A stretch of DNA of 64,000 nucleotides from Halonotius pteroides (GTDB lineage Archaea; Halobacteriota; Halobacteria; Halobacteriales; Haloferacaceae): positions 1 to 64,000 of the forward strand of contig NZ_QMDW01000003.1 in NCBI RefSeq assembly GCF_003605635.1. Direction: 5' to 3'. This document shows, in pieces, positions 1 through 64,000 of this stretch. Each line of letters begins with the position of its first letter. Positions within the stretch are counted from its first letter, which is position 1. Under the pieces are notes generated by a model. That model made no database searches, had not been told where the DNA came from, and worked only from the letters and a program-made list of their open reading frames with translations. The position numbers and the translations under genes were made by a program.

Positions 1-913
1 CGATCGTCGTCAGCAGGCCGTGATCGGAGCTGACGGCCTCGTTGCCGGTGTTCATGAGCATGAACGAGCCGGTACCGTAGGTGTTCTTGGCGTCACCAGC
101 ATCAAAGCAGGTCTGGCCGAACAGCGCGGCCTGCTGGTCGCCGAGGGCACCCGCAACAGGTACCTCAGCACCGAGGAAGCCGTCGGCGTCGGTCGACCCG
201 TAGGTCTCGTCGTCCGAAGAGGGACGAACCTCGGGGAGGATCTCCCGCGGAACGTTGAACTCATCGAGGAGTTCGTCGTCCCAGTGGAGCCCCTCGATGT
301 CGTAGAGCATCGTCCGGGAGGCGTTGGACACGTCGGTGATGTGGTTGCCGGTAAGGTTGTAGATAACCCATGTGTCCGGGGTACCCATCATGAGCTCGCC
401 GTCCTCGGCGCGGTCGCGGACGTCTTCCGGTCGGGATCGCTGGAGCTTGATCGGATCGGCGTTGTCGAGAATCCACTCGGTTTTTGTTGCCGAGAAGTAC
501 GCATCACATTCGAGACCGGTCTTCTCGCGGATCTCTTCGACGGTCAGCGTGTCGGTGCTTTCGTCTTGGATCTCTTCGACCCGATCGGTCGTCCGACGGT
601 CTTGCCAGACGAGAGCGTTGTGTACCGGTTTACCGGTTTCGGCGTCCCAGATGATCGTGGTCTCACGCTGATTGGTGATACCGATCGATTCGAGCTGGTT
701 AGCGTCGAGGCCTTCCTTGTCGAGTGCCTCGTTAATCACGAGCTTCGTGTTCTCCCAGATCTCCATCGGGTCGTGTTCGACCCAGCCGGGCTCCGGATAG
801 ATCTGTTCGTGTTTTTCGTAGGCTTGCGATACGACGTTTCCGTCATGGTCAAAGACCATGAAACGAGTTCCAGTCGTCCCTTGGTCAATTGAACCAACGT
901 ATGTTTCTGACAT
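1..913 (-). CDS. glpK: Glycerol kinase, 3' end cut by window edge
   Basis: ATP-dependent phosphorylation of glycerol to sn-glycerol 3-phosphate in the cytoplasm, the first step of glycerol use. The reverse strand from the ATG at 913 gives an N-terminus beginning MSETYVGSIDQGTTGTRFMV, the phosphate-1 loop of the FGGY kinase family (DQGTT). About 304 residues of a family that is usually near 500 lie in the window, so the C-terminal ATPase half is outside. It is divergent from glpABC across a 280-nt regulatory gap, the usual haloarchaeal glycerol arrangement. No TATA box stands 25-30 nt before this ATG, so a 5' leader is likely. Confidence 0.95.
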   Translation of the reverse strand, partial: MSETYVGSIDQGTTGTRFMVFDHDGNVVSQAYEKHEQIYPEPGWVEHDPMEIWENTKLVINEALDKEGLDANQLESIGITNQRETTIIWDAETGKPVHNALVWQDRRTTDRVEEIQDESTDTLTVEEIREKTGLECDAYFSATKTEWILDNADPIKLQRSRPEDVRDRAEDGELMMGTPDTWVIYNLTGNHITDVSNASRTMLYDIEGLHWDDELLDEFNVPREILPEVRPSSDDETYGSTDADGFLGAEVPVAGALGDQQAALFGQTCFDAGDAKNTYGTGSFMLMNTGNEAVSSDHGLLTTI

Positions 914-1193
914 GTGTATTCACCACACTCCTTGTGGGGGCCACTCCCCCGCTGGCGGCGAACCGTTCTTTACGACCGGTTCCACCACCACGGGTAAACA
1001 CTATGGAAGAACGTGATAAATGTTACTCCCGTCCCCAAACTTGACTATAGTTTCGCATTGTTTCGGGTGGTTTGCGAGACACTCACACGCATGAATAGAA
1101 CGTCAGACGCGCGTCGTTCATGATGACTCGGTGGCGCGTGCCATCAGCAGGGGATAAAGTAAAGTAATCATAGTTTAAACGCAGACTGAACGG
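914..1193. promoter_or_regulatory. Divergent glpK / glpA control region
   Basis: Gap between the divergent glpK and glpA starts. Visible elements: a G5/C5 hairpin (936-940 with 946-950); an inverted repeat GAACCG / CGGTTC (960-965 with 977-982), a candidate regulator site; a minus-strand BRE/TATA-like GCGAAACTATAG around 1044-1055, which would give glpK a leader of roughly 100 nt; and AT-rich TAATCATAGTTTAAAC (1165-1180) just before the glpA ATG. Which sites are used is inference. In Haloferax, glycerol genes are controlled from this kind of region. Confidence 0.5.
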
Positions 1194-2939
1194 ATGAGTA
1201 GCCAACCACACGTTCTCGTAATCGGCGGCGGTTCAACGGGGTGCGGCATCGCGCGCGACCTCGCGATGCGCGGACTCGATGTGACGCTCGTCGAACAGGG
1301 GAACCTCACCCACGGAACGACAGGACGGATGCACGGCCTCCTCCACAGCGGTGGCCGGTATGCGGTTGCCGACCAGGCCAGCGCAAAGGAGTGTATGATC
1401 GAAAACCGGATCCTGCGGGATATCGCCAGCCACTGTGTCGAAGAGACCGGCGGGCTCTTTGTCAAACGACCGGAGGACTCCGAGGAGTACTTCCAGAAGA
1501 AACTGGAGGGCTGCAAGGAGTGTGACATCCCGGTTGAGGTACTGTCTGGCGAGGAGGCACGGAAAGAGGAGCCGTACCTCGCGAAAGACGTCGAAAAGGC
1601 GATCCGCGTTCCTGACGGCGCGGTCGACCCCTTCCGGCTCTGTGTGGCCAACGCCGCCAGCGCGGAGGAACACGGCGCGCGCATCGAGACACACGCGCCC
1701 GTGGTCGACGTGCTCAAAGAGGGCGACGAGGTCGTCGGCGTCGAGGTCGAACACGAATCGGGCCCAGGCAAGCGCGTCCACCGCGAGCCTGGCACCCGCG
1801 AGGAGATCCGCGCCGACTACGTCGTCAACGCCACCGGGGCATGGGCCGGCGAGATCGGCGAGATGGCCGGCCTCGAACAGGAGATCGAGGTTCGACCCGG
1901 CAAGGGCGTCATGACGATCATGAACACCCGCCAGGTCGACACCGTTATCAACCGCTGTAAGCCGAAGGGCGACGCAGACATTGTCGTCCCCCACGAGACG
2001 ACCTGTATCCTCGGCACCACAGACGTCGAGGTTGATGATCCCGAGGACTACCCCGAAGAACAGTGGGAGGTCGACCTGATGATCGACACGCTCAAAGAGC
2101 TGGTGCCGATCGTCGAAGAGGCTCGGACGATCCGCTCCTTCTGGGGTGTCCGCCCGCTGTATGAGCCGCCGGGGACCGGCACGAGCGATTCGACGGACAT
2201 CACCCGAGACTTCTTTTTGCTCGACCACGCCGACCGCGACGGCGTCGAGAACTTCACCTCGATTGTCGGCGGGAAGTTCACGACCTACCGGATGATGGGC
2301 GAGGATATCTCCGATCACGTCTGCGACAAGCTCGGCGTCGACGCCGAGTGTCGCACCGACGAGGTACCGCTGCCCGGCAGCGATGACTTCTCGGTGCTGC
2401 GAGATTACATGGACGAGTTCGGGATTCGCTCGCCGATCGGCCGCCGCAGCGCCCAGCGACTCGGCTCCCGTACCGACGAGGTGCTGGATGTCGACGGCCC
2501 GAACCCGGTCGTCTGTGAGTGTGAGGCGGTCACGCGCGCGGAGGTTCAGGACGGCATCGATGGGGCCGGCTCAGACCTCAACGCTGTGCGGCTTCGCACG
2601 CGGGCGTCAATGGGTAACTGTCAAGGTGCGTTCTGTTGTCACCGGATGGCCTCGGAGCTCTACGATGAGTACGACGAGGAGACGGCGTACACCGCGTGGG
2701 ACGAACTCTATCAGGAACGTTGGAAGGGTGAGCGCCACGCGATGTGGGGCCGACAGCTCTCTCAGGCCGCGCTCAAATACTCGCTGCACGGCACGACAAT
2801 GAACCGCGATAAGGACGCCGCGACGACCGACACCGTCATCAGCGACTTCACCGCCTTCGACACCGGTGTCGGGGCATCACCGAGCGACGGCGCGGCCGGT
2901 GCGGCAGCGACTGATGGCGGCCGGCGGGGAGGTGACTGA
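1194..2939 (+). CDS. glpA: Anaerobic-type glycerol-3-phosphate dehydrogenase subunit A
   Basis: FAD subunit that oxidises glycerol 3-phosphate to dihydroxyacetone phosphate, passing electrons through GlpB and GlpC to the respiratory chain. The 581-residue protein opens with a Rossmann FAD motif ([18 protein letters not shown], residues 7-24) and the DAO-family segment around [11 protein letters not shown]. Near residues 440-485 it carries a BFD-like [2Fe-2S] domain with cysteines in VCECE and GNCQGAFCC. The C-terminal tail is low-complexity Gly/Ala. The ATG is preceded by AT-rich promoter sequence, and the stop overlaps the glpB start by one base, so glpABC is a tight operon. Confidence 0.95.
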
Positions 2940-4237
2940 TGGCAATCCATGAGGATGTGATCGTTATCGGTGGCGGGCTTGCCGGCTCGATAGCCGCGCT
3001 TGAAGCGGTCGACGGTGACGCCTCAGTCCGCCTGATCACACATAAAAAGAGCACGCTGCGACACGCCAGCGGGCTGATCGACGTGCTGGGCTATTTCGAC
3101 GACGAAGAGCCGGTCGCTGATCCCTTCGCGGCGATCAGCGAACTGCCGGATGATCACCCCTACTCGATCGCCGGCGAGGCGGCGATCCGCGATGGGCTCG
3201 CCCGTTTCGATGCGGCGGTCGGTGACAGCTATCAGGGTTCCCACACCGACAACAACGCCTTGTTGCCGACGTTCGGTGGTGCGGTCAAACCGACCGCCCG
3301 CTATCCGACCGCCGCGGCGGCCGGCCTTGCCAGCGACAGCCGCGACATGCTGATCGTCGGCTTTGCGGAACTCACCGAGTACAACGCCGGCATGCTGGCC
3401 GACCATCTTGACGCTGCCGACGTGCCGTTCGATGTCGAGGGCGTCGAACTCAATTTCCCCGGCGAGTACGCCAACGACTCCCGGGTGACGCGGTTTGCCA
3501 AGCGGTTGGATAGCAACGAGGATGTCGATCACGACGGCCAAACGATGGGTGCCCGCCAGGCGCTCGCCGATGCGGTCGACCCACATATCGGTGACGCTAA
3601 ACGTGTCGGCTTCCCGGCCTTCCTTGGTGACGACCACGCGGTCGACGTGCGAACCGATCTCGAACGGGAACTCGGGGTCGATGTGTTCGAGATCCCGATG
3701 GGGCCGCCGAGCTTCCCTGGGATGCGGCTGGCCGACCAGCTAAAAGACGCTATCCACGACGCTGGCGTTCGCATCTCGGCGGGCAACCCGGTCATCGACT
3801 ACGAGGCCGACGGCGACGAGCTTACCGCCGTTGTTGTTGACAGCAAAGGTCGAGAGGTGCCGTACCACGCCGAGGAGTTCATCCTTGCGACCGGTGGACT
3901 CGTCGGCAAAGGGATCGACTCCGAGCGCGACGGTACCGTCGAGGAGCCGATCTTTGACTGCCATATCCCGCATTCCGACGACCGATACGACTGGTTCGAC
4001 GAGGAGGCCTTTGGCAACCAACCGTTCGCTCACTTTGGTGTCCGTATCGACGACGGAATGCGCCCGCTGAACCCTGACGGCGAGCCGGAGTTTACCAATC
4101 TCCGAGCCGCCGGCGGTGTTGTCGGCGGGACAGATCCGGTCGCTGAGAAATCCCAAAGCGGGATCTCGCTGACGACCGCCACGGTCGCGGGGCAACGTGC
4201 GCGTGAACGAACTGTGAAACGAGAGGTGAGCCAATGA
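2939..4237 (+). CDS. glpB: Anaerobic glycerol-3-phosphate dehydrogenase subunit B
   Basis: Second flavoprotein subunit of the GlpABC complex. The 432 residues begin with a dinucleotide-binding motif (VIVIGGGLAGSIAALEA, residues 8-24), and a later FILATGGLVGKG segment is typical of GlpB and related fumarate-reductase-like folds. Usual family length. It begins in the last base of the glpA stop (TGATGG) and overlaps glpC by four bases (ATGA), indicating translational coupling. Its role in electron transfer between GlpA and GlpC is from knowledge of the family. Confidence 0.93.
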   Translation: MAIHEDVIVIGGGLAGSIAALEAVDGDASVRLITHKKSTLRHASGLIDVLGYFDDEEPVADPFAAISELPDDHPYSIAGEAAIRDGLARFDAAVGDSYQGSHTDNNALLPTFGGAVKPTARYPTAAAAGLASDSRDMLIVGFAELTEYNAGMLADHLDAADVPFDVEGVELNFPGEYANDSRVTRFAKRLDSNEDVDHDGQTMGARQALADAVDPHIGDAKRVGFPAFLGDDHAVDVRTDLERELGVDVFEIPMGPPSFPGMRLADQLKDAIHDAGVRISAGNPVIDYEADGDELTAVVVDSKGREVPYHAEEFILATGGLVGKGIDSERDGTVEEPIFDCHIPHSDDRYDWFDEEAFGNQPFAHFGVRIDDGMRPLNPDGEPEFTNLRAAGGVVGGTDPVAEKSQSGISLTTATVAGQRARERTVKREVSQ

Positions 4238-5538
4238 GCGACGCACAACAACCGAGTGAGTTTGATGCCACGACGGCAGTCGATGAGTTCGAACCGGTCG
4301 ATGTCTTTCCGTCCAGTGAGGATATGGATCTCCGGCCGGGTGCCGACAACTGTTATAAATGCACCAGCTGTGACACCTCGTGTCCGGTCGCCGAGGTCAA
4401 CGAGGACTTCCCTGGGCCCAAGTTCCAGGGGCCCGAACAGTGGCGGCTCAAACGCCACGAGGACGTTGACATCGACGACTCGATCATGTCGTGTTCGAAC
4501 TGTATGCGGTGTGACGACGCCTGTCCGTCAAGCGTCCCGCTGAGCCAGATGCACAACACCGCCCGCGGAGAGTATGTCGAGAAACACATGGACAAGCTCT
4601 CCGTTGAGTACCTCCGCAATCGGATGTTGGCCAACTACCGGACGATGGCGACGCTCGGCACAAAGGTGCCACGGCTGGCCAACTTCGTGATGGGGCTTGA
4701 CATCACCAGCTACCTCGGTGACAAGCTCATGGGCATCCCCAGCGAGCGCGATATGCCGGAGTTTGCCACCGAAACCTTCCGGCAGTGGTGGAAACAACGC
4801 GGCGGGTCGAAGGTGTCAAACCCTGACAAACAGGTTGCCTACTTCCATGGCTGTTACTCCAACTTCAATACGACCGAGGTTGGAAAAGCGATGGTACGGG
4901 TCTACGAGGAGTTCGGGTACGAGGTGCTCGTTCCAAAACAGCAGTGTTCCGGCACACCGATGTTTGCCAACGGGATGCTGGATGACGCTCGTCGTGAGGC
5001 CGAGGTCAACGTTCGCGAACTCGGTGCGGCGATCGAGAACGGTGCGGAGGTTATCGCCTCATGTACGTCCTGTTCGATGGCACTGCGACAGGAGTACCCC
5101 GAGCTGTTTGACATCGATGGGATCGATGAACTCGCAGCACACACCTGGGAATCGCTTGAGTTCCTCCGTGTCAACGAGGATCTCGAAGCCAAGCTGAGCG
5201 AGGCTGAGATCGATTCGCAGGCCTTTGCCTACCACGCGCCGTGTCACGCCCGAAACCAAGGCATCGATCACCAGGCGATCGAGCTCTTCCGTGAGCTTGA
5301 TGGCGCGACGATTGAGGATGTCGGCGACTCCTGTTCCGGCATCTCGGGCACCTACGGCTGGAAGTCCGAAAAGTACGAAACCTCGATGAAGATCGGCGCG
5401 GAGATGTTCGACCACATGGAACACGCAGAGGGTGATGTCGGGATGACCGAGTGCCCAACGTGTTCAATGCAGATGAACCACGGGACAGGCTACGAGATCC
5501 GCCACCCGCTGGAGCTGCTCGAGGAAGCCCTCCTTTAG
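4234..5538 (+). CDS. glpC: Glycerol-3-phosphate dehydrogenase iron-sulfur subunit C
   Basis: Membrane-associated iron-sulfur subunit linking GlpAB to quinone. Two 4Fe-4S motifs are visible, CYKCTSCDTSCP (about residue 45) and CSNCMRCDDACP (about residue 88). They are followed by two CCG (heterodisulfide-reductase-like) modules with CSGTPM, CTSCSM, CHARN, CSGISGTYGWKSEKYETS and CPTCSMQM. The 434-residue length fits the family. It overlaps glpB by four bases and closes the operon; the downstream GlpA paralogue has its own promoter-like sequence. Confidence 0.95.
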   Translation: MSDAQQPSEFDATTAVDEFEPVDVFPSSEDMDLRPGADNCYKCTSCDTSCPVAEVNEDFPGPKFQGPEQWRLKRHEDVDIDDSIMSCSNCMRCDDACPSSVPLSQMHNTARGEYVEKHMDKLSVEYLRNRMLANYRTMATLGTKVPRLANFVMGLDITSYLGDKLMGIPSERDMPEFATETFRQWWKQRGGSKVSNPDKQVAYFHGCYSNFNTTEVGKAMVRVYEEFGYEVLVPKQQCSGTPMFANGMLDDARREAEVNVRELGAAIENGAEVIASCTSCSMALRQEYPELFDIDGIDELAAHTWESLEFLRVNEDLEAKLSEAEIDSQAFAYHAPCHARNQGIDHQAIELFRELDGATIEDVGDSCSGISGTYGWKSEKYETSMKIGAEMFDHMEHAEGDVGMTECPTCSMQMNHGTGYEIRHPLELLEEALL

Positions 5539-5694
5539 CTTCCGGTTTCGCCGCTTTCTGTTGGCTGTCGATCACGTCAATACAGACGATAAGATGTATT
5601 GATCGTTGATGATAGTATTTTTACCTGTGGGAATCCTAAGTATGTTGCTTCCGGTTTATACACCCAGAAATCATCTCAACCGGATGCGGTATTT

Positions 5695-6960
5695 ATGACC
5701 CAAACAACAACCGCACTCATAATCGGCGGCGGCGGCACCGGTGTTGGAACAGCACGTGACCTCGCACTCCGCGGTGTCGACGTGACACTCGTTGAACGCG
5801 GCGAACTCGCCAGCGAAACATCGGGCAGTTCGCACGGATTACTACACAGCGGCGCGCGGTACGCGGAGTCAGATCCCGAGGGCGCGGCCGAGTGTATCCG
5901 CGAAAACGAAACGCTCCGTGATATCGCCGGCCACTGTATTCACGATACTGGTGGGCTCTTCGTTCAGCTTAAGCAGGACGACCCGGAGTACTTCGACACC
6001 AAACTCGAGGCCTGCCGCGAACACGGGATCGACGCCGAGGTAATCGACGGCGACGAGGCACGCAACCGCGTGCCGGATCTCAGCGAGAACGTTGAGCGAG
6101 CGATGGTCGTTCCCGACGGGGCGATCTATCCCTCGCGGCTCGCCGCTGCAAACGCCGAGAGCGCGGCCGAACACGGTGCGACGATCCACACCAACGCCCC
6201 GGTAACTGAGATCACTGTCACCGACGGCGAGATCGAACACGTTGCTATCGGCGGTGAGGTAAACACGACAATCGAACCGGAGTACGTTATCAACGCAACC
6301 GGCCCGTGGGCCGACAAAATCGGTGCGATGGCCGGTGTTGACTTCGCGATGAAACCAACGAAGGGTGTTATGCTCAGCGTCGAATATGAGGATCTTGGCC
6401 CTGTGCTCAACCGCTGTCGTGAGCCGGCCGATGGCGATATCATCATCCCCCACGAGGGCGAGGCCGTTCTTGGCACAACAAGTGTTGAGGTGGAGAATCC
6501 GGATGACTACCCCAAAGAGGAGTGGGAAGTCGACCGGATGTACGAGGAGTGTGCTGAGATGGTGCCGGACATCGAGGGCCGCGAGGAGCTCCGCAAATGG
6601 TGGGCCTGCCGGCCACTGTACGCACCTGACGAGAGCAACCGTACTGACTCCGGTGAGGGCGACGAGCGTAGCATCTCCCGTGATTTCACGCTGTTGGATC
6701 ACGAGCGGGACGGCGTCGATAACTTCGCCAGCGTTGTCGGCGGCAAGCTGACAACCTACCGCATGATGGCAGAATCGACCGCCGACCATGTCGCCGGGAA
6801 GCTTGGTGTCGATGCCGAGTCGATCACCGCCGACGAGCAGCTGCCGGGAGCCGACGACCCCGCCGAACTCGATCGCTTGGTCGCCAAGTACAGCGAACCA
6901 CAACCGACCGACGCTGGTGTTGTTGCCGATCTGTCCGGGTCGACGGCTGCCGGCGACTGA
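5695..6960 (+). CDS. Second GlpA-like FAD-dependent dehydrogenase, short form
   Basis: A 421-residue paralogue of the glpA product 3.7 kb upstream, sharing the FAD motif (ALIIGGGGTGVGTARDLA), SSHGLLHSGARYA and the VVGGKLTTYRMMAE segment. It stops before the [2Fe-2S] BFD-like domain, so both Cys clusters of GlpA are absent. I chose the ATG at 5695 because the Rossmann motif starts five residues in and TTTATA lies at 5655-5660; an in-frame start at 5599 would add 32 unconserved residues. It probably oxidises glycerol 3-phosphate or a related 2-hydroxyacid. Whether it replaces GlpA in the complex or acts alone cannot be told. Confidence 0.85.
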   Translation: MTQTTTALIIGGGGTGVGTARDLALRGVDVTLVERGELASETSGSSHGLLHSGARYAESDPEGAAECIRENETLRDIAGHCIHDTGGLFVQLKQDDPEYFDTKLEACREHGIDAEVIDGDEARNRVPDLSENVERAMVVPDGAIYPSRLAAANAESAAEHGATIHTNAPVTEITVTDGEIEHVAIGGEVNTTIEPEYVINATGPWADKIGAMAGVDFAMKPTKGVMLSVEYEDLGPVLNRCREPADGDIIIPHEGEAVLGTTSVEVENPDDYPKEEWEVDRMYEECAEMVPDIEGREELRKWWACRPLYAPDESNRTDSGEGDERSISRDFTLLDHERDGVDNFASVVGGKLTTYRMMAESTADHVAGKLGVDAESITADEQLPGADDPAELDRLVAKYSEPQPTDAGVVADLSGSTAAGD

Positions 6961-6974
6961 GGCAGCCGGCTGGT

Positions 6975-7238
6975 GTGTCTGCTGGTAGCCGCCCGGTCAC
7001 GGGCTGTGTCGACTCGCTGCCCGCTGGTTACCGTTACTCGTTTCTCACGACAGCTACACCGTCCGACGCCGATGAGTTGCAGGATCGGTTCGGTGAGCAG
7101 CCAACAGACAGCACTGATATCGCGCTCACTGACGCCCCCGTTAGGGTGCGATCTGATCCCGTCGCAGTAGCCGCACTGCCGACGTACCCACCCGACGACG
7201 AAACGATGTACGACCCAACGGTTGCAGCCGCCGAGTGA
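6975..7238 (+). CDS. Hypothetical small protein
   Basis: Open frame of 87 residues from a GTG 14 nt after the glpA paralogue. Composition is Asp/Ala/Thr rich with no membrane segment, cysteine pair or recognised motif. Its stop overlaps a GTG/ATG at 7235/7238, the longer possible start of the next gene, which suggests coupling. I do not recognise it. It could be a spurious high-GC frame; the acidic, haloarchaeal-looking composition is the only support. Confidence 0.35.
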   Translation: MSAGSRPVTGCVDSLPAGYRYSFLTTATPSDADELQDRFGEQPTDSTDIALTDAPVRVRSDPVAVAALPTYPPDDETMYDPTVAAAE

Positions 7239-7312
7239 TGTTACTAGCCGTGGTTACGCCGCTGAGCCGCCCGATCCGAGCGTTCTTATCCTTCGGTCGA
7301 CTCCCTCCGGCC

Positions 7313-8731
7313 ATGTTTCGGGATCGGTCGGCCGCGATCGCCGACAATCAGCCAGTCATCGGTGCCGGCGCGGCGGTCACGCCCGGCCCTGCGGGGCCGC
7401 TCATCCTGGTCACCGGGGTCGACTGCCCGAACCAGCTTCGCTCGTGGGCCGACGGCCGTCTCCGAGATCGCGCCTGTGGGATCATCGCCGACGCAAACCG
7501 ACAGGCTATCGGCGTCGCGGCGGCCGATCTTGACGCCGACGGCGAGGAAGAACTGTACGTTCACAACACCGATACTGACGGCGGGACGTGTGCGACGACC
7601 GACCTGTTACTCGACCGGATCGACCACAACGGCCGGACGGTCTGGTGTGATGCCTTCGCCAACGCGGTCAACGCTGACCGCGGAAACTTCACCGCCGGCC
7701 GGTCGGTCGCCGCTGTCGATCGCTTCGGCACCGGTCGCTACGGCATGGTTGTCGCCGGCTCCGCGGCGGCTACCCGGTGTTATGAGCTCGGCGACGACGG
7801 CGAGATCACCGATATGGCCGACGCGATCGGACTAGATGCCACCTGTGGGGCGCGCTCGCTGCTCGCCGCCCCGCTTGTTACCGAGCAGATGGATCTGTTC
7901 GTCGGCGTCGACGACGGGCCCAACCGCCTGTTCCGAAACGACGACGGCCATTTTGTCGATGTCGCTGATACGGCTGGCGTCGACGCCCCGGAGGCCGATG
8001 CCCGCGGCGTGACCCTCGTTGACGCCGGCAACGGGACTGTCGCTGTCGCGGTCGGCAGTTGGGACGGCGAGAACCATCTCTTCGTGCCGACCGACACCGG
8101 CTTTAGAGATGCGTCGCCACCGGGCTTTGCCGATCCGGCGCGTGTTCAAACGCTCCTTGCGGCGGATTTTGACAACGACGGCCGCCAAGAGCTCTTCGTC
8201 AACGTCTGTGGCGGTTCCAACCGCCTGTTCGCGCCGGTCGTCAACGAGGCATCGACCACAGATGGAGCGGCCACCGCCACAGCGACCGGGTGGGAAGCCC
8301 GCTCGCTTGGTGCGGCGGCCGAACCTGCGAGGCGGGGGACGGGTGCGGTCGTCGCCGATCTCGATGGCGATGGCCGGTTGGAACTGTTGGTCGTCGGCGG
8401 CGATGGCGACGCCCAACCCTTGTCACTGTACGACGCTCCGACCGACAACGACTGGCTTCGCGTGCGGCCAACAACCCAGTACGGCGCGGCAGCCCGCGGT
8501 GCGGTCGTCACGCTTGATACCGATCGCGGCCACCAGCGACGCGTGATCGACGCCGGCAGCGGCTATCTCTGCCAATCCGAGCCGGTCGCCCACTTCGGCC
8601 TTGGTGGCGCGACGGCACCCACACAGACGCCACGCCGGCTTACGGTTTGCTGGCTCGATGGCCGAGAGCGAACGATCGAGAGCCCAGCCACAAAGACGAC
8701 CTACGAGATCGCTCATCCGGCCAGCGAGTAG
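7313..8731 (+). CDS. FG-GAP / ASPIC-UnbV repeat protein (CRTAC1-like)
   Basis: About 472 residues. The body holds repeated propeller-type segments with calcium-binding-like DxDxDG motifs: DLDADGEEELYV, DFDNDGRQELFV and DLDGDGRLELLV. The last ~80 residues resemble the ASPIC/UnbV domain (AHFGLGG, then TVCWLDGRERTIE). The family is usually extracellular, but no clear signal peptide follows the ATG at 7313. The longer reading from 7235 adds a weakly hydrophobic stretch that might be a leader, so the start is uncertain. Function unknown; it is probably a binding or adhesion propeller. Confidence 0.75.
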   Translation: MFRDRSAAIADNQPVIGAGAAVTPGPAGPLILVTGVDCPNQLRSWADGRLRDRACGIIADANRQAIGVAAADLDADGEEELYVHNTDTDGGTCATTDLLLDRIDHNGRTVWCDAFANAVNADRGNFTAGRSVAAVDRFGTGRYGMVVAGSAAATRCYELGDDGEITDMADAIGLDATCGARSLLAAPLVTEQMDLFVGVDDGPNRLFRNDDGHFVDVADTAGVDAPEADARGVTLVDAGNGTVAVAVGSWDGENHLFVPTDTGFRDASPPGFADPARVQTLLAADFDNDGRQELFVNVCGGSNRLFAPVVNEASTTDGAATATATGWEARSLGAAAEPARRGTGAVVADLDGDGRLELLVVGGDGDAQPLSLYDAPTDNDWLRVRPTTQYGAAARGAVVTLDTDRGHQRRVIDAGSGYLCQSEPVAHFGLGGATAPTQTPRRLTVCWLDGRERTIESPATKTTYEIAHPASE

Positions 8732-8782
8732 CAGGCGTGGCGGTCGGTACTGTTCGGGATAGTGCGATTAGACTGAGCACAC

Positions 8783-9012
8783 CTCGAAAGCCCCCGGCCC
8801 CTTTCAGTCCCACCCGACTGCGGCTGCTTGGCCCGCTGACGCGGGTGGGACTGAAAGGGGCGACGCGCTGGAGGAAGGCGGGCGTTCACGAGAGCAAGCT
8901 CTCGTGAGCCAACCAGAAATCTCTGATTTCTGGTGACGACGCAAGCACTGCAGGGCCGAAGGCCTGAAGCGCGCAGCGAGCCCCCCGACTCCAGGGCGTC
9001 GGGGCTTTCGAG
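8783..9012 (+). ncRNA. Nested inverted-repeat element, candidate structured RNA or MITE
   Basis: Non-coding stretch between two plus-strand genes, bounded by a perfect 12-bp inverted repeat (CTCGAAAGCCCC at 8783-8794, GGGGCTTTCGAG at 9001-9012). Inside are three perfect hairpins: a 19-bp stem (8798-8816 with 8842-8860), a 10-bp stem (8886-8895 with 8898-8907) and a 10-bp stem (8912-8921 with 8925-8934). The 3' end (CCCCCGACT...GGGCGTCGGGGCTTTCGAG) looks like a closing stem. A related sequence lies at 17695-17880 on the other strand. It could be a transcribed structured RNA, a non-autonomous mobile element or the 3' relic of an IS200/IS605-type insertion. Strand is assigned from the order of the shared core. 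Confidence 0.55.
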
Positions 9013-9091
9013 ATGGTTCCAATTTCATCGACTTCTCTGAACACGACTTAGCGGTCGCCGAGACGTTTTTTGATTCGTCCCACCCAGTAGT

Positions 9092-10459
9092 ATGACAGTG
9101 ATCCGAAACCGTGACCAACTGCCGAGTTCCCCTGCTCACGAGGTTGCTCTCGACTGTCTCGCTGCTGGGATCAAGGCCGCCGATCCCGCGCGACTGACTC
9201 GTAGGGCGGTGTCACTGGCCGACGGCGCGCTGACCGTCGACGACCTCGCCGACTACGGTGCGGTGATCGTCCTCGGCGGCGGGAAGGCCGCGGCGGTCGT
9301 CGCCGCGGAGCTTGAGGCGATCCTCGGCGACGCCCTTGACGGCGGCCTCGTTATCACCGATTCGCCGGACGCCTCGCCTGTCTCGACCCAACGCGTCGAG
9401 GTGCTCGCTGGCGACCACCCGATCCCCAGCGAACGCGGCGTCGAGAGTACCCGCCGGCTGTTGGAGGCCGCCGAAGCAGCCGACGAATCCACGCTGATAC
9501 TCGGTGTTATCACCGGCGGCGGCAGCGCGCTCATGACCGCCCCCGCTGAGGAGCTTTCGCTGGCCGACTTGCAGGCGACGACCGACGCGCTGTTGGCGTC
9601 GGGTGCGACGATCGATGAGATCAACGCCGTCCGCAAACACTGCTCGGCGATCAAGGGCGGCCGGCTCGCGGCAGCAGCCCAGCCCGCCGATATCCGTTCG
9701 CTCGTTGTCAGTGATGTCGTTGGCAACGATCTTGCGACGGTCGCCAGCGGCCCCCTCGTTGGCGATCCGACAACCTACGCTGACGCCCGCGCGGTGCTCG
9801 ACCGCTATGACTGCGATGTGCCGGCGGCGGTTATCGACCACCTGGATCGCGGCATAGCCGGCGAGATTGATGAGACGCCGACGCCCGGCGACCCGGTTTT
9901 CACCTCGGTGACAACGACGATTATCAGTGATGGGCGAACCGCCGTTGAGGCTGCCGCCGACCGCGCAACCGAGGCCGGCTTCGATCCAGTGGTTCTCTCC
10001 TCACAGATTCGTGGCGAAGCGCGCGAGGCGGCGAAAACACAGGTCGCGATCGCCGAGGAGATACAGGCCAGCGGCCGGCCGATCGCCCCGCCAGCGGTCG
10101 TCGTCTCCGGTGGCGAGACAACTGTCACCGTCGACGGCGACGGTACTGGCGGCCCAAATCAGGAGTTCGCGTTGTCGGCTGCAGTCGAACTCGCCGCAGC
10201 CGCGGCCGACGACAGCGGCGTCGGCGACGCGGTTGGCGACACCGTCGTTGCCGCCGTCGACACCGACGGGATCGACGGGCCGACCGACGCCGCCGGCGGG
10301 ATCGTCGACAGCGAGACGATCACTCCCGGGGTCGGACGGCGCGCGCTGGCCGAAAACGACGCGACTGCGGTTCTCGATTCGGCCGACGCGCTCATCGACA
10401 CCGGCCCGACCGGGACAAACGTCAACGATCTACGGGTCGTTGTGGTCGATGCATCGTGA
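9092..10459 (+). CDS. Glycerate 2-kinase, MOFRL family
   Basis: Phosphorylates D-glycerate to 2-phosphoglycerate, feeding glycolysis. The 455-residue protein has the DUF4147 N-domain with GGGKAA (about residue 60), VLAGDHPIPSERG and the nucleotide-binding-like GGGSALMTAP. Then come SDVVGNDLATVASGP and the C-terminal MOFRL domain with SGGETTVTV, GGPNQEFAL, DTDGIDGPTDAAGG and GPTGTNVNDL. Length and order match archaeal glycerate kinases. ATG at 9092 follows an AT-rich TTTTTTGATT box. Proximity to the glycerol genes suggests, but does not prove, a shared role in three-carbon metabolism. Confidence 0.9.
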   Translation: MTVIRNRDQLPSSPAHEVALDCLAAGIKAADPARLTRRAVSLADGALTVDDLADYGAVIVLGGGKAAAVVAAELEAILGDALDGGLVITDSPDASPVSTQRVEVLAGDHPIPSERGVESTRRLLEAAEAADESTLILGVITGGGSALMTAPAEELSLADLQATTDALLASGATIDEINAVRKHCSAIKGGRLAAAAQPADIRSLVVSDVVGNDLATVASGPLVGDPTTYADARAVLDRYDCDVPAAVIDHLDRGIAGEIDETPTPGDPVFTSVTTTIISDGRTAVEAAADRATEAGFDPVVLSSQIRGEAREAAKTQVAIAEEIQASGRPIAPPAVVVSGGETTVTVDGDGTGGPNQEFALSAAVELAAAAADDSGVGDAVGDTVVAAVDTDGIDGPTDAAGGIVDSETITPGVGRRALAENDATAVLDSADALIDTGPTGTNVNDLRVVVVDAS

Positions 10460-10523
10460 CGAAGCGGCAACATCCGTCACGACGAGTAGACAGCTTAACG
10501 TACCGAGGCCCACCTGTTCCGGT

Positions 10524-10706
10524 ATGGTCGATCCGACATCTGATATCGGGGAGGACGTCGACGAGGCTGACGCCCCCGACTGTGCGGTCTGCGGCGAACG
10601 TATCATCGAACTCCCGACCCATCGTGTCATCGCCACTGTCGAGGACGGACAGATCGAACACACACACTTCTGTTCCGAGGACTGCCGGGCGGGCTATCTG
10701 GATTGA
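10524..10706 (+). CDS. Small treble-clef zinc-binding protein
   Basis: A 60-residue protein with an acidic N-terminus followed by CAVCGE (Cys 20 and 23) and, near the C-terminus, FCSEDC (CxxxC). This spacing is typical of TRASH/MYM-like treble-clef zinc sites with a preceding HTH-FC strand. It lies between the glycerate kinase and sbds. Many haloarchaea encode such one-domain zinc proteins of unknown role; a protein-protein or nucleic-acid contact is possible. The start at 10524 is the only ATG giving a sensible length. Confidence 0.75.
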   Translation: MVDPTSDIGEDVDEADAPDCAVCGERIIELPTHRVIATVEDGQIEHTHFCSEDCRAGYLD

Positions 10707-10755
10707 CATCCTCCCGCGGGGAGCGTTTTTATTATCCGCGGTGTAATGCTGTAGT

Positions 10756-11481
10756 ATGATCTCCCTTGAGGATGCAGTCACCGCGCGGCTGGAATCCCAC
10801 GGCGCGCGCTTTGAGGTACTGATCGATCCCGACGCCGCCCTCGAAATCAAACGCGATGAGTTCGACGGCGACCTCGAGGAGGTGATCGCCGCCGAGGATG
10901 TCTTCGAGAACGCCTCCCGCGGTGATCGCCCGGCCGAAACCGATCTGGAGGATGTGTTTGACACCACCGAGCCACTGGAGATCATTCCCGAGGTGATCAA
11001 ACGCGGCGAGATCCAGATCACCGCCGAGCAGCGCCGCGAGATGCAGGAACAGAAGCGCAAACAGCTCATCAATCAGATCGCACGCAACGCCGTTAACCCA
11101 CAGATGGACGATGCCCCACACCCGCCGGAGCGGATCGAACGCGCCTTAGAAGAGGCTGGCTTCCGGATTGATCCGATGGAGCCCGTCTCCGAGCAGGTCG
11201 ACGAGGCTCTGGAGGATCTTCGCCCGGTGATCCCGATCCGATTTGATGAGGTGACCATGGCGGTACAGCTCCCGGCCGACCACGCCGGCAGCGGGCAGGC
11301 TGAGGTGCGGCAGTACGGCGAGTTAGAGCGCGAGGAGTGGCAAAGCGACGGCTCGTGGGTCGGTGTCGTCACGTTTCCAGCGGGATTACAGAACGATTTC
11401 TACGATATGGTCAACGAGCTTACCAGCGGTGAGGCCGAAACACGGGTGATCAGAGACGAAGACGACATCAAAACCCGGTGA
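10756..11481 (+). CDS. sbds: Ribosome maturation protein SBDS
   Basis: Archaeal orthologue of Sdo1/SBDS, which helps release the anti-association factor aIF6 from the new large subunit. The 241 residues fit the family: N-terminal FYSH domain (residues 1-90, with [20 protein letters not shown] as its end), a central helical domain ([28 protein letters not shown]) and a ferredoxin-like C-terminal domain. TTTTTATTAT at 10726-10735 lies about 25 nt upstream, giving a leaderless start. Confidence 0.95.
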
Positions 11482-11601
11482 GTTCGCCGAGAGATTCTTG
11501 ATGTTCCCAGCCCACTGTTTGATATGGACGTGGTTTGGACTGTCCGTGCGTGATCACGGCTTTGATCGACCGGGGGCGGCCGCCCGGCGTGGAGGCCACC
11601 G

Positions 11602-12897
11602 ATGAAGGCGATACTCGCCAAGCGCGTCGACAGTGGCACCGCTGATCTGTCTGAGCTCCGCGACCTTGCGGCGGCGGCCGGCTACGAGGTTGTCGGCGAA
11701 CTCACCCAGACCAGAAAAGAGGATACGGCCCACCACTTCGGACAGGGGAAAGTGACCGAACTCGCCGAGTTGGTTGCCCGTACCGACGCCGAAACGGCCA
11801 TTATCGACAACGAGGTCGGCCCCTACCAGATGTTCAACATCGGCCGCATCCTGCCCGGCGAGACCGAGGTACTCGATCGGTTTACGCTCATCCTCACGAT
11901 CTTCGGGCAGCGCGCCCAAACCCGGAAAGCCCAACTCCAGGTCGAACTCGCCGAGCTACGCTACGAGCTCCCGCGGGCGTCGGCGAAAACGAGCCTTGCC
12001 AAACGCGATGAGCGCCCGGGATTCATGGGGCTCGGCGAGTACGACGAGAGCCGCGAACAGGATATCAAATCTCAGATCGCCTCGATCAAAGACGAGCTGG
12101 ATTCGATCGCTGAGAAGGAAGCCCAGCGACGCGCCGAGCGTCGTGACTCCGGGTTTGATCTGGTCGCCCTCGCGGGGTACACCAACGCCGGCAAGTCGAC
12201 ACTACTCCGGCAGTTGGCGGCCGAACTCGATGTCGACGAAAACGCCGAGAAACATCCTGATCTCGACGATGTGGCTGAATCCCAGGATATGCTGTTTACC
12301 ACCCTCGGGACGACAACCCGGCGGGCCGAACTAGAGCGGCGGGAGGTGTTGTTGACCGACACCGTCGGCTTTATTTCGGATCTCCCTCACTGGCTTGTTG
12401 AATCCTTTGAGTCGACACTCGATTCGGTGTACCGAGCGGATCTTGTGTTGCTTGTTGTCGACGCCAGCGAGTCGGTACAGGAGATGCGAGAGAAGCTGGT
12501 GACCTCCCACGATACCCTTCATGAGCGCAACGAGGCTCCCGTGTGCACCATCTTCAATAAGGCTGACCTACTCTCTCCGGAGGAACTCGCTGACAAACAG
12601 GCCGCGCTGTCGACGCTTGCGCCGAATCCAATCGCCGTCTCGGGGAAGACCGGCGAGAACATCGAGACGCTTCGTGCGCGCGCCGAAGCCGAGCTCCCCG
12701 ACTGGGAACACGAACGCCTGCTGGTACCGATGGCCGACGACACAATGAGCTTCGTCTCGTGGCTCTACGATCACGCCCACGTTGAGACTGAATCCTACGA
12801 GGGCGATCAGGTACTGTTGGCGTTTGATGCCCGACCGGCGATCGTCGAGCAGGCTCGTGCGAAAGCCGCCGCGCTCACGCCCGTCGAATCGGCCTAA
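11602..12897 (+). CDS. hflX: GTPase HflX
   Basis: Ribosome-associated GTPase. The 431 residues show the glycine-rich HflX N-domain (KEDTAHHFGQGKVTELAELV, IDNEVGPYQMFNI), a coiled segment and a G domain with P-loop GYTNAGKST (about residue 193), DTVGFISDLP (G3) and NKADL (G4). The HflX helical domain signature is present. ATG at 11602 follows a GC-rich 120-nt gap after sbds with no obvious TATA box. In bacteria HflX rescues stalled ribosomes; the archaeal role is inferred. Confidence 0.95.
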   Translation: MKAILAKRVDSGTADLSELRDLAAAAGYEVVGELTQTRKEDTAHHFGQGKVTELAELVARTDAETAIIDNEVGPYQMFNIGRILPGETEVLDRFTLILTIFGQRAQTRKAQLQVELAELRYELPRASAKTSLAKRDERPGFMGLGEYDESREQDIKSQIASIKDELDSIAEKEAQRRAERRDSGFDLVALAGYTNAGKSTLLRQLAAELDVDENAEKHPDLDDVAESQDMLFTTLGTTTRRAELERREVLLTDTVGFISDLPHWLVESFESTLDSVYRADLVLLVVDASESVQEMREKLVTSHDTLHERNEAPVCTIFNKADLLSPEELADKQAALSTLAPNPIAVSGKTGENIETLRARAEAELPDWEHERLLVPMADDTMSFVSWLYDHAHVETESYEGDQVLLAFDARPAIVEQARAKAAALTPVESA

Positions 12898-12939
12898 CGC
12901 CGTTGTGTTGTTGGACAGCCAGCGTCGTAGCGACCACCC

Positions 12940-13578
12940 TTACAGCGGGAGAAATGATCGCCCGATCGTGTATGAGGCAACGATATCGAGGCCAAACAGC
13001 ACAAAGATCCCGGCGGCCACCCGGTGGAACCACGTCCGATCGAGCCGGTGGGCGGTTTTGTTGAAAAACAGCGCGGTCGCCAGGCTCACCGGGATAATCG
13101 CCAGCATTTCGCCGACCCAGATCGCCGGTGTCGCGCCGTACTGGACGGCCAGCCCGATCGTGACTAGCTGTGTTTTGTCGCCGAACTCACCGAAAACCAT
13201 GAACCAAAACGACGGGAGAAAGCCATGGAGTCGCTTCGGGAGCTGCGATTGGATCGCAGCTAACCGGCTCCCTTCGGCGGCGACCTCCGGGGTATCGACG
13301 CTATCGACAGTCGTATACAACAGCCACCCCCCGAAGGTGAAAAATAGGCCTGCGGTGATGGCGTCGAGATACACTTCGGGTAACGCGCCTTTCAACGCGT
13401 TCCCCAGGAGTATCTCGATAACCGTCCAACCGCCGAAGGCTGTCGACGCGCCCGCGACAACCATATACGGGTTGTACCGTGTCGCCAGCCCGGCGATCAC
13501 GAGCTGTCCCTTCTCGCCGGGAAGGGCGGTCAGCTGAAGAATAAATGCGGTGCCAACAACACTAATAAAGGACTCCAT
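12940..13578 (-). CDS. TMEM165/GDT1 (UPF0016) family transporter
   Basis: Integral membrane protein of 212 residues with about six hydrophobic segments in two halves, as in the GDT1 cation (Mn2+/Ca2+)/H+ exchangers. The second half holds an intact signature, EFGDKTQL. The first half has a drifted version, LPGEKGQL, where the family consensus is ExGDKTQL. It is convergent with hflX. The ATG at 13578 is AT-rich upstream (ATATTTAT-like sequence near 13608-13616 on the minus strand), a good promoter position. Substrate unknown. Confidence 0.85.
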   Translation of the reverse strand: MESFISVVGTAFILQLTALPGEKGQLVIAGLATRYNPYMVVAGASTAFGGWTVIEILLGNALKGALPEVYLDAITAGLFFTFGGWLLYTTVDSVDTPEVAAEGSRLAAIQSQLPKRLHGFLPSFWFMVFGEFGDKTQLVTIGLAVQYGATPAIWVGEMLAIIPVSLATALFFNKTAHRLDRTWFHRVAAGIFVLFGLDIVASYTIGRSFLPL

Positions 13579-13628
13579 TCAGTGCGCGAAGATTAGAGGC
13601 GTCTAAGTATTATATTTATGCATTCGAA

Positions 13629-14240
13629 CTATCGATCGTCGCGCCGATACCGCTCGGGCACGTGTTCGACGACCGGGTCGGGAACGAACTCGGCGAGCAC
13701 CGGGGCGAGTGCGGCGAGTCGCCGCCGAAGCAGCCCATAGCCGATGGCGGTGATGAGCGCGGTGGCGACAAGCCAGCGGAACAGCGGCGGCACCACGGCG
13801 ACAAGCGGGAGGCCGACCAGCAGCGACAGCCCCACATCCTCAGGCGCGCCATCGTAGCGCACCCACCGCTTGGGTGCGTGCCACTCGCCAGCAACGTGAT
13901 CGTACACGGCCCGCTCGGAGGTGTTCTCCCATGGCCGGAGTTCGAGGCCGCCACCGAAGCGATCCATCTGACAGTGAGCGGCGGCGGCAACAAGCGCGAC
14001 AGCGAGGCTAAGTGTAAGCGGCGACCCAACAACGGCTGCACCGATTACCGCTGGGATCGCTGCTAACGAATAGCCCGTCGGGTAATGGAGCGTTCGCCGA
14101 TGGCCACCGTACAGATCTAGATCCGGCCAGATCCCACCACCCACCCCGCCGATCAGCGCGGCGGTCGCAGATTCGGGAGCCAGCCACAGCAGCGGCGCGC
14201 TGATCGCAAGCCCGACCAGCGCGTGGGTTGGCAGCATCAT
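13629..14240 (-). CDS. DUF457 membrane-bound metal-dependent hydrolase-like protein
   Basis: About 203 residues beginning MMLPTHALVGLAISAPLL, the N-terminal His motif and first membrane segment of the DUF457/YdjM family. GIWPDLDLYGGHRRTLHYP supplies further conserved Asp and His residues, and several transmembrane segments follow, so it is probably a multi-pass membrane hydrolase. An upstream in-frame ATG at 14369 would overlap the divergent gene and adds unconserved sequence; the paired ATGs at 14240/14237 fit the family better. The tail after about residue 150 has two further hydrophobic stretches. Confidence 0.75.
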   Translation of the reverse strand: MMLPTHALVGLAISAPLLWLAPESATAALIGGVGGGIWPDLDLYGGHRRTLHYPTGYSLAAIPAVIGAAVVGSPLTLSLAVALVAAAAHCQMDRFGGGLELRPWENTSERAVYDHVAGEWHAPKRWVRYDGAPEDVGLSLLVGLPLVAVVPPLFRWLVATALITAIGYGLLRRRLAALAPVLAEFVPDPVVEHVPERYRRDDR

Positions 14241-14334
14241 GCCGTTCGGGAGGCGGTGGGTCGGAATAAACACGTCGCTGAGGTGGTGTCTTCGCGCCGC
14301 TGGCTTTATCGCCATCTCGCGGTTTTGATCGAGT

Positions 14335-14967
14335 ATGTCTTCACCGCCATCTGCGCCACCGGGTGCCAACGCGATCCCCGGCGCGCTTGAACGGCTGTTC
14401 CGTGACGGTCGTTACAACGCGGGACTGGCGTGGCTATTGATCGCCGTCCTTGCTGGTGTCTTCGTTGAGAGTCTGTTGGGACTTGATTATCGGTGGATCC
14501 TGTTTGTTGCCGTTGTCGGTGCGGTTGTCTGTCTCCCGCCGATCGCCTATCGGGACTGGCGCGTGATGCTGCCCTGGGAGCTGCTTGTCGTCGCGTTGCT
14601 ACCGATTCTCGTGCGTGGCCTCGTCGGCGGCACTGTTGGCACGGTTGCGACCTACATCTCCTTGGCGGCTCTCGCCTTGCTCGTTGTTGTCGAACTCCAC
14701 ATGTTCACGTCGTTGACGGTGACCCACTGGTTTGCGGTCGCCCTTGTCGTGTTGACGACGCTTGCGGTCGTCGGGGTGTGGACGATCCTTCGGTGGGGTG
14801 CCGATCAGTATCTTGGCACCGCGTTTCTCGTTGACAACGAGACGCTGATGATCGAGTGGCTCTCCGTAACCGTCGCCGGTGTCGTCGCCGGAATCCTGTT
14901 CGACGGCTACTTCAGCCGCCGGGATCGCCAGCTGCGCCGCGTGCTTCGGCGGGTGATCGGCCGATGA
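14335..14967 (+). CDS. Multi-pass membrane protein, haloarchaeal hypothetical
   Basis: A 210-residue protein with about six predicted transmembrane helices (starting near residues 31, 53, 82, 106, 130 and 172) and a basic C-terminal tail (RRDRQLRRVLRRVIGR), suggesting a cytoplasmic C-terminus. I do not recognise a catalytic motif. It is divergent from the DUF457 gene and overlaps the next gene by four bases (ATGA), so the two are probably co-translated and may form one complex. Confidence 0.7.
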   Translation: MSSPPSAPPGANAIPGALERLFRDGRYNAGLAWLLIAVLAGVFVESLLGLDYRWILFVAVVGAVVCLPPIAYRDWRVMLPWELLVVALLPILVRGLVGGTVGTVATYISLAALALLVVVELHMFTSLTVTHWFAVALVVLTTLAVVGVWTILRWGADQYLGTAFLVDNETLMIEWLSVTVAGVVAGILFDGYFSRRDRQLRRVLRRVIGR

Positions 14968-15596
14968 GTTTGTTACCTCGGCCATCGCTGTCGACACAGC
15001 GGCGACTCACGGTTGTGATGCAGATATTGCTAGTTACTATCGTTGTATATGGTTTATTAGCTGGACAGCCGAAAGCAGTCACCAACGGCGGCATTGGACT
15101 GGGTGTGACGCTGCTGCCGGCGATACTCCGGCGTAACTACCGGTTTTCGCTCGATCCATGGCTTGGGTTGTGGATCACGACGGCGGTCTTTCTGCACACC
15201 CTGGGATCGGCTGGGCTCTACGCACAGTTTGCGTGGTGGGATAGTATGACCCACGCGCTGTCGGCGTCGCTTGTCGCCGGCGTCGGCTACACGGCCGCGC
15301 GCGTGGTTGACCTCCACAGCGACAAGATCCACATCCCCACGCAGTTCGTGTTCGTCTATCTGTTCATTGTCGTGTTGGCCTTCGGGGTGATCTGGGAGCT
15401 TTTCGAGTTTACCCTTGATCTGATCAGTGCTGAAACGGGGCTTACGATGCCGCTGGCCCAACACGGGCTGGATGATACGGTTGTTGATATGTTGTACAAC
15501 TCGCTGGGCGCGCTGTTGGTCGCGCTGTTCGGCCAGGCACATCTTACCGGGGTTGCCGAGTCACTGTGCGACCGGGTGTGGTCGCTGGAGGCGTAG
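14964..15596 (+). CDS. YjdF-like (DUF2238) membrane protein
   Basis: A 210-residue multi-pass membrane protein. WDSMTHALSASLVAGVGY and FGVIWELFEF match the conserved WDxxxH and WELxE patterns of the DUF2238/YjdF family, whose function is unknown. Start ATG at 14964 lies inside the stop of the previous gene; a longer frame from 14856 would duplicate the end of that gene in another phase and is rejected. The short region after it (15597-15662) holds an AT-rich stretch that could end both this operon and convergent moaC. Confidence 0.75.
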   Translation: MSLLPRPSLSTQRRLTVVMQILLVTIVVYGLLAGQPKAVTNGGIGLGVTLLPAILRRNYRFSLDPWLGLWITTAVFLHTLGSAGLYAQFAWWDSMTHALSASLVAGVGYTAARVVDLHSDKIHIPTQFVFVYLFIVVLAFGVIWELFEFTLDLISAETGLTMPLAQHGLDDTVVDMLYNSLGALLVALFGQAHLTGVAESLCDRVWSLEA

Positions 15597-15662
15597 TCGG
15601 GCCCCGGCGGTTCGGGTCTGTGGTTGTCAGCGGCGATATTCGCCCAAATAAACTACAATGTG

Positions 15663-16181
15663 CTATATCGACTTCTTTTGTTTTGTAACAACACAGATTC
15701 CATCGATCCGCGTGTCGGGATACCCCCCGTCGCCGTCCTTTTCGGCGGCCTTACACATATCCCAGACGACGTTTAAACCGGTTGTCACGCCCTCCAAGGC
15801 TTCCATCTCACAGCCGGTTTTCCCGGTTGTCTCGACGGCGACGGTCAGTTCGATCCGGTCGTCGGCGACCGAAAACTCGGTGTCGACGTTCGTGATCGGG
15901 ATCTGGTGGCACATCGGGATCGACTCCCAGGTGTGTTTGACCGCCTGAACCGCGCCGACCCGGGCGGTAGCGAGCACATCGCCTTTCGCTACGTCGTTGG
16001 CTTCGATCGCTTCGACCGTTGAGGGCTGGAGGTGGATCGTCCCCTCGGCGACAGCCCGGCGGTCGCTGTCGGGTTTGTCGCCGACGTCGACCATCTGTGC
16101 TGTCCCCGAGTCGTCGGTGTGGGTCAGTTTGTCGGCCGTATCGGTCGTCGGCTGCGTCGGCTCCTCTGTTGGCTCACTCAT
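15663..16181 (-). CDS. moaC: Cyclic pyranopterin monophosphate synthase
   Basis: MoaC acts second in molybdenum cofactor synthesis, converting the MoaA product to cPMP. The 172-residue protein shows MVDVGDK at about residue 30, KGDVLATARVGAVQAVKHT, the active-site segment IPMCHQIPIT and TGCEMEALEGVTTGLNVVWDMCKA. The N-terminal ~28 residues are a Thr/Glu-rich haloarchaeal extension. It overlaps the nnr gene by eight bases and is transcribed after it. Confidence 0.95.
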   Translation of the reverse strand: MSEPTEEPTQPTTDTADKLTHTDDSGTAQMVDVGDKPDSDRRAVAEGTIHLQPSTVEAIEANDVAKGDVLATARVGAVQAVKHTWESIPMCHQIPITNVDTEFSVADDRIELTVAVETTGKTGCEMEALEGVTTGLNVVWDMCKAAEKDGDGGYPDTRIDGICVVTKQKKSI

Positions 16182-17616
16182 CGGTCGCAAACACCTCCGG
16201 GAGTCGGTCGAGTAGATCTGTCGCAACAAGGCTGTCGCCGACAGTGTCAGCCGCCAGATCGGCGGCGCGGCCGGTGACGTAGGCCCCGACCGCCGCAGCC
16301 GCCCGTGGCTCTTCGGTTGCCAGCAGCGCGCCGACCACCCCCGCCAGCACGTCGCCGGTACCGCCGACGGTCATCCCGGGGTTGCCGGTGCGATTGATCC
16401 GGGTTGTCTCGCCGTCGCTGATGATATCGTGGGCACCCTTCACCAGCAGCGTGTGGCCGAGGTCGGCCGCGAAATCGCTAACCTGATCGGCCAACTGCTC
16501 GCGGTCGTCGGTGCTCGGCCCGCCCATTTTAACCACCTCGCCCTGATGGGGGGTACACACCAGCGTCGCGCCGGTGTCAACCTCAGGGACGACACTCAGC
16601 GCGTCGGCGTCAACGACGGCTCGACCGTCGTAGCGCTCAAGAAACGCGCCCACAGCCGCCCGAGTCGACTCGTTGTCGCCGAGTCCCGGGCCACAGACAA
16701 CGGCGTCGACCGCGGTGGCCTGTGTCAACAGGTCGTCGACAACACTTTGGGTCACCAACTCACCAGCAAGCGGGTGGACAATCAGGTTCTCGCTGTACCC
16801 TTGCACCTGCGGGGCGACTGACTCAGGGCAGGCAACATGGACGAGGTCGGCACCCGCTTGGAGGGCAGCCTGGCCGGCCAACGCCGGCGCGCCGGTGTAG
16901 GGGCCGCCACCGATCACCAGCAGTTCGCCGTGGTCGCCCTTGTGGCTCTCGGCGGCCCGCTCGCGGCCCAACAGATCGCCGGGGCCGACGAACCGCTCGG
17001 CGGCCGCCGGAATCCCGATATCGGCGACGGTCACCGCGGCATCGAGGGCGTCGAGTCCGGGTTTTGTGTCGTGAAAGGTGACAACGTGATCGGCTGTGAC
17101 CGCATCGCCGGCAGCCTCCCCGGTGTCGGCATCGACACCAGAGGGGACATCAACGGCGACGACCGCCGTATCGGCGGCGGTGATCGCGCGGGCTGCTGTC
17201 GCCGCCGGCTCTCTAAGCGCGCCGGTGACGCCGGTGCCGAGCATCGCGTCGACGATGCAGTCGGCCCCGGCGAGATCGAGGTCGTCGATCGCGGTCGAAT
17301 CGGTGATTGTTGTCGCCGGGATCTCTGCGGCTTGGAGGGCCGCCCAGTTTTTGCGGGCGATGTCGGTACCGATGCGATCAGGATGGCCAAGCAAGGCGAC
17401 TTCGACATCGTACGCATCAAGAAACCGGGCGGCGACGAAGGCGTCGCCTCCATTGTTCCCGCGGCCACAGACGAAGATCACCTGGTCGTCGGGATCGACA
17501 TACTGTCGGACGACGCGGGCGACGGCGTTGCCGCTTGACTCCATCAACTGCTTGCGCGGGACACCGAGGGCCGCCGCGTTTGCGTCGACGGCTGCCATGC
17601 GGTCGGCGGTGAGCAT
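16174..17616 (-). CDS. nnr: Bifunctional NAD(P)H-hydrate epimerase / ADP-dependent dehydratase
   Basis: Repairs hydrated NADH and NADPH. The N-terminal YjeF domain (about residues 1-210) carries GRGNNGGDAFVAARFL and DAMLGTG. The C-terminal ribokinase-like dehydratase domain carries GPGLGDNES, TPHQGEVVKM and NPGMTVGGTGDVLAG with the catalytic Asp. The 480-residue length fits the fused enzyme. The gene heads a two-gene operon with moaC. The structured element at 17695-17880 lies upstream. Confidence 0.95.
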   Translation of the reverse strand: MLTADRMAAVDANAAALGVPRKQLMESSGNAVARVVRQYVDPDDQVIFVCGRGNNGGDAFVAARFLDAYDVEVALLGHPDRIGTDIARKNWAALQAAEIPATTITDSTAIDDLDLAGADCIVDAMLGTGVTGALREPAATAARAITAADTAVVAVDVPSGVDADTGEAAGDAVTADHVVTFHDTKPGLDALDAAVTVADIGIPAAAERFVGPGDLLGRERAAESHKGDHGELLVIGGGPYTGAPALAGQAALQAGADLVHVACPESVAPQVQGYSENLIVHPLAGELVTQSVVDDLLTQATAVDAVVCGPGLGDNESTRAAVGAFLERYDGRAVVDADALSVVPEVDTGATLVCTPHQGEVVKMGGPSTDDREQLADQVSDFAADLGHTLLVKGAHDIISDGETTRINRTGNPGMTVGGTGDVLAGVVGALLATEEPRAAAAVGAYVTGRAADLAADTVGDSLVATDLLDRLPEVFATDE

Positions 17617-17694
17617 ACCCTCACTCGGTGGTCGAGGGAATTAATGGTCGGGGATCGTTTACTAGATCGCACATTTTTCAGGAGAATCGGTGTA

Positions 17695-17880
17695 GAAAGC
17701 CCTCGACGCGCTCGACTCCCGCGGCTCGCTGTGCTCCTCGTCACTCGCTTCGCTCGTTCCTACGGTGCTTACGTCGCCGTGGTTCGTCGAGCGCATCTCG
17801 CCCTTTCAGTCCGCCAGGACGTGGTTTGGTCGGTCAGCCGACCCAGCTGCTTGGCTGCTTGTTTCTACAGGCGGATTACT
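17695..17880 (-). ncRNA. Second copy of the GGACTGAAAGGG structured element
   Basis: Non-coding sequence in the 272-nt gap between nnr and the SNF transporter. Read on the minus strand it has GGCGGACTGAAAGGGCGA, GCGCTCGA, GACGTAAGCACCGTAGG, CACAGCGAGCC and GTCGAGGGCTTTC, the same words in the same order as 8842-9010. A perfect hairpin GGTCGG-CTGA-CCGACC lies in the 5' part (about 17836-17851), and GGCGGA/TCCGCC (17870-17875 with 17810-17815) can close it. The two internal hairpins of the first copy are replaced by other sequence. Family membership is read directly; function is not known. Confidence 0.5.
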
Positions 17881-17888
17881 GGTCAACG

Positions 17889-19220
17889 TCAGAGGAACGA
17901 TTCCTGCAGGAACCCGATGTAGTCCCGCACCGACAGCGCGAGCGTGATCGCAAGCACGACCGGCACCACGTAGCGCAGCGTCGTCAGCCAGACCGCTTCG
18001 ATCCGGCCGTCGCTGGTTCGGCCCTTGCCGAGCTCCTCGATCGCCTCGCCGGCGTACACCCAGCCGATAAAAATCGACAACAGGAGTCCACTGAGAATCA
18101 GGAGGATGTTGTTAGCAAAGAGATCGTAGGCGTCGAGATAGCTCAGATCGATGGCGGTCGGGATTCCGACGACGAACAACACTGCCGCCATCCCAATCGC
18201 CGTCGGCACGCGGTCGACATCGAAGGTATCAGTGACGTAGGAGACAACGACCTCGAAGATGCTGAACGCGCTGGTCAACGCGGCGACCAACAGCATGAGG
18301 AAGAAGACGCCACCGAGTATTTCCCCGCCGGGTAGCTGTTGGAACGCGCCCGCGAGGCTGATAAAGATCGATCCCGCCCCGCCTTCGCCGGGCTCGATCC
18401 CCTGAGTAAACAGGAATGGGAAGACAACAAGCCCAGCCAACAGCGCGATCGCCGTATCGAGGACGACGATGACGCCCGCGTCCTGCAGGAGATTGCGATC
18501 CTCGCCGATGTAGGAGGCGTAGGTGATCATGATCCCCATCCCCAGCGACAGCGTGTAGAACGCCTGGCCGGCTGCTGCCGGGAGAATCGAGACGGCATCG
18601 CCAACGATCGTACTGAGATCCGGCGCGAGATAGTAGCTGTAGGCGGCTCCCGCACCGTCGAGTGTTGCCCCGTAGCCGGCCAGCCCGACGAGCAAGACGA
18701 CGACTGTCGGCACCATCACCGTAGCTGCCTTTTCAAGTCCGTTGCGAATCCCGAGGGCGACGATGCCGGCGACCGTCGTCATGAACAGCCCGTGGTAGGC
18801 GATCGCGTTGGTGCCGGAGGCCGTACTCAGAAAGAACGCCTCGGCGTCAGCGCCGTAGCCGCCGGTAAAGCTGGCGACGACATACTGGATCACCCAGCCG
18901 CCGACGACGCTGTAGTACGAAAAGATGATGAACGCGGCGATCGCACCGACCGCGCCGGCGGCCTTCCAGCCGGGGTGACCGAGCCGCTCGAAGGCCCCGA
19001 TCGGGTTGCGGTTCGATCGCCGTCCGATAACGAACTCGACGAGCAACACCGGGACGCCAACGCCCACGACCAACAGCAGGTAGACAACGAGAAACGCCGC
19101 CCCACCCGACTCACCGGTCAGGAACGGAAACCGCCAGATGTTGCCCAGTCCGACCGCGCTGCCGGCCGCGGCGAGGATGAAGCCGATGCGTGTCGCCCAG
19201 GTTGCGCGTTCGTCCATCAC
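17889..19220 (-). CDS. Neurotransmitter:sodium symporter (SNF) family transporter
   Basis: Sodium-coupled amino acid or related solute importer of the LeuT-fold NSS family. TM1 is canonical: GSAVGLGNIWRFPFLTGESG (residues 20-39), which contributes the Na1/Na2 and substrate sites. About eleven or twelve hydrophobic helices follow within 443 residues, the usual length for prokaryotic NSS members. Two adjacent Met codons (19220, 19217) are possible starts. It is divergent from the carboxylase locus with a 111-nt gap. Substrate cannot be told. Confidence 0.92.
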   Translation of the reverse strand: MMDERATWATRIGFILAAAGSAVGLGNIWRFPFLTGESGGAAFLVVYLLLVVGVGVPVLLVEFVIGRRSNRNPIGAFERLGHPGWKAAGAVGAIAAFIIFSYYSVVGGWVIQYVVASFTGGYGADAEAFFLSTASGTNAIAYHGLFMTTVAGIVALGIRNGLEKAATVMVPTVVVLLVGLAGYGATLDGAGAAYSYYLAPDLSTIVGDAVSILPAAAGQAFYTLSLGMGIMITYASYIGEDRNLLQDAGVIVVLDTAIALLAGLVVFPFLFTQGIEPGEGGAGSIFISLAGAFQQLPGGEILGGVFFLMLLVAALTSAFSIFEVVVSYVTDTFDVDRVPTAIGMAAVLFVVGIPTAIDLSYLDAYDLFANNILLILSGLLLSIFIGWVYAGEAIEELGKGRTSDGRIEAVWLTTLRYVVPVVLAITLALSVRDYIGFLQESFL

Positions 19221-19331
19221 GCGCCTGTTTTGCGAACACGCAGATAAGGCCGTTTGTTGCCGCCGACAATCGGTTGCGGAACCCTTTTTGCGCCCGTCGG
19301 TGTCGGAGGTAGCAATGAGAGGTGGTCGCCG

Positions 19332-20882
19332 ATGACGATGGACGACCGCATCGATGAGCTACGGGCGAAACGCGAGGAGGCCCGCCAAGGCGGCGGTGAA
19401 GCCCGCATCGCCAAACAGCATGACAAGGGCAAAAAGACCGCCCGCGAGCGGATCGACTACTTCCTCGATGACGGCACCTTCCATGAGTTCGATCAGTTCC
19501 GCACCCACCGAAACCACACCTTCGGGATGGAGGAACAACAGCTGCTGACCGACGGGGTTGTCACCGGCTACGGCGAGGTCAACGGTCGCACCGCCTTCGT
19601 TTTCGCGCACGATTTCACCGTTTTCGGTGGCTCACTCGGCGAGGTCTTTGCCGAGAAGATCTGTAAGGTGATGGATAAGGCGATGGAGGTTGGCGCGCCG
19701 ATCGTCGGGCTCAACGACTCCGCGGGAGCCAGGATTCAGGAGGGTGTCGGCTCGCTCGGCGGGTTCGGCGAGATCTTCCAGCGCAACGTCGACGCCAGCG
19801 GCGTTATCCCACAGATATCGGGGATCTTCGGGCCGTGTGCCGGCGGCGCGGTCTACTCGCCGGCGATCACGGATTTCGTCTTCATGGTCAAAGAGACCAG
19901 CCACATGTTCATCACCGGTCCCGATGTCGTCGAGACGGTCACCGGTGAGGAGGTCAGCTTCGAGGAGCTTGGCGGCGCGGTCACCCATGCCTCGACCTCC
20001 GGGTCGGCGCATTTCGCCGAGGCAAGTGAGGAAGAAGCCCTCGACAACATTGCGCGTCTGTTGTCCTACCTGCCGCAGAACAACGTCGAAGATCCACCCC
20101 GGATCGATCCGTGGGACGATCCCGACCGCGACACCACGGCGGCCGGCGAGATCGTCCCCGACGCGCCGAAGAAACCCTACGATTCGACCACGGTCATCGA
20201 CGAGATCGTCGACGAGGGCTCGTTTTTCGAGGTACACGAGGACTTTGCGAAGAACCTCGTCGTCGGCTTCGCTCGGCTTGACGGCCGTTCGGTCGGCATC
20301 GTCGCCAACCAACCCCGCGTCAATGCGGGGACGCTCGACATCGAGGCCAGCGAGAAGGGCGCACGATTTGTTCGGTTCTGTGATGCGTTCAACATCCCGA
20401 TCGTCACCTTCGAGGACGTCCCCGGCTTCATGCCCGGCACCGACCAGGAACACGGCGGGATCATCCGCCACGGCGCGAAGCTGCTGTATGCCTACGCCGA
20501 GGCGACCGTCCCGCTGCTGACCGTCATCACGCGGAAGGCCTACGGCGGTGCCTACTGTGTCATGGCTTCGAAGCATATCGGCGGCGACGTGAACTACGCC
20601 TGGCCGACCGCCGAGATCGCCGTCATGGGGCCGAAAGGCGCGGTCAACATCCTCTATCGGGAGGAACTCGCTGACGCCGACGATACCGAGGCCCGCCGTC
20701 AAGAGCTAATCGACGAATACCGCGAGGAGTTTGCCAACCCCTACACCGCCGCCGACCGCGGCTTTATCGACGACGTGATCGAACCCGCTGAAACCCGGAC
20801 GCGGCTGATCGACGACCTCGAAATGCTGCTCTCGAAACGCGAGGAGAAACCGTCGAAGAAACACGGGAACATTCCGATCTGA
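19332..20882 (+). CDS. pccB: Acyl-CoA (propionyl/acetyl-CoA) carboxylase, carboxyltransferase beta subunit
   Basis: Transfers the carboxyl group from biotin to the acyl-CoA. The 516-residue protein starts MTMDDRIDELRAKREEARQG and carries typical carboxyltransferase segments: KKTARERIDYFLDDGTF, NDSAGARIQEGVGSLGG, GPCAGGAVYSPAITDF, the FVRFCDAFNIPIVTFEDVPG region and ITRKAYGGAYCVMASKHIG. The ATG at 19332 is preferred over an upstream frame open to 19254. The last base of its stop is the A of the pccX start. Haloarchaea use such enzymes for propionyl-CoA in PHBV synthesis and related assimilation; substrate preference is inferred. Confidence 0.95.
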   Translation: MTMDDRIDELRAKREEARQGGGEARIAKQHDKGKKTARERIDYFLDDGTFHEFDQFRTHRNHTFGMEEQQLLTDGVVTGYGEVNGRTAFVFAHDFTVFGGSLGEVFAEKICKVMDKAMEVGAPIVGLNDSAGARIQEGVGSLGGFGEIFQRNVDASGVIPQISGIFGPCAGGAVYSPAITDFVFMVKETSHMFITGPDVVETVTGEEVSFEELGGAVTHASTSGSAHFAEASEEEALDNIARLLSYLPQNNVEDPPRIDPWDDPDRDTTAAGEIVPDAPKKPYDSTTVIDEIVDEGSFFEVHEDFAKNLVVGFARLDGRSVGIVANQPRVNAGTLDIEASEKGARFVRFCDAFNIPIVTFEDVPGFMPGTDQEHGGIIRHGAKLLYAYAEATVPLLTVITRKAYGGAYCVMASKHIGGDVNYAWPTAEIAVMGPKGAVNILYREELADADDTEARRQELIDEYREEFANPYTAADRGFIDDVIEPAETRTRLIDDLEMLLSKREEKPSKKHGNIPI

Positions 20883-21163
20883 TGTCGCCGGAACCGCCAA
20901 TCGACGCCGACGCACTCAATGGGCTTGCCGCCGCCAGCGACGAGGAAGCCGCCGCCATCGTTGCCGCGATCAGCGATCACATCCGAACGCAGGAAGCCGC
21001 AGCGGCCGCTGCCGCCACAGCCGACGCCGATGGTGACGATGCAGGCCAACGGTCATGGCAGTTTGCCGGCCGGCTGTCCGGACTGGGGGTCACCGCCCCT
21101 CGGCCGGCATCGTCGACGCCATCGGACAGCTGGACAGCCGCGGATCGCGCTGATCGGTTCTGA
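20882..21163 (+). CDS. pccX: Small carboxylase subunit, PccX-like
   Basis: A 93-residue acidic protein whose C-terminal half, after an Ala-rich linker, reads WQFAGRLSGLGVTAPRPAS and SDSWTAADRADRF. This resembles the short epsilon/OadG-like C-terminal motif found in the PccX subunit of Haloferax mediterranei propionyl-CoA carboxylase. It starts in the stop codon of pccB (TGATG), so it is translationally coupled. Its expected role is to stabilise or activate the holoenzyme. Assignment rests on position, length and that tail. Confidence 0.75.
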   Translation: MSPEPPIDADALNGLAAASDEEAAAIVAAISDHIRTQEAAAAAAATADADGDDAGQRSWQFAGRLSGLGVTAPRPASSTPSDSWTAADRADRF

Positions 21164-21256
21164 GCCCGGTGCTGTTGGGATCGCCACCACACCACTTCTA
21201 TCAGCTTCGATACTGTTACCCCGAGCTATATTACGATAGCTTCCGTTTGTCCAGCA

Positions 21257-22156
21257 ATGACAGCGAACCAGCCCGATATCGATGCTGACGGTGAATTCGA
21301 GTTTGGTGCGGACACAAACGGCTCCAGCGATGCGGCCATCAACGGTGGTGTCGACGACACGATCGCCGACGTCTACACCGCCTCCCAAGATGTCGCCGAC
21401 GGCGTCGAGGAGATCTCCGACCGAGCCCACAAACAGTCGAACAACATGCGGGAGGTCTCCGCGGAGGTCTCGGATCTCAGCGCGGCCGTCGAAGAGATCG
21501 CCTCCTCCGCCGAGGAGGTTGCCACCGCCGCCGACGATGCCGACGAGCGCGCCCAGGAAGGCGAGGCAGCAACCCAGGAGGTCGTCGAGGCGATGACCGA
21601 GATCCAGTCGGCGACTGAGGAAGCTGTCGAGGAGATCCGGACGATCCGGGAGGGCGTCGAGGAGATCACCGCACTGGCCGACGTGATCGACGAGATCGCC
21701 GACCAGACGAACCTGCTGGCGTTGAATGCCTCGATCGAGGCCGCTCGGGTCGGCGAGGAGGGAGAAGGGTTTGCGGTCGTCGCCGACGAGATCAAATCGC
21801 TTGCCCAGGAGTCCCGTGAACAGGCCGAGGATATCGATGCGACCGTCCAGCGGGTCACCGAGGACGCCGCTGGCGCGGTCGAGACGCTGGAATCCAGCGT
21901 TGAGGAGGTCGAAACCGGGATGAGCCGCGCCAACGAGGCGAAATCTAGTCTCGATGAGATCACGGATGCTGTCGGCGAAGTGTCGGCCGGTGTCGACGAG
22001 ATCGCTGCTGCGACCGACGAGCAGGCCCAGAGTGCAAGCACCGTTGCCTCGATGGTCGATGAAACTGCCAGCAACGCCGACAAGATCGACAGCGAGACCG
22101 AGACGATCAGCGACCGGATCGACGAGCAGATCGCGATGCTCAACCGACTTCGGTAG
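21257..22156 (+). CDS. Soluble methyl-accepting-type transducer without sensor domain
   Basis: A 299-residue coiled coil with the conserved chemoreceptor hairpin tip [20 protein letters not shown] (from about residue 139) and flanking Glu/Gln-rich heptads suited to methylation. No membrane segment, HAMP or PAS/GAF domain is present; the first ~40 residues are acidic and low in structure. It can contact CheA/CheW but has no visible ligand site, so it may sense through a partner. It has its own promoter-like TATATTA (21227-21233) 24-30 nt before the ATG. It sits between pccX and pccA. Confidence 0.88.
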
Positions 22157-22302
22157 CCCTGCCGACCCGCTTTGCGTTCAGCACACCCACTTTTCGGTTC
22201 GACCAGTAGTTTCATGCGCTGATAGCTTGGTTTCTACCAGCCATATCGCGTCAGGGTCGACCGATAGAATCAGGTAACCCTTCGGTCAATGAGGCGGTAG
22301 GA

Positions 22303-24123
22303 ATGTTCAGGAAGGTTCTGGTTGCCAACCGCGGTGAGATCGCGGTTCGGGTGATGCGCGCCTGCGAGGAGTTGGGCGTCCGCACCGTCGCCGTCTACAG
22401 CGAGGCCGACAAACACACCGGCCACGTTCGCTACGCCGACGAGGCCTACAATATCGGCCCCGCCCGCGCTGCTGATTCCTATCTTGATCAGGAGGCTGTT
22501 CTTGAAGCCGCAGCGAAAGCGGGTGTCGACGCGATCCATCCGGGCTATGGCTTTCTGGCCGAAAACGCCGAGTTCGCCCAAGCCGTCGTCGACAGCGGCT
22601 TTGTTTGGGTCGGCCCTGATCCGGACGCGATGGAGGCCCTCGGCGAGAAGACAAACGCTCGCGCGCTCATGCAGGAGGCCGACGTGCCGGTCGTTCCGGG
22701 GACGACGGAGCCGGTCTCGTCGGTCGCGGAGATCACCGCTGTTGCCGACGACTATGGGTATCCTGTTGCGATCAAAGCGGAGGGTGGCGGTGGCGGTCGT
22801 GGGCTGAAAGTCGTTCACAGCGAGGACGAAGTCGAAGCCCAATTTGAAACCGCCCAACGCGAGGGCGAGGCCTACTTCGATAATAGCTCTGTCTACGTCG
22901 AGAAATATCTGGAAACACCCCACCATATCGAAGTCCAGATCCTCGCCGACGAACACGGCAACGTTCGCCATCTCGGCGAACGCGACTGTTCACTCCAGCG
23001 TCGCCACCAGAAGGTCATCGAGGAAGCACCCGCCTCGATTCTCGACGACGACCTTCGTGCGGAGATCGGTGACGCCGCCAAACGCGGCGTCGACGCCGCT
23101 GGCTACACCAACGCTGGCACCGTCGAATTCCTCGTCGAGAACGGCGAGTTCTATTTCATGGAGGTCAACACGCGGATTCAGGTCGAACACACCGTCACCG
23201 AAGCGATCACCGGCCTCGATATCGTCAAATGGCAGCTCCGCGTTGCTGCGGGTGAGACACTCGATTTCGCACAGGACGACATCGAGTTCGACGGCCACGC
23301 CATCGAGTTCCGGATCAACGCCGAGAACGCCGCCGCGGAGTTCGAACCCGCGACCGGCACGCTTGAGACGTACGATCCCGCCGGCGGGATCGGCGTCCGC
23401 GTCGACGACGCGGTTCGGCAGGGCGACGAGATCGGCGGCGACTATGACTCGATGATCGCGAAGTTGATCGTTTCGGCGAGCGACCGCGATGAGTGTCTCA
23501 CCCGCTCGGAGCGCGCTCTCGCGGAGTTCGACATCGAGGGCATCCAGACGATCATCCCGTTCCACCGCCTCATGCTGACCGATGAGGCCTTTTCAAATAG
23601 CGAGCATACGACAAAGTATCTGGATGAGCAGCTGGATCAGAGCCGCATCGAGGAGGCGGTTTCCCAGTGGGGGCCAAGGGATGTTGGCGACAGCGACGGC
23701 GACGACAGCGACGACAGTGATGACGACGAGGCGACAACTGAACGCGAGTACACCGTCGAGGTCAACGGCAAACGCTTCGATGTCAACCTCGAAGCACACG
23801 ACGCGCCGGCGATCGACGTTGGCTCGGTCGCTGTCGACGACAGCGGGGGGATGGATCGCCCACCGCAGGCCGACAGCGACGACGAGGACGAGGCGGTCAG
23901 CGTCGAGGGCGGCGACACCGTCACCGCCGAGATGCAGGGGACGATTCTCTCGGTCGATGTGGCGGCAGGCGACGAGATCGCCGCCGGCGACGTGGTCTGT
24001 GTGCTGGAGGCGATGAAGATGGAAAACGACGTGGTGACCGAACGCGGTGGCACCGTCACCGAGATCATGATTGATGAGGGCGACAGCGTCGATATGGGCG
24101 ACGTGTTGGTCGTCGTCGAGTAG
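22303..24123 (+). CDS. pccA: Acyl-CoA carboxylase biotin carboxylase / biotin carrier subunit
   Basis: ATP-dependent carboxylation of its own biotin, then delivery to PccB. In 606 residues: N-terminal biotin carboxylase ([37 protein letters not shown]-grasp with [27 protein letters not shown]), then an Asp-rich linker (about residues 460-480), then a C-terminal biotinyl domain with the biotin Lys in [10 protein letters not shown] (about residue 569). It is separated from pccBX by the transducer gene but is in the same direction and clearly belongs to the enzyme. Confidence 0.95.
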
Positions 24124-24154
24124 CTCGCTGCTGCGGTCGGCGTCGACACACTAC

Positions 24155-24472
24155 TTACGCGCTGTCGGGAAGTGGCTCGACGCGGAACACGTAGTCGTCG
24201 TAGACGGCATCGAGATTGACCGGGCGCTCCTCTGCGGTGTGGGTTGCACACAACTCGACCCGTGCTTCGACAGCCCCGTGGCCGCCTTCCTCCTGATAGC
24301 GTTCAACCACGACAAACGCCGCGGGCTCGGCACAGTCACGGCGGTAACATGTCGCTGGCGCGTCGGGGTCGGCCTCATCGCCTCGCTTGCGGGCCTCCGC
24401 TCTGTCGCGCTCGCGTTGCCGGTTGGCTTCGTCGTCGGCCTGTTTGGCCCGCCCTTGTTTGGTATCTGCCAT
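24155..24472 (-). CDS. Haloarchaeal small protein with C4-type zinc site
   Basis: A 105-residue protein. The first ~40 residues are extremely charged (Arg/Glu/Asp alternating), probably a helix. The rest holds CYRRDC and, 30 residues later, ELCATHT, giving a CxxxxC...CxxH pattern consistent with zinc binding. Not recognised further. It is convergent with pccA, with a 31-nt gap, and lies 45 nt downstream of the psiE stop on the same strand, so the two may be co-transcribed. Confidence 0.65.
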   Translation of the reverse strand: MADTKQGRAKQADDEANRQRERDRAEARKRGDEADPDAPATCYRRDCAEPAAFVVVERYQEEGGHGAVEARVELCATHTAEERPVNLDAVYDDYVFRVEPLPDSA

Positions 24473-24517
24473 ACAGAATGGCGGCGTGGCAGCGACATAA
24501 CGTTGTGGCTACCCGCC

Positions 24518-25018
24518 TTAGCTCCCGGCGGTATCGAGCTGTCGCGTCCGCCGCTCGACGATGAGGAGTGCTGCCAACCCCAGAATAATCAGCGTGTAGG
24601 AGCCGGCAGCCATCAGGGCCGCGCCCTCGTCGGCGTACTCGCCGGTGCGGAAGATGATCGCCTTCCGAACCATGGCGATAACACCGGTGTAGATCACCAG
24701 CCGGACGATCCGTCGGGTTTCGCTCTCCTGGGTGTAGGCGACAACCGTCTGATAAACCTCAACGATAATAAACAGCAACAGCGCGGTATCGATGAAGCCG
24801 ACGACGACGAGTGGATCGGTGATACTACCGCTCAGCGCGCTTTCGAAGATCTGCAAGCCGAGATCAAAGACACCGATCGCAAACAGGAGCACAAGCACCA
24901 CCGCGGCGATCACCTCGACGTACCGCAACAGATGCTCGCTCGCTCCAAGAATTCGCTCGTCGAATGACTCGGCTGGTGAGAGCGCACCACCGACCGGCTC
25001 TGTCTCCTCGTTGTCCAT
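24518..25018 (-). CDS. PsiE family membrane protein
   Basis: A 166-residue protein with four hydrophobic helices (near residues 37, 74, 110 and 138) and the PsiE-type segments LRYVEVIAAVVLVLLFAIGV, FIDTALLLFIIVEVYQTV and ARRIV-like TRRIVRLVIYTGVIAMVRK. The family was named from a phosphate-starvation-inducible Escherichia coli gene, but its function is not established. The acidic N-terminal 25 residues are cytoplasmic-looking. It is divergent from the HD protein gene across 145 nt. Confidence 0.82.
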   Translation of the reverse strand: MDNEETEPVGGALSPAESFDERILGASEHLLRYVEVIAAVVLVLLFAIGVFDLGLQIFESALSGSITDPLVVVGFIDTALLLFIIVEVYQTVVAYTQESETRRIVRLVIYTGVIAMVRKAIIFRTGEYADEGAALMAAGSYTLIILGLAALLIVERRTRQLDTAGS

Positions 25019-25163
25019 ACTGTCGTATGAGCGTCACGCGGCATTAGTGTCGTCCCTAACACGGCGTGAATCGTCTCTCGATGCGGCCGCACAGACAACG
25101 ACTGGTGACTGTTGTCGTTTGCGCCGGCGACGATTTTTCATCCGAGCCGCAGATAGCTTGTCT

Positions 25164-26387
25164 ATGGCCACGATCAAGGACAGTGTCCACGACCACATCG
25201 AGATCAGCGGTGTCGCCGAGGCCCTGCTCGATACGCCGACCGTCCAGCGGCTCCGTCACATCAGCCAACTCGGGACGGTGCAGCTCGTCTACCCCTCGGC
25301 GAATCACACCCGCTTTGAACACAGCCTCGGCGTCTACCATCTCGCTGACCGCGCGCTCGCCGAACTCGGCATCGAAGGTCGGGCGGCCGAACGCATTCGG
25401 GCGGCCGCCTTATTACACGATGTTGGCCACGGCCCGTTCAGCCACAACATCGAGGCGCTCATCCACCGCAAGACCGGAAACTACCACGACGATGTCGACG
25501 AACTGCTTGCTTCGGGCGATGTCGGTGAGATCCTTCGTGAGCATGATCTCGACCCGGCGCACATCGCCGGCCTCGTCGCTGGCGAGGGCCAGTTCGGCCA
25601 GCTCGTCTCCGGCGAACTCGACGTTGACCGGATGGACTACCTCGTCCGGGATGCCCACCACACCGGCGTTCCCTACGGCACCATCGACGCCGAGCGACTC
25701 CTTCGGGAACTTACCTTTGTTGACGGCGAGTTGGTGCTTGCGGCGGGCAACGTCCAGACCGCCGAGAGTCTGCTGCTGGCTCGCGCGCTGATGAATCCAA
25801 CCGTCTACATGCACCCTGTCGCCCGCATCAGCAAGGCGATGTTGCGTCGGGCCAGCGAGCGACTGTTGGGAACGACCGACATCGACGCGGACGAGTTGCG
25901 GCGGATGGACGACCACGATCTGCTGGTCGCCCTGCGGACGACGCCAGCGACCGAGGCCTTCGCCGAGCGGTACGATGAGCGTCGGCTGTTCAAACGCGCT
26001 GTCTGGGCGGAGCTGCAAAACGTCCCTGACGAGCTGCTTGATCTCGACCACGACGAGCTCCGGGAGTTGGAGGCGACGATCGCCGATCGGGCCAACGTGC
26101 CCGAAGAAACCGTGATCATCGAGATCCCAGAGGAGCCATCAATGCGGGAGTCCTCAACGCGCGTCGTCGTCAACGGCGAGAGCCGGAACCTCAGCGCGCA
26201 GTCACCGCTGGTGAACGCGTTACGAACCACCCAACGCGGCCAGTGGCGACTCGGCGTCTACACGACGCCGTCGGCCGCTGATCGTGTTGGCCACCTCGCC
26301 GCTGCGGAACTTGGTCTCGATATCACCGGCGGGCTTGTGACCGAATCTCGGCAGGGAATCCACGCAACGCTGGATGAGTTCGAGTAG
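25164..26387 (+). CDS. HD-domain phosphohydrolase (dGTPase/SAMHD1-like)
   Basis: A 407-residue enzyme. It starts MATIKDSVHDHIEISGV and has the HD superfamily metal ligands: His in ANHTRFEHSLGVYHLA (about residues 48-63), the HD pair in ALLHDVGHGPFSHN and Asp in DVDRMDYLVRDAHH. This is the COG1078 arrangement, close to dNTP triphosphohydrolases. An ATG at 25164 fits the conserved N-terminus; an open frame extends far upstream but crosses the divergent gene. The substrate is probably a nucleotide, unproven. Confidence 0.88.
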   Translation: MATIKDSVHDHIEISGVAEALLDTPTVQRLRHISQLGTVQLVYPSANHTRFEHSLGVYHLADRALAELGIEGRAAERIRAAALLHDVGHGPFSHNIEALIHRKTGNYHDDVDELLASGDVGEILREHDLDPAHIAGLVAGEGQFGQLVSGELDVDRMDYLVRDAHHTGVPYGTIDAERLLRELTFVDGELVLAAGNVQTAESLLLARALMNPTVYMHPVARISKAMLRRASERLLGTTDIDADELRRMDDHDLLVALRTTPATEAFAERYDERRLFKRAVWAELQNVPDELLDLDHDELRELEATIADRANVPEETVIIEIPEEPSMRESSTRVVVNGESRNLSAQSPLVNALRTTQRGQWRLGVYTTPSAADRVGHLAAAELGLDITGGLVTESRQGIHATLDEFE

Positions 26388-26442
26388 CGGGGACGACGCT
26401 GACTAGTAACTATCATACCAGCTCCAGCCCCTACAGTCGGGT

Positions 26443-27048
26443 GTGACTACATGGGTTGAGACGACGGGTGATGGCCGGGGTCGCGGCCCGGTCGGGATCG
26501 CTCGTGCGTGGGCCGCGGTGCTTCGTCGCCCTCGGCGATTTTTTACGACCGGTGTCGCCCCCGGTGAGCAAGCCCCTGGCCTTGCCTTCGCGGTCGTCGT
26601 CGCTGTCGTCTATGTTGCCGGGCTGTTAGCCGTCCAACCGGGGTTGATACTCGGCACGTCAGTTGTGCCGATTCTCGGCGGGAGTACCGCGCTGACGATG
26701 CTGTTGGTTCTGCTCGTGACCGCTGTCGTCGCTGCGCCCGCCGGACTGCATCTGACCGCGGCGATCCAGACGGTGTTGTTGATGCTGACGGTCGATGATC
26801 GCGCCGGCGTCAGCGAGACGGTGCAGGTCGTCGCTTACGCGACCGCACCCTGTGCGCTGACGTGGATCCCGGTGCCAGCGGTGGCAGCGGCCTGTACGCT
26901 GTATGGGGCCGGGCTGTTGCTCGTTGGGCTTGCAACCGTTCACGAAACGTCGCTCCTGCGGGCGATTGTAGCGGGTCTCATCCCGGCTGTCCTCGTGTTC
27001 GGTGTTGGCTTCCGTGGGCTCTGGCTGCTGGCAGCACTCGTGGGGTAG
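26443..27048 (+). CDS. YIP1-family-like membrane protein
   Basis: A 201-residue membrane protein with five hydrophobic helices starting near residues 50, 80, 115, 135 and 170. An N-terminal amphipathic segment AWAAVLRRPRRFFTTGVAPG resembles the start of haloarchaeal YIP1-domain proteins, followed by a helical bundle with VVAYATAPCALTWIPVPA. GTG start at 26443 (a GTG at 26441 is out of frame). Function unknown. It may be read with the downstream gene, 54 nt away. Confidence 0.7.
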   Translation: MTTWVETTGDGRGRGPVGIARAWAAVLRRPRRFFTTGVAPGEQAPGLAFAVVVAVVYVAGLLAVQPGLILGTSVVPILGGSTALTMLLVLLVTAVVAAPAGLHLTAAIQTVLLMLTVDDRAGVSETVQVVAYATAPCALTWIPVPAVAAACTLYGAGLLLVGLATVHETSLLRAIVAGLIPAVLVFGVGFRGLWLLAALVG

Positions 27049-27102
27049 CTGACAGCCGCGTTTCGACAACCGTTAAAGGGAGGCCCCCTAGTTCGGGAAC
27101 AA

Positions 27103-29388
27103 ATGGGTACCTGTATCATCTGTGGCACGCCCGTCGACGGCGGCCACGTTTGTGCGAGTCATCAAGAGGATGTCCTTTTCGAGTTCCGTGGCAACAACGC
27201 TGCTCAACTCGTTTCAAGCCGTTTCTATACGGGAACGGTCGACGGCTACGCCGATTTTGGTGTCTTCGTCGATATCGCCCCCGGCGTGACCGGGCTGTTG
27301 CACCGCAGTGAACTTGATCGGCGGCTCGATAGCCTCGATTGGGAGCCCGGCGACACCGTCTGCGTCAAGGTGACCAACGTCCGAGATAACGGCAACATCG
27401 ACCTCGCCAAATCGATCCGCCAGTCCGAGCGAGAGTTCCGCGGGAAGATCATCCTTGATGGCGACGGCGAGACGCTTCCGGGCGACGAGGACGACGCTGA
27501 TGCTGATACCGACGAGGAGGCCCCCAACCCGGAGTCGACACCGGCTGAGTCTACGGGTGACTCAGCCGACACCGACGACGTTGCTATCGATACCGATGAC
27601 ACCGCGAGCGACGCTGCCGATGCTGGGTCATCGACGACAGAGCACGACCCATCGCCGACCAACGCGGCGGCCGATCCGACACCGGCCGAGACCGATGGCG
27701 ACACAGCAGCCGCCACTGAATCTACCAGCGACGATGTCGCGTCAGAATCCGTTGCCGACACGGCTGGTGACACCACAGACGCTGCTGTCGACGCTGAATC
27801 CGTCACCGACACGAACGGCACAGCGGCCGTCGCTGTCGCCGACTCCGACGACGCCGAAACCGTAGACGCCGACACCGTGACCGACGACGATGCTAACCCC
27901 GACAGCGGCACAACGGTCACAGCACTCACCGACCGGGTCGGCGAGTCAGTTCGTCTCGACGGTGAGATCGTCAGCGTCCGCCAGACCGGCGGGCCAACCA
28001 TCTTCGAACTCCGCGATGAGACCGGTGTCGTCGACTGTGCGGCCTTCGTTGAGGCTGGCGTTCGCGCCTACCCGGAGATCGAGGTCGGCGATGTCGTCCG
28101 CCTCGACGGCGAGGTTGAACAACGGCGTGGCGAACTACAGGTCGAAACCGAGGAACTCGTTGCCTTAGAGGGCGCTGCCCGCGAGGCCGTGACCGACCGG
28201 CTGGCCGACGCGCTGACCGACCGCGCCCGCCCTGACGAGCTCGATCCGATCGGCGATCACGACACTGTCGCCGGGATGGCTGCGTCGCTGCTGGATGTCG
28301 CCGAGGCGATCCGGCGAGCCATCTTGGAATCGCGGCCGGTCGTTATCCGCCATCCCGCAACCGCCGCGGGCTACGTCGCCGGTGCGGCCATCGAGCGCGC
28401 TGTCCTCCCCCTCGTTCGAGAGGAACACGCCCGCTCGGACGCCGAGTACCACTACATCGTCCGCCGCCCGCTGGAGAACGCGGTCTACGACATGGACGAT
28501 GCAACCAACGACGCCACCCAGATGCTGCGGGATCGGGATCGACACGACGAGAAGCTGCCCCTGTTCTGCTTTGTCGGCGCGGGCTCGACGGCTGACTCCG
28601 TCGATGGACTTGGGCTGCTCGGCGTGTACGGTGCCGAACGGATCGTCCTTGACGCCATCGCCGCCGACTCCGAGGTCAGCGATGTAGCCGAGCAGGTTGT
28701 CACCGGCGACGCCGCTGATCTCTCGATCGGCGCGCTGACGGCGACGCTTGCGGCCGCGCTCAACCCTGAGGTGCGCGAGGAGATGCAGCACCTCCCGGCG
28801 ATCAGCTACTGGGAGCACACGCCCACGGCGTACACCGAGGCCGCCGAACAGGCCGGCTACGATGCCGAACAGGTGCGACACCTCCGGGAGGCCATCGCGC
28901 TTGAGGCCTACTACCAGTCTTATCAGGACAAACGCGAGTTGATTACGGATCTTCTGTTCGACGACCCGGGTGGACTTGCGGGCCACATCGCCGAGCAGTT
29001 CCGACAGAAACTCGACGATGAGATTGAAACCGCTCAAGCCAACCTCGACCGCCGCGAGCATGATGGCGTTGGGGTTGCGGTACTCGATACCGACCAGTTC
29101 ACCCATCGGTTTGATTTCCCGCCGACGACGCTCCTGCTTGATGAACTTCACTACGTCGAACGCGACGAGGATGGGTTCCTCACCGTCGGCGTTGGGATGG
29201 ATGAACTGTATCTTCGGAGCAGCCAGCCCCTCGATGTTCGTGCGATCGCTGCGGCGGCCGCCGAGGCCGCACCCGAAGCCGACGTGACCGCCCGCGGCAT
29301 CCGTGAGGGTCGCATCGAGTTCCTTTCGGGTCGACGCGAGGCTGCTCGTGAGGCCGTTATCGACGCGGCTGTCGACCGCTTCGAGTAG
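27103..29388 (+). CDS. RecJ/DHH-like protein with Zn finger, S1 and OB domains; catalytic motifs apparently lost
   Basis: A 761-residue nucleic-acid protein laid out like the archaeal COG1107 group. In order: a small zinc site (CIICGTPVDGGHVCASH, residues 4-20), an S1 domain (residues 40-110, GTVDGYADFGVFVDIAPGV), a ~150-residue Asp/Thr/Ala linker, an OB domain (VRLDGEIVSVRQTGG...) and a DHH-type region. In that region the usual DxDG motif position reads RHPATAAGYVAGAA, and the usual DHH position reads ERIVLDAIAADS. Both therefore lack the metal-binding Asp/His, so nuclease activity is doubtful. It may be an RNA/DNA-binding accessory. A promoter-like box is not obvious before the ATG. Confidence 0.85.
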   Translation: MGTCIICGTPVDGGHVCASHQEDVLFEFRGNNAAQLVSSRFYTGTVDGYADFGVFVDIAPGVTGLLHRSELDRRLDSLDWEPGDTVCVKVTNVRDNGNIDLAKSIRQSEREFRGKIILDGDGETLPGDEDDADADTDEEAPNPESTPAESTGDSADTDDVAIDTDDTASDAADAGSSTTEHDPSPTNAAADPTPAETDGDTAAATESTSDDVASESVADTAGDTTDAAVDAESVTDTNGTAAVAVADSDDAETVDADTVTDDDANPDSGTTVTALTDRVGESVRLDGEIVSVRQTGGPTIFELRDETGVVDCAAFVEAGVRAYPEIEVGDVVRLDGEVEQRRGELQVETEELVALEGAAREAVTDRLADALTDRARPDELDPIGDHDTVAGMAASLLDVAEAIRRAILESRPVVIRHPATAAGYVAGAAIERAVLPLVREEHARSDAEYHYIVRRPLENAVYDMDDATNDATQMLRDRDRHDEKLPLFCFVGAGSTADSVDGLGLLGVYGAERIVLDAIAADSEVSDVAEQVVTGDAADLSIGALTATLAAALNPEVREEMQHLPAISYWEHTPTAYTEAAEQAGYDAEQVRHLREAIALEAYYQSYQDKRELITDLLFDDPGGLAGHIAEQFRQKLDDEIETAQANLDRREHDGVGVAVLDTDQFTHRFDFPPTTLLLDELHYVERDEDGFLTVGVGMDELYLRSSQPLDVRAIAAAAAEAAPEADVTARGIREGRIEFLSGRREAAREAVIDAAVDRFE

Positions 29389-29470
29389 CTGCCATCTCCA
29401 ACGCTGCTTGCCAGCCGGTTCAACACCGGTGTGTCATGGTGTTACAAATGTATCGCATCCTTGCCAAATA

Positions 29471-29487
29471 CATGAAACGTTTTATAC
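29471..29487 (+). promoter_or_regulatory. Archaellin promoter (BRE/TATA)
   Basis: ATGAAACGTTTTATAC combines a purine-rich BRE-like GAAACG with a TTTATA box at 29481-29486, ending 70 nt before the archaellin ATG. A start of transcription near 29510 would leave a leader of about 45 nt, unusual in this otherwise mostly leaderless set. A second AT-rich stretch (TATATCTATACTTTT, 29491-29505) follows and could be an alternative box. Confidence 0.5.
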
Positions 29488-29556
29488 CGCTATATCTATA
29501 CTTTTGAATAAGGTACTGGCGTTGTATCGGCCGCGGTGATCGCACCCTTAACCACC

Positions 29557-30147
29557 ATGTTCAGCACCAACGAGCGCGGTCAGGTCGGGATAGGAACACT
29601 TATCGTTTTTATAGCGATGGTGCTCGTTGCTGCGATCGCCTCCGGTGTGCTAATTACGACCGCCGGACAGCTTCAGTCTCAGGCCTCTCAGACCGGTGAG
29701 GAAACCACCTCACAGGTCAGTGACATAGTCCGGATCACAGACATTATCGGCACCGCCAACGCCAGCGGTGGAACGACCGAGATCGAAACCCTCGAAGCGA
29801 AGATCCGGCTCGCTTCGGGTGCTGATTCCGTTGAGATGAACGAAACCTCCTATACGATCGCGACGATGGGAGATACGAACGCCGCGACGGTTGTCTCCGG
29901 AAACGAAAGCACCACCGGTATCAGCTACAATCAGTCACAAGGGTTAGCCGCTGGTGAAACAACGCTGACAGACCAAGATCAAGTTATTATCGCAAAGTTT
30001 GACCTCACAAACCTCTCTGAGGTAAATCCCCTTGCTGCTGACGACCGTGTCTCGATTAGCATTGAATCTCCGGCCGGCGGTCGGACTGTTATCGAGAAAC
30101 AGGCACCTGGACAGCTGAATGATGGGGGCTCCTACGTACTCAGATAA
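29557..30147 (+). CDS. Archaellin (archaeal flagellin)
   Basis: Structural protein of the archaellum filament, 196 residues. A class III signal peptide ends in ERGQVGIG; the prepilin peptidase (PibD/ArlK) would cut between Gly8 and Gln9. The hydrophobic assembly helix follows ([20 protein letters not shown]). The C-terminal beta domain contains several N-glycosylation sequons (NAS, NET, NES, NQS, NLS), common in haloarchaeal archaellins. No other arl/fla gene is in the window, so it is an orphan copy beside a RecJ-like gene and rqcH. It may be an alternative filament subunit. ATG at 29557 chosen by the signal peptide. Confidence 0.92.
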
Positions 30148-30292
30148 CGGCCTTCTATTGAGATAGTAGCTGTTTCTTTACCAACTAGCTGACTCTGAGC
30201 AACGAACAGACTCCGGACTCTATCGGTACAGCCCTCCTGATTTCGCCGAGGAGAGACAGGCTCACACCAGCGGTGGCTTTTTGCGCTCAGAC

Positions 30293-30309
30293 TATGATAT
30301 ATTATCATA
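30293..30309. promoter_or_regulatory. 17-nt palindrome upstream of small gene
   Basis: TATGATATATTATCATA is a perfect inverted repeat with 7-bp arms around TAT, 40 nt before the GTG at 30349. A further TTTTACA (30314-30320) lies 29-35 nt before that start and could be the TATA-like box, so the palindrome sits where a regulator or the BRE would be. AT content alone makes such a repeat less surprising. Confidence 0.35.
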
Positions 30310-30348
30310 AACGTTTTACAGACCACACAGCAGGTTCGGGGAACCGTC

Positions 30349-30576
30349 GTGACCGAACTAAATCGGCACAGCGCGATGACGCTCCGGTCTGTGGACGACC
30401 GCACGTATCAGATCATCGACTGTGCGTCACCGGGGGCTGTAGACGAGCTTGCCGGGCTGACGGTCGGCGACACCGTTTCGGTCACCCTCACCGAGGCTGC
30501 CTGCCGCGGCAACGGGTGGCGGGTAATCGCTGTCGACACCGCCTGTGCGGTCGTTGACGCATCGCTTGTCGCCTGA
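30349..30576 (+). CDS. Small haloarchaeal conserved-looking protein
   Basis: A 75-residue protein from a GTG start, beginning MTELNRHSAMTLRSVDDRTY and containing VGDTVSVTLTEAACRGNGWRV. This is a compact beta-rich sequence like other one-domain haloarchaeal hypotheticals. It has TTTTACA about 30 nt upstream. It lies between the archaellin and rqcH on the same strand. No function can be assigned. Confidence 0.65.
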   Translation: MTELNRHSAMTLRSVDDRTYQIIDCASPGAVDELAGLTVGDTVSVTLTEAACRGNGWRVIAVDTACAVVDASLVA

Positions 30577-30656
30577 GGTCGCCGTCGACTCTCACAGACC
30601 GCGAGCGACGCACACCGGAACGACACCCCTTTTTCCCGTCGTCGTGAGATATCGGT

Positions 30657-32792
30657 ATGGACGCCAAGCGGGAGCTCTCTAGCATTGACCTTGCCGCCCT
30701 CGTCACCGAGATGGGCCGCTACGAGGGCGCGAAGGTCGACAAGGCGTATCTCTACGGCGATGATCTCCTCCGGCTCAAATGTCGGGATTTCGACCGCGGT
30801 CGCGTTGAGTTGCTGCTTGAGGTCGGCGAGGTCAAACGCGCACACATGGCCGACCCCGAACACGTTGCTGACGCCCCCGGCCGGCCGCCAAACTTCGCGA
30901 AGATGCTACGCAACCGCCTCGGCGGCGCGGATTTCGCCGGTGTCACCCAGTATGAGTTCGATCGGATTCTCGTCTTCGAGTTTGAACGCCCCGACGCAAA
31001 CACGACCCTCGTTGTCGAACTGTTCGGCGAGGGCAACATCGCCGTTCTTGATGAAACCGGCGAGGTCATCCAGAGCCTCCAGACCGTCCGGCTGAAATCC
31101 CGGACGATCGCTCCCGGCAGCCAGTATGCGTACCCCGACTCGCGGATCAATCCGCTCTCGATCGGCTACGATACCTTTGCCAGAGAGATGGACGACTCCA
31201 CCAGCGACGTGGTGCGCACCATCGCCACCCAACTCAATCTTGGTGGGCTTTACGCCGAGGAGGTCTGTACCCGCGCTGGCATCCCGAAGGAGACCGGCAT
31301 CGACGAGACCGACGAGGCCGACTATCAGGCCCTCTACGATGCTCTCACCGAGTTAGCCACCCGTGTCGATGCCGGTGATTTCGAGCCGCGGATCTACCTC
31401 GATGACGACCGCGTTGTCGACGTGACACCGTTCCCGCTGGCCGAACGCGAGGCCGAAGGGCTTGATGAGGCACATTACGACGATTTCACCACCGCCGTCG
31501 ACGACTACTTTCATCGGTTTGATCGCTCCGAGGACGATAGCGATAGCTCCGAGCCTAACACCGGCAAACCGGATTTTGAAGCCGAGATCGCCAAACAGCA
31601 GCGCATTATTGACCAACAGGAGGGTGCTATCGAGGGCTTTGAGCAGCAGGCCGCCGCCGAACGCGCGAAAGCTGAAGCCCTTTACGAGCAGTACGACCGT
31701 GTTGACGAGATTCTGACAACGATTCAAGCTGCCCGCGATGATGATGTCTCGTGGGACGAGATCGACGCCACGCTCCAAGAAGCCGCCGACGCCGGCCTGT
31801 CGGCTGCTGAGGCTGTTGTCGAGGTCGATGGCTCAGAGGGAACGGTTACCGTCGATCTGGGTGAGACACAGGCAACCGTGGACGCGACTGTTGGCGTTGA
31901 AAAAAACGCCGACCACCTGTATCAGGAAGCCAAACGCATCGAGGACAAAAAGGAGGGCGCGAAAGCCGCGATCGAAAACACCCGCGAGGAGCTTGCGGCC
32001 GTAAAGGCGCGCCGTGACGCGTGGGAGGCCGATGATGGCGACAACGGCGATACGCGCGGCGAGAACGACGATAGCGATGCCGACGCCGACGAGTTCGCCG
32101 ATGCCGACTGGCTTTCGCGGTCGTCGATCCCGATCAAACGCGACGAAGGCTGGTACGAACAGTTCCGGTGGTTCCACACGACCGACGGCTTCCTGATTAT
32201 CGGTGGCCGCAACGCCGATCAAAACGAAGACCTTGTGAAGAAATATATGAGCAGCGGTGATCGGTTCTTTCATGCGCAAGCCCACGGCGGCCCGGTGACG
32301 ATCCTGAAGGCAACCGGCCCAAGCGAACCCGCCAAAGCGGTCGACTTTCCTGAGACAACCCTCCGACAGGCCGCACAGTTTGCTGTGTCACACTCGTCGG
32401 TCTGGAAGGCTGGTCAATACGCCGGCGACGTGTATATGGTCGAGCCTGATCAGGTCTCGAAAACGCCGGAAAGCGGGGAGTATATCGAAAAAGGGAGCTT
32501 CGTGATCCGGGGCGACCGCACCTACTTCACCGATCTCGCTGTCGACCTCGCGGTTGGGATTCAGTGTGAGCCGCAGACGCGTGTTATCGGCGGGCCGACC
32601 GCCGCTGTCGCCGACCATGCCGCGACACACCTCGAACTGCAACCCGGCAAATACGCCCAAAACGACGCGGCGAAACGCTGTTACCGCTCGCTGAAGGGTC
32701 GCTTTGCCGACGACAGCTTCGTGCGCTCGGTTGCCAGCCCGGATCTGATTCAGGAACACCTGCCCGCAGGCGGCAGTGAGATCGTCGACTGA
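30657..32792 (+). CDS. rqcH: Ribosome quality control protein RqcH (NFACT family)
   Basis: Archaeal homologue of Rqc2/NEMF, which binds obstructed large subunits and in bacteria recruits tRNA-Ala to add Ala tails. The 711 residues show the NFACT-N domain (ELSSIDLAALVTEMGRYEGA), the conserved Asp-Arg pair in YEFDRILVFEF (Asp102-Arg103), HhH and long coiled-coil segments (residues 300-460), an acidic insert, and the NFACT-R domain (WYEQFRWFHTTDGFLIIGGR, residue ~498 onward, with GDRFFHAQAHGGPVTILK). Complete and of usual length. Confidence 0.93.
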   Translation: MDAKRELSSIDLAALVTEMGRYEGAKVDKAYLYGDDLLRLKCRDFDRGRVELLLEVGEVKRAHMADPEHVADAPGRPPNFAKMLRNRLGGADFAGVTQYEFDRILVFEFERPDANTTLVVELFGEGNIAVLDETGEVIQSLQTVRLKSRTIAPGSQYAYPDSRINPLSIGYDTFAREMDDSTSDVVRTIATQLNLGGLYAEEVCTRAGIPKETGIDETDEADYQALYDALTELATRVDAGDFEPRIYLDDDRVVDVTPFPLAEREAEGLDEAHYDDFTTAVDDYFHRFDRSEDDSDSSEPNTGKPDFEAEIAKQQRIIDQQEGAIEGFEQQAAAERAKAEALYEQYDRVDEILTTIQAARDDDVSWDEIDATLQEAADAGLSAAEAVVEVDGSEGTVTVDLGETQATVDATVGVEKNADHLYQEAKRIEDKKEGAKAAIENTREELAAVKARRDAWEADDGDNGDTRGENDDSDADADEFADADWLSRSSIPIKRDEGWYEQFRWFHTTDGFLIIGGRNADQNEDLVKKYMSSGDRFFHAQAHGGPVTILKATGPSEPAKAVDFPETTLRQAAQFAVSHSSVWKAGQYAGDVYMVEPDQVSKTPESGEYIEKGSFVIRGDRTYFTDLAVDLAVGIQCEPQTRVIGGPTAAVADHAATHLELQPGKYAQNDAAKRCYRSLKGRFADDSFVRSVASPDLIQEHLPAGGSEIVD

Positions 32793-32860
32793 CCGTTCCC
32801 GGCAGGCTGTCGTCGCCGCGACGCGCAGGTATAACTGCCCGGAGCGTCTGGGCTGAGGTG

Positions 32861-33910
32861 ATGCTCAACGAGGCCCTCCGCGTTCCGTACCGCGCTGTCG
32901 ACGCAACAGGGACGCTGCTTGTCGGAGCGGTGTTGACGGGGCTCACCGTTGTTGCCGCCGCCGGCTGGTTCGCGTTGCTGGCGGTCGAACCCACAATCGG
33001 TGCTGCGGTGACGCCGATCATCTTCCTGTTGAGTCTGTTGGTGCGGGGGTATCTGGTTCGTGTTGTCGCCGCTGGGATCAGCGAGCGTTCCGACGCGCCC
33101 TCCTTTGTCCGGTGGGGGTCGCTGCTCCGTACCGGGGCACAATCAACGCTCGTCTCGGCGATCTACGCGCTGCCGGCGTCGGCCTGCGTCGGCCTCGCTG
33201 GGGGCGCAGGCGCGGCCACGATCATCGACCCACCCGGGTTCGAGGGGATTCCGCAGGTGCTCGCGGCGGTCGCGATCCTGATCGGTGGGTTTGGGCTTCT
33301 TCTCTACGGGCTCGTCTATCTGTATCTTCGCCCGGCCGCGCGGGCTGTGTTGGCGGCGACTGGTTCGCTGCTAGCGGCGATCAACCCCCGCCGGGTGGTG
33401 AGCGTCTCGATGGCAGGCTCGTATCTTGCCGGTTGGCTGATTGCGATCGGACTGTTGACCGTCGGCCCGCTGTTGGTGACACCGCTGATCGTGGTCTCGG
33501 TGCTCGCCGGTCTGTACGACATCGCGTTGGCTGCCATCGGTGGCCTGCTCACCCTGCTTGTCACGGTGGTGCTGTTGTTCTCGTTGCGGATGTCGGCAGC
33601 GTGGGCGACAGGGCGGGGAGCCGCCGACGCGTTGCGGCCTGACAGTGGCATCGGGATTGTTGCTGATGCGCTGCCGGATGCACCGACAGTTATCGATACC
33701 GAGATCCCAGACCGCCCGACAGAAGCCCCGCCGGCGGTACAGGTCGGACGTGAGGTTGCTGCCGGCACAGGCGGCGCCGTCCAGCACACAGACGGCGGTG
33801 CCGACCAGTCACCCGGGTTCGGGATGCCAGAGTCGACAACACCGACGACGGCGTCCGCGGGTGACGACGAGCCCGGGGAGTTCGACTGGGACGCTGCTGA
33901 GCGGGAGTAG
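32861..33910 (+). CDS. DUF4013-like membrane protein
   Basis: About 349 residues. The first 245 form roughly six transmembrane helices with the DUF4013-type pattern ALRVPYRAVDATGTLLVGAV, RGYLVRVVAAGI and FVRWGSLLRTGAQSTLVSAIY. The last ~100 residues are a hydrophilic, acidic and Pro/Thr-rich tail ending in FDWDAAERE. GTG at 32858 and ATG at 32861 are both possible; the ATG is preferred. Function unknown. The stop lies 11 nt from the convergent XRE-CBS gene. Confidence 0.72.
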   Translation: MLNEALRVPYRAVDATGTLLVGAVLTGLTVVAAAGWFALLAVEPTIGAAVTPIIFLLSLLVRGYLVRVVAAGISERSDAPSFVRWGSLLRTGAQSTLVSAIYALPASACVGLAGGAGAATIIDPPGFEGIPQVLAAVAILIGGFGLLLYGLVYLYLRPAARAVLAATGSLLAAINPRRVVSVSMAGSYLAGWLIAIGLLTVGPLLVTPLIVVSVLAGLYDIALAAIGGLLTLLVTVVLLFSLRMSAAWATGRGAADALRPDSGIGIVADALPDAPTVIDTEIPDRPTEAPPAVQVGREVAAGTGGAVQHTDGGADQSPGFGMPESTTPTTASAGDDEPGEFDWDAAERE

Positions 33911-33920
33911 TCGCCGCGGC

Positions 33921-34460
33921 TCAGGAAAACTGTGCGGCGATGTCGGCTTCGGTGATGATACCGACAGTCGCGCCACCTTGGGTGACCATCACGGCTTTAT
34001 AATGCTCCAGCAGGTTTCGGGTTTCGTCGACGGTGGCGTCCTCGCTGACCGTCGGGAACGACTCGCTCATGACCTCACTGACCGGGTAGTCGCTGACGTC
34101 CTCGCCGGCTTGGATCACGTCGTGTTGGCTGATCGACCCGACCGGAACGCTGCTCTGTAACACCGGGAGTTGTGAGTAGGCCTCGGCCTCCATCGTCTCG
34201 ACGGCCTCGCCGACAGCGTCGTCAGGGGCGACGCTAATGACAGTTTCGTTCATCAGGTCAGCGGCGCGGACAACCTCGCCTTCGGTCTCGTCTAAGGCGT
34301 TGACGATCCGGCGAAGCGTCGAGAGCCGTGGGTCGACATCGCCGCCCTCGATGCGGGCGATCAGCGGCTGTGAGACGCCGGCGGCCTCGGCGAGTGCACT
34401 CTGGGTGAGTTCCAAGGCGGTGCGGCGTTCCTTGAGATCCTGTGGCGTCGGCAGATCCAT
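33921..34460 (-). CDS. XRE-type HTH transcription regulator with CBS pair
   Basis: A 179-residue regulator. The N-terminal helix-turn-helix (about residues 8-60, ALELTQSALAEAAGVSQPLI then DPRLSTLRRIVNAL) is followed by two CBS motifs (ADLMNETVISVAPDDAVGEA and VSEVMSESFPTVSEDATVDE), which usually bind adenine nucleotides such as AMP or SAM. This suggests metabolite-controlled DNA binding. A palindrome AGGTATATTACCT stands three bases upstream of the start codon, a likely self-operator. Confidence 0.9.
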   Translation of the reverse strand: MDLPTPQDLKERRTALELTQSALAEAAGVSQPLIARIEGGDVDPRLSTLRRIVNALDETEGEVVRAADLMNETVISVAPDDAVGEAVETMEAEAYSQLPVLQSSVPVGSISQHDVIQAGEDVSDYPVSEVMSESFPTVSEDATVDETRNLLEHYKAVMVTQGGATVGIITEADIAAQFS

Positions 34461-34462
34461 AC

Positions 34463-34475
34463 AGGTATATTACCT
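34463..34475. promoter_or_regulatory. Candidate XRE-CBS auto-operator
   Basis: AGGTATATTACCT is a 5-bp inverted repeat (AGGTA / TACCT) with a TAT spacer, immediately upstream of the regulator start at 34460. Adjacent sequence (ACCTCAGGT, 34472-34480) forms a second overlapping repeat. Binding here would cover the transcription start and block initiation. Confidence 0.4.
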
Positions 34476-34519
34476 CAGGTTATTGAAAAGCTTTCGTCGA
34501 CAACGCCGGGTAGCGACAG

Positions 34520-34888
34520 TTACGCCGCGGCCTCCGGATCGTCTGCGTCCTCGTCGATCACGTCGATGACCGTCAGCGGTACGTCCCGCAGTGCGCCACC
34601 GACCTCGCTTTTGGCGATCCGGGAGGCGTGTTCGACGCTGTCGGCGTTGAAGACATCGATCTCAAGCAGCAGCCCGACGAGGGCGGTGTCGGCGGCGATA
34701 AACGCCGAGTCAAAGGGCTCGCCGCAGGCCGGACAGCCGGTGACGCCGACCTCGATGTCGACGTACTCCTTGTCGGCCTCGTTGAGCCGCTTGCCGGCGG
34801 AGCTCACGGCGACGCCGATGGCGTCGTCGACATCCTCAACATCACGAACCAACCAAGCCGCTTCCATGGCGACAAGATAGTTGCTCAT
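34520..34888 (-). CDS. UPF0212 / DUF555 family protein
   Basis: A 122-residue protein of the archaeal DUF555 family, function unknown. Visible signatures: MSNYLVAMEAAWLVRDVEDV at the N-terminus, the zinc-like pair GCPACGEPFDSAF and a C-terminal acidic tail. The ATG at 34888 fits the family start; an ATG at 34894 and a further upstream frame exist but add unconserved residues. Confidence 0.88.
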   Translation of the reverse strand: MSNYLVAMEAAWLVRDVEDVDDAIGVAVSSAGKRLNEADKEYVDIEVGVTGCPACGEPFDSAFIAADTALVGLLLEIDVFNADSVEHASRIAKSEVGGALRDVPLTVIDVIDEDADDPEAAA

Positions 34889-35194
34889 ACACATTTCTTG
34901 AGCCGGAGGGTTTCGTGTCTTGTGATTCGTTCCAACGCAGGGCGCGACACCTCTCAACCGGCTGCATCGAGGGTCACATACTGGTTTGGATAGGCGCAAG
35001 AGCCCTGTTGGTTTCTCATACGTTACGACAATCAGGCCGGTTTGTCACACGGTTTACGTCGGATGAGCGGCCGTTCGCCGGTCACGCGGCTCCGTTCGCG
35101 GCGACAACCCAAAACCGCACGACTGCGCCGATGTTGACGCAGACCTCGCCTCCAAACATTTATATACCGCTACTGGCCAGGGGTGAGTACGGAC
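34889..35194. other. Gene-free interval with promoter for the small membrane gene
   Basis: About 300 nt with no supportable gene. The right end holds TTTATATACC (35159-35168), an excellent TATA box 27-36 nt before the ATG at 35195. The left end must contain the UPF0212 promoter, but no clear box is seen. No repeats of note. Confidence 0.5.
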
Positions 35195-35359
35195 ATGATC
35201 GACACGGTTTCGCGGTTCACCACGTTCGCGCTGTATCAACTCACGGTGCTGCTCGGGATCGTCCTGCTGCCGGTCGCGTTGGCGACCCGTCGCCTCGGCG
35301 TCCAGCCGCCGATCGCCTCCCTGCTCGACCGCCTGGAAGCCGCTTACGAGTCGGGCTGA
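35195..35359 (+). CDS. Small single-helix membrane protein
   Basis: A 54-residue protein beginning MIDTVSRFTTFALYQLTVLL. One strong hydrophobic helix (residues 11-30) is followed by a short positively charged stretch (ATRRLG) and an acidic amphipathic tail. TTTATATACC lies about 30 nt upstream, strong support for a real leaderless gene. Function unknown; conserved tiny membrane proteins of this type are frequent in haloarchaea. Confidence 0.7.
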   Translation: MIDTVSRFTTFALYQLTVLLGIVLLPVALATRRLGVQPPIASLLDRLEAAYESG

Positions 35360-35375
35360 TTCTTTTTGCTGCCGT

Positions 35376-35858
35376 CTAGCGCTCGTCCTGCCAGTAGTCG
35401 ACGACAGCGTCCTGCTCGAAATATCCTTCGAGGGCGCGTTCCTCGCGGCCGCCGGGTGGGGAGCCCACATAGACGCCGAATTTCTCCGAATCGGGATAGA
35501 CAGTGACATTCGGCTCGATCATCGTCGAGACCACCAGATACCGAAGCGGCTCGTCGGTGTCGTTGATGACGCGATGGCCGCCACTGCCGTCGGCCGGAAA
35601 GTTGAGATAGTCGCCCTCGCTGATGGCTGCCTTTTCACCGTCACACCGCACGGTTCCCGCGCCCGACAGCACGAAGATGGCCTCCTCGTTTGCGGTGTGA
35701 TAGTGGTAGGGCCACGACCGGCTACCGGCCGGCAGTTCATACAGGCTACAGCCGAGTTGGTCGCCGCCGGCGGCCTCGCCGAGGTGTTTGCGCTTGAAAT
35801 TGGTCTCGCCGTTTTCAGTCGTCGACTACTCCATATCGTCGGCGGTAGCGCGTCGCAT
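35376..35858 (-). pseudogene. Cupin-domain protein interrupted by an in-frame amber codon
   Basis: The frame encodes a cupin of about 160 residues: NFKRKHLGEAAGGDQLGC, WPYHYHTANEEAIFVLSGAG (cupin motif 1, with the metal His and Glu), the DYLNFPADGSGGHRVIND region (motif 2) and YPDSEKFGVYVGSPPGG. The natural N-terminus MRRATADDME begins at an ATG at 35858 in the same frame, but the next codon is TAG (35826-35828). The first in-frame ATG after it is at 35672, inside motif 1, so a protein started there would be broken. Either a recent nonsense mutation, a sequencing error or readthrough. Everything else is intact, which suggests a recent event. Confidence 0.7.
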
Positions 35859-35957
35859 ACGCCGCGTTGTGTCGGCGGCGTGGAATGCTTTCCGTCGTGT
35901 TGCGGCGAGGGTTGCGAAATGGTTGCATTTATCCGCTCGCCGACCGAATAAGAAATA

Positions 35958-36689
35958 ATGCGAACTCCGACAAGCGGTTTTGCTGATGAGTTGGGTCAGC
36001 GTGACGGTGACAACAGCAACGTCTTCGGCCCGGAACTCGGCGAGTTCAGTGGTGAGGGCCACCAGAGCGGAACTGACGCCGACGACGCCGGCATGAAAAC
36101 AGGGACGACAACGGTCGGCCTCAAAACTGACGAGGGTGTCGTACTCGCCACGGACATGCGAGCGAGCCTGGGCAACATGGTCTCCAGCAAGGACGTCCAA
36201 AAGGTCGAGGAGATCCACCCGACGGGCGCGCTCACGATCGCGGGCTCGGTCTCAGCGGCCCAGAACCTGATCAGCTCGCTGCAGGCCGAGGTGCGGCTCT
36301 ATGAGGCCCGCCGCGGCGAGGATATGAGCATGCAGGCGCTGTCGACGCTGACCGGGAACTTCCTCCGCTCGGGGGCGTTCCTCATCGTGAGTCCGATCCT
36401 TGGCGGCGTCGACGACGAGGGCAGCCACATCTACTCCATTGACGCCCTCGGCGGGACGACCGAAGAGGAGTACACGGTTACCGGCTCCGGCAGCCAGTTC
36501 GCCCTCGGTGTGCTCGAACAGCACTACGAGGACGACCTCTCGCTGGATGAGGCCGAGGAAGTCGCCGCCCGGGCGATCAAGAGCGCGGTCGAGCGCGATC
36601 TGGCCTCCGGCAACGGTATCAACGTCGCCGTGGTCACCGAGGACGGCGTCGATGTCAGCAAGTACAAAGATATCGACCAACTGCTCTAA
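35958..36689 (+). CDS. psmB: 20S proteasome beta subunit
   Basis: Catalytic subunit of the archaeal proteasome. The 243-residue precursor has a ~49-residue propeptide ending MKTG, and autocleavage would expose Thr50 (TTTVGLKTDEGVVLATDMRA). The catalytic Lys follows in the core (Lys near EEIHPTGALTIAG region is the family pattern), and GSGSQFALGVLEQHY is conserved. Start ATG at 35958 with AT-rich AATAAGAAATA just upstream. Divergent from the broken cupin gene. Confidence 0.95.
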   Translation: MRTPTSGFADELGQRDGDNSNVFGPELGEFSGEGHQSGTDADDAGMKTGTTTVGLKTDEGVVLATDMRASLGNMVSSKDVQKVEEIHPTGALTIAGSVSAAQNLISSLQAEVRLYEARRGEDMSMQALSTLTGNFLRSGAFLIVSPILGGVDDEGSHIYSIDALGGTTEEEYTVTGSGSQFALGVLEQHYEDDLSLDEAEEVAARAIKSAVERDLASGNGINVAVVTEDGVDVSKYKDIDQLL

Positions 36690-36778
36690 GCGACGCCTTC
36701 GATCCTGATTCTGCAGTTGGGTTTTCCGGACGACTCAGTGCCATCGGTTTCAGTTGCAACCGCGAGCAGTGCAACCGT

Positions 36779-36949
36779 GTGTTGCTGATCGTGATCAATA
36801 TTACCGTTGCCTTCTGGTTCACCGGCGACACCGGGCAGGCTCTCAGTATCGGCCTCGTCGCGAACGTCGTCAAAACGGGGACGTACTACGGCTATGAACG
36901 GCTCTGGGATCGGATCTCATGGGGCGTCAATCCGAAACGCAGTGAGTGA
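36779..36949 (+). CDS. Short DUF2061-like membrane protein
   Basis: A 56-residue frame from a GTG: hydrophobic VLLIVINITVAFWFTGDTG, then SIGLVANVVKTGTYYGYERL and WDRISWGVN. The K-x-x-x-YYxxERxWxxIxWG pattern is that of DUF2061, a two-helix membrane family. The usual N-terminal R-x-x-x-K-x-x-x-WR segment is missing; the same frame is open upstream into psmB but has no ATG or recognisable sequence. It could be a short variant or a 5'-truncated gene. Confidence 0.55.
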   Translation: MLLIVINITVAFWFTGDTGQALSIGLVANVVKTGTYYGYERLWDRISWGVNPKRSE

Positions 36950-37233
36950 GGAGCCGTGTCAGGGCCTACACTACCGACACGCCCGACTGCCCACTTTTGA
37001 TCGCGCTGTCACACGCTGGCTGTGGTAGAGATCTCTTGATCGTGTTCCTTGCCCTGTCTTAGCAGACTAAACCATTCCACTCGATGGGACTGTCTGGTAT
37101 AGCCATCGATGTTCGTTGCTATGCGGTAATCAGCGCCGTGAACCGCCTCGGAACGTCGTCTATAGCCGACCGACCGGCATGTGAGGTGGCGAGTCCGGGC
37201 GCTCAACTAACGCATGTTGGTAGTTGTCACTGA
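36950..37233. other. Gene-free interval, possible eroded coding remnant
   Basis: About 280 nt between DUF2061 and the GCS2-type gene with no convincing gene. A minus-strand frame (37009-37206, 65 residues) containing ADYRIATNIDGYTRQSHRVE has locally protein-like composition but no recognised family and no promoter. An AT-rich box is absent. It may be remnant sequence; I see no terminal repeats. Confidence 0.3.
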
Positions 37234-38766
37234 TCACCAATCGCGGAAGTCGCCGTCGATCAGCGTCCGAGATTGGTGTTCGACATACGCCCGCTGCATC
37301 CCGTGAACCGCCTCATCGAACGCCGCACCCTCGTTGAGCCGCTGTCGCACCTGTTCGCGTTTCCAGCCGGCGGGCGTCAGTTCGTTGTCGACGCGCCACA
37401 GCAGCGGTTGGAGGTAGGCATCGACCGCCCCGTCGTCGAGGCCGACCGCGCGCAGCCCCTCGGCAGCATGATCCAAGAGGTCGGTGATCGCGGCGGTGCT
37501 GTCGCTCGTTTCGGTGCCATCGGCGAGGATCCACTCGATGTCGGCTTCAAGCCCGTTGCGCATCGCGGCGTAGAAATTGTCGCGGGCGGCGTCCCACGGA
37601 AGATCGCCGACCGGGTGCTCGGTGCGGGTGAGGCCCTCCATCGCGCCGGCAAACGCGACTGTTAGCGCCATCGAATCTCGGACGGTCGGCTGAGCGGGCA
37701 GGGGCCGGAACTCGATTCTGGCGTTGGCCGCCGATCGGGAGGGGCCGCCGAACACCGGTCGCACCCACCGCCAGAAGGTGCCGTGCTTGCGGCGAAGTGT
37801 GGCAAAGTTGTCGTGGAAGCGGTCGCTGCGGTCGACATCCATCGGGACGATCACCTCGTCGTCGACGACGCGGCGAATCGCCGTCTCAAGGGTGTCGATA
37901 TCCTCGGGGAAGACCACCTTGTCGGTCTCGGTGGCGGTGTTGAGCACCGACTCGAAGACGGCGATCCGGTTTTCGTGCCAGCCCTCCGCGAGGATCGTCT
38001 CGGGGTCGATGCCGTCCTCATAGAGATCCGGCGGGAAGAACGGCGCGTTGACGCCGAGGGCGAGCAGCGGGCCGGCGAGTCGGAGCGCGTAGCTGAAACA
38101 TCGCGGGAGATCCATCGCCTGCTGCATCTGGTAGTGTGGCTGAATGGAGGTGATCAGGCTCTCGGGCATCAGCGTCTCGGCGGCGATATCGACATGGGGA
38201 GCCTCAACGCGGAACGTGTCCGCGAGATTCCCGTTGGCCATCGCGTGGTACCGGACGGCGTCGGTCATGTTGGTGGCGATCCGGACGCCGTCGTCGTTGA
38301 CGCTGTCGGTGAGATACTCGCGGGCGGTTTCACCGGTCGGTGGGATCGTCCACAGCCCGTCGCTGACCAGCCGCAGACCTTCGGGGGCCGTACAGTCGAG
38401 GGCGGCCGTGAGCTGGCTGCGAACCTCCGATTCGATGGCGCGAACGCCGTCAGCGTTGAACGGCTGGGGGGTGGCGGTCATCTCGGCGTTGTGCAAGCCG
38501 AGTTCCTTCTCGAAGCCGATCAACTCCAGCAGGCGGCGCGGGACACGTGCCAGCCCGTAGGCCCCGTCGTCGCCGGGATTCCAGCGGTTTTCCGAGACGG
38601 CGTAAAACTCGTATTCGAGGCCGAGAATCGACTGGTGGTTGTCGAAGGTGCCGTCGCTGAGCTCCGATAGCACGAAGTCGGCGTCGGTCGCGGCGTCCGT
38701 CCGGTACGATTCGGGATCGACGGCCAGCACGTCGCGGACGGCGGCGGCCAACGAGGACTCTGTCAT
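37234..38766 (-). CDS. GCS2-type glutamate-cysteine ligase family protein
   Basis: A 510-residue member of the GCS2 (YbdK-like) fold. LGLEYEFYAVSENRWNPGDD (about residues 50-68) is the ATP/Mg-binding acidic motif, and RIEFRPLPAQPTVRDSMAL near residue 355 is the conserved Arg-rich strand. Haloarchaea make gamma-glutamylcysteine as their main thiol, but their GshA is usually about 360 residues, so this longer paralogue may use another amine. The ATG at 38766 removes 12 unconserved residues of the longer frame. Substrate unknown. Confidence 0.75.
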   Translation of the reverse strand: MTESSLAAAVRDVLAVDPESYRTDAATDADFVLSELSDGTFDNHQSILGLEYEFYAVSENRWNPGDDGAYGLARVPRRLLELIGFEKELGLHNAEMTATPQPFNADGVRAIESEVRSQLTAALDCTAPEGLRLVSDGLWTIPPTGETAREYLTDSVNDDGVRIATNMTDAVRYHAMANGNLADTFRVEAPHVDIAAETLMPESLITSIQPHYQMQQAMDLPRCFSYALRLAGPLLALGVNAPFFPPDLYEDGIDPETILAEGWHENRIAVFESVLNTATETDKVVFPEDIDTLETAIRRVVDDEVIVPMDVDRSDRFHDNFATLRRKHGTFWRWVRPVFGGPSRSAANARIEFRPLPAQPTVRDSMALTVAFAGAMEGLTRTEHPVGDLPWDAARDNFYAAMRNGLEADIEWILADGTETSDSTAAITDLLDHAAEGLRAVGLDDGAVDAYLQPLLWRVDNELTPAGWKREQVRQRLNEGAAFDEAVHGMQRAYVEHQSRTLIDGDFRDW

Positions 38767-38869
38767 CGGGCGGGTGTGTGTGTTCAAGCCTCTTGAAGCC
38801 ACCTAGCTCGGATGGAGCTATCGCCACTGTTTGTGGTGTTCCCAGCGGTCGCTAACACCGTTGTCGGTC

Positions 38870-39016
38870 ATGGCGGTCGCTGGTCTGATCGTCATGGGTT
38901 TTATTATCGGCCCGCCTGAGTTAGTTCCGCTGGCCCGCCGGAGTCACCACCGGCTGCGCGCGTGGGTATGGGAGCACGGCCCCGACGGCGGCGACATGCT
39001 TCGCTCCGGGCATTGA
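38870..39016 (+). CDS. Possible tiny membrane protein
   Basis: A 48-residue frame: MAVAGLIVMGFIIGPPELVP (hydrophobic N-terminus), then an Arg/His-rich segment and an acidic end. It lies in the gap between two other genes and has no clear TATA box. It resembles other haloarchaeal mini-proteins but could be chance. Confidence 0.3.
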   Translation: MAVAGLIVMGFIIGPPELVPLARRSHHRLRAWVWEHGPDGGDMLRSGH

Positions 39017-39116
39017 TCGTATCGGTGACATACTATACATTCTGTGCCACACAAGATACCCGAAGCTGACGACGCACCGGCAAAGAATGAATCCCACAGC
39101 AACAGTACGTCACACC

Positions 39117-39422
39117 ATGTCGCGGCAGGTGAACATCGTCGTCGCCGGTGACGGGTCGGAGATTCACGACGAGCCCCACATTCGAGACCGGCGAATCACC
39201 ATGCGCTACATTCACGTGCTGGTTGAGGAGCGCGGGCTCGACGCGCAGACGGTTGCCGAGCGGTTCGATCTCACTGCCGCAGCGGTCTACCACGCCCTGG
39301 CGTACTATCACGACCATCCCGAGGAGATGCGGGCGGTCGAAGAAGCCCGTCGAGAGCGGCACGACGCCGCAGCGGACGACCCGAGAATCGTTACCGGGCC
39401 CGAGGATCTGCCGGACTCGTAG
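39117..39422 (+). CDS. DUF433 family protein (antitoxin-like)
   Basis: A 101-residue protein. GSEIHDEPHIRDRRITMRYI followed by VLVEERGLDAQTVAERFDL and a short helix-turn-helix-like AAVYHALAYYHDHPEEM is the DUF433 pattern, a VapB-type antitoxin-like DNA-binding family. ATG at 39117 aligns with the family start; an earlier ATG at 39087 exists. No PIN or RNase toxin adjoins it, so it is a solitary copy. Confidence 0.8.
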   Translation: MSRQVNIVVAGDGSEIHDEPHIRDRRITMRYIHVLVEERGLDAQTVAERFDLTAAAVYHALAYYHDHPEEMRAVEEARRERHDAAADDPRIVTGPEDLPDS

Positions 39423-39450
39423 GCATGCAGGTGTCGTTGCTGTCGGAGAA

Positions 39451-39466
39451 ACGACATGTTTTATAC
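39451..39466 (+). promoter_or_regulatory. Promoter of the lipobox gene
   Basis: GAGAAACGACATGTTTTATAC (from about 39447) has the same purine-rich GAAACG and TTTTATAC words as the archaellin promoter. TTTTATAC starts 78 nt before the ATG at 39537, against 77 nt for the archaellin. This implies a leader of about 50 nt in both. Confidence 0.45.
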
Positions 39467-39536
39467 AGAGATCTGCTTGGAATTTTCAACCAAGAATCAT
39501 ATTTTTAGGTTAGCAGACAATTGATCACATGTAACT

Positions 39537-40124
39537 ATGCTCACAAGACGAAAGCTGGTATCAGGTCTAACTGTGATTTCTCTTGTAGGTGTATCAGGCT
39601 GTACCCAAAACCAAGCGACACAGACGAGTACCGAAACAACTGCAACGACTGGTGCCAAAAGTACAACAACGGAAACGGATGAAGTAACAGCTGAAATCGA
39701 AAGGGGTGTTGAAATAAAGGGTCTAGTAGGAGCAGTCAACAATGATGGTGATAAAATACAAAATCTCGAAATAAAACTCGGGTTGGTATCGGGGTCTGAA
39801 CCTGTTAACCTATCCGAATTGATCTATACTATAGGATTACCTGAGGAATCGGTACTGATAAATGGCAATCCAGGCCAGACGGACGGACTGGATGTTCGTT
39901 GGGTAGAGGGCTTAGAACAAGATCCAATAGTTTTGAGCGACACAGAAGATCTGGTAGTAATTAATCTCGAATTATCAAACATAAGCCAAGTAGAACCTAT
40001 AAAAACCGATGTTAGTTTCACAATCTCTATCGATGTTCCAAACGGTAGTCTCTTCAAGGCCGCATTTCTCACGCCAAAGCAGGAAAAATTGGAAAAATCA
40101 GGAGAATACGTGTTTCATAATTAA
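39537..40124 (+). CDS. Lipobox protein with archaellin-like globular domain
   Basis: A 195-residue exported protein. Signal: MLTRRKLVSGLTVISLVGVS then the lipobox Cys (VSGC, about residue 22), with a TRRK twin-Arg-like start, so probably a Tat lipoprotein. A Thr-rich spacer follows. The body aligns with the archaellin of this window without large gaps. LEIKLGLVSGSEPVN and ELIYTI match [15 protein letters not shown] and TSYTI; VINLELSNISQVEPI and SFTISIDVPNG match [15 protein letters not shown] and [11 protein letters not shown]. The ends are GEYVFHN and GSYVLR. The class III signal and assembly helix are absent. The gene is much more AT-rich than its neighbours. Confidence 0.8.
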   Translation: MLTRRKLVSGLTVISLVGVSGCTQNQATQTSTETTATTGAKSTTTETDEVTAEIERGVEIKGLVGAVNNDGDKIQNLEIKLGLVSGSEPVNLSELIYTIGLPEESVLINGNPGQTDGLDVRWVEGLEQDPIVLSDTEDLVVINLELSNISQVEPIKTDVSFTISIDVPNGSLFKAAFLTPKQEKLEKSGEYVFHN

Positions 40125-40163
40125 ATCACCAATCAATTGTCATTCGATATTTATATCAGTGCT

Positions 40164-41453
40164 ATGTGTCCCGCAGAAGATCGACTCTTACACCCAACTC
40201 GGCGTCGAATCCTTCAGACAACAGGTGGCCTCACTGCACTGGGCGTCCTTGGAAACAGTGCATCATTGCCTGTCACTGCCGATCCCGGAACCGAGCAGTG
40301 GGCCTTCGAAACCAGTAATATTCGTTCGTCGCCGACAGTCGTAGATGGGACAGTTTTTGTCGGGAGTACCGACGACCACCTGTACGCCGTAGATGCGGCA
40401 ACGGGCGAGCAAGAGTGGGCCTTCGAGACCGACCGCTGGCAATCTGTCAACGCATCACCGACAGTGGTGGATGGAACAGTCTTCGTTGGGAGTCACGACC
40501 ACCATCTGTATGCAGTAGATGCGACAACGGGGGAAAAACAGTGGGCCGTCGAAACAGGTGATAAGCTTGGCTCGTCACCGACAGTCGTGGATGGGACAGT
40601 CTTTGTTGGGAGTTGGGACACCAATCTGTACGCGATAGATGCAGCAACGGGCGACCAGGAGTGGACCTTCGAAACCGACGATTGGATACAATCGTCGCCA
40701 ACAGTGGTAGATGGGACAGTTTTTGTTGGGGGTGGAGACAACTACCTGCACGCGGTAGATGCGACAACTGGTGAGCAAGAGTGGGTCTTCGAGACCGGCG
40801 ACTCGGTTTTCTCGTCACCGACAGTCGTCAATGGGACAGTCTTTGTCGGGAGTATCGATACCAATCTGTATGCAGTAGATGCGGCAACAGGCGATCAGGA
40901 GTGGATCTTTGAAACCGCCGACTCGGTTCTCTCCTCGCCGACAGTAGTAGATGGGACAGTTTTTGTTGGGAGTAATGACCACCATCTGTATGCGGTAAAT
41001 GCGAAAAAGGGCGATGAACAGTGGGCCGTCGAAACCGGAGAAGCGATTTACTCGTCGCCGACAGTGGCGGATGGGACGGTCTTTGTTGGGAGCATAGACA
41101 ATAATTTGTACGCGCTATCTGCGGAAACAGGCGAGGAACAGTGGGTCGTCGAAACTGGAAGTGCGGTTTTCTCGTCGCCGACGGTGGTAGATGGAACCGT
41201 CTTCGTCGGGAGTGCCGACGACAATCTCTATGTCCTTGACGCAGGTGTTGAGGGTTCGACCGAAGGCTCACGAGTACACTTGGGGACGCCCGGCCATCAC
41301 GGAGACTGGCAGTATGCGGATCAATCGACTACATATCGTGCTGAGTCGGAAGGTACTGATTCAGTTCCAGGGTTTGGAGTCGGGAGCGGAATCACCGCAA
41401 TCGGAGCGACAGGCTACCTGTTGAAGCGTTGTCTTAAACACGATTCTGAGTAA
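40164..41453 (+). CDS. Exported eight-repeat PQQ-type beta-propeller with PGF-CTERM-like tail
   Basis: About 429 residues. The N-terminus has a twin-arginine-like signal (TRRRILQTTGGLTALGVLG). Eight repeats of about 40 residues follow, each with SSPTVVDGTVFVG, a NLYAVDAATG-like strand and QEWxFET, as in BamB/PQQ propellers, enough for a closed eight-bladed ring. The C-terminus, VPGFGVGSGITAIG then a hydrophobic stretch and KRCLKHDSE, looks like a PGF-CTERM sorting signal for archaeosortase. No PQQ-dependent catalytic residues are evident, so it is probably a binding or scaffold protein. Start chosen at 40164; TATTTATATC at 40148-40157 is too close to serve it, so it may be read with the lipobox gene. 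Confidence 0.8.
   Translation: MCPAEDRLLHPTRRRILQTTGGLTALGVLGNSASLPVTADPGTEQWAFETSNIRSSPTVVDGTVFVGSTDDHLYAVDAATGEQEWAFETDRWQSVNASPTVVDGTVFVGSHDHHLYAVDATTGEKQWAVETGDKLGSSPTVVDGTVFVGSWDTNLYAIDAATGDQEWTFETDDWIQSSPTVVDGTVFVGGGDNYLHAVDATTGEQEWVFETGDSVFSSPTVVNGTVFVGSIDTNLYAVDAATGDQEWIFETADSVLSSPTVVDGTVFVGSNDHHLYAVNAKKGDEQWAVETGEAIYSSPTVADGTVFVGSIDNNLYALSAETGEEQWVVETGSAVFSSPTVVDGTVFVGSADDNLYVLDAGVEGSTEGSRVHLGTPGHHGDWQYADQSTTYRAESEGTDSVPGFGVGSGITAIGATGYLLKRCLKHDSE
40290..41250 (+). repeat. Eight tandem 120-nt DNA repeats in the propeller gene
   Basis: The core CCGACAGT-GTNGATGGGACAG-TTTTGT(T/C)GGGAGT recurs at about 120-nt spacing, near 40330, 40453, 40574, 40693, 40814, 40934, 41054 and 41174. Similarity is high at DNA level, not only in protein, indicating fairly recent duplication or homogenisation. 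It is not a CRISPR: there are no unique spacers and the unit is coding. Confidence 0.75.
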
Positions 41454-41569
41454 CAGACTTACGCACTGTATCCATTACAAATTGACTCATAAGGTAGCCG
41501 AGCAGTACGCTGTGTCATTGTAGCAGACAAAAGCGAGTCGCTGAAAAACAAAAAGCCGTACGTAGCCGT
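41454..41569 (-). terminator. T-rich end of the metE-like pair
   Basis: Downstream of the minus-strand methionine synthase gene the sequence reads GTACGGCTTTTTGTTTTTC on the minus strand (about 41543-41561), a typical archaeal oligo-T terminator. The rest of this gap between convergent genes holds nothing else recognised. Confidence 0.5.
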
Positions 41570-42643
41570 TTAGTCAGCCGTCGGCACCGGCGCCTCGATA
41601 TCGATCTCGCCGTTATCGAGTTCGGCTTCGACCTGCCGAGTCGCCTCGACCATGTTTGCCATCTTGCCGTAGGCGACATCCCGCGGGAGGAGTTTCAGGC
41701 CGCAGTCGGGGCTGATCGTGAGCCGTTCCGGCGGCACGACCTTCAGACCCTGTTTGATGTTTGCTTTGATCTCGTCGACGGGTTCGACCTCGGCGTTGTG
41801 CACGTCGACAACGCCGAGGGCGAGATCCGGGACAAACTCCGGGTCGGTGAACACGTCGATCTGCTCGTAGTTGCCGTTGCAGAGTTCGAGATCGACCTCG
41901 TCGACCGGGTAGTCGTTGAGTTCGGGGTAGATCCGCGAGTAGTCGCCGTAACAGACGTGCAGGCCGACCCGCACGTCCTCGTCGATCCCGCTGACGATCC
42001 GGTCGAGGGCTTCGCCGACGATGGCGTGGTCGTCCGGCGTCGTCGCGAGGGCGGGCTCGTCGATCTGGATGTATCTCGCGCCGGCGTCGACCAGCTGTTC
42101 GACCTCTGTGTTGACAAGCTCAGCGAGCCCGTAGATGAGCTCCTCCTGTGAGTCGTATGCCTCATTGAACGCCCAGCAGCCGAGGGTGTACGGGCCGGTG
42201 ATCGGCACCTTGACCGGCTTGCTGGCGACGTTGTTCGTGAACTCGAACTCGTCGACGAGCCACGGCTCGTCGTAGCCGACCTCGGCGGAGACGGAGGGTT
42301 TGTCGAAGTAGTTGTGGCCCCAGACCTTGACCGGGCCGTTGAACTCGTAGCCCTCAATCCGCTCGGCGAAGAACTCGACCATCTCGTTGCGCCGAACTTC
42401 GCCGTCGACGACCGTGTCGAGCCCGCAGCGTTCGTGTTCGTTGGTGATAACGCGGGCGGCGTCGTCGTGGGCTTCTTGGAGGTTCTCTTCGTCGAACTTC
42501 GAGTCGGGGTCATCGACGAGGTCGTCAACCCGGTTCAGCCACTTCGGCTTGGCGTAGGAGCCAACGACGGTCGTCAGCAGGAAATGATCGTTGGGGTGGT
42601 CGTCGGGGTGGAACTGCGCGCGGTTGTCGGCGGGGCGGCTCAT
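41570..42643 (-). CDS. Cobalamin-independent methionine synthase, C-terminal-type protein
   Basis: A 357-residue MetE-like protein that would transfer a methyl group to homocysteine. It carries the zinc ligands of the UROD/MetE barrel: LHVCYGDYSRIYP (His-x-Cys), a Glu in the DVHNAEVEPVDEI strand and a Cys in ISPDCGLKLLP. PITGPYTLGCWAFNEAYDSQ is the conserved substrate loop. It is the second gene of a pair; its ATG overlaps the stop of the upstream paralogue by four bases. Haloarchaea usually have such a two-gene arrangement. Confidence 0.9.
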   Translation of the reverse strand: MSRPADNRAQFHPDDHPNDHFLLTTVVGSYAKPKWLNRVDDLVDDPDSKFDEENLQEAHDDAARVITNEHERCGLDTVVDGEVRRNEMVEFFAERIEGYEFNGPVKVWGHNYFDKPSVSAEVGYDEPWLVDEFEFTNNVASKPVKVPITGPYTLGCWAFNEAYDSQEELIYGLAELVNTEVEQLVDAGARYIQIDEPALATTPDDHAIVGEALDRIVSGIDEDVRVGLHVCYGDYSRIYPELNDYPVDEVDLELCNGNYEQIDVFTDPEFVPDLALGVVDVHNAEVEPVDEIKANIKQGLKVVPPERLTISPDCGLKLLPRDVAYGKMANMVEATRQVEAELDNGEIDIEAPVPTAD

Positions 42644-43659
42644 GCCGTCACCTCCTCGGCGTCAACATTACCGGCTGCAGCAGCAATCGCCTCCAGCTTG
42701 GCGCGGTGTTTGTTCACCGGCAGGTAGAACGGCTCCGTGTTCGTCGACAGATAGAGCCGGTCGAACTCCTGGACCGGGATCTGATCCTCGAACCACTCGA
42801 CGCGCTCGGTGAGCGTGTCGGCGGACTCAACGAGGGTGTTCTGGCCGTCGGCGATCCCGAGGGCGGCGGCGTCCTTCGTACCGAACTCGGTGATGTTCGA
42901 CAGCGTCTCCTCGCGGTCGCCCGCGACGAGGTCGAAGCCGAGTGCCTCGACATCGGCGTCCATCAGGTGCGCGTAGGTCGTCTCATCGAGCGCGCCGAAG
43001 TAGGTGTGGACGACCACATCGGCGTCAGTCTCGCTTGCGACGGTGTCGACGGCGTCGGCGAGTCGCTCGACGCGATCCTCGTTCGGCGGGTTCTCGACCA
43101 GCGAGGGCTCGTGCAGCGTGAGCGTTTTGTGATCCGGGAACGCCTCGACTTCGCCGGCGAGGAACTCGGCGATCGCACCGAAGAACTCGCTGTCGTCGCC
43201 GTAATGTTCGTCGCTGGCGAGATCAAACAGCGAGTACGGGCCCGGGAGGACAGCCTGCAGCGAGTCAGCCGAGTCGTCGACGAGCTTGGCAGCGGTGTCG
43301 AGTTCGTCGGCCACATCACCGGAGAAATCGAGTTCGCCCCGAACCTGCGGATCACGGTAAAAATTGTTATTGTCGTAGTAGCGGACGATCCCGTTGGGAT
43401 CGACGTTGTCGTGGGTCGTCAGCGGATGGGCGAGCATGTCGTCCCACCGGAGCTGGCCCTCGGTAACCCGGTCGAGGCCAGCGGACTGCTGTTCGTCGAT
43501 TACTTCGCGGCGGTACTCGGCGTAGGCACCCGCGATCTCCTCGCCTTCGGTGCCGGAGATCAGATCGTGCTTTTGATACCCTTTAAGACCGGAGAGCTCT
43601 GACTTGGCCGGGTCAGGAAGGGGTAGTAGCCCTGTCGTCGTCGCAACGCGTTCAGTCAT
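42640..43659 (-). CDS. Methionine synthase-like, N-terminal-type protein
   Basis: A 339-residue protein of the MetE/UROD fold that starts the operon. It has TTTGLLPLPDPAKSELSGLK, the DRVTEGQLRWDDMLAHPLTT segment, LPGPYSLFDLASD and VVVHTYFGALDETTYAHLMD. The last lacks the His-x-Cys zinc motif of its partner, so this half probably supports folate or subunit contacts. The start is preceded on the minus strand by AAATATTAAG (43691-43700), a good TATA position. An inverted repeat GATGATTCG / CGAATCATC (43672-43680 with 43731-43739) brackets this promoter. Confidence 0.85.
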   Translation of the reverse strand: MTERVATTTGLLPLPDPAKSELSGLKGYQKHDLISGTEGEEIAGAYAEYRREVIDEQQSAGLDRVTEGQLRWDDMLAHPLTTHDNVDPNGIVRYYDNNNFYRDPQVRGELDFSGDVADELDTAAKLVDDSADSLQAVLPGPYSLFDLASDEHYGDDSEFFGAIAEFLAGEVEAFPDHKTLTLHEPSLVENPPNEDRVERLADAVDTVASETDADVVVHTYFGALDETTYAHLMDADVEALGFDLVAGDREETLSNITEFGTKDAAALGIADGQNTLVESADTLTERVEWFEDQIPVQEFDRLYLSTNTEPFYLPVNKHRAKLEAIAAAAGNVDAEEVTA

Positions 43660-43734
43660 CTGTTTAGCGTTGATGATTCGGCTGCTTAATATTTACTAAG
43701 TCAGAACATGTCTGTGAGTAATTCCACGGGCGAA

Positions 43735-44331
43735 TCATCGTGCCAGCCGTAGCACCGACAGCACCTCAAACGGATACGACTCCTGTGCGATCTCCGTTGT
43801 CTCGAAGCCAGCATTCTCCGCGAGGTCGACGACGGTCTCGTAGCCGGTGAGACTGCTAACCAGGAGATACACCACACCGTCCGCGGTCAACACGCGACCA
43901 ACATCGTCAAGAAATGGTACGATCAGTCGGCGGCCGTCAGCCCCTCCGGACAGGGCGTGTTCCATCCAGTCGTCCCACTCGTTGTCCGGCTCGGTCGGCA
44001 GATACGGCGGATTGAACAGCACCGCCCCGAAGCTCTCGGCGGTAAACGGCGCGACCAGGTCGGCGCGAGCGGTTTCGATCCCCTGCTCGCGGGCCTGCCG
44101 GCAGGCGTGGGGGTTGAGATCGCTGCCGACAACGCGGGCGTCGGACTCGTCTGTGATCTGTTCGGCGACCCATCCCGAGCCGGTGCCGACTTCGAGGACA
44201 CGCTCGGGAGCCGCCATGTCGTCGATGGCTGCTTTCGCCAGCAGTGCGGAGTCCTCTGCAGGCTGGTAGACATGGCCGTCGACGCCGCGTTGCTCGGCGA
44301 GTGACGGGCGGTCGTTGTCGGCGTTACCCAT
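43735..44331 (-). CDS. HemK2/PrmC-type protein methyltransferase
   Basis: A 198-residue SAM-dependent methyltransferase of the archaeal/eukaryal Mtq2 kind that modifies Gln in the release factor GGQ motif. SAM motif VLEVGTGSGWVAEQI (about residues 44-58), GSDLNPHACRQA and the catalytic NPPY (FNPPYLPTEPDNEWDDWMEH) are all present. ATG at 44331 overlaps ksgA by eight bases. It is part of the L21e-rpoF-DUF655-ksgA-hemK2 cluster conserved in haloarchaea. Confidence 0.92.
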   Translation of the reverse strand: MGNADNDRPSLAEQRGVDGHVYQPAEDSALLAKAAIDDMAAPERVLEVGTGSGWVAEQITDESDARVVGSDLNPHACRQAREQGIETARADLVAPFTAESFGAVLFNPPYLPTEPDNEWDDWMEHALSGGADGRRLIVPFLDDVGRVLTADGVVYLLVSSLTGYETVVDLAENAGFETTEIAQESYPFEVLSVLRLAR

Positions 44332-45193
44332 CGTCGGAGTCGGCAAAACCGTGTTCGACTGCGGTTTGTGCGAGCGCGGCGAACTCCGCGGGCGCGACGT
44401 TGCCGGCCCGCCGCCCCAACAGCTCCTCGTCGGCCGCATCGACCACGGCGTCGGCGTCGTCTAACCCGGAGATGTGGGCCGTGTTGCGGATCGCGTTGCG
44501 GATCGTTTTGCGACGCTGTGTGAAGATCGCCTTCACGAACCGGAGGAAGAATTCCTCGTCGGCGACGCTATATTCGGGCTCTTGGGGCGTCAGCCGGACA
44601 AGCGCGCTCTGAACTGCAGGGCGAGGGTCGAAGGCGGTGTTCGGCACCGATTCGACGATCTTGCAGTCGGCGTAGTGGTGGGCACTCACCGAGAGCCGCC
44701 CGTAGTCGTCGTCGCCGACGGCGGCGACCATGCGCTCGGCGAACTCCTGTTGGAACATCAACACCAGCGGAATACCAAGCGGCAACAGCCGAAATGCGAT
44801 CTCGCTGGACGCGCTGTACGGGAGGTTCGATACACAGGCCGTTACATCGGGGAGATCCACATCGAGGGCGTCACCCTCGATGACGGTCAGCCGGCCGTCG
44901 TCGATGGCATCGGCGAACTCCGTGTGGAGATGCGCGGCGAAGGTGGGGTCGCGTTCGATCACGGTCACGCGGTCGGCGACCGCGAGCAGACGATCGGTGA
45001 GAACGCCCGGCCCGCCGCCGATTTCGAGTATGTGGCTGCGGTCAGCGCCGTCGGGCAGATAGCCGGGGATCCGGTCAACAACGCGGTCATCGACGAGAAA
45101 ATGCTGGTCGAAATCCGGGTTGCCGCGGTCGCCGGCCCGCCGGATCAAGGCGTCGGGATCGCGGCCCCCAGCGGGTGGTTCGGAGCGAGTCAT
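44324..45193 (-). CDS. ksgA: 16S rRNA adenine dimethyltransferase KsgA
   Basis: Dimethylates two adjacent adenines near the 3' end of 16S rRNA. The 289 residues show FLVDDRVVDRI, SAM motif ILEIGGGPGVLTDRLL (about residues 51-66), VIERDPTFAAHL and the catalytic NLPYSASSEIAFRLL with N-L-P-Y. The C-terminal helical domain follows. The next gene begins before its stop, so co-translation is likely. Confidence 0.95.
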   Translation of the reverse strand: MTRSEPPAGGRDPDALIRRAGDRGNPDFDQHFLVDDRVVDRIPGYLPDGADRSHILEIGGGPGVLTDRLLAVADRVTVIERDPTFAAHLHTEFADAIDDGRLTVIEGDALDVDLPDVTACVSNLPYSASSEIAFRLLPLGIPLVLMFQQEFAERMVAAVGDDDYGRLSVSAHHYADCKIVESVPNTAFDPRPAVQSALVRLTPQEPEYSVADEEFFLRFVKAIFTQRRKTIRNAIRNTAHISGLDDADAVVDAADEELLGRRAGNVAPAEFAALAQTAVEHGFADSDDG

Positions 45194-45293
45194 ACCACAG
45201 GGTTCGCCGCCGCCGGTCTAAACATCCCGTTTTGTTGTCGCCGCGGGGCACGAAGCCGGGAGCCGCGCCGGCGTCGCTGCTGGAGGGGTATCG

Positions 45294-45890
45294 CTATGAC
45301 TCGTCGTTGCGGACGAAGATCTTGTATTTCAGATCCTCATCGCGGAGCTCATCCATGATCCGCTCGGCGATCACCTCCTTTGGGTTGTGGAGGCCACCAA
45401 CGCGGTCGGCGAGATCCGCGAAGCTCTCGAAGGGCTGGCGTTTTCGCTTGTCGATGATCTTGTTGCGGAGCTTCTTGCCGATTCCGGGCAACAGATTCAG
45501 TTGGTGAAGCCGGAGACTGATCGGCTGGGCGTCGTTGTAGAAGTCGACGAACCGCTGTTCGTCGGCGTCGATGATCGCCTCGATAGCATATTCAAGCTCT
45601 GAGACCCCCGAGTTTGAGAGGTCATCATACTCGATGTCGGCGACGTCCTCGATAACTGCGTCGTTGGCCGCCTCGTCGATAGGGATGCGGTCGACGATGT
45701 TGACGTCGGCATCCTCGATGAGAGTCAACTCCAGCAGATCGAAGCTCTCAGTTTCGAGGGCGTAGGCCAGCGCCGCCTTCTGGTACTGCGGGCGGGTATC
45801 GTCGGGCCGGCCGTGGGGGAGGTAATCGACGATCACGGCCTCGCGGCTCGTAGCCTCGGGCTCGCTAGCATCGTCCTCGGTGTTGGACAT
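45294..45890 (-). CDS. DUF655 nucleic-acid-binding protein
   Basis: A 198-residue archaeal protein with an OB-like N-terminal half (AVIVDYLPHGRPDDTRPQYQ) and a C-terminal helix-hairpin-helix (LNLLPGIGKKLRNKIIDKRK, then FADLADRVGGLHNPKEVI). This is the DUF655 layout. It always sits near rpoF and ksgA in haloarchaea, suggesting a role in RNA metabolism; exact function not established. Confidence 0.92.
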   Translation of the reverse strand: MSNTEDDASEPEATSREAVIVDYLPHGRPDDTRPQYQKAALAYALETESFDLLELTLIEDADVNIVDRIPIDEAANDAVIEDVADIEYDDLSNSGVSELEYAIEAIIDADEQRFVDFYNDAQPISLRLHQLNLLPGIGKKLRNKIIDKRKRQPFESFADLADRVGGLHNPKEVIAERIMDELRDEDLKYKIFVRNDES

Positions 45891-45965
45891 ATCACGTCCT
45901 ATGCAAACGAGCTATTTAAAAAATCGCCTCGAACGGCCGGCCGCGATACCGTCGACGGGTGTGGA

Positions 45966-46322
45966 TTAGACGTATTTGGCGACAACATCGAGGATCTCGT
46001 CGAGTTCCTCGCCGTCGAGGGCAAACCGCTCGTTGGCGTAGATCGCCCGCAGTTCGGTGCGATCCTCGGGCAGCAGGTCGGCGATCCGGTGGGCGATCTC
46101 CTCGGAGACCTTATCGAGTTCAAGCAGATCATCGACGAGGTCGCGAGATTCCTCGGCCTCCAAAACGGCGTGTCGGTTAACATGCTCGATGGCGCGGGCG
46201 AGTTCATACCGCAGGTCGCGATCCTCGTCGCCGGCACGCTCATCTTCGACCTCGTTGAGGAGCGACTTCGCCTCGGAGATGGTGATATACTCCTCGTCGA
46301 GTTTCTCCTTGAAGATCGTCAT
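45966..46322 (-). CDS. rpoF: RNA polymerase subunit F (Rpb4)
   Basis: Forms the stalk of archaeal RNA polymerase with RpoE. The 118-residue helical protein begins [20 protein letters not shown] and has [20 protein letters not shown] and [20 protein letters not shown], typical of the Rpb4/RpoF HRDC-like fold. The start overlaps the L21e stop by four bases. Confidence 0.95.
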
Positions 46323-46612
46323 TCCTCTTGGGCGCGCAGGTGGGCCGGGCGGGCGATGATAGTTTTCTCCTTGCCGCCGTCGGTGATCGACACGGTGTAG
46401 GCACTGCCCTGAGTGCCGGTAACCTCGCCGGTGTGGCCGTTAAATCGTGGGTGGAACCGGCCCTCCGGCACGCTTGGATCGAGCGTCAGGTGGACGCTTT
46501 GCCCGACATCGAACTCCTCGATCGCCCGCTGCGGTGGTGAGGTACCGCTTTCGCGGGGTGGATTTGAGAGTTTGCCGCGCGTCGTGTTCAGGGGCCCATT
46601 GGAACTTGGCAT
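46319..46612 (-). CDS. rpl21e: 50S ribosomal protein L21e
   Basis: A 97-residue large-subunit protein: [40 protein letters not shown] then [21 protein letters not shown] at 46612 gives the family N-terminus. It heads the cluster rpl21e-rpoF-DUF655-ksgA-hemK2; TATA-like TTTATA (minus strand, about 46642-46648) lies about 30 nt upstream. Confidence 0.95.
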
Positions 46613-46711
46613 AGTAGTACCGGCGGTTGTCCGCCTCAGGGTATAAATGGTGCGTTCCGTCGCCCCCACGTGAGGCCGTCACACGGCGTCGCTACGGTGG
46701 TGTTGCGATCC

Positions 46712-47188
46712 CTACCGTCGCAAAAACTCCGAGAGCCGCTTCCGAATCCCGTCTTGCTCGCCAAGTTTGAGATAGAAGGCGTCGCCGTTGTCCTCGTAGT
46801 AGCTGTCGATCCGGCGGTCGATCTCGAAGCCGAGATGCTGATAGAAGCCTAACGCCGACTCGTTGGTCGTGCGGGCGTGACAGGTGATCGTTGTGTGTTC
46901 CTCGGCGACCTCCGCGACCAACCGCTCACCGTACCCTTGTCCACGCGCCTCAGGCGCGACAGCTAAAAAGAGGATGTAGCCGTCGCGCCGCACCGAGCCG
47001 AAGGCAACGAGTGTGTCATCTTCAAAGTACAGCAGGGTCGTCGCCCGGCGGTAGGCGTCGGTGAAAAAGCCACGCCGCTGTTTGAGCACACCCTCCTGGC
47101 GGTGGATGCGCTCTTTGAGCTGCCACGCGAGGTCGACGTGATCGGTCTCACCCGGCCCGTCACGCCGCCGTTCGAGATTGACACTCAC
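46712..47188 (-). CDS. GNAT-family N-acetyltransferase
   Basis: A 158-residue acetyltransferase. The acetyl-CoA site is VAPEARGQGYGERLVAEVAE (V/I-x-x-x-x-R-x-x-G-x-G/A), and ARTTNESALGFYQHLGFEID is the GNAT motif B. GTG at 47188 (MSVNLERRRDGPGETDHVDL) fits haloarchaeal homologues; a longer frame to 47224 is less likely. The target could be a protein N-terminus or a small molecule; not determined. Confidence 0.88.
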   Translation of the reverse strand: MSVNLERRRDGPGETDHVDLAWQLKERIHRQEGVLKQRRGFFTDAYRRATTLLYFEDDTLVAFGSVRRDGYILFLAVAPEARGQGYGERLVAEVAEEHTTITCHARTTNESALGFYQHLGFEIDRRIDSYYEDNGDAFYLKLGEQDGIRKRLSEFLRR

Positions 47189-47361
47189 TACCTGTTGTAT
47201 GCACCACGAGAGTATTAATTCCACCGTCCTGGCAGCCGATGTGGGTGACTCCCAGCCCGGTCTGGACGCCGGGATGCGGCGTGGACTGCGGCGTCACCAA
47301 CGCGGCGATTGCCCGGTGGCGTGGGATCTACATCGGCTCACCACCGACCGGTGGTATTAGT

Positions 47362-48528
47362 ATGTTCACGTCCATACGAGCGGGTATGCACCATCGCTTA
47401 CGTCGCGTGGTTGGACTCCTGACCGCCCTCCTTGCTGCTGCCCACATTCTCGTCGGGTCGGCGGCCGCCCACGTTGAGTACGTCACACCGGGTGGCGAAC
47501 CACAGAATGTCGTCGCCTTCCTGACCGATGCGTTGACAACGCCGTTTATGATCGCGATTCTGCTCGGCGGTTTCCTCGCTATTGTCGTCGGCTTGGTCGT
47601 CTATCTTTACGTTCGGCCGTTCCCGGCTGATATCGCCGCGTTTCGGGCGGTCATGACCGACTACAAGGATCTGTTGCCCTGGCTGTTCCGGCTGAGCATG
47701 GGGATGCCGATGATCGGCGCGGGGTTCGGTGGCTACTTCTTCAGCCCCGCTGTCGAGCTGCCGTATCCGACAGTTCTCCGACTGTTTGGGATCAGCGTCG
47801 GCTTCCTGCTGCTGTTCGGGTTGGCGACACGGGTTGTTGCTGCCGGTACCCTCCTGCTGTATCTGGCTGTGTTGCCATCCGAGCCGGGGCTGCTGTTGGC
47901 GTTTGAGTATGTGCCTGGCCTGCTGGCGATCGCGCTCCTCGGCGGCGGCCGGCCGAGTGCCGATGCGATGATCGCCCGACTGGCCGACGACGACCGCACC
48001 GTCTACTCCGATATCGATCCATTCTACCGCCGTGTTGCGGTGCCGTTCGCCGAGCGGATCGAACCCTATACCGCGATGGTACCGACGCTGCTGCGGGGCG
48101 GGATCGGCGTCGCCTTCATCTATCTCGGCATTACCCAGAAACTGCTGCGCCCCGGCCAGGCGCTGGCCGTCGTTGGTAAATATGACCTTACAGCCGTCGT
48201 CCCCGTCGCTCCCGAGCTTTGGGTGATCGGTGCCGGCCTCACTGAGGCCCTTGTCGGTGTGATGTTCCTCCTTGGAGCGTTCACGCGTGGGTTCTCCTTG
48301 GTCGCCTTCGGGCTGTTCGTGACGACGCTGTTCGGGTTGCCGGACGACCCGGTTGTGGCCCACATCTCGCTGTTCGGACTGGTGTCGGCGCTGTTGATCA
48401 CCGGGGCTGGGCCGTACTCGGTTGACGGGTGGCTCAAATCAAAGTTCGGAGCCGCTGCCGAGATGATCGGCCGCGACGACGACCGACGCGATCCGCCGAC
48501 TGCTGAGGAACCTGTTAGCGACGACTGA
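47362..48528 (+). CDS. DoxX-like multi-pass membrane protein
   Basis: A 388-residue protein with about nine transmembrane helices. The C-terminal part (LLRGGIGVAFIYLGITQKLL, GLTEALVGVMFLLGAFTRGF) has the DoxX/DoxD shape. An earlier helix with GSAAAHVEYVTPGGEPQN suggests a first segment facing outside. DoxX-like proteins are linked to thiosulfate or quinol metabolism in some archaea, but no such genes adjoin. Start ATG at 47362 (or 47383). A 6-bp hairpin CCACCG-AC-CGGTGG (47341-47354) lies eight bases upstream. Confidence 0.8.
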   Translation: MFTSIRAGMHHRLRRVVGLLTALLAAAHILVGSAAAHVEYVTPGGEPQNVVAFLTDALTTPFMIAILLGGFLAIVVGLVVYLYVRPFPADIAAFRAVMTDYKDLLPWLFRLSMGMPMIGAGFGGYFFSPAVELPYPTVLRLFGISVGFLLLFGLATRVVAAGTLLLYLAVLPSEPGLLLAFEYVPGLLAIALLGGGRPSADAMIARLADDDRTVYSDIDPFYRRVAVPFAERIEPYTAMVPTLLRGGIGVAFIYLGITQKLLRPGQALAVVGKYDLTAVVPVAPELWVIGAGLTEALVGVMFLLGAFTRGFSLVAFGLFVTTLFGLPDDPVVAHISLFGLVSALLITGAGPYSVDGWLKSKFGAAAEMIGRDDDRRDPPTAEEPVSDD

Positions 48529-48608
48529 GCGACATACTGCGTCCGTTGTTTGCCGCGAAACGCCCGTAATTGAGACAGCGCGAGTCGGCTGCCCGTGTTC
48601 GAAAACGG

Positions 48609-48911
48609 TTACAACAGTCCAACGACTGCAATCCCACCAACGATAACCAAGGCGAACAGCGCGACGATGAGCCCCCAGAGGATCTTCGCCCCCTTTCGCC
48701 CACCGAGTTCGACGGCAGCAATCCCGAAGATGCCGACGAGAATGACCGTCCAGACTTCTAACGCACTTTGGGTTCTTCCTTCACCCCTGTCAGCCTTGAT
48801 ATAGAAGTATGCCGGCACGAGGAGGCCGACCGGGATAGTTAAGATTCCAACAAGAATCGCGGCAATCCAGACGATGACCGAGTACTGATCGGTGAGGGAA
48901 CCAGTGTCCAT
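48609..48911 (-). CDS. Small three-helix membrane protein
   Basis: A 100-residue protein: MDTGSLTDQYSVIVWIAAIL and two further hydrophobic helices, separated by a charged loop (YIKADRGEGRTQSALEVW) and a basic GGRKGAKILW turn. ATG at 48911 shortens a longer frame to the point where hydrophobic sequence begins. It is convergent with the DoxX gene. Not recognised beyond haloarchaeal small membrane proteins. Confidence 0.6.
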   Translation of the reverse strand: MDTGSLTDQYSVIVWIAAILVGILTIPVGLLVPAYFYIKADRGEGRTQSALEVWTVILVGIFGIAAVELGGRKGAKILWGLIVALFALVIVGGIAVVGLL

Positions 48912-49089
48912 ACGTCCGAACGTGTCTCTGATCGTGAAAAACCCCGTGGTCGATCGTTTGTTCGACACAATTGCTATTGCGTTGTGTGATGGTATCATAT
49001 ATATCTAGACTGCTGCGCCGATACCACCGCTGTTTCTGAACCTGACATGCGGGCTCGGATTTAACATGCCATCCTCGTAACTGTCAGCT

Positions 49090-49416
49090 ATGCCAACCCA
49101 AGCAGCCGGTGACACAACCCTCGCAGCATTGGCGCATGCCTCCGCACTCGTTGCGGCCTTCTTTGGCCCACTGTTGTTCCTCCTCCTTGCTGACGACGAC
49201 GATGAACTCGTCCGAGAAAACGCAAACAATGCCCTGAACTTTCAGATCGTGCTCTTCATTGCGACGGTGATCGCGGCGGTGTTGGTGTTTGCGTTTGTGG
49301 GGATTCTACTGCTCCCGATTCTCGGTGTGATCGATGTCATCTTCGTGATTATCGGGACGGTCAACGCCAACAACGGTGAGATATACGCCTATCCACTGAC
49401 GCCCAATATTATCTGA
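49090..49416 (+). CDS. DUF4870 (Tic20-like) membrane protein
   Basis: A 108-residue protein with three helices and the DUF4870 signature: LAALAHASALVAAFFGPLLF, then RENANNALNFQIVLFIATVI and a C-terminal NANNGEIYAYPL. The N-A-x-x-A-L-N-F-Q segment is diagnostic. Function unknown. Confidence 0.88.
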   Translation: MPTQAAGDTTLAALAHASALVAAFFGPLLFLLLADDDDELVRENANNALNFQIVLFIATVIAAVLVFAFVGILLLPILGVIDVIFVIIGTVNANNGEIYAYPLTPNII

Positions 49417-49486
49417 GTTGTACTCGCCGGTCGCGGGAAAACAGTGTGGCTCGGAACCTGTGTAGACAGCTAAACTGAGGGCTTAA

Positions 49487-49500
49487 ACACCTGCAGGTGT
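49487..49500. promoter_or_regulatory. 14-bp palindrome at the ABC operon start
   Basis: ACACCTGCAGGTGT is a perfect palindrome ending 11 nt before the ATG at 49512. GCTTAAAC (49481-49488), about 25 nt before that ATG, looks like the TATA box. A regulator bound here would block polymerase, so it is a strong operator candidate. Confidence 0.5.
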
Positions 49501-49511
49501 ACGTTGATACA

Positions 49512-50651
49512 ATGAGTGCAGACACCGGCTCAGATGGTACCGCCGCGTCAAGAACGTCTCGCCGTGCAGTGATTACAGCAGCCGGAACCGGTATTGTTGG
49601 ACTTAGCGGGTGTCTCGGTGGAAACACAGACACCACCGCAGGCAATGAAACGGGCGGTACAGCGGGTGAGATGTCGACCGGTGAGACGCTGCGGGTTAGC
49701 ACATGGAGCGGCACAAACGAGGAGGTCTTCCGACAGGAGATCAAGCCGCTCTACGAGGAGCAGACCGGCAACACCCTCGAGGTTATCGGTAACTGGGCGA
49801 ACATCCTCTCGCAGATCCGGGCCGCTCCGGCGGATGATCCGCCCTTTGACCTGACACTGGTCGGCGACAAGGATCACTACTTTGGGGTTCAAGAGGATCT
49901 GTGGGAGCCGTTCGACATCGACACCTTGGAGAATCGGGATCTCATCAAATCGAATCTGCTTAGGGAGGATCCGGTATCTGTCCCGCTCTGTTATGGTGTG
50001 ACCTGCGCCGTATACGATCAAGACGCGGTCGATTTCGAGCTTGGCTCGTGGAATGAGATCGCGTCACAGGCGTCGAATGTCTCACTCCCCGGTTCATTCT
50101 TTACGAATGCGTTACAGATGGCCGCACTGGCCGCCGACGAGATGCCAGCCGACGAGGAACTGTACGATGAGAGCGGTCACGATGTGATCTTCGAGACGCT
50201 ACGTGGTGTCGATACCGCCCAATACTACAGCTCTCCGGGCGATATGTGGCCGGCATTTAGTAACGACCTTGTCGATCTCGGGCAGTATTTCTACGCGTAT
50301 TCAGCGAAAAAGATCGAAACCACAGATACTGAAACCAACTTCGGGATTCACGTTCCGGAACAAACAACCGGATACACTGACGACTATCATATTGTCCGGG
50401 GAACCCAGAACAAAGCGTTGGCAAAGGAGTTCCTTGATTTCATGCTTACCGAGGAGGTACAGACGACCTACGCCCAAAACTTCAATCTTGGAATGGCAAA
50501 TCCGGAAACCAACTACCCGGATGCAACACAAGAAAACGTCCCGCTGTCCGATGACGAACTAGAGAACGTGTCGTTTATTGAGTACGCCGACATTGCGGAG
50601 TACTCCGACAACCTCTCGAATCGGTTTACCGAGATCAAGCAGGGTATATAG
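49512..50651 (+). CDS. ABC importer substrate-binding lipoprotein (PotD/Fe/thiamine type)
   Basis: A 379-residue exported protein. Tat-like signal (RTSRRAVITAAGTGIVGLSG) with the lipobox Cys at about residue 36. The mature protein starts a periplasmic-binding type II fold: ETLRVSTWSGTNEEVFRQEI and later TGYTDDYHIVRGTQNKALAK and AKEFLDFMLTEEVQTTYAQN. Polyamine, thiamine and ferric-type binders share this pattern; ligand cannot be told. First gene of a four-gene operon. Confidence 0.88.
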   Translation: MSADTGSDGTAASRTSRRAVITAAGTGIVGLSGCLGGNTDTTAGNETGGTAGEMSTGETLRVSTWSGTNEEVFRQEIKPLYEEQTGNTLEVIGNWANILSQIRAAPADDPPFDLTLVGDKDHYFGVQEDLWEPFDIDTLENRDLIKSNLLREDPVSVPLCYGVTCAVYDQDAVDFELGSWNEIASQASNVSLPGSFFTNALQMAALAADEMPADEELYDESGHDVIFETLRGVDTAQYYSSPGDMWPAFSNDLVDLGQYFYAYSAKKIETTDTETNFGIHVPEQTTGYTDDYHIVRGTQNKALAKEFLDFMLTEEVQTTYAQNFNLGMANPETNYPDATQENVPLSDDELENVSFIEYADIAEYSDNLSNRFTEIKQGI

Positions 50652-50675
50652 CTAGCCGATTCCTGATACACCACT

Positions 50676-51812
50676 ATGGCTATCCTTGAGGTCGATTCGA
50701 TCACGAACTCCTTCGGTAGCGTGACCGCGGTCGACGACGTTTCGCTGTCGGTCGAAGCCGGTGAGCTGTTTTGCTTGCTTGGGCCGTCAGGGTGTGGTAA
50801 ATCAACCACGTTGCGAACGATCGCCGGATTTGAACAGCCGGATTCGGGACAGATCCGGATCGACGGCACGGATGTCACCCCCACCGAGCCGAACCGGCGA
50901 GACTGCTCGATGGTGTTTCAGGACTGGGCGCTGTTCCCGAACAAGACCGTCCGGGAGAACGTTGCTTTTGGCCTGCGGATGAACGACGTTGCGACAGCCC
51001 AACGCCGACAGCGGGTCGATGAAACATTATCGTTAGTTGAGATGACCGACCACGCCGAGAAGCCACCGGCCGCGCTTTCCGGCGGCCAGAAACAACGGGT
51101 CGCACTAGCGCGCTCGCTGGCGTTTGAGCCAGAGATCCTTCTGTTGGACGAGCCGCTGTCGAATCTGGATCGCAAGCTCAGAGAGGCGATGCAGTTGGAG
51201 ATCAAATCGATCCAGCGTGAGACGGGGATGACGATGGTGTATGTGACCCACGATCAGGACGAGGCCTTCACGTTGGCCGATAGAATCGGCATCATCAACG
51301 AGGGTCATATCGCCCAACAGGGGCCACCAGCTACGGTATACACCGACCCGACCAACCAGTTTGTCGAATCCTTCCTCGGCACGACAAACTTCATCACCTG
51401 CGAGGTCACCGCAACGACCGCGGTGGAGCCAGCAACCCCCGAAGCAACCGACGGCGGCACCGCCGAAATCGAGTTGACAACGCCGTTTGGCGAGCCGTTG
51501 TCGGTTCCAGCTGTTGATCGTCTCTCGCCCGGGGATACGGTGACCGCATCGATCCGACCGGAACGGGTGTCCGTTGTGACAGCCTCCAGCGAGCCGCCGG
51601 CATCGTGGCTGTTTACCGCCACCGGCACCGTCGAACAGCGGTTACACCGCGGATCGCGCATCCGCTATGAGCTGGCTGTCGGCGAGACAACACTTGTCAC
51701 CGAACGGCGGATCGACGAGCGACTTGGCGTCGATATCGGTGACAGCGTTGCTGTCGGCTGTCAGCCCGAGGCGATAACCTACTTCGACGCCGCCGGGAGA
51801 CGCATCCGATGA
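50676..51812 (+). CDS. ABC importer ATPase (PotA type)
   Basis: A 378-residue ATPase. Walker A GPSGCGKSTTLRTIAG (about residue 36), Q-loop, signature ALSGGQKQRVALARSLA, Walker B LLLDEPLSNLD and switch His in YVTHDQDEAFTLADR. The C-terminal TOBE-like domain (about residues 260-378) regulates uptake in this family. Start 24 nt after the binding protein gene. Confidence 0.95.
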   Translation: MAILEVDSITNSFGSVTAVDDVSLSVEAGELFCLLGPSGCGKSTTLRTIAGFEQPDSGQIRIDGTDVTPTEPNRRDCSMVFQDWALFPNKTVRENVAFGLRMNDVATAQRRQRVDETLSLVEMTDHAEKPPAALSGGQKQRVALARSLAFEPEILLLDEPLSNLDRKLREAMQLEIKSIQRETGMTMVYVTHDQDEAFTLADRIGIINEGHIAQQGPPATVYTDPTNQFVESFLGTTNFITCEVTATTAVEPATPEATDGGTAEIELTTPFGEPLSVPAVDRLSPGDTVTASIRPERVSVVTASSEPPASWLFTATGTVEQRLHRGSRIRYELAVGETTLVTERRIDERLGVDIGDSVAVGCQPEAITYFDAAGRRIR

Positions 51813-52699
51813 GTGTCACCGCGGCAGGTCTCCGCGATCGGCTCCAAAACGGTGAGCTTCGCGGACTCCTCGTGGCACCGATCGTATTGTTCGATCTGCT
51901 GGTGTTCGTGGTGCCGTTTGGCTATCTGCTCCGGATCAGTCTGACCGAACGAACCCAGCGCGGGGCGTTTGTCGAGGGCTCGTGGTCGCTAGAAGCCTTC
52001 CAGTATGTGCTGTCAACGCCGACACTGATAGACAGCTTTCTGTTTACGCTCTGGTTTGCGGCCGGCGTCACCGCACTGTCGTTGGGGATCTCGTTGCTGT
52101 ATGCCTACGCCATCTGGCGGGCCGCCGGCGGTCTCCGTGTGGCGCTGTTGGGTGGCGTCTTGGTGTCGATGTTGACGGCGATTGTGGTGAAACTGTTTGC
52201 GGTACAGCAGCTGTTCGCACCGAACGGTGTGATCAATCAGGGTGTACTGGCAACCGGGGTCATACAGGAACCGCTCGCGCTGATCAACAGTGCCGCCGGT
52301 GCTGTCATCGGCCAACTGTATATCGTTGTTCCGTACTCGGTGTTGGCGATCTACTCCGTGCTGTCGAGTGTCGACGAGAGCCTCCTTGATGCCGCCCGTG
52401 ACCTCGGGGCTGGACGACTGCGGGCGGTTGTGGAGGTAATCATTCCGCATACGATCCCGGGGCTCATCGTCGCTGGCGTCATCAGTTTCACCTGGAGCGT
52501 TGGCTCATTTGCGGCCCCACTGCTTGCCGGGTCGAGTGCCGAACGCACGACGGGTATCGCGATCTCCGATCTGCTCCAGCAAAACTTCGATTGGGCGGCC
52601 GCGGCGGCGATGGGATTGCTCGTTGCCACAACGGTGTTTGTGGCGCTTGCGGTGACATACGGGCTCCTCAGCTACACCGGTGGAGGAACCGATGGGTAA
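51809..52699 (+). CDS. ABC importer permease (PotB type)
   Basis: A 296-residue integral membrane permease with about six helices and the EAA loop (LDAARDLGAGRLRAVVEVII) that contacts the ATPase. The initial segment RLQNGELRGLLVAPIVLFDL places the N-terminus in the cytoplasm. Overlaps the ATPase stop by four bases. Confidence 0.93.
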   Translation: MSVTAAGLRDRLQNGELRGLLVAPIVLFDLLVFVVPFGYLLRISLTERTQRGAFVEGSWSLEAFQYVLSTPTLIDSFLFTLWFAAGVTALSLGISLLYAYAIWRAAGGLRVALLGGVLVSMLTAIVVKLFAVQQLFAPNGVINQGVLATGVIQEPLALINSAAGAVIGQLYIVVPYSVLAIYSVLSSVDESLLDAARDLGAGRLRAVVEVIIPHTIPGLIVAGVISFTWSVGSFAAPLLAGSSAERTTGIAISDLLQQNFDWAAAAAMGLLVATTVFVALAVTYGLLSYTGGGTDG

Positions 52700-53495
52700 C
52701 ACCGATCGGGCGCTCCGGTGGCTGTTCCGTGCCGGGTACGGAACGGTATTTCTGCTGCTCGTGGCTCCGGTCGTGGTTGTAACCGCAACCTCACTCAGTG
52801 CAACAACCGCAGTCACCTTTCCGCCGACAGACCTCTCTTTCCGGTGGTATACAACACTGTTCACACGGCGTGTGTGGATGCAAGCCGTTCAGAACAGCCT
52901 GCTCACCGCCGGCGGGACAGCGGTCTTCTCGACGGGGCTCGGCGTCGCTGGCGCACTTGGTGCCCGACATCTCAGCGACCGCTCACAGATCGCCGTCTCA
53001 GGGCTTGTGCTCGTGCCGCTGCTCGTGCCCGGCGTCGTTTTGGGTGTGTCACTTCTGATCTTTTTTAGCCGCTTCGGGCTCCAACAGCGGCTGTCAACAA
53101 TCGTGCTTGCACACGCGCTGTGGGCAACGCCACTGACATTCTCGGTGATGCGGGCAACGTTCTCCCGGTTTGATTGGCAGCTACAGGAGGCAGCGATGGA
53201 TCTTGGTGCGAGTCGACTTCGCGCCTTCCGAGAGGTGGTTGTCCCGAACACCGTCTCCGGACTCGTTGCCGCAGCGGCCATCGCCTTCGTTGTCAGCCTA
53301 CAAGAGTTTATCATGGCTCTCTTTCTGTCGGGTCGGGAAACAAGAACGATCCCGGTTGAGTCTTGGTTCGCACTGCGTGGCTCATTAAGCCCGCTAGTAA
53401 GCGTTGCCTCCACGCTTCTCGTCGGCGCGGTCGTCCTGACGCTTATCATCGCCGCGACCGCAATCGGGCTCGAACGGGTTGCTGATGATACCTAA
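52692..53495 (+). CDS. ABC importer permease (PotC type)
   Basis: A 267-residue permease, six helices, with EAA loop EAAMDLGASRLRAFREVVVP. The ATG at 52692 overlaps the previous gene by eight bases; an ATG at 52680 adds four residues. With the preceding three genes it makes a complete type I importer: lipoprotein, ATPase and two permeases. Confidence 0.93.
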   Translation: MGNTDRALRWLFRAGYGTVFLLLVAPVVVVTATSLSATTAVTFPPTDLSFRWYTTLFTRRVWMQAVQNSLLTAGGTAVFSTGLGVAGALGARHLSDRSQIAVSGLVLVPLLVPGVVLGVSLLIFFSRFGLQQRLSTIVLAHALWATPLTFSVMRATFSRFDWQLQEAAMDLGASRLRAFREVVVPNTVSGLVAAAAIAFVVSLQEFIMALFLSGRETRTIPVESWFALRGSLSPLVSVASTLLVGAVVLTLIIAATAIGLERVADDT

Positions 53496-53690
53496 CGGTG
53501 GCGTCTCTCACGGGGTGGCCCGTGGGCTCGGTTGCTGATCGCCATACCTCGCCGCTGAGGCCGTATCTGTGGGGTGATCACCCGGCGCAGCCCCCGATGG
53601 ACACACCCCTCATTGCGATTCTTGTGTCTCAGTCACAACCCACCCGCCTCCGAACGGTAGTTCTTTTACCGAACCGGTTGATCCTCCAGT

Positions 53691-54095
53691 ATGACGCAGT
53701 TAGGACTGGTGGTCGCACAGTTCAACAGCGCGGTCACCAGCGAGATGCGGGCCGCCGCCGAGAACGCGGCCGTCGAACGCGACGCCACACTCAGCGAGGT
53801 ACTGGAGGTACCGGGGGCCTACGACACGCCGCTGGCGGCCGATCGCCTCGCCCGCCGCGAGGATATCGACGCCGTTGCCGTCATCGGTGCGATCGTCACC
53901 GGCGACACCGATCACGATCGGGTGATCGCCGACGCCGCCGCCCAAGGACTCACGGATGTGAGCCTTGATCGCGATACACCGGTGACCTTCGGCGTCAGCG
54001 GCCCGGGGATGAGCGGGGCTGAAGCCCGCGAGCGTAAGGACAAGGGAGCGGAAGCGGTAAACGCCGCGGTGGACTTAGTGGAGGTACTAGCATGA
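53691..54095 (+). CDS. ribH: 6,7-dimethyl-8-ribityllumazine synthase
   Basis: Penultimate enzyme of riboflavin synthesis. The 134-residue protein shows VVAQFNSAVTSEMRAAAENA, LEVPGAYDTPLAADRLAR and AVIGAIVTGDTDHDRVIADA, the family core with its catalytic His (DTDHDR), and is slightly shorter than bacterial RibH. CGGTA / TACCG (53655-53659 with 53667-53671) flanks a TTCTTTTACC box about 25-30 nt before the ATG, a possible regulator site. It overlaps the aminotransferase start by four bases. Confidence 0.93.
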   Translation: MTQLGLVVAQFNSAVTSEMRAAAENAAVERDATLSEVLEVPGAYDTPLAADRLARREDIDAVAVIGAIVTGDTDHDRVIADAAAQGLTDVSLDRDTPVTFGVSGPGMSGAEARERKDKGAEAVNAAVDLVEVLA

Positions 54096-55243
54096 ACATG
54101 GAGTTCGCAGACCGCGTTCAGCGGGTCGAACCAAGCGCGACGCTGGCGATCAGCAACCTCTCCAGTGAGCTTGAAGCAGAGGGGATCGATGTCGTTGACC
54201 TCTCGGTCGGCGAACCTGATTTCCCGACGCCCGAGAACATCGTCGAGGCCGGCAAGGCGGCGATGGACGCCGGCCACACCGGTTACACGTCCTCAAACGG
54301 GATCCCCGAACTTCGGGAAGCGCTCGCCGACAAGTTCACCGGACAGGGGATCGACGCCGACGCCGACGAGATCATCGTCACCCCCGGTGGGAAACAGGGC
54401 CTGTATGAGGCGGTCACCACGCTGATCGACGACGGCGACGAGGTCGTCCTGCTCGATCCGGCGTGGGTGTCCTACGAGGCGATGGTCAAGCTCTCCGGTG
54501 GCTCGCTCAACCGCGTCGATCTCTCACCGTACGACTTCCAGCTCGAACCCGGCCTCGACGATCTTGCCGACGCGGTTTCCGACGAGACGGAACTCCTGGT
54601 CGTCAACTCGCCGTCGAACCCAACCGGTGCCGTCTACTCCGATGCGGCACTCGAAGGCGTCCGCGATCTCGCAGTCGAACATGAGTTCGTTGTGATCTCC
54701 GATGAGATCTACGAGCGGATCACCTACGGCGTCGAACAGACCGCACTCGGATCGCTGGACGGGATGGAAGACCGGACGATCACGCTCAACGGCTTCTCGA
54801 AGGCGTTCTCGATGACAGGGTGGCGACTCGGCTACATCCACGCCCCCGAAGACCTCATCGATCAGGCCAGCAAACTCCACTCGCATTCGGTGTCGTGTGC
54901 GGTCAACTTCGTCCAGCGAGCCGGCCTCGAAGCCCTCTCAGAACGCACCGATGATTCGGTCGTTGAGATGCGGGAGGCGTTCCGTGAGCGACGCGATATG
55001 TTGGCCGACCTCTTCGCCGAACACGGCGTCGATGTCCCCGTTGGCGACGGCGCGTTCTACATGATGCTCCCCGTTGATGACGACGATCAGACGTGGTGTG
55101 AGGAGGCGATTCAGGACGCCCACGTCGCCACCGTTCCGGGCAGTGCCTTCGGCGCGCCCGGCTACGCCCGCATCTCCTACGCTGCCAGCGAAGCGCGACT
55201 CCGCGAAGCGGTCGATCGCCTCTCCGAGGGCGGCTTCCTGTAG
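54092..55243 (+). CDS. Class I pyridoxal-phosphate aminotransferase (aspartate type)
   Basis: A 383-residue fold type I enzyme. SVGEPDFPTPENIVEAGKAA, VVNSPSNPTGAVYSDAALEG, SDEIYERITYG and the PLP Lys in LNGFSKAFSMTGWRLGY (SFSKxFxMTGWR) are all present, with RISYAASEARLREAV near the end. Usual aspartate aminotransferase length. Coupled to ribH. The exact amino acid is not certain. Confidence 0.9.
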   Translation: MNMEFADRVQRVEPSATLAISNLSSELEAEGIDVVDLSVGEPDFPTPENIVEAGKAAMDAGHTGYTSSNGIPELREALADKFTGQGIDADADEIIVTPGGKQGLYEAVTTLIDDGDEVVLLDPAWVSYEAMVKLSGGSLNRVDLSPYDFQLEPGLDDLADAVSDETELLVVNSPSNPTGAVYSDAALEGVRDLAVEHEFVVISDEIYERITYGVEQTALGSLDGMEDRTITLNGFSKAFSMTGWRLGYIHAPEDLIDQASKLHSHSVSCAVNFVQRAGLEALSERTDDSVVEMREAFRERRDMLADLFAEHGVDVPVGDGAFYMMLPVDDDDQTWCEEAIQDAHVATVPGSAFGAPGYARISYAASEARLREAVDRLSEGGFL

Positions 55244-55345
55244 GACGAATTGGGATCACAGTTGCAGGCAGTGATTATTTTTCCTTTCTCCTCGCGTCGC
55301 TTATCGCTCACCGCTAAAAATCAGGAAAACGGAGACGAAACCGCG
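55244..55345. terminator. Bidirectional terminator between convergent genes
   Basis: TGATTATTTTTCCTTTCTC (about 55271-55289) gives an oligo-T end for the aminotransferase. In the other direction TGATTTTTAGCGG (minus strand, about 55312-55324) follows the nucleotidyltransferase stop. The flanks can also pair (TGATT... / AAAAATCA). Confidence 0.4.
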
Positions 55346-56311
55346 TTACTCGTCGGCGACGACGCTGTAGGAGCCGATCAGGCTCTCTGTGAGGTCAATC
55401 CCCTCGACGGTCGCCTTCTCGTCGAAAACCGTGTCGGTGAGTTCGGCGTCCTCAATGTGGGCGTCGGGGAAAACGAGCGTGTCGGTCAGCGTCGCGTTCT
55501 TGACGGTCGCGCCGTCCATGACGTGTGTTGAGCCGTTGAGATCGCTGTTTTCGACGGTCGCGCCCTCGGCGACCGTTGGCTCGCCGCCGAGCTTCCAGTC
55601 GACGGCATCGAGGTAGGCGTCGGCTTCGCCGATGTCGAACCACACGTCCTCGAAGGTGAAGGCGTAGACGGACTGGCGATCCTGGAGCCACTGAAGGAAC
55701 CAGCCGGGCTCGTCGGGGTTCTCGTCGTTGGCGAGGTAGGTATCGAATTTCGGCAGTACGTCCGCCGGGAAGGCGTAACACGCGATCGACGCCAGCGTCG
55801 TGTTCGGCTCGTCGGGCTTTTCTTGGAAGTTGACGACCTCGTCGCCGTCGAGTTCGACCAGCCCGTAGGATTTCGCGCGTTCGCGGTCGCCGACATCGTA
55901 AGCCGCCAACACCGGCGATTCCTTCTCCTCGAAGAAGCCGACGAAGTCCTCGATATCGAAGCCGACCATGTTGTCGCCGGCGATGATGAGCAGGTCGTCG
56001 TTGAGGCCTTCGCGGTCGATGAGTTGGGCGAGCGCGCCGACCACACCGAACTTCTCGTCCTCGTCGCTGGTGTCCTCGACGGAGAGTTCGGGCTTCTCGT
56101 AGCCCTGCTCGTCAACGTAGTTCTCGAAGTCCGCGGCAAATCGCTCGTTGGTGCTGATGTAGACATCCTCGACATCGTCGTTGTCGTCGAGTTGGGCGAG
56201 CGTTTTGTCGATCACCGTGGTGTCGCCGACCGGGAGCAGCATCTTCGGTCGGTTCCGCGTGATCGGCCACATTCGGGTTGCATAGCCACCGGCAAGAACA
56301 ATTGCGTCCAT
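55346..56311 (-). CDS. Sugar-phosphate nucleotidyltransferase
   Basis: A 321-residue NTP transferase that would activate a sugar phosphate. N-terminal signature MDAIVLAGGYATRMWPITRN with PKMLLPVGDTTVID, then DDLLIIAGDNMVGFDIEDFV (metal-binding Asp), and FTFEDVWFDIGEADAYLDAV. The C-terminal ~70 residues form a left-handed helix-like tail (VAEGATVENSDLNG, repeated hexapeptide-like), as in archaeal GlmU/RfbA-like enzymes. ATG at 56311; the nearby Nmad3-like and acyltransferase genes are also on the minus strand. Confidence 0.88.
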   Translation of the reverse strand: MDAIVLAGGYATRMWPITRNRPKMLLPVGDTTVIDKTLAQLDDNDDVEDVYISTNERFAADFENYVDEQGYEKPELSVEDTSDEDEKFGVVGALAQLIDREGLNDDLLIIAGDNMVGFDIEDFVGFFEEKESPVLAAYDVGDRERAKSYGLVELDGDEVVNFQEKPDEPNTTLASIACYAFPADVLPKFDTYLANDENPDEPGWFLQWLQDRQSVYAFTFEDVWFDIGEADAYLDAVDWKLGGEPTVAEGATVENSDLNGSTHVMDGATVKNATLTDTLVFPDAHIEDAELTDTVFDEKATVEGIDLTESLIGSYSVVADE

Positions 56312-56430
56312 GGCCCGACAAGCCACCGCCGATGACTTATACTCTGTTATTGGTATGGTGTGTCATAACACGATCTGAACCGTTTACTGCCGCCCTGTCT
56401 CGCCATCGGGTTCAACACGCTGGGCTCGTG

Positions 56431-57213
56431 CTACGAGAGCCACTCCGTGAGCCGCTGTGGGTGACTGTCGACCGATTCAGTAACCGATCTGAGCGTTGCG
56501 GTTGCCTCAGTATCAAACCACAGTCGGCGTCGCCACCACGGGCCGTTCCCGGAATCGTTCGACAGCTCGGTGACGATCCGGTTGGCTGTCGACCCCGATT
56601 CTGGCGCGCTGAGCGGGACTCCGCGACCAAACAGCTGTGAGTCCTTACCCCCGCGAACCAACACCTTCGCGTCGAACTCGGCGCGTTTGCGGTGGGCGTT
56701 GCTGGCGAACGCCGCCTTCTCGGCTGCCGACAATGATCGGCAGGCGTCGCTATCGAGTACGCGATCGATCCGAAATTCGCCGATCAGATACGCCCCCCAC
56801 CCGGGGGCGACCCACTCGACGGCAGGTTCGGTGTCGACCTCGGCGGGCGGCTCGTGGCGCGTCAGCGTCGCATAGAACAACAGCGAATCGCCGGGCTCCA
56901 ACCCACTGATCGGGCCGGCCTTGACCCCATGTTCATCGCCGTAGGTGTAGGAATCACAGCCGGGGTAGCCCGCAAATTCGGGGTCGAGATGCACCGGGGT
57001 GTCGCGGCTCTCACCCGGCAACTCGAAGGGGAGCGGTGCAAGCTCGGCCAGCAGGTCGTCGTAGGTTGGCACCTCGGCGGCCGAATCGATCGGTTCGCGC
57101 TCGGGAATCGGGAGATAGACAACGCTCCCGTCGGGATAGATCGGCCCTCTCACGCCCGGGAGGTTCGTGTTGGCGGCGACGTTGATGGCGAGTGCGCGGG
57201 CCACGCTACTCAC
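56431..57213 (-). CDS. Probable Nmad3-like nucleotide-modification associated protein
   Basis: A 260-residue protein. ARALAINVAANTNLPGVRGP then VVYLPIPERE fits the pattern I associate with the Nmad3 domain, predicted to act on modified nucleotides in DNA. Other conserved-looking parts: YPGCDSYTYGDEHGVKAGPI, GDSLLFYATLTRHE and GWGAYLIGEFRIDRV. It starts at a GTG (57213) overlapping the acyltransferase stop by four bases. Certainty is moderate because it rests on recall of the family's N-terminus. Confidence 0.5.
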   Translation of the reverse strand: MSSVARALAINVAANTNLPGVRGPIYPDGSVVYLPIPEREPIDSAAEVPTYDDLLAELAPLPFELPGESRDTPVHLDPEFAGYPGCDSYTYGDEHGVKAGPISGLEPGDSLLFYATLTRHEPPAEVDTEPAVEWVAPGWGAYLIGEFRIDRVLDSDACRSLSAAEKAAFASNAHRKRAEFDAKVLVRGGKDSQLFGRGVPLSAPESGSTANRIVTELSNDSGNGPWWRRRLWFDTEATATLRSVTESVDSHPQRLTEWLS

Positions 57214-58178
57214 TCGCTGGTCGGCGGCGGATTCTCATCTTGCGCCGCCGAAGGCGGCGTGTCGTGTGGCGCGTCAGGCGGTGACAGCGTCCGCTGGAAC
57301 TCATCAAAGATCTCGACCTCATCGTCGATCTCGTGGTCGATCTCGCGGTTGCTCTGTCGGTTCGGCAGTCGGCCATCATCGATCGGCTCAGCGACCGCTT
57401 CCCAGCCGGGTTTGATTTTGACGCTGTTGGCGGGGGAGCCGACGACGACATGGTGGGCTGGCACATCGCCTTGTACCACCGCACGCGCGCCGACCACCGC
57501 GTTCTCGCCGACCCGGCAGCCGGCTCGCACCATCGCGTCGTAGGTGACGCGGGCGTCGTCGTCGACGATTGTGTGGTAGTTGTCGACGTGGGTTTGATCG
57601 ACCAAGTCGTGATCGTGGCTGTAGATGTGGACGCCATCGGAGACCGAGACACGGTCGCCGACGGTCAATTTTCCGCGGTCGTCAAGGTGGACATCGTCGT
57701 GGACGACGACGTTGTCGCCGACCGAGATGTTGTGGCCGTAGGTGAACGTGATCCCCTTGAAAAATCGGCAGTTGTCGCCACACTCATCGAACAGGTGGTT
57801 GGCGAGCATCTGGCGGAATTGGAGGGCGAAGGCGACGTTGTCGGCCATCGGCGTCGCGTCGAACTGCCGCCAGAGCCACTGGAGGTGTTTTGATTCCTCG
57901 AAGCGATCCTCGTCTCTCTCGGCATAGTACTCTGACTCCAGTGTCGCGTTACAGGGATCATAGCCTTGGAGCCGAACCCGGGTTGCTGGCGAGACCTCTT
58001 CGCCACGCTGCCATGCCTCGTAGGCCTCCCGATCGCCGAACAGATCAACGAGTACGTCGGTGACGACCTCGCAGGTATTCTCCGATCCTGAGAGTCGTTC
58101 ATCCACCGACTCGATGAAGCGATCAACCCCGTCGGCCGCCGCGGCCGGCAGGGAGACGTGTCGCTTGGTCATTGGCAT
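57210..58178 (-). CDS. Left-handed beta-helix (hexapeptide) acyltransferase-like protein
   Basis: A 322-residue protein. Residues ~140-245 form a left-handed parallel beta-helix: hexapeptide turns ITFTYGHNISVGDNVVVHDD, DRVSVSDGVHIYSHDHDLVD (His catalytic pattern), then VGENAVVGARAVVQGDVPAH and VVVGSPANSVKIKPGW. The helix is capped by a long N-terminal helical region and an acidic/Pro-rich tail. Probably an O- or N-acetyltransferase. Overlaps the next gene by four bases. Confidence 0.85.
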   Translation of the reverse strand: MPMTKRHVSLPAAAADGVDRFIESVDERLSGSENTCEVVTDVLVDLFGDREAYEAWQRGEEVSPATRVRLQGYDPCNATLESEYYAERDEDRFEESKHLQWLWRQFDATPMADNVAFALQFRQMLANHLFDECGDNCRFFKGITFTYGHNISVGDNVVVHDDVHLDDRGKLTVGDRVSVSDGVHIYSHDHDLVDQTHVDNYHTIVDDDARVTYDAMVRAGCRVGENAVVGARAVVQGDVPAHHVVVGSPANSVKIKPGWEAVAEPIDDGRLPNRQSNREIDHEIDDEVEIFDEFQRTLSPPDAPHDTPPSAAQDENPPPTSE

Positions 58179-58279
58179 TGGTTGCCTACGAGTAACTAAA
58201 TGGATTCGGTTGTGTGGGTGTTACCGGCCTTCCGGCCAGCCGGACTGATCAGGCGGCGAATCGGGTCACTTGCGACATC

Positions 58280-58396
58280 ATGTCAATCAATCGCGTTCGG
58301 GAGTTGATGACAACTGCCCTCGTAACTGTCCCGGTCGAAGCCGATATGCGAACTATCGTTCGCGCCCACGGCGACCTCCTCACGGAGGTTCGGTAG
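58280..58396 (+). pseudogene. Possible CBS-domain remnant
   Basis: A 38-residue frame reads MSINRVRELMTTALVTVPVE then ADMRTIVRAH, close to the start of a CBS motif (VRxLMTTxVVTVPxxA), and then stops. Only this fragment is present and no CBS partner follows. It overlaps the antisense small membrane ORF at 58283-58507, so at most one is likely to be expressed. Confidence 0.3.
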
Positions 58397-58507
58397 ACCG
58401 AACAGGGACGGGGCCTGGATGATCCCAACGACTGGCAACGCTCCGAGGAGTAGCCCCAGCAGCCAAAACAGACCGGCTAACTGTCTCGACTGATACAGCG
58501 TGGACAT
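58283..58507 (-). CDS. Possible small membrane protein (antisense to CBS-like remnant)
   Basis: A 74-residue frame. The N-terminal half is a plausible membrane anchor: LAGLFWLLGLLLGALPVVGI then IIQAPSLFGLPNL. The second half runs antisense to the CBS-like remnant and has no pattern. Its ATG complements the CATG shared with the plus-strand ORF at 58506. Confidence 0.35.
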   Translation of the reverse strand: MSTLYQSRQLAGLFWLLGLLLGALPVVGIIQAPSLFGLPNLREEVAVGANDSSHIGFDRDSYEGSCHQLPNAID

Positions 58508-58558
58508 GGACTCACACCTCACAACCGAACCACGACACGTCAACCGCGGAGGCGATCG

Positions 58559-58726
58559 ATGATCTCGTTGCCGTCCGTCCTCGGCATCACCGTTGTCGCC
58601 CATGCGTTGCTCGCGATCGGTGTGGTCTTCGATGGTCGTCGCACCGACACCGATCCCGGCTACTGGCCGCTGGCGACGCTGTTGGTCGGGCTTATCGGTG
58701 TTGCCGGCTACCTGTGGCGCCGATAA
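58559..58726 (+). CDS. Small two-helix membrane protein with upstream mini-ORF
   Basis: A 55-residue protein: MISLPSVLGITVVAHALLAI, a charged loop (GRRTDTDPG), and a second helix YWPLATLLVGLIGVAGYLW. An 18-codon ORF (58506-58562, MDSHLTTEPRHVNRGGDR) ends in TGATG overlapping its ATG, so translation may depend on that leader. Function unknown. Confidence 0.5.
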   Translation: MISLPSVLGITVVAHALLAIGVVFDGRRTDTDPGYWPLATLLVGLIGVAGYLWRR

Positions 58727-58892
58727 CACACCCGATGCACCTCGACCGCAACCCGTCTCTTGCCCCCCGTTTTCTGTTCGAGATCGCCGGCCAACGAGCT
58801 GACGGGTCGCCGAAACGTCACGTTCACTCCGCCACCGGACACGCGGCGCGGTAGTCGTAACGGTATTATCCTCGGCCCTGTCTTGATTGGGT

Positions 58893-59168
58893 ATGGTCGA
58901 AAACGTACTCTGGCCGGCGTATTTTGACGCCGACCTGACGCGATCCGGGGGTCGGCGGGTCGCGACCGATCTTGCGGTTGACGAGCCCGCTGTCGACGAG
59001 ATTGCCACCGCCGTCCAGCAGATCGGCTACGACGCCGTGATCGAACGCGATAAGACGTATCCCCGAGCCATCGAAACCCGTGGCCGCGTCCTCGTCACGG
59101 GCGCGGAGGATACGAAAAACGATCTTGTCCAGGCCGTCGGTGCCTACCTCGGCGTCCTCCGGGAGTAA
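58893..59168 (+). CDS. srp19: Signal recognition particle protein SRP19
   Basis: Binds SRP RNA and primes SRP54 binding. The 91-residue protein starts [20 protein letters not shown], typical of archaeal SRP19, with [20 protein letters not shown] and [19 protein letters not shown] at 58893 is the family start. One base separates it from gar1. Confidence 0.95.
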
Positions 59169-59169
59169 G

Positions 59170-59397
59170 ATGCAGCGGATCGGCACTGTCGACAAAACCG
59201 CTCAGGGGCTCGGGATCGTCGCCCTCGACACCGAGGAGACGCCCGACATCGGCCTCATGGTGATTGACGAGTCGCTGTCGACGGTCGGCCGGATCGTCGA
59301 CATCTTTGGCCCGGTTGCCAGCCCGTATGCGGCGATCACGCCGACCGATAACGCGTCGCTGACGGATCTGGTCGGGACGACACTGTACGCCGAGTAG
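59170..59397 (+). CDS. gar1: H/ACA RNA-protein complex component Gar1
   Basis: A 75-residue Gar1-like protein of the H/ACA pseudouridylation complex: MQRIGTVDKTAQGLGIVALD followed by GRIVDIFGPVASPYAAITPT. This beta-barrel pattern (VGxVxDIFGPVxxPYxxI) is diagnostic. It pairs with srp19 as in many haloarchaea. Confidence 0.93.
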   Translation: MQRIGTVDKTAQGLGIVALDTEETPDIGLMVIDESLSTVGRIVDIFGPVASPYAAITPTDNASLTDLVGTTLYAE

Positions 59398-59399
59398 CA

Positions 59400-59792
59400 C
59401 TACCCGACCAATTCTTCGGGTGGGATCGCACCGTGGCGGTGCAGTTCTGTATCAAACGTGACCAGTGTTCCGCCGATGTGTTCCGCACTGGCGAGCATGA
59501 GCGCGTCCATCGCGGTTACGTAGGTTTCCTGTTGAATGTCGTCAGCTTGCTGGAGAAGAATCGAACTGTGTGAGACTGGCTCCGCGTACGCCCGGACGGT
59601 TTGTTCGATCTGTTCGATCTCCGATCGGTTATACTGGTATTTCGTCGCCAAGACGTTCCGAATCTCCATGAGGCTGTAGATCGAGGAGTAGAACTCGCGG
59701 TCAGTGTTCAGCAGCGCGCGGGCACCGTCGGATCGATCCGTGTCGTCGGTAACGATCGCAATAAAAATATTCGAATCAAGGAAGACCGTCAT
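59400..59792 (-). CDS. vapC: PIN-domain toxin VapC
   Basis: A 130-residue PIN nuclease: MTVFLDSNIFIAIVTDDTDR (first Asp), SSIYSLMEIRNVLATKYQY (Glu), TAMDALMLASAEHIGGTLVT (Asp) and FDTEL. Ligands of the metal site are complete. It starts inside the antitoxin stop. Convergent with gar1 with two bases between stops. Confidence 0.88.
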   Translation of the reverse strand: MTVFLDSNIFIAIVTDDTDRSDGARALLNTDREFYSSIYSLMEIRNVLATKYQYNRSEIEQIEQTVRAYAEPVSHSSILLQQADDIQQETYVTAMDALMLASAEHIGGTLVTFDTELHRHGAIPPEELVG

Positions 59793-59938
59793 ATCTCCTC
59801 ACGTGCTTCACGAACCGCAGCCACCGCGTCGACATCGACCTCCGTGTCAACAGCCAGCGCGGCGAGTGCATCACCGAACGGCACATCAGTATCAACGGTC
59901 TCTTCGATCTCCTCCGACCGCCACTCCATGCCTGTCAT
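59789..59938 (-). CDS. vapB: VapB-type antitoxin
   Basis: A 49-residue acidic protein (MTGMEWRSEEIEETVDTDVP, then FGDALAALAVDTEVDVDAVA and AVREAREEI) directly upstream of vapC with ATGA overlap. Short, helical and acidic as in haloarchaeal VapB partners. ATG at 59938 or 59929. Its DNA-binding N-domain is not obvious, so the identification is by position. Confidence 0.7.
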   Translation of the reverse strand: MTGMEWRSEEIEETVDTDVPFGDALAALAVDTEVDVDAVAAVREAREEI

Positions 59939-60036
59939 ACGTAGTGCGAGAACCTCGAGTCTGTTAATTTCTCCGGCTGCTGACAACGGCCGTCGCCAAA
60001 CACAACGGCCAAACCCCCCACCGTCCAAAGGCGACC

Positions 60037-61032
60037 ATGTTCCCCCGGGAGTATCGCGGCGTCGCCGTCGCCGTCGTGTTGTTTCTCCTCGTCCAACTCG
60101 GCGCGCTCGCGTTGGTGGAGACGTTTTTCCAGCAGGGCTATCAGCCGGTAGATAACCCGAGCGATCCGACCAACAGCCTGCTTTACATCGGTGCGGTGTT
60201 GGTCGCAACGGTGTTCTTTCTGGCAGCGTTCAAATACGATCTTGATTGGGTCGTCCGCGTCGTTATCGTCGCCACCAGCGGGATGCTCTCGTGGTACGTC
60301 TTCAGCGCGGTCGCCCCCTCCGGGGTCGCCGCAGTTCTTGGTGCCGGCGTCTCGGTTGGGCTGTGGATCTACCCCGAGTGGTACGTCGTCGACACCGCCG
60401 GGGTGTTGATGGGTGCCGGCGCGGCGGGGCTGTTCGGCATTACCTTCGGCCTGCTGCCGGCGATCGTCCTCCTGTCGGTGCTGGCAGTCTACGATGCGAT
60501 CAGCGTCTACAAGACCGAACACATGTTAGATCTCGCGGATGGCGTGATGGATCTCCGAATCCCCGTCATTCTCGTGATCCCGCTGTCGTGGTCGTACTCG
60601 CTGCTGGACGATGCTGACACAGACGACAGCGAGAGCGACAGTGTTGGCGATGAAGCTGACACAGACGACAGCGAGAGCGACGACGCGAAGGCCGATCCGA
60701 GCGATGACATCGCTCCCGGTGACGACAAACGCGAGGCCTTCTTTATCGGCCTCGGCGATGCCGTGATCCCGGGCGTGATGGTCGCCAGCGCGGCCTTTTT
60801 TTCGTCGGCCCCGCAGTACGCTATCCCTCTCATCGAACTCAATACGCCCGCGCTGTTCTCGCTTGGTGGCACGCTCGCCGGCCTGCTCGTCCTCATGTCG
60901 ATGGTGATGAAAGGCAAACCTCATGCCGGTCTGCCGCTGCTCAACGGCGGCGCGATCGGTGGCTACCTGGTTGGTGCGCTGTGGGTCGGCCTCCCGCTTG
61001 TTGAGGCGGTCGGGGCCACCGGGTTTCTCTAA
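60037..61032 (+). CDS. Presenilin/A22-family intramembrane aspartyl protease (PSH)
   Basis: A 331-residue protein with nine-helix-like topology. Catalytic motifs: YD (Tyr152-Asp153) in VYDAISVYKTEHMLDLA, GLGD (Asp241) in FFIGLGDAVIPGVMVA, and PAL (271-273) in LNTPALFSLGG. The loop between the catalytic Asp helices is a ~35-residue acidic insert with a repeated ADTDDSESD unit. Cleaves transmembrane segments such as signal peptide remnants; target unknown. Confidence 0.92.
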   Translation: MFPREYRGVAVAVVLFLLVQLGALALVETFFQQGYQPVDNPSDPTNSLLYIGAVLVATVFFLAAFKYDLDWVVRVVIVATSGMLSWYVFSAVAPSGVAAVLGAGVSVGLWIYPEWYVVDTAGVLMGAGAAGLFGITFGLLPAIVLLSVLAVYDAISVYKTEHMLDLADGVMDLRIPVILVIPLSWSYSLLDDADTDDSESDSVGDEADTDDSESDDAKADPSDDIAPGDDKREAFFIGLGDAVIPGVMVASAAFFSSAPQYAIPLIELNTPALFSLGGTLAGLLVLMSMVMKGKPHAGLPLLNGGAIGGYLVGALWVGLPLVEAVGATGFL

Positions 61033-61050
61033 CTCGCGGTCAGCGAGACC

Positions 61051-61584
61051 TCAGTCGTCGACACCCTCCCGCACTTTGACCGCCATCCCGCTGTCGAAAT
61101 CAGCCATCGCTTCGGGCGAGAGTTCGGCCCGGCCGACGGCCAGCAGATCGCCGCGGTCGTGGACGACCAGCACCTCATCGCCCGGGCGAATCTCGGGGTC
61201 GACGTCGCTGACGAACTTGGCAAAGGCGTTTTTCCCCGCCCGAACAAACGGCTCGGAGTCGTCGCCGACGACGACGCGGCACCGCGGTCGATCGAAGGCA
61301 GCCGCCAGTCGCCGGCCGCCGGCGATGCCGAGGGTGAACCGCCCGTCGACGCCGTAGGAGACCAGCCGCTGGCCGTCGGCGACGAGCTGCCGCGGGCGAC
61401 CGCTGCTGGAGCGGCGGATCTCAACGGCCTCGCCGGGCGGAAACAGCGCTACGCCCGCGCCAGCACCGAACTGGTAGTCGGCAATCGTCCGGAGTTCATC
61501 AAGGCCGCGGTCGTGAGTATTGGCGTCGTCGATCGCATCATCACTCGGAGTTGTTGCCCTACGGCTGGCTCCCTCATCGCTCAT
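61051..61584 (-). CDS. PUA-domain RNA-binding protein
   Basis: A 177-residue protein ending in a PUA domain: AGKNAFAKFVSDVDPEIRPG and DEVLVVHDRGDLLAVGRAEL, then SPEAMADFDSGMAVKVREGV (the AxxAxxx / GxxVxVRxG pattern). The N-terminal half (residues 1-80) resembles the pre-PUA domain of archaeosine tRNA-guanine transglycosylase relatives. Likely an RNA-binding or modification accessory. Confidence 0.8.
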   Translation of the reverse strand: MSDEGASRRATTPSDDAIDDANTHDRGLDELRTIADYQFGAGAGVALFPPGEAVEIRRSSSGRPRQLVADGQRLVSYGVDGRFTLGIAGGRRLAAAFDRPRCRVVVGDDSEPFVRAGKNAFAKFVSDVDPEIRPGDEVLVVHDRGDLLAVGRAELSPEAMADFDSGMAVKVREGVDD

Positions 61585-61647
61585 ACAGTCGTGTCTCGTC
61601 GGGCGTACAAAAACGAGGTTGTCTGTGGCGACGACACCGGGGTGTGG

Positions 61648-61815
61648 CTATGAGACGAGTCGATTCCGCCCCCACGCCAACAGCGCGAACAGGACAAGCC
61701 CGATGGCGACGCCGGCGAGCGTGCTCTGCAGCAGTGTTCGGCCGAGCGCGAGGCCGATCGCCACGCCGAAGGTAAACGGGAGGGCAAGCCCTTCGATCTG
61801 GGTGCTCGTGACCAT
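61648..61815 (-). CDS. Small two-helix membrane protein
   Basis: A 55-residue protein: MVTSTQIEGLALPFTFGVAI and a second helix LAGVAIGLVLFALLAWGRNR. One base separates its ATG from the stop of the NYN gene, so they are co-transcribed. It may anchor or partner the NYN protein. Confidence 0.65.
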   Translation of the reverse strand: MVTSTQIEGLALPFTFGVAIGLALGRTLLQSTLAGVAIGLVLFALLAWGRNRLVS

Positions 61816-61816
61816 C

Positions 61817-62314
61817 TTACAGGAGGAACCGCTCTTTGTTGTCGGCGAGATCGGTGAACTCGTCGGTCGCGTCGATCAGCTCCTCGGCCGTCGAGGAGCC
61901 GAAGGCCATCACCTCAACGCGGACGCCCTCGTGGCGGAGATGTGAACAGAGCCGCGAGAAGTCGCCGTCGCCGGTACAAAGAACGACTGTGTCGACGTGG
62001 TCGGCCAGCGTGATCGCATCGAGACTCATGCCGACATCCCAGTCGGCCTTCTTGCTGCCGTCGCCGAACGTTTTGATCGCTTTGATTTTGGTTTCGAAGC
62101 CGATCTCAACGAGTGCATCAAAGAAATCCTCCTCGTTGGGTGCGTCCGCCCGGATCACGTAGGCGATCGCTCGGGTCAGCTCGCGGCCGGCGACCGCCTC
62201 AGTCAACAGCCCCTCGTAGTCGACGTTCCGTGAGTAATCGCTGTGGGCCGTATGATACAGGTTCTGTGAGTCAGCGAGCACGGCCACGCGCTGGTCAGGG
62301 TGAATATCTGTCAT
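61817..62314 (-). CDS. NYN-domain (LabA/DUF88) protein
   Basis: A 165-residue protein of the PIN-like NYN ribonuclease superfamily. AVLADSQNLYHTAHSDYSRN carries the first Asp, IAYVIRADAPNEEDFFDALV, KADWDVGMSLDAITLADHVD (Asp) and VVLCTGDGDFSRLCSHLR (Asp-x-Asp) complete the acidic cluster. Predicted RNA processing nuclease. ATG at 62314 chosen; a longer frame from 62362 begins in noncoding sequence. Confidence 0.9.
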   Translation of the reverse strand: MTDIHPDQRVAVLADSQNLYHTAHSDYSRNVDYEGLLTEAVAGRELTRAIAYVIRADAPNEEDFFDALVEIGFETKIKAIKTFGDGSKKADWDVGMSLDAITLADHVDTVVLCTGDGDFSRLCSHLRHEGVRVEVMAFGSSTAEELIDATDEFTDLADNKERFLL

Positions 62315-62389
62315 ACCGATCCACGACCGGCCGGCATGTTGAGCCTGTCGCACCGCCCACACGTCGGCACTCGCCGGTCTCTCTCAGGC

Positions 62390-62905
62390 TCAACGGTTGA
62401 ATTTCACGTTTGCGTCGGTGATCGACTCCCGGAGAAACGGATGCTCAATCGTTTTCTCGACCGATCCGTCCTGTGTGTGCACCGCCAACTGCTTAAAATC
62501 GAACTGCTCTTGGGCCTGTTTGCCGTACACAAAGGCTTGCTTGACCGCGCTTGCGGAGCCAAACACGTAGCGTTCGCCCTCGGGGACGACAAGCCATTTT
62601 TTCAACAGTTGGCTGTAGGTGACACGCAGCGTGCTGAACAGATCGTTCCAGTAGATATCGCCGACGCTTGTTTCTGAGTCCCACCGCAACGTACAGGGGT
62701 GGCGGTCGGCCTCCAACCGATCTGAGGCGGCTGCCATCGCCGCCATCCGCCGCTGGTGAACCGAAAACACCGTCGCCTTCTCTGGGTCGCGCCGGAACTC
62801 ACGACAGACGTACCCCTGCTCGGTCTCGATGACCTCCAAGGGCTGCTTGCAGGGTGGGGCGTCGCCGCCGCCGAGATGCTCAACGGCGGATCGGTTGTTC
62901 GACAC
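62390..62905 (-). CDS. Conserved-looking haloarchaeal protein of unknown function
   Basis: A 171-residue protein beginning MSNNRSAVEHLGGGDAPPCK from a GTG at 62905. The start is supported by CTTATTTATG (minus strand, 62931-62940) about 30 nt upstream; the longer reading from a TTG at 62986 is rejected. Other parts: EQGYVCREFRRDPEKATVFS, RRMAAMAAASDRLEAD, RHPCTLRWDSETSVGDIYWN and a C-terminus ANVKFNR. Two cysteines near the start plus one at HPC could bind metal. No family recognised. Confidence 0.7.
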   Translation of the reverse strand: MSNNRSAVEHLGGGDAPPCKQPLEVIETEQGYVCREFRRDPEKATVFSVHQRRMAAMAAASDRLEADRHPCTLRWDSETSVGDIYWNDLFSTLRVTYSQLLKKWLVVPEGERYVFGSASAVKQAFVYGKQAQEQFDFKQLAVHTQDGSVEKTIEHPFLRESITDANVKFNR

Positions 62906-62986
62906 GGATACAGATAGCTCCGCTGGAACGCATAAATAAGTTCCCAAGAACTGACCGATCGGACTGTAGTTTGCGGGATCATCCAA

Positions 62987-63010
62987 GAAATAGTATTTCG
63001 GTACTATTTC
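62987..63010. promoter_or_regulatory. Perfect 9-bp inverted repeat
   Basis: GAAATAGTA and TACTATTTC are separated by six bases (TTTCGG) in the 138-nt gap between hel308 and the unknown gene. Perfect arms. It could be a hairpin at the end of hel308 or a regulator site; it is about 80 nt upstream of the GTG. Confidence 0.4.
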
Positions 63011-63043
63011 ACCACCCGTCTCGCCGACGGCGGCTCGCCAAGG

Positions 63044-64000
63044 TTAAAGCTGTGTGCGGACGCGGCTGATCGCCGGCAGCGAGACCCCGAGGACGCCGGC
63101 GATGGCATCGGCCGCGCTCAACAGCCAGTCGGCGCGCTCGACCCGTGAATCAAGATCACCGGGGCCGAGGCGATACCGTTCGACGAGCGTCTCGATCGTT
63201 GCGCCCTCGCTCCACTCAGCGAGGATCCGGGCGGTTTTGACCGCCTCAAGCCATCGCTCGAAGTCCTCTGTGTCGCCCATCGCTGTTGTGAACTCGTCGG
63301 CGTGCTGGCGGGCGTACTCGTAGATCGCCGCCCGCTCCTCGTTGCCGAGGTAGGTATCGTGCATATCCGGCGTGTCACAGATGATCTCTAGGGCGGTGAG
63401 CGTGGTCGGCTCGGCCATCTCTCCGGCTGTCCGCAGTCCCTCGACGATCCGTACCCCGGTTTCGGGGGTGATATACTGCGTTGAGACGGTCGCGCCGATC
63501 TCCGTCGCCGCCAGCACGCGACCGTCCACGTTGTCGGTGCCGTCAGCCGAGTTGCGAACAACCAGCCCCATCCCGATCAGCTCCTCGATGACGGCGGCGA
63601 CGATCCCGGCGAGATCACCGACGGGGGTCTGGTGGGCGTAAAATGTTGCCGCCAACACATCCAAGATCCCGGCTTCGGTTTCGGCGAAGTCGGAGGCGAT
63701 AATCGACAGCACGTGGGTTCGCAAGGCGGCCTCGCTTGCCAGCTTCGATTCGACGGCCTCGGGGTCGGCATCGAGATATCTGTCGGCCAGCGCCTCGGGG
63801 TCGTCGGTGTCAACGAGAATTGCCTCGCCGTAGGGGTCGAGATGCGGCCGGCCGGCCCGCCCGCACATCTGGTGGATTTCGAGGACGGGCAGCCACTCGG
63901 TTCCCGAACCGGTGTAGCGTTGCTGGTCGCGGACGACGACCCGGCGGGCGGGGACGTTGACCCCGGCGGCCAGCGTCGGCGTCGCACAGATGGCCTCCAG
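63044..64000 (-). CDS. hel308: Hel308-type DNA helicase, 5' part cut by window edge
   Basis: Superfamily 2 helicase of archaeal replication-fork repair. The window holds the last ~318 residues: motif V-VI sequence ATPTLAAGVNVPARRVVVRD then QMCGRAGRPHLDPYGEAILV, the winged helix, ratchet helical domain and C-terminal helices (YRLGPGDLDSRVERADWLLS, a helix-loop-helix that contacts DNA). The ATPase motifs I-IV lie outside. No inserts seen. Length of the visible C-terminus is normal. Confidence 0.93.
   Translation of the reverse strand: MEAICATPTLAAGVNVPARRVVVRDQQRYTGSGTEWLPVLEIHQMCGRAGRPHLDPYGEAILVDTDDPEALADRYLDADPEAVESKLASEAALRTHVLSIIASDFAETEAGILDVLAATFYAHQTPVGDLAGIVAAVIEELIGMGLVVRNSADGTDNVDGRVLAATEIGATVSTQYITPETGVRIVEGLRTAGEMAEPTTLTALEIICDTPDMHDTYLGNEERAAIYEYARQHADEFTTAMGDTEDFERWLEAVKTARILAEWSEGATIETLVERYRLGPGDLDSRVERADWLLSAADAIAGVLGVSLPAISRVRTQL

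Follow-up and report, generated by a model that had tools for sequence, protein, structure and literature searches.

A probable family of short haloarchaeal mobile elements carrying a structured RNA-like module

What kind of sequence is the repeat lying between a sodium:neurotransmitter symporter (SNF) gene and an NAD(P)HX epimerase/dehydratase gene in Halonotius pteroides? The window analysed here, the first 64,000 nucleotides of contig NZ_QMDW01000003.1 (assembly GCF_003605635.1), holds one copy on the minus strand at 17812-17695 and another on the plus strand at 8848-9009. A first-pass annotation of the letters alone had named several strings shared by both, and all of them are present in the same order. 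Aligned locally, the two copies score 53.5, above every one of 1000 dinucleotide shuffles (mean 22.2, maximum 42.0) and above the best of 906 other 126-nt stretches of the window (34.5), in agreement with the kinship proposed there. The same annotation had defined a family around the 11-mer GGACTGAAAGGG. Within the window this string matches three times against an expectation of 1.07, a number reached by 11 of 100 shuffles and thus barely above chance; it is therefore the genome-wide data that carry the family claim, with 15 exact copies in the 3.0 Mb genome and 0 in the reversed control.

The spread of the family was followed with two covariance models, R1, built from eight Halonotius copies of the window genome (G000), and R2, built from 53 R1 matches; the matches of training members prove nothing because they were used in training, and the class-wide and phylum results are independent of them. 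Far from recovering only the two window sequences, the outcome that the annotation had set against its own reading, R1 finds 16 places in the window genome at E 0.1 or better and has matches in 27 of 40 relatives. Copy numbers differ sharply among close species: at least 91 in Halonotius roseus (G002), a lower bound as the count equals the candidates scored, 45 in H. terrestris (G004) and 15 in H. aquaticus (G003). Under stricter filters, with at most nine candidates scored per genome, R2 matches 329 of 391 Halobacteria genomes and 75 of 86 genera, which bears out the annotation's mention of similar strings in other haloarchaea. In a draw across the phylum, 68 of 392 genomes match, every one from the own genus, the same family or the same order; among the rows listed there is no match outside the order, with none in 7 rows of the same phylum or in 13 of the same family or order, and the 304 further non-matching genomes are not itemised by taxon.

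A pattern search of contigs points to the same group of organisms, since 118 of the 120 matches listed are haloarchaeal by title. The other two, bacterial contigs L209 and L215, are not credible by the model (E 0.29 and no match, respectively). Fourteen haloarchaeal plasmids match, 12 of them without an annotated feature at that place, one in an unannotated record and one over a hypothetical protein. Carriage as phage cargo was also considered and rejected: annotated phages gave no match, and only one of three IMG/VR pattern matches scores with the model. The module on that contig, at L251:6910-7012, has an E of 4.8e-9, and viruses or proviruses may therefore be among the carriers of the element. 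A tRNA or other known Rfam RNA can be set aside as well. Rfam 15 gave 0 matches in the window, none up to E 5 at the 17695-17820 module, and only five in 11 relatives, all far below gathering scores; nothing scored at or above a gathering threshold. The module is absent from Rfam 15 and nothing matched it credibly; it resembles the structured RNA families collected there in its consensus fold and compensatory changes but differs in lacking such a match. No description of it was found in the open-access literature searched, including the available portions of PMC3119063, PMC5892119 and PMC2864571.

The annotation had also described a conserved frame with variable inserts, and this corresponds to a hairpin module into which optional side hairpins are set at fixed positions. 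When 15 distinct copies of the window genome were folded, 10 shared a long-hairpin frame as their minimum-energy fold (one of them with a mutated P1); two copies with large inserts (L002 and L004) fold differently in the outer part, and three are without the inner part (two of 25 nt and one of 46 nt). From outside inward, the module consists of a 5' GG-N-GG tract, helix P1 (GAAAG/CTTTC), an internal loop, helix P2 and an inner domain. The internal loop is a symmetric GG/GG in one type of module, A (GGGCGAG...CGAGGGC), and a symmetric GGG/GGG in the other, B (GGGGC...GGGGC). P2 spans about 12 bp and is nearly unconstrained in sequence, and the inner domain, conserved as GGACGACGYAAGCAC...GAGCGCAGCGAGTCC, contains small internal loops rich in purines. 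The points at which side hairpins enter are fixed: the pair hpA/hpB precedes GACGACGCAAGC, another follows GCAGCGAG, and a third pair precedes the P2 3' strand.

In the window, the A-type structured RNA-like module occupies 17695..17820 on the minus strand (138.3 bits, E 2.9e-31 with R1, of which it is a training sequence) and has a fold z-score of -3.68. Its P1 5' strand GAAAG (17803..17807) pairs with CTTTC at 17695-17699, and its sequence-variable, 12-bp P2 5' strand (17786..17797) pairs with 17705-17716, where an inverted repeat was found; the P1 and P2 3' strands with their GGG tract fill 17695..17716, as indicated by both covariation and the inverted repeat. Two limits of the first description need correction here. 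The conserved part takes in the G-tract pair GG-C-GG directly 5' (17811..17815, minus strand), whose upstream positions are G class-wide, and similarity across the family extends over about 17689-17866. The latter falls inside a decayed A-type MITE-like element at 17672..17869 on the minus strand, whose end at 17869-17857 (TGTAGAAACAAGC) resembles GTGTTCAGATAC and whose other end, at 17683-17672, resembles TATCTGAACAC, both assigned by eye against the copies L022, L082 and L059.

A third correction concerns the 8842 copy, which is one arm of a divergent pair. The 304-bp B-type MITE-like element 8747..9050 holds two divergent modules, with no strand of its own, between the inverted ends GTACTGTTCGGGATAG ... 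CTCTGAACACGACT; its outer arms (8765-8794 and 9001-9030) are 73% complementary, and it is flanked by a target duplication GCGGTCG at 8740..8746 and 9051..9057 (plus strand). One arm is minimal, GGGACTGAAAGGGGCCGGGGGCTTTCGAG at 8784..8816 on the minus strand, and the other is a full module at 8842..9009 on the plus strand, 162 nt from GGACTG, matched by R1 at E 1.8e-9 without being among its training sequences and with a fold z-score of -4.91. This full arm contains hpA (8885..8908, plus strand) and hpB (8912..8934, plus strand), a pair with similar counterparts at the same point in copies of the window genome, H. roseus and H. aquaticus. The double hairpin, with varied loops, is seen at this one fixed point at 8885-8934 of the window and at C1:997854, C1:1043984 and C2:716015 of H. 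roseus, and it behaves like an optional side domain.

The evidence that the module is selected for its fold comes from compensatory changes. Among 100 class-wide sequences, 95.9% of the cells are paired (99.8% in P1), with 744 double-side changes against 206 in shuffled alignments and a covariation score of 0.549 against 0.138 shuffled and at most 0.064 with slid partners, a value reached in 0 of 500 shuffles; double-side changes occur in 12 of the 13 pairs of P2. A set of 51 distinct, Halonotius-led sequences gives a similar picture (97.3% paired; 297 double changes against 71 shuffled; score 0.492 against 0.138). The departures from Watson-Crick pairing are themselves biased, with G-U to A-C ratios of 108:18 and 54:5 in the model alignments and 55:8 (p 1e-9) in a model-free count of the main stem P2, for which sequence alone served to anchor the arms of 165 of 169 distinct elements and the count was confined to the inside of the helix, four elements being dropped for poor pairing and the arm register picked by Watson-Crick count. 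If a palindrome were selected or repaired as a DNA duplex, G-T and A-C should be retained equally, and the G-U excess therefore indicates selection for folding on one strand; in 120 of 153 cases, folding is better for the sense strand than for the antisense. The module thus combines compensatory changes beyond shuffled controls with selection on one strand, in which G-U is kept and A-C is not. RNA would most simply account for that strand, though a G-T bias would also suit a single DNA strand.

The G tracts lie outside these helices and follow a pattern of their own. Across the class (115 modules), G makes up 98-100% at positions -1, -2 and -5, and past -8 the conservation tails off. Tract lengths correlate: 2+2 goes with 3 and 3 in 49 modules, 3+3 or 4+3 goes with 4 and at least 4 in 48, and the remaining 18 are mixed or unclassified, mostly 3+2. 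A second scoring left out 12 of 100 rows whose tracts were unclear and counted 31 modules as all short, 50 as all long and 7 as mixed (n=88). It is conceivable, if doubtful, that the two 5' tracts, spaced by a single nucleotide (GG-N-GG or GGG-N-GGG), dock on the GG/GG or GGG/GGG internal loop, which separates P1 from P2, and form a G-quadruplex with it in the hairpin base, and the same tentative proposal would give it two layers in the A type and three in the B type. Matched tract lengths fit such layers, yet two old subtypes would give the same picture, and the inner-domain tree carries little signal on the matter (20 changes of G-tract type against 23-31 in shuffled trees, just 2 supported independent pairs). 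Haloarchaeal cells contain potassium at molar concentration, in which such a quadruplex, if it exists, would be highly stable, and it would be a natural counterpart of quadruplex-duplex aptamers selected in vitro. A G-rich stretch that starts GGCTGGGGAGG, with TGCGGT-like units, lies directly upstream of the module in Halosimplex and others (L129, L140, L229, L048 and L049), and may be an extra domain.

In Halonotius, elements with GTGTTCAGATA-type inverted ends enclose either a single module (A) or two divergent ones (B). Two-ended A-type elements of H. roseus measure 208-258 bp in five of six cases and 371 in the other, B-type elements measure 293-510 bp, and neither type contains a transposase gene. 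Both ends are retained in 6 of 49 A-type copies in a strict scan, and exact TGTTCA/TGAACA at both ends was found in 9 of 149 copies of a wider set (1 in the reversed control); with so few copies keeping both exact ends, the MITE carrier is demonstrated for Halonotius and a few others rather than for the whole family. Target duplications of 8 bp (7/8 or better) flank 9 of 14 two-ended elements, against 4.6% of mispaired flanks. H. roseus also has an insertion sequence with GTGTTCAGATAAG ends like those of the elements, whose protein matches DDE_Tnp_IS240 and which we take to belong to the IS6 group. Transposition of IS6 elements produces 8-bp target duplications. Judging from the common end sequences and a few copies of the insertion sequence, this transposase may be the one that acts on the elements.

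Empty sites complete the picture of a mobile element and were found in H. aquaticus, H. pteroides, H. roseus and H. terrestris. Along the syntenic contigs C50 of the window genome, C16 of H. aquaticus and C3 of H. roseus, the site of the 8747-9050 pair is cleanly empty in H. aquaticus and the pair is present in H. roseus; conversely, the H. roseus pairs near 122.9k, 300.7k and 337.4k of C3 have no counterparts in H. pteroides, and the last two have none in H. aquaticus either. An A-type copy (L018) and a relic (L003) are missing in H. roseus, and the copy at hisG is missing in H. terrestris. Fourteen of the 16 sites of the window genome could be placed in H. roseus, 12 with an element and 2 empty, and 2 were not found. 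The carrier is thus short, devoid of a transposase gene and bounded by inverted ends shared with an insertion sequence, with target duplications and empty sites. The module does lie inside a MITE, and its covarying fold would function as RNA; of the two natures between which the annotation had hesitated, structured RNA or mobile element backbone, both apply to an RNA-like module within MITE-like elements.

Comparison of orthologous sites reveals what happens after insertion. The A-type module at 17695-17812 is an old copy, found at the same place in H. aquaticus and H. roseus, with decayed MITE ends; in H. roseus it has gained a side hairpin and adjoins an insertion sequence. It is not at nnrD in G001 or H. 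terrestris, where the upstream sequence differs. Over eight orthologous comparisons at six sites, module identity is 0.78-0.97 while the MITE arms mostly stand at 0.59-0.76 (two 3' arms reach 0.85 and 0.97). The ortholog ranks 1, 1 and 4 among the H. roseus modules in three comparisons and 22-33 in the other five, which implies that modules are also swapped between copies, and copy-to-copy conversion could be part of the module's conservation. At two sites an A-type element in one species is replaced by a B pair in another, one of these being a hybrid of both types (L030 and L020 against C1:795439-795923 and C2:314204-314579 of H. roseus, where an A single, a B pair or a hybrid is found according to the species of Halonotius). 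These changes look as if whole elements had been exchanged in place, and comparable 'switch repeats' are mentioned for Haloquadratum in the available text of PMC3119063. At hisG, the stems of H. pteroides and H. roseus differ by matched changes in both arms (GGTTCTC/GAGAACC against GGCACTC/GAGTGCC). The H. pteroides element upstream of this gene (L019/L354) lies between the arms of an inverted repeat, CTCCGCTA...TAGCGGAG, of which H. terrestris has the intact form, so the insertion may have struck a terminator-like hairpin.

The gene context bears on what such a module could do. All four neighbour orientations occur, with a slight sense bias (28:15 in H. roseus and 26:19 class-wide); the gene caller lays spurious ORFs over the elements, for which reason these orientation counts are rough and the intergenic fraction (39 of 78 modules in H. 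roseus, with 33 of 82 overlapping an ORF class-wide) was not used. Among seven hisG loci outside H. pteroides and H. roseus, the flanks examined contain a module only in H. aquaticus, and among seven loci of a hef-like helicase only those of H. aquaticus and H. terrestris have one. The varied gene positions, together with two tested sites that are not kept past the genus, make a role in one pathway unlikely. A leader or terminator acting in cis on particular genes, to which the sense bias and the 12 of 14 plasmid matches free of annotated features would lend themselves, was rejected on these orientations and sites and is very unlikely. The window genome has 31 TnpB zinc-ribbon matches, against 2 in each of its congeners H. 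roseus and H. aquaticus. Module matches in these three genomes number 16, at least 91 and 15, so that module copy number bears no relation to TnpB. The annotation's suggestion that copies flank TnpB genes therefore failed, unlike its RNA or mobile frame and its proposed haloarchaeal spread, and an omega-RNA or IS605/TnpB remnant, attractive as a structured RNA in a mobile element, is rejected on these counts as scarcely credible.

Two further explanations dispense with RNA. In the first, the hairpin would act at the DNA level: a transposase would recognise it on one particular single strand, in the manner of IS200/IS605, REP or the PATEs of Haloquadratum; the strand bias does not in itself distinguish RNA from one DNA strand, and the modules are, like PATEs in the available text of PMC3119063, repeats with palindromes. 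The carriers, however, have terminal inverted repeats and 8-bp duplications, neither of which is described for PATEs in that portion of the survey, the matching transposase is of the DDE type, and TnpB genes are few in the copy-rich H. roseus, all of which renders this reading unlikely. Somewhat less likely still is a plain MITE whose palindrome is kept by template switching from arm to arm and by gene conversion, with no selection on RNA. Module swaps, A/B switches at orthologous sites and the joint change of both arms would suit it, but strand-symmetric correction would give equal G-T and A-C instead of the observed 55:8, and the G-tract positions outside the helices are conserved class-wide.

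Among known systems, bacterial repeats of the ERIC or REP type are intergenic imperfect palindromes of about 120 bp; they are present in tens of copies, and some of them carry inserts at set positions. The present elements recall them as dispersed intergenic palindromes with fixed-point inserts, but they belong to archaea, another domain of life, and their arms covary class-wide with a strand bias. The nearest published description is a survey of Haloquadratum walsbyi (PMC3119063) that covers its MITEs, PATEs and small mobile repeats. As far as its available text goes, the MITEs described there are likewise short and free of transposase genes, share terminal inverted repeats with insertion sequences, produce target duplications, leave empty sites between close strains and switch at one site; the elements reported here differ in bearing one or two class-wide covarying, strand-specific structured modules with optional side hairpins. 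With PATEs and IS605-type elements, in the same portion of the source, they share palindromes, the lack of a transposase gene and abundance in haloarchaea, but they have the inverted ends and duplications that those are described without, and TnpB is not associated.

Taken as a whole, the evidence makes it probable that these are short non-autonomous mobile elements of one family, spread through the haloarchaea, that carry a structured RNA module as cargo. Most likely, each is a MITE whose transcript would fold into a protein-binding or transcript-stabilising structure, the mobility being shown and the action of the RNA proposed. A DDE transposase of the IS240/IS6 kind with the same ends would mobilise the elements in trans, and the module, for which no promoter was recognised by eye, would be copied into RNA by read-through from adjoining genes. 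The folded RNA, with its conserved internal loops and G tracts, may then bind a host factor, or end or protect transcripts. Such an action would make intergenic insertions tolerable and keep the module intact while the MITE arms decay, and copies would trade modules through recombination. If the G tracts fold as proposed, the module would be a natural quadruplex-in-duplex RNA from high-potassium cells. If the explanation as a whole is right, small transposons have spread an unrecognised structured RNA to most haloarchaeal genomes, each with one to about ninety copies, and this would offer transcriptome studies of haloarchaea a ready family to seek and would constitute a case of RNA structure under selection inside a MITE.

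Follow-up and report, generated by a model that had tools for sequence, protein, structure and literature searches.

What is a protein that begins as a lipoprotein and continues as a subunit of the archaellum filament, and what might it do at the cell surface? This question is raised by an open reading frame of 195 residues (39537-40124, + strand) in Halonotius pteroides, located on contig C50 of the 3.0-Mb draft genome (G000) and within the stretch of 64,000 nucleotides that we analyzed, which we refer to as the window. The features of the encoded protein, which we call the window lipoprotein, and of its surroundings are collected in Table 1.

Table 1. Features in the window, with their positions and the basis on which each was assigned
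Feature	Position	Strand	Basis or remark
Ordinary archaellin with class III signal	29557..30147	+	PF01917 E 4.4e-27; conserved position in Halonotius; not linked to the lipoprotein gene
Gene for a 522-residue protein	37234-38802		Syntenic in four other Halonotius genomes; no Pfam match
DUF433 protein gene	39087..39422	+	Same position in two sister species
Possible TATA box TATTTTTA, 30 bases 5′ of the start codon	39500..39507	+	Suggested by the sequence
Tat-type lipoprotein signal peptide, residues 1-21 (MLTRRKLVSGLTVISLVGVSG)	39537..39599	+	Twin arginine, then hydrophobic run, V-S-G-C lipobox
Predicted lipidated Cys22	39600..39602	+	Residue just after the predicted cleavage site
Thr/Ser/Gln-rich linker, residues 23-45	39603..39671	+	Translation; model pLDDT <50 over residues 1-54
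Archaellin head domain (beta-sandwich), residues 46-195	39672..40121	+	Homology and predicted fold
PQQ-type beta-propeller protein, predicted to be Tat-exported	40164..41453	+	Weak PGF-CTERM-like tail, 19.5 bits against a cut-off of 24.5
MetE-like gene	41570-42643		Syntenic in four other Halonotius genomes

An archaellin head behind a lipoprotein signal

Direct reading of the translation identified the Tat lipoprotein pattern MLTRRKLVSGLTVISLVGVSGC (TRRK...VSG before C22) at the start of the window lipoprotein, in agreement with an earlier note on this DNA, which had proposed that a TRRK-lipobox (VSGC) signal stands in place of the class III signal and the filament helix. No class III signal motif was seen in the window lipoprotein when its sequence was read, and neither TIGR02537 nor PF01917 matched; alignments with archaellins demonstrated that the N-terminal hydrophobic assembly helix is also absent. 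Lipoboxes and membrane helices were called by eye from translations. The open frame is intact and, with 199 codons at 42% GC, longer than 173, the 99th percentile for the longest frame of 2-kb random sequences with the same dinucleotides, and the base pattern of the gene is of the coding type (GC1 54%, GC2 38%, GC3 34%). The protein contains three N-glycosylation sequons, two of which (N91-L-S and N148-I-S) match sequon places of related archaellins.

Using phmmer, we observe that the window lipoprotein matches the archaellin at 29557 with 55.6 bits (E 1.2e-18). The five motif pairs that had been noted previously between these two proteins all fall in a single collinear alignment, which runs from ETDEVTAEIERGVEIKGLVG (archaellin QTGEETTAEVSDVVQIGEVVG) to EYV (SYV/SYI). 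A profile made from Halonotius archaellin heads and one head from another genus of the family, with the window lipoprotein left out, was searched against the six-frame translation of the window, where it picked out two proteins, the window lipoprotein at 91.2 bits (E 4.2e-27) and the archaellin at 29557 at 181 bits. Since the top score among 500 shuffled copies on this profile was 8.9 bits, chance is excluded as the source of the resemblance and, as judged by sequence comparison, the head of the window lipoprotein is homologous to archaellins. Searching the genome of H. pteroides itself with the window lipoprotein returned ten archaellin-encoding places (E 5e-16 to 5e-8), and the comparison with archaellins of sister species gave E 4e-20, with ~31% identity across residues 46-182.

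One part of the check that had been proposed for this protein, a search with the Pfam model PF01917 (Arch_flagellin), returned no match, and a search of NCBIfam gave only a faint flagellin match (E 1.7e-4). We regard the PF01917 result as a technical failure in the face of certain homology, explained by the missing class III signal and assembly helix together with the divergence of the head.

When 15 aligned Halonotius proteins were supplied, AlphaFold2 predicted nine strands over residues 58-193, with pLDDT mostly 62-88 in this block and a pTM of 0.60. When this guided model was compared with the PDB using Foldseek, ranks 1-13 were all archaellins, the best being 9eq7 from Halobacterium salinarum (E 1.3e-8, probability 1.00), and they included archaellins of Methanocaldococcus, Methanococcus, Pyrococcus and others, with structures of ArlG/FlaG and ArlF/FlaF coming after them at lower significance. 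The model made without relatives had a pLDDT of 39.8, and Foldseek placed no archaellin on top for this low-confidence model, a result that speaks neither for nor against the fold. Because the single-sequence model is poor, the claim of a shared fold leans on homology and on the model guided by relatives, which support an archaellin-type beta-sandwich in the window lipoprotein. The central proposal of the earlier note, a lipoprotein whose body has the archaellin fold, is borne out by the sequence homology and by the first 13 Foldseek ranks, obtained with a model guided by archaellin relatives. Homology and structure prediction together show an archaellin head that starts where the assembly helix of archaellins ends and runs to the C-terminus, preceded by a Thr-rich linker and, before this, a Tat lipoprotein signal.

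Descent and genomic setting

Phylogenetic analysis joined the window lipoprotein, whose branch is very long, with the archaellins of Halonotius and apart from those of other haloarchaea (support 99/93), and the data are compatible both with a position nested within the Halonotius archaellins and with a position sister to them (p-AU 0.114). A second tree, in which the heads of the fusion proteins described below were included, placed a lipoprotein from genome G203 beside the window lipoprotein, with branch lengths of 10 and 5; we treat this pairing as long-branch attraction, since the G203 head shares 52-54% identity with the archaellins found in its lineage.

Both ArlF and ArlG arose by duplication of archaellin and were turned into static envelope (stator) parts, with ArlF binding the S-layer (PMC8667602, PMC12024892). 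The window lipoprotein has no sequence similarity to the ArlG or ArlF of its own genome (-0.1 and -0.8 bits, respectively), which rules out descent from them by sequence, and the ArlF/ArlG profile NF052591 did not match it. These comparisons lead us to conclude that the window lipoprotein descends from archaellin itself, and from neither ArlF nor ArlG. The earlier interpretation is retained for the archaellin fold on a lipoprotein anchor and corrected for the ancestry; its further suggestion, a partner or decoy of the filament, is a hypothesis. Intact genes for ArlF and ArlG are present in the same genome (G000:C39:42314-43175), with the gene under study located on C50 and outside the arl cluster, and since these two proteins are available elsewhere in the genome, the window lipoprotein is not replacing a missing stator protein.

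The genome of H. pteroides contains ten full-length archaellin genes and one truncated copy, distributed over contigs C20, C35, C39, C50 and C93 and some of them in tandem, which is an unusually large number of paralogues. The truncated copy (G000:C39:33754-34161; L122 about 885-1364) lies inside an archaellin array and lacks the 5′ part, which is replaced by the end of an apparent insertion-sequence transposase gene; from its sequence, it looks like an archaellin truncated by an insertion. Archaellum genes are reported for all Halonotius genomes examined, with H. terrestris described as motile and H. roseus as non-motile (PMC6719526).

Examination of the region surrounding the lipoprotein gene demonstrated a variable spot (window 38803-41569), extending from the gene for the 522-residue protein to the metE-like gene, whose content differs in each Halonotius genome compared. 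The gene itself has 42% GC and a GC3 of 34%, compared with 63-66% and ~85% in the flanking core genes, and the archaellins measured have 54-59% GC. We found no orthologue in 4 further Halonotius genomes or in ~390 genomes of other haloarchaea, and the protein, used as query against the GTDB genome set, viral contigs, phages and plasmids, brought up nothing relevant; five weak matches to phage tail fibres (E 0.6) were rejected as chance. Scanning viral contigs with the head alignment likewise gave nothing relevant, and scanning genomes with it returned only Halonotius archaellins. Based on its AT-rich composition, its location in a variable spot and its presence in G000 only, we class the gene as accessory DNA, which was probably acquired or is evolving fast. 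Elsewhere, the cargo of this spot is often AT-rich and includes PAS histidine kinases, small membrane proteins, and DUF433 with a small partner gene. A functional tie to the neighboring PQQ-type propeller was set aside, as propellers of this family are common in haloarchaea.

Filament-subunit parts on other anchors

To find archaellin heads that lack the helix, we searched one set of 87 haloarchaeal genomes with both a full-length archaellin profile and a head-only profile, and read the N-termini at the places that the head-only profile alone had found. One lipoprotein (SRRRLLASGVGLLAIAASGC), encoded at G203:C1:1611196-1612113 (L128 959-2116; L135), contains an NTF2-like domain followed by an archaellin head. 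This head covers positions 30-160 of PF01917 (E 3.3e-9, above the gathering score) and is 52% identical to one archaellin of its own genome; the NTF2-like domain resembles NF051431 (E 4e-6, under its cut-off). Further anchored heads were identified by searching 392 genomes with this protein. A second lipoprotein (G316:C1:28784-30400, minus strand; L169, L178) consists of a lipobox, a stalk domain of ~300 residues, the end of an assembly helix and an archaellin head, which matches PF01917 over 22-161 (E 8.6e-17) and is 56-57% identical to archaellins of the same genome. Other proteins carry the head behind a membrane helix: in the one on contig C23 of G263, a zinc ribbon, a membrane helix and an NTF2-like domain precede the archaellin head (PF01917 26-161, E 1.8e-11), and in those on C21 of G263 and C1 of G259 the head follows a membrane helix and a relative of the G316 stalk domain; the head on C21 of G263 scores below the PF01917 cut-off (E 2e-5).

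In addition to the window lipoprotein, the anchored archaellin heads thus comprise at least two lipoproteins (G203 and G316) and at least three membrane-anchored proteins (two in G263 and one in G259), counts drawn from the top-scoring candidates of each genome. Given that their heads are 52% and 56-57% identical to their own archaellins, the G203 and G316 fusions arose separately within their own lineages, and it is likely that the window lipoprotein and the other anchored heads have separate origins. Membrane-anchored proteins with a C-terminal archaellin head are seen in L165 (ORF from 4134), L167 (minus strand, from 5328) and L168 (minus strand, from 4347), where the N-terminal parts are cytoplasmic and contain a zinc ribbon in L165 and another domain in L167.

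The G316 stalk domain is also found alone, and in several genera a segment of type IV pilin forms its end (Pilin_N, PF07790; E 6e-9, 6e-12 and 4e-8). A pilin-like tail on this type of stalk was seen in L182, L208, L209, L210, L211, L213 and L216; PF07790 is confirmed in L208, L210 and L213, with L182 falling just under the cut-off. At the level of domain matches, parts of filament subunits on lipoprotein stalks are a recurrent arrangement in haloarchaea. Papers describing anchored archaellin or pilin proteins were not found in the open-access literature, a body that leaves most subscription journals outside.

Proposed role, alternatives and comparison with known systems

Proteins with a Tat signal and a lipobox are exported in the folded state, cleaved at the cysteine and anchored by lipid on the outside, and the polymerisation of archaellin requires class III processing and the archaellin's own helix. 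Our best explanation, in which we place about even confidence, is that the window lipoprotein is an archaellin-derived surface lipoprotein, i.e., a lipid-anchored, unassembled head with a proposed role as a tether or modulator. By the known pathways, the protein would be exported through Tat and then cleaved before Cys22, whose lipid would anchor it on the outer side of the membrane, with a flexible and possibly glycosylated linker carrying the head within the S-layer space or just beyond it. A static, unassembled head is to be expected because the class III signal and the assembly helix are missing; such a protein would not be processed by prepilin peptidase and would not enter the filament by the known route. 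Through lateral contacts of the archaellin type, the head may bind to the base of an archaellum or of a pilus, or to partners that the archaellum has in the envelope.

The role itself, in which the lipid-anchored protein would act next to the ArlF/ArlG stator as a tether or modulator, is put forward tentatively and by analogy. ArlF and ArlG provide the precedent, as archaellin paralogues made into static envelope parts, and we count in its favor that the host carries archaellins, ArlF and ArlG. Against it we count that no orthologue was found, that the gene is distant from the arl cluster and AT-rich, and that it occupies a variable genomic spot; the head has also diverged strongly, as seen in its very long branch, and may have lost its contact surfaces. 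We rate this role highest, with exaptation to an unrelated surface role almost as likely, and with a decoy or a functionless chimera less likely.

Exaptation would mean that a stable, glycosylatable beta-sandwich was placed on a lipoprotein anchor and serves as an adhesin, a binding protein or an envelope filler with no link to the filament, which we consider rather unlikely when taken on its own. The variety of the other fusions is consistent with it, as archaellin heads are joined to dissimilar partners (an NTF2-like domain, a zinc ribbon with a membrane helix, and a common lipoprotein domain) and the G316-type stalk also bears pilin parts, as in ordinary domain shuffling; the position of the lipoprotein gene, far from the arl cluster and adjoining a PQQ propeller, points the same way. 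However, the donors are repeatedly filament subunits, either archaellin or pilin, although this recurrence comes from a search that covered only archaellin-like and pilin-like heads and is hence biased, and the heads that can be traced are close to archaellins of their own lineage, which fits contact with the cell's own filament better.

We think it improbable that the window lipoprotein is a decoy, i.e., that it presents a copy of the filament surface fixed to the cell, on which viruses or competitors that bind the archaellum are sequestered. A species-specific, AT-rich gene in a variable spot is what would be expected of accessory genes for defence or surface variation, and the exposed surface of the head is retained with the assembly parts gone, but the locus has no defence neighborhood, we found in the literature searched no haloarchaeal virus that binds the archaellum, and a head sharing only ~30% identity with the archaellins of the same cell would be a poor mimic. 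A non-functional chimera, or a newly acquired gene drifting without consequence, is similarly improbable: occurrence in a single species, the very long branch and a GC3 of 34% against ~85% in neighboring core genes suggest it, but the frame is intact with a good signal and lipobox and a coding-type base pattern, the head is complete from first to last strand, and analogous chimeras exist in other genera.

We suggest, with reserve, that haloarchaea have an undescribed class of surface proteins in which parts of archaellum or type IV pilus subunits were moved repeatedly and independently from their assembly helix onto stalks anchored by lipid or in the membrane, and that these proteins serve in holding, capping or regulating the filaments of the same cell. 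How the envelope holds the archaellum is still an open question (PMC12024892). The known descendants of archaellin outside the filament are ArlF and ArlG, and a lipid-anchored head would represent another exit from the filament. As such heads recur in other haloarchaea, and as lipoproteins with a shared stalk bear pilin parts, it becomes testable whether spare filament heads serve as tethers, caps or decoys. Annotation by PF01917 alone overlooks proteins such as the window lipoprotein.

Compared with the archaellins of Halonotius (ArlA/ArlB; PF01917), the window lipoprotein has a head that is homologous from the first strand to the C-terminus (27-34% identity), the same predicted fold and two sequons in corresponding places, whereas the class III signal and the assembly helix are theirs, and a Tat lipobox and a Thr-rich linker stand in the window lipoprotein, which falls outside the Pfam model. 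With ArlF and ArlG it shares, by prediction, an archaellin-type beta-sandwich, which in the window lipoprotein would likewise stand outside the filament, to judge from the missing helix; these two proteins have an N-terminal helix as anchor and are encoded in the arl cluster, and the window lipoprotein has a predicted lipid anchor and is encoded at a distant locus. Haloarchaeal Tat lipoproteins resemble it in the twin arginine, the lipobox and the Thr-rich spacer behind the cysteine, and differ in that the domain attached in the window lipoprotein derives from a filament subunit. The proteins of G203, G316, G263 and G259, and the pilin-bearing proteins of L182, L208, L210 and L213, likewise have a lipobox or a membrane helix followed by an archaellin head or a pilin segment, but these contain an additional NTF2-like domain or a stalk domain of ~300 residues and often the end of the filament helix, in contrast to the window lipoprotein, which is the minimal form.
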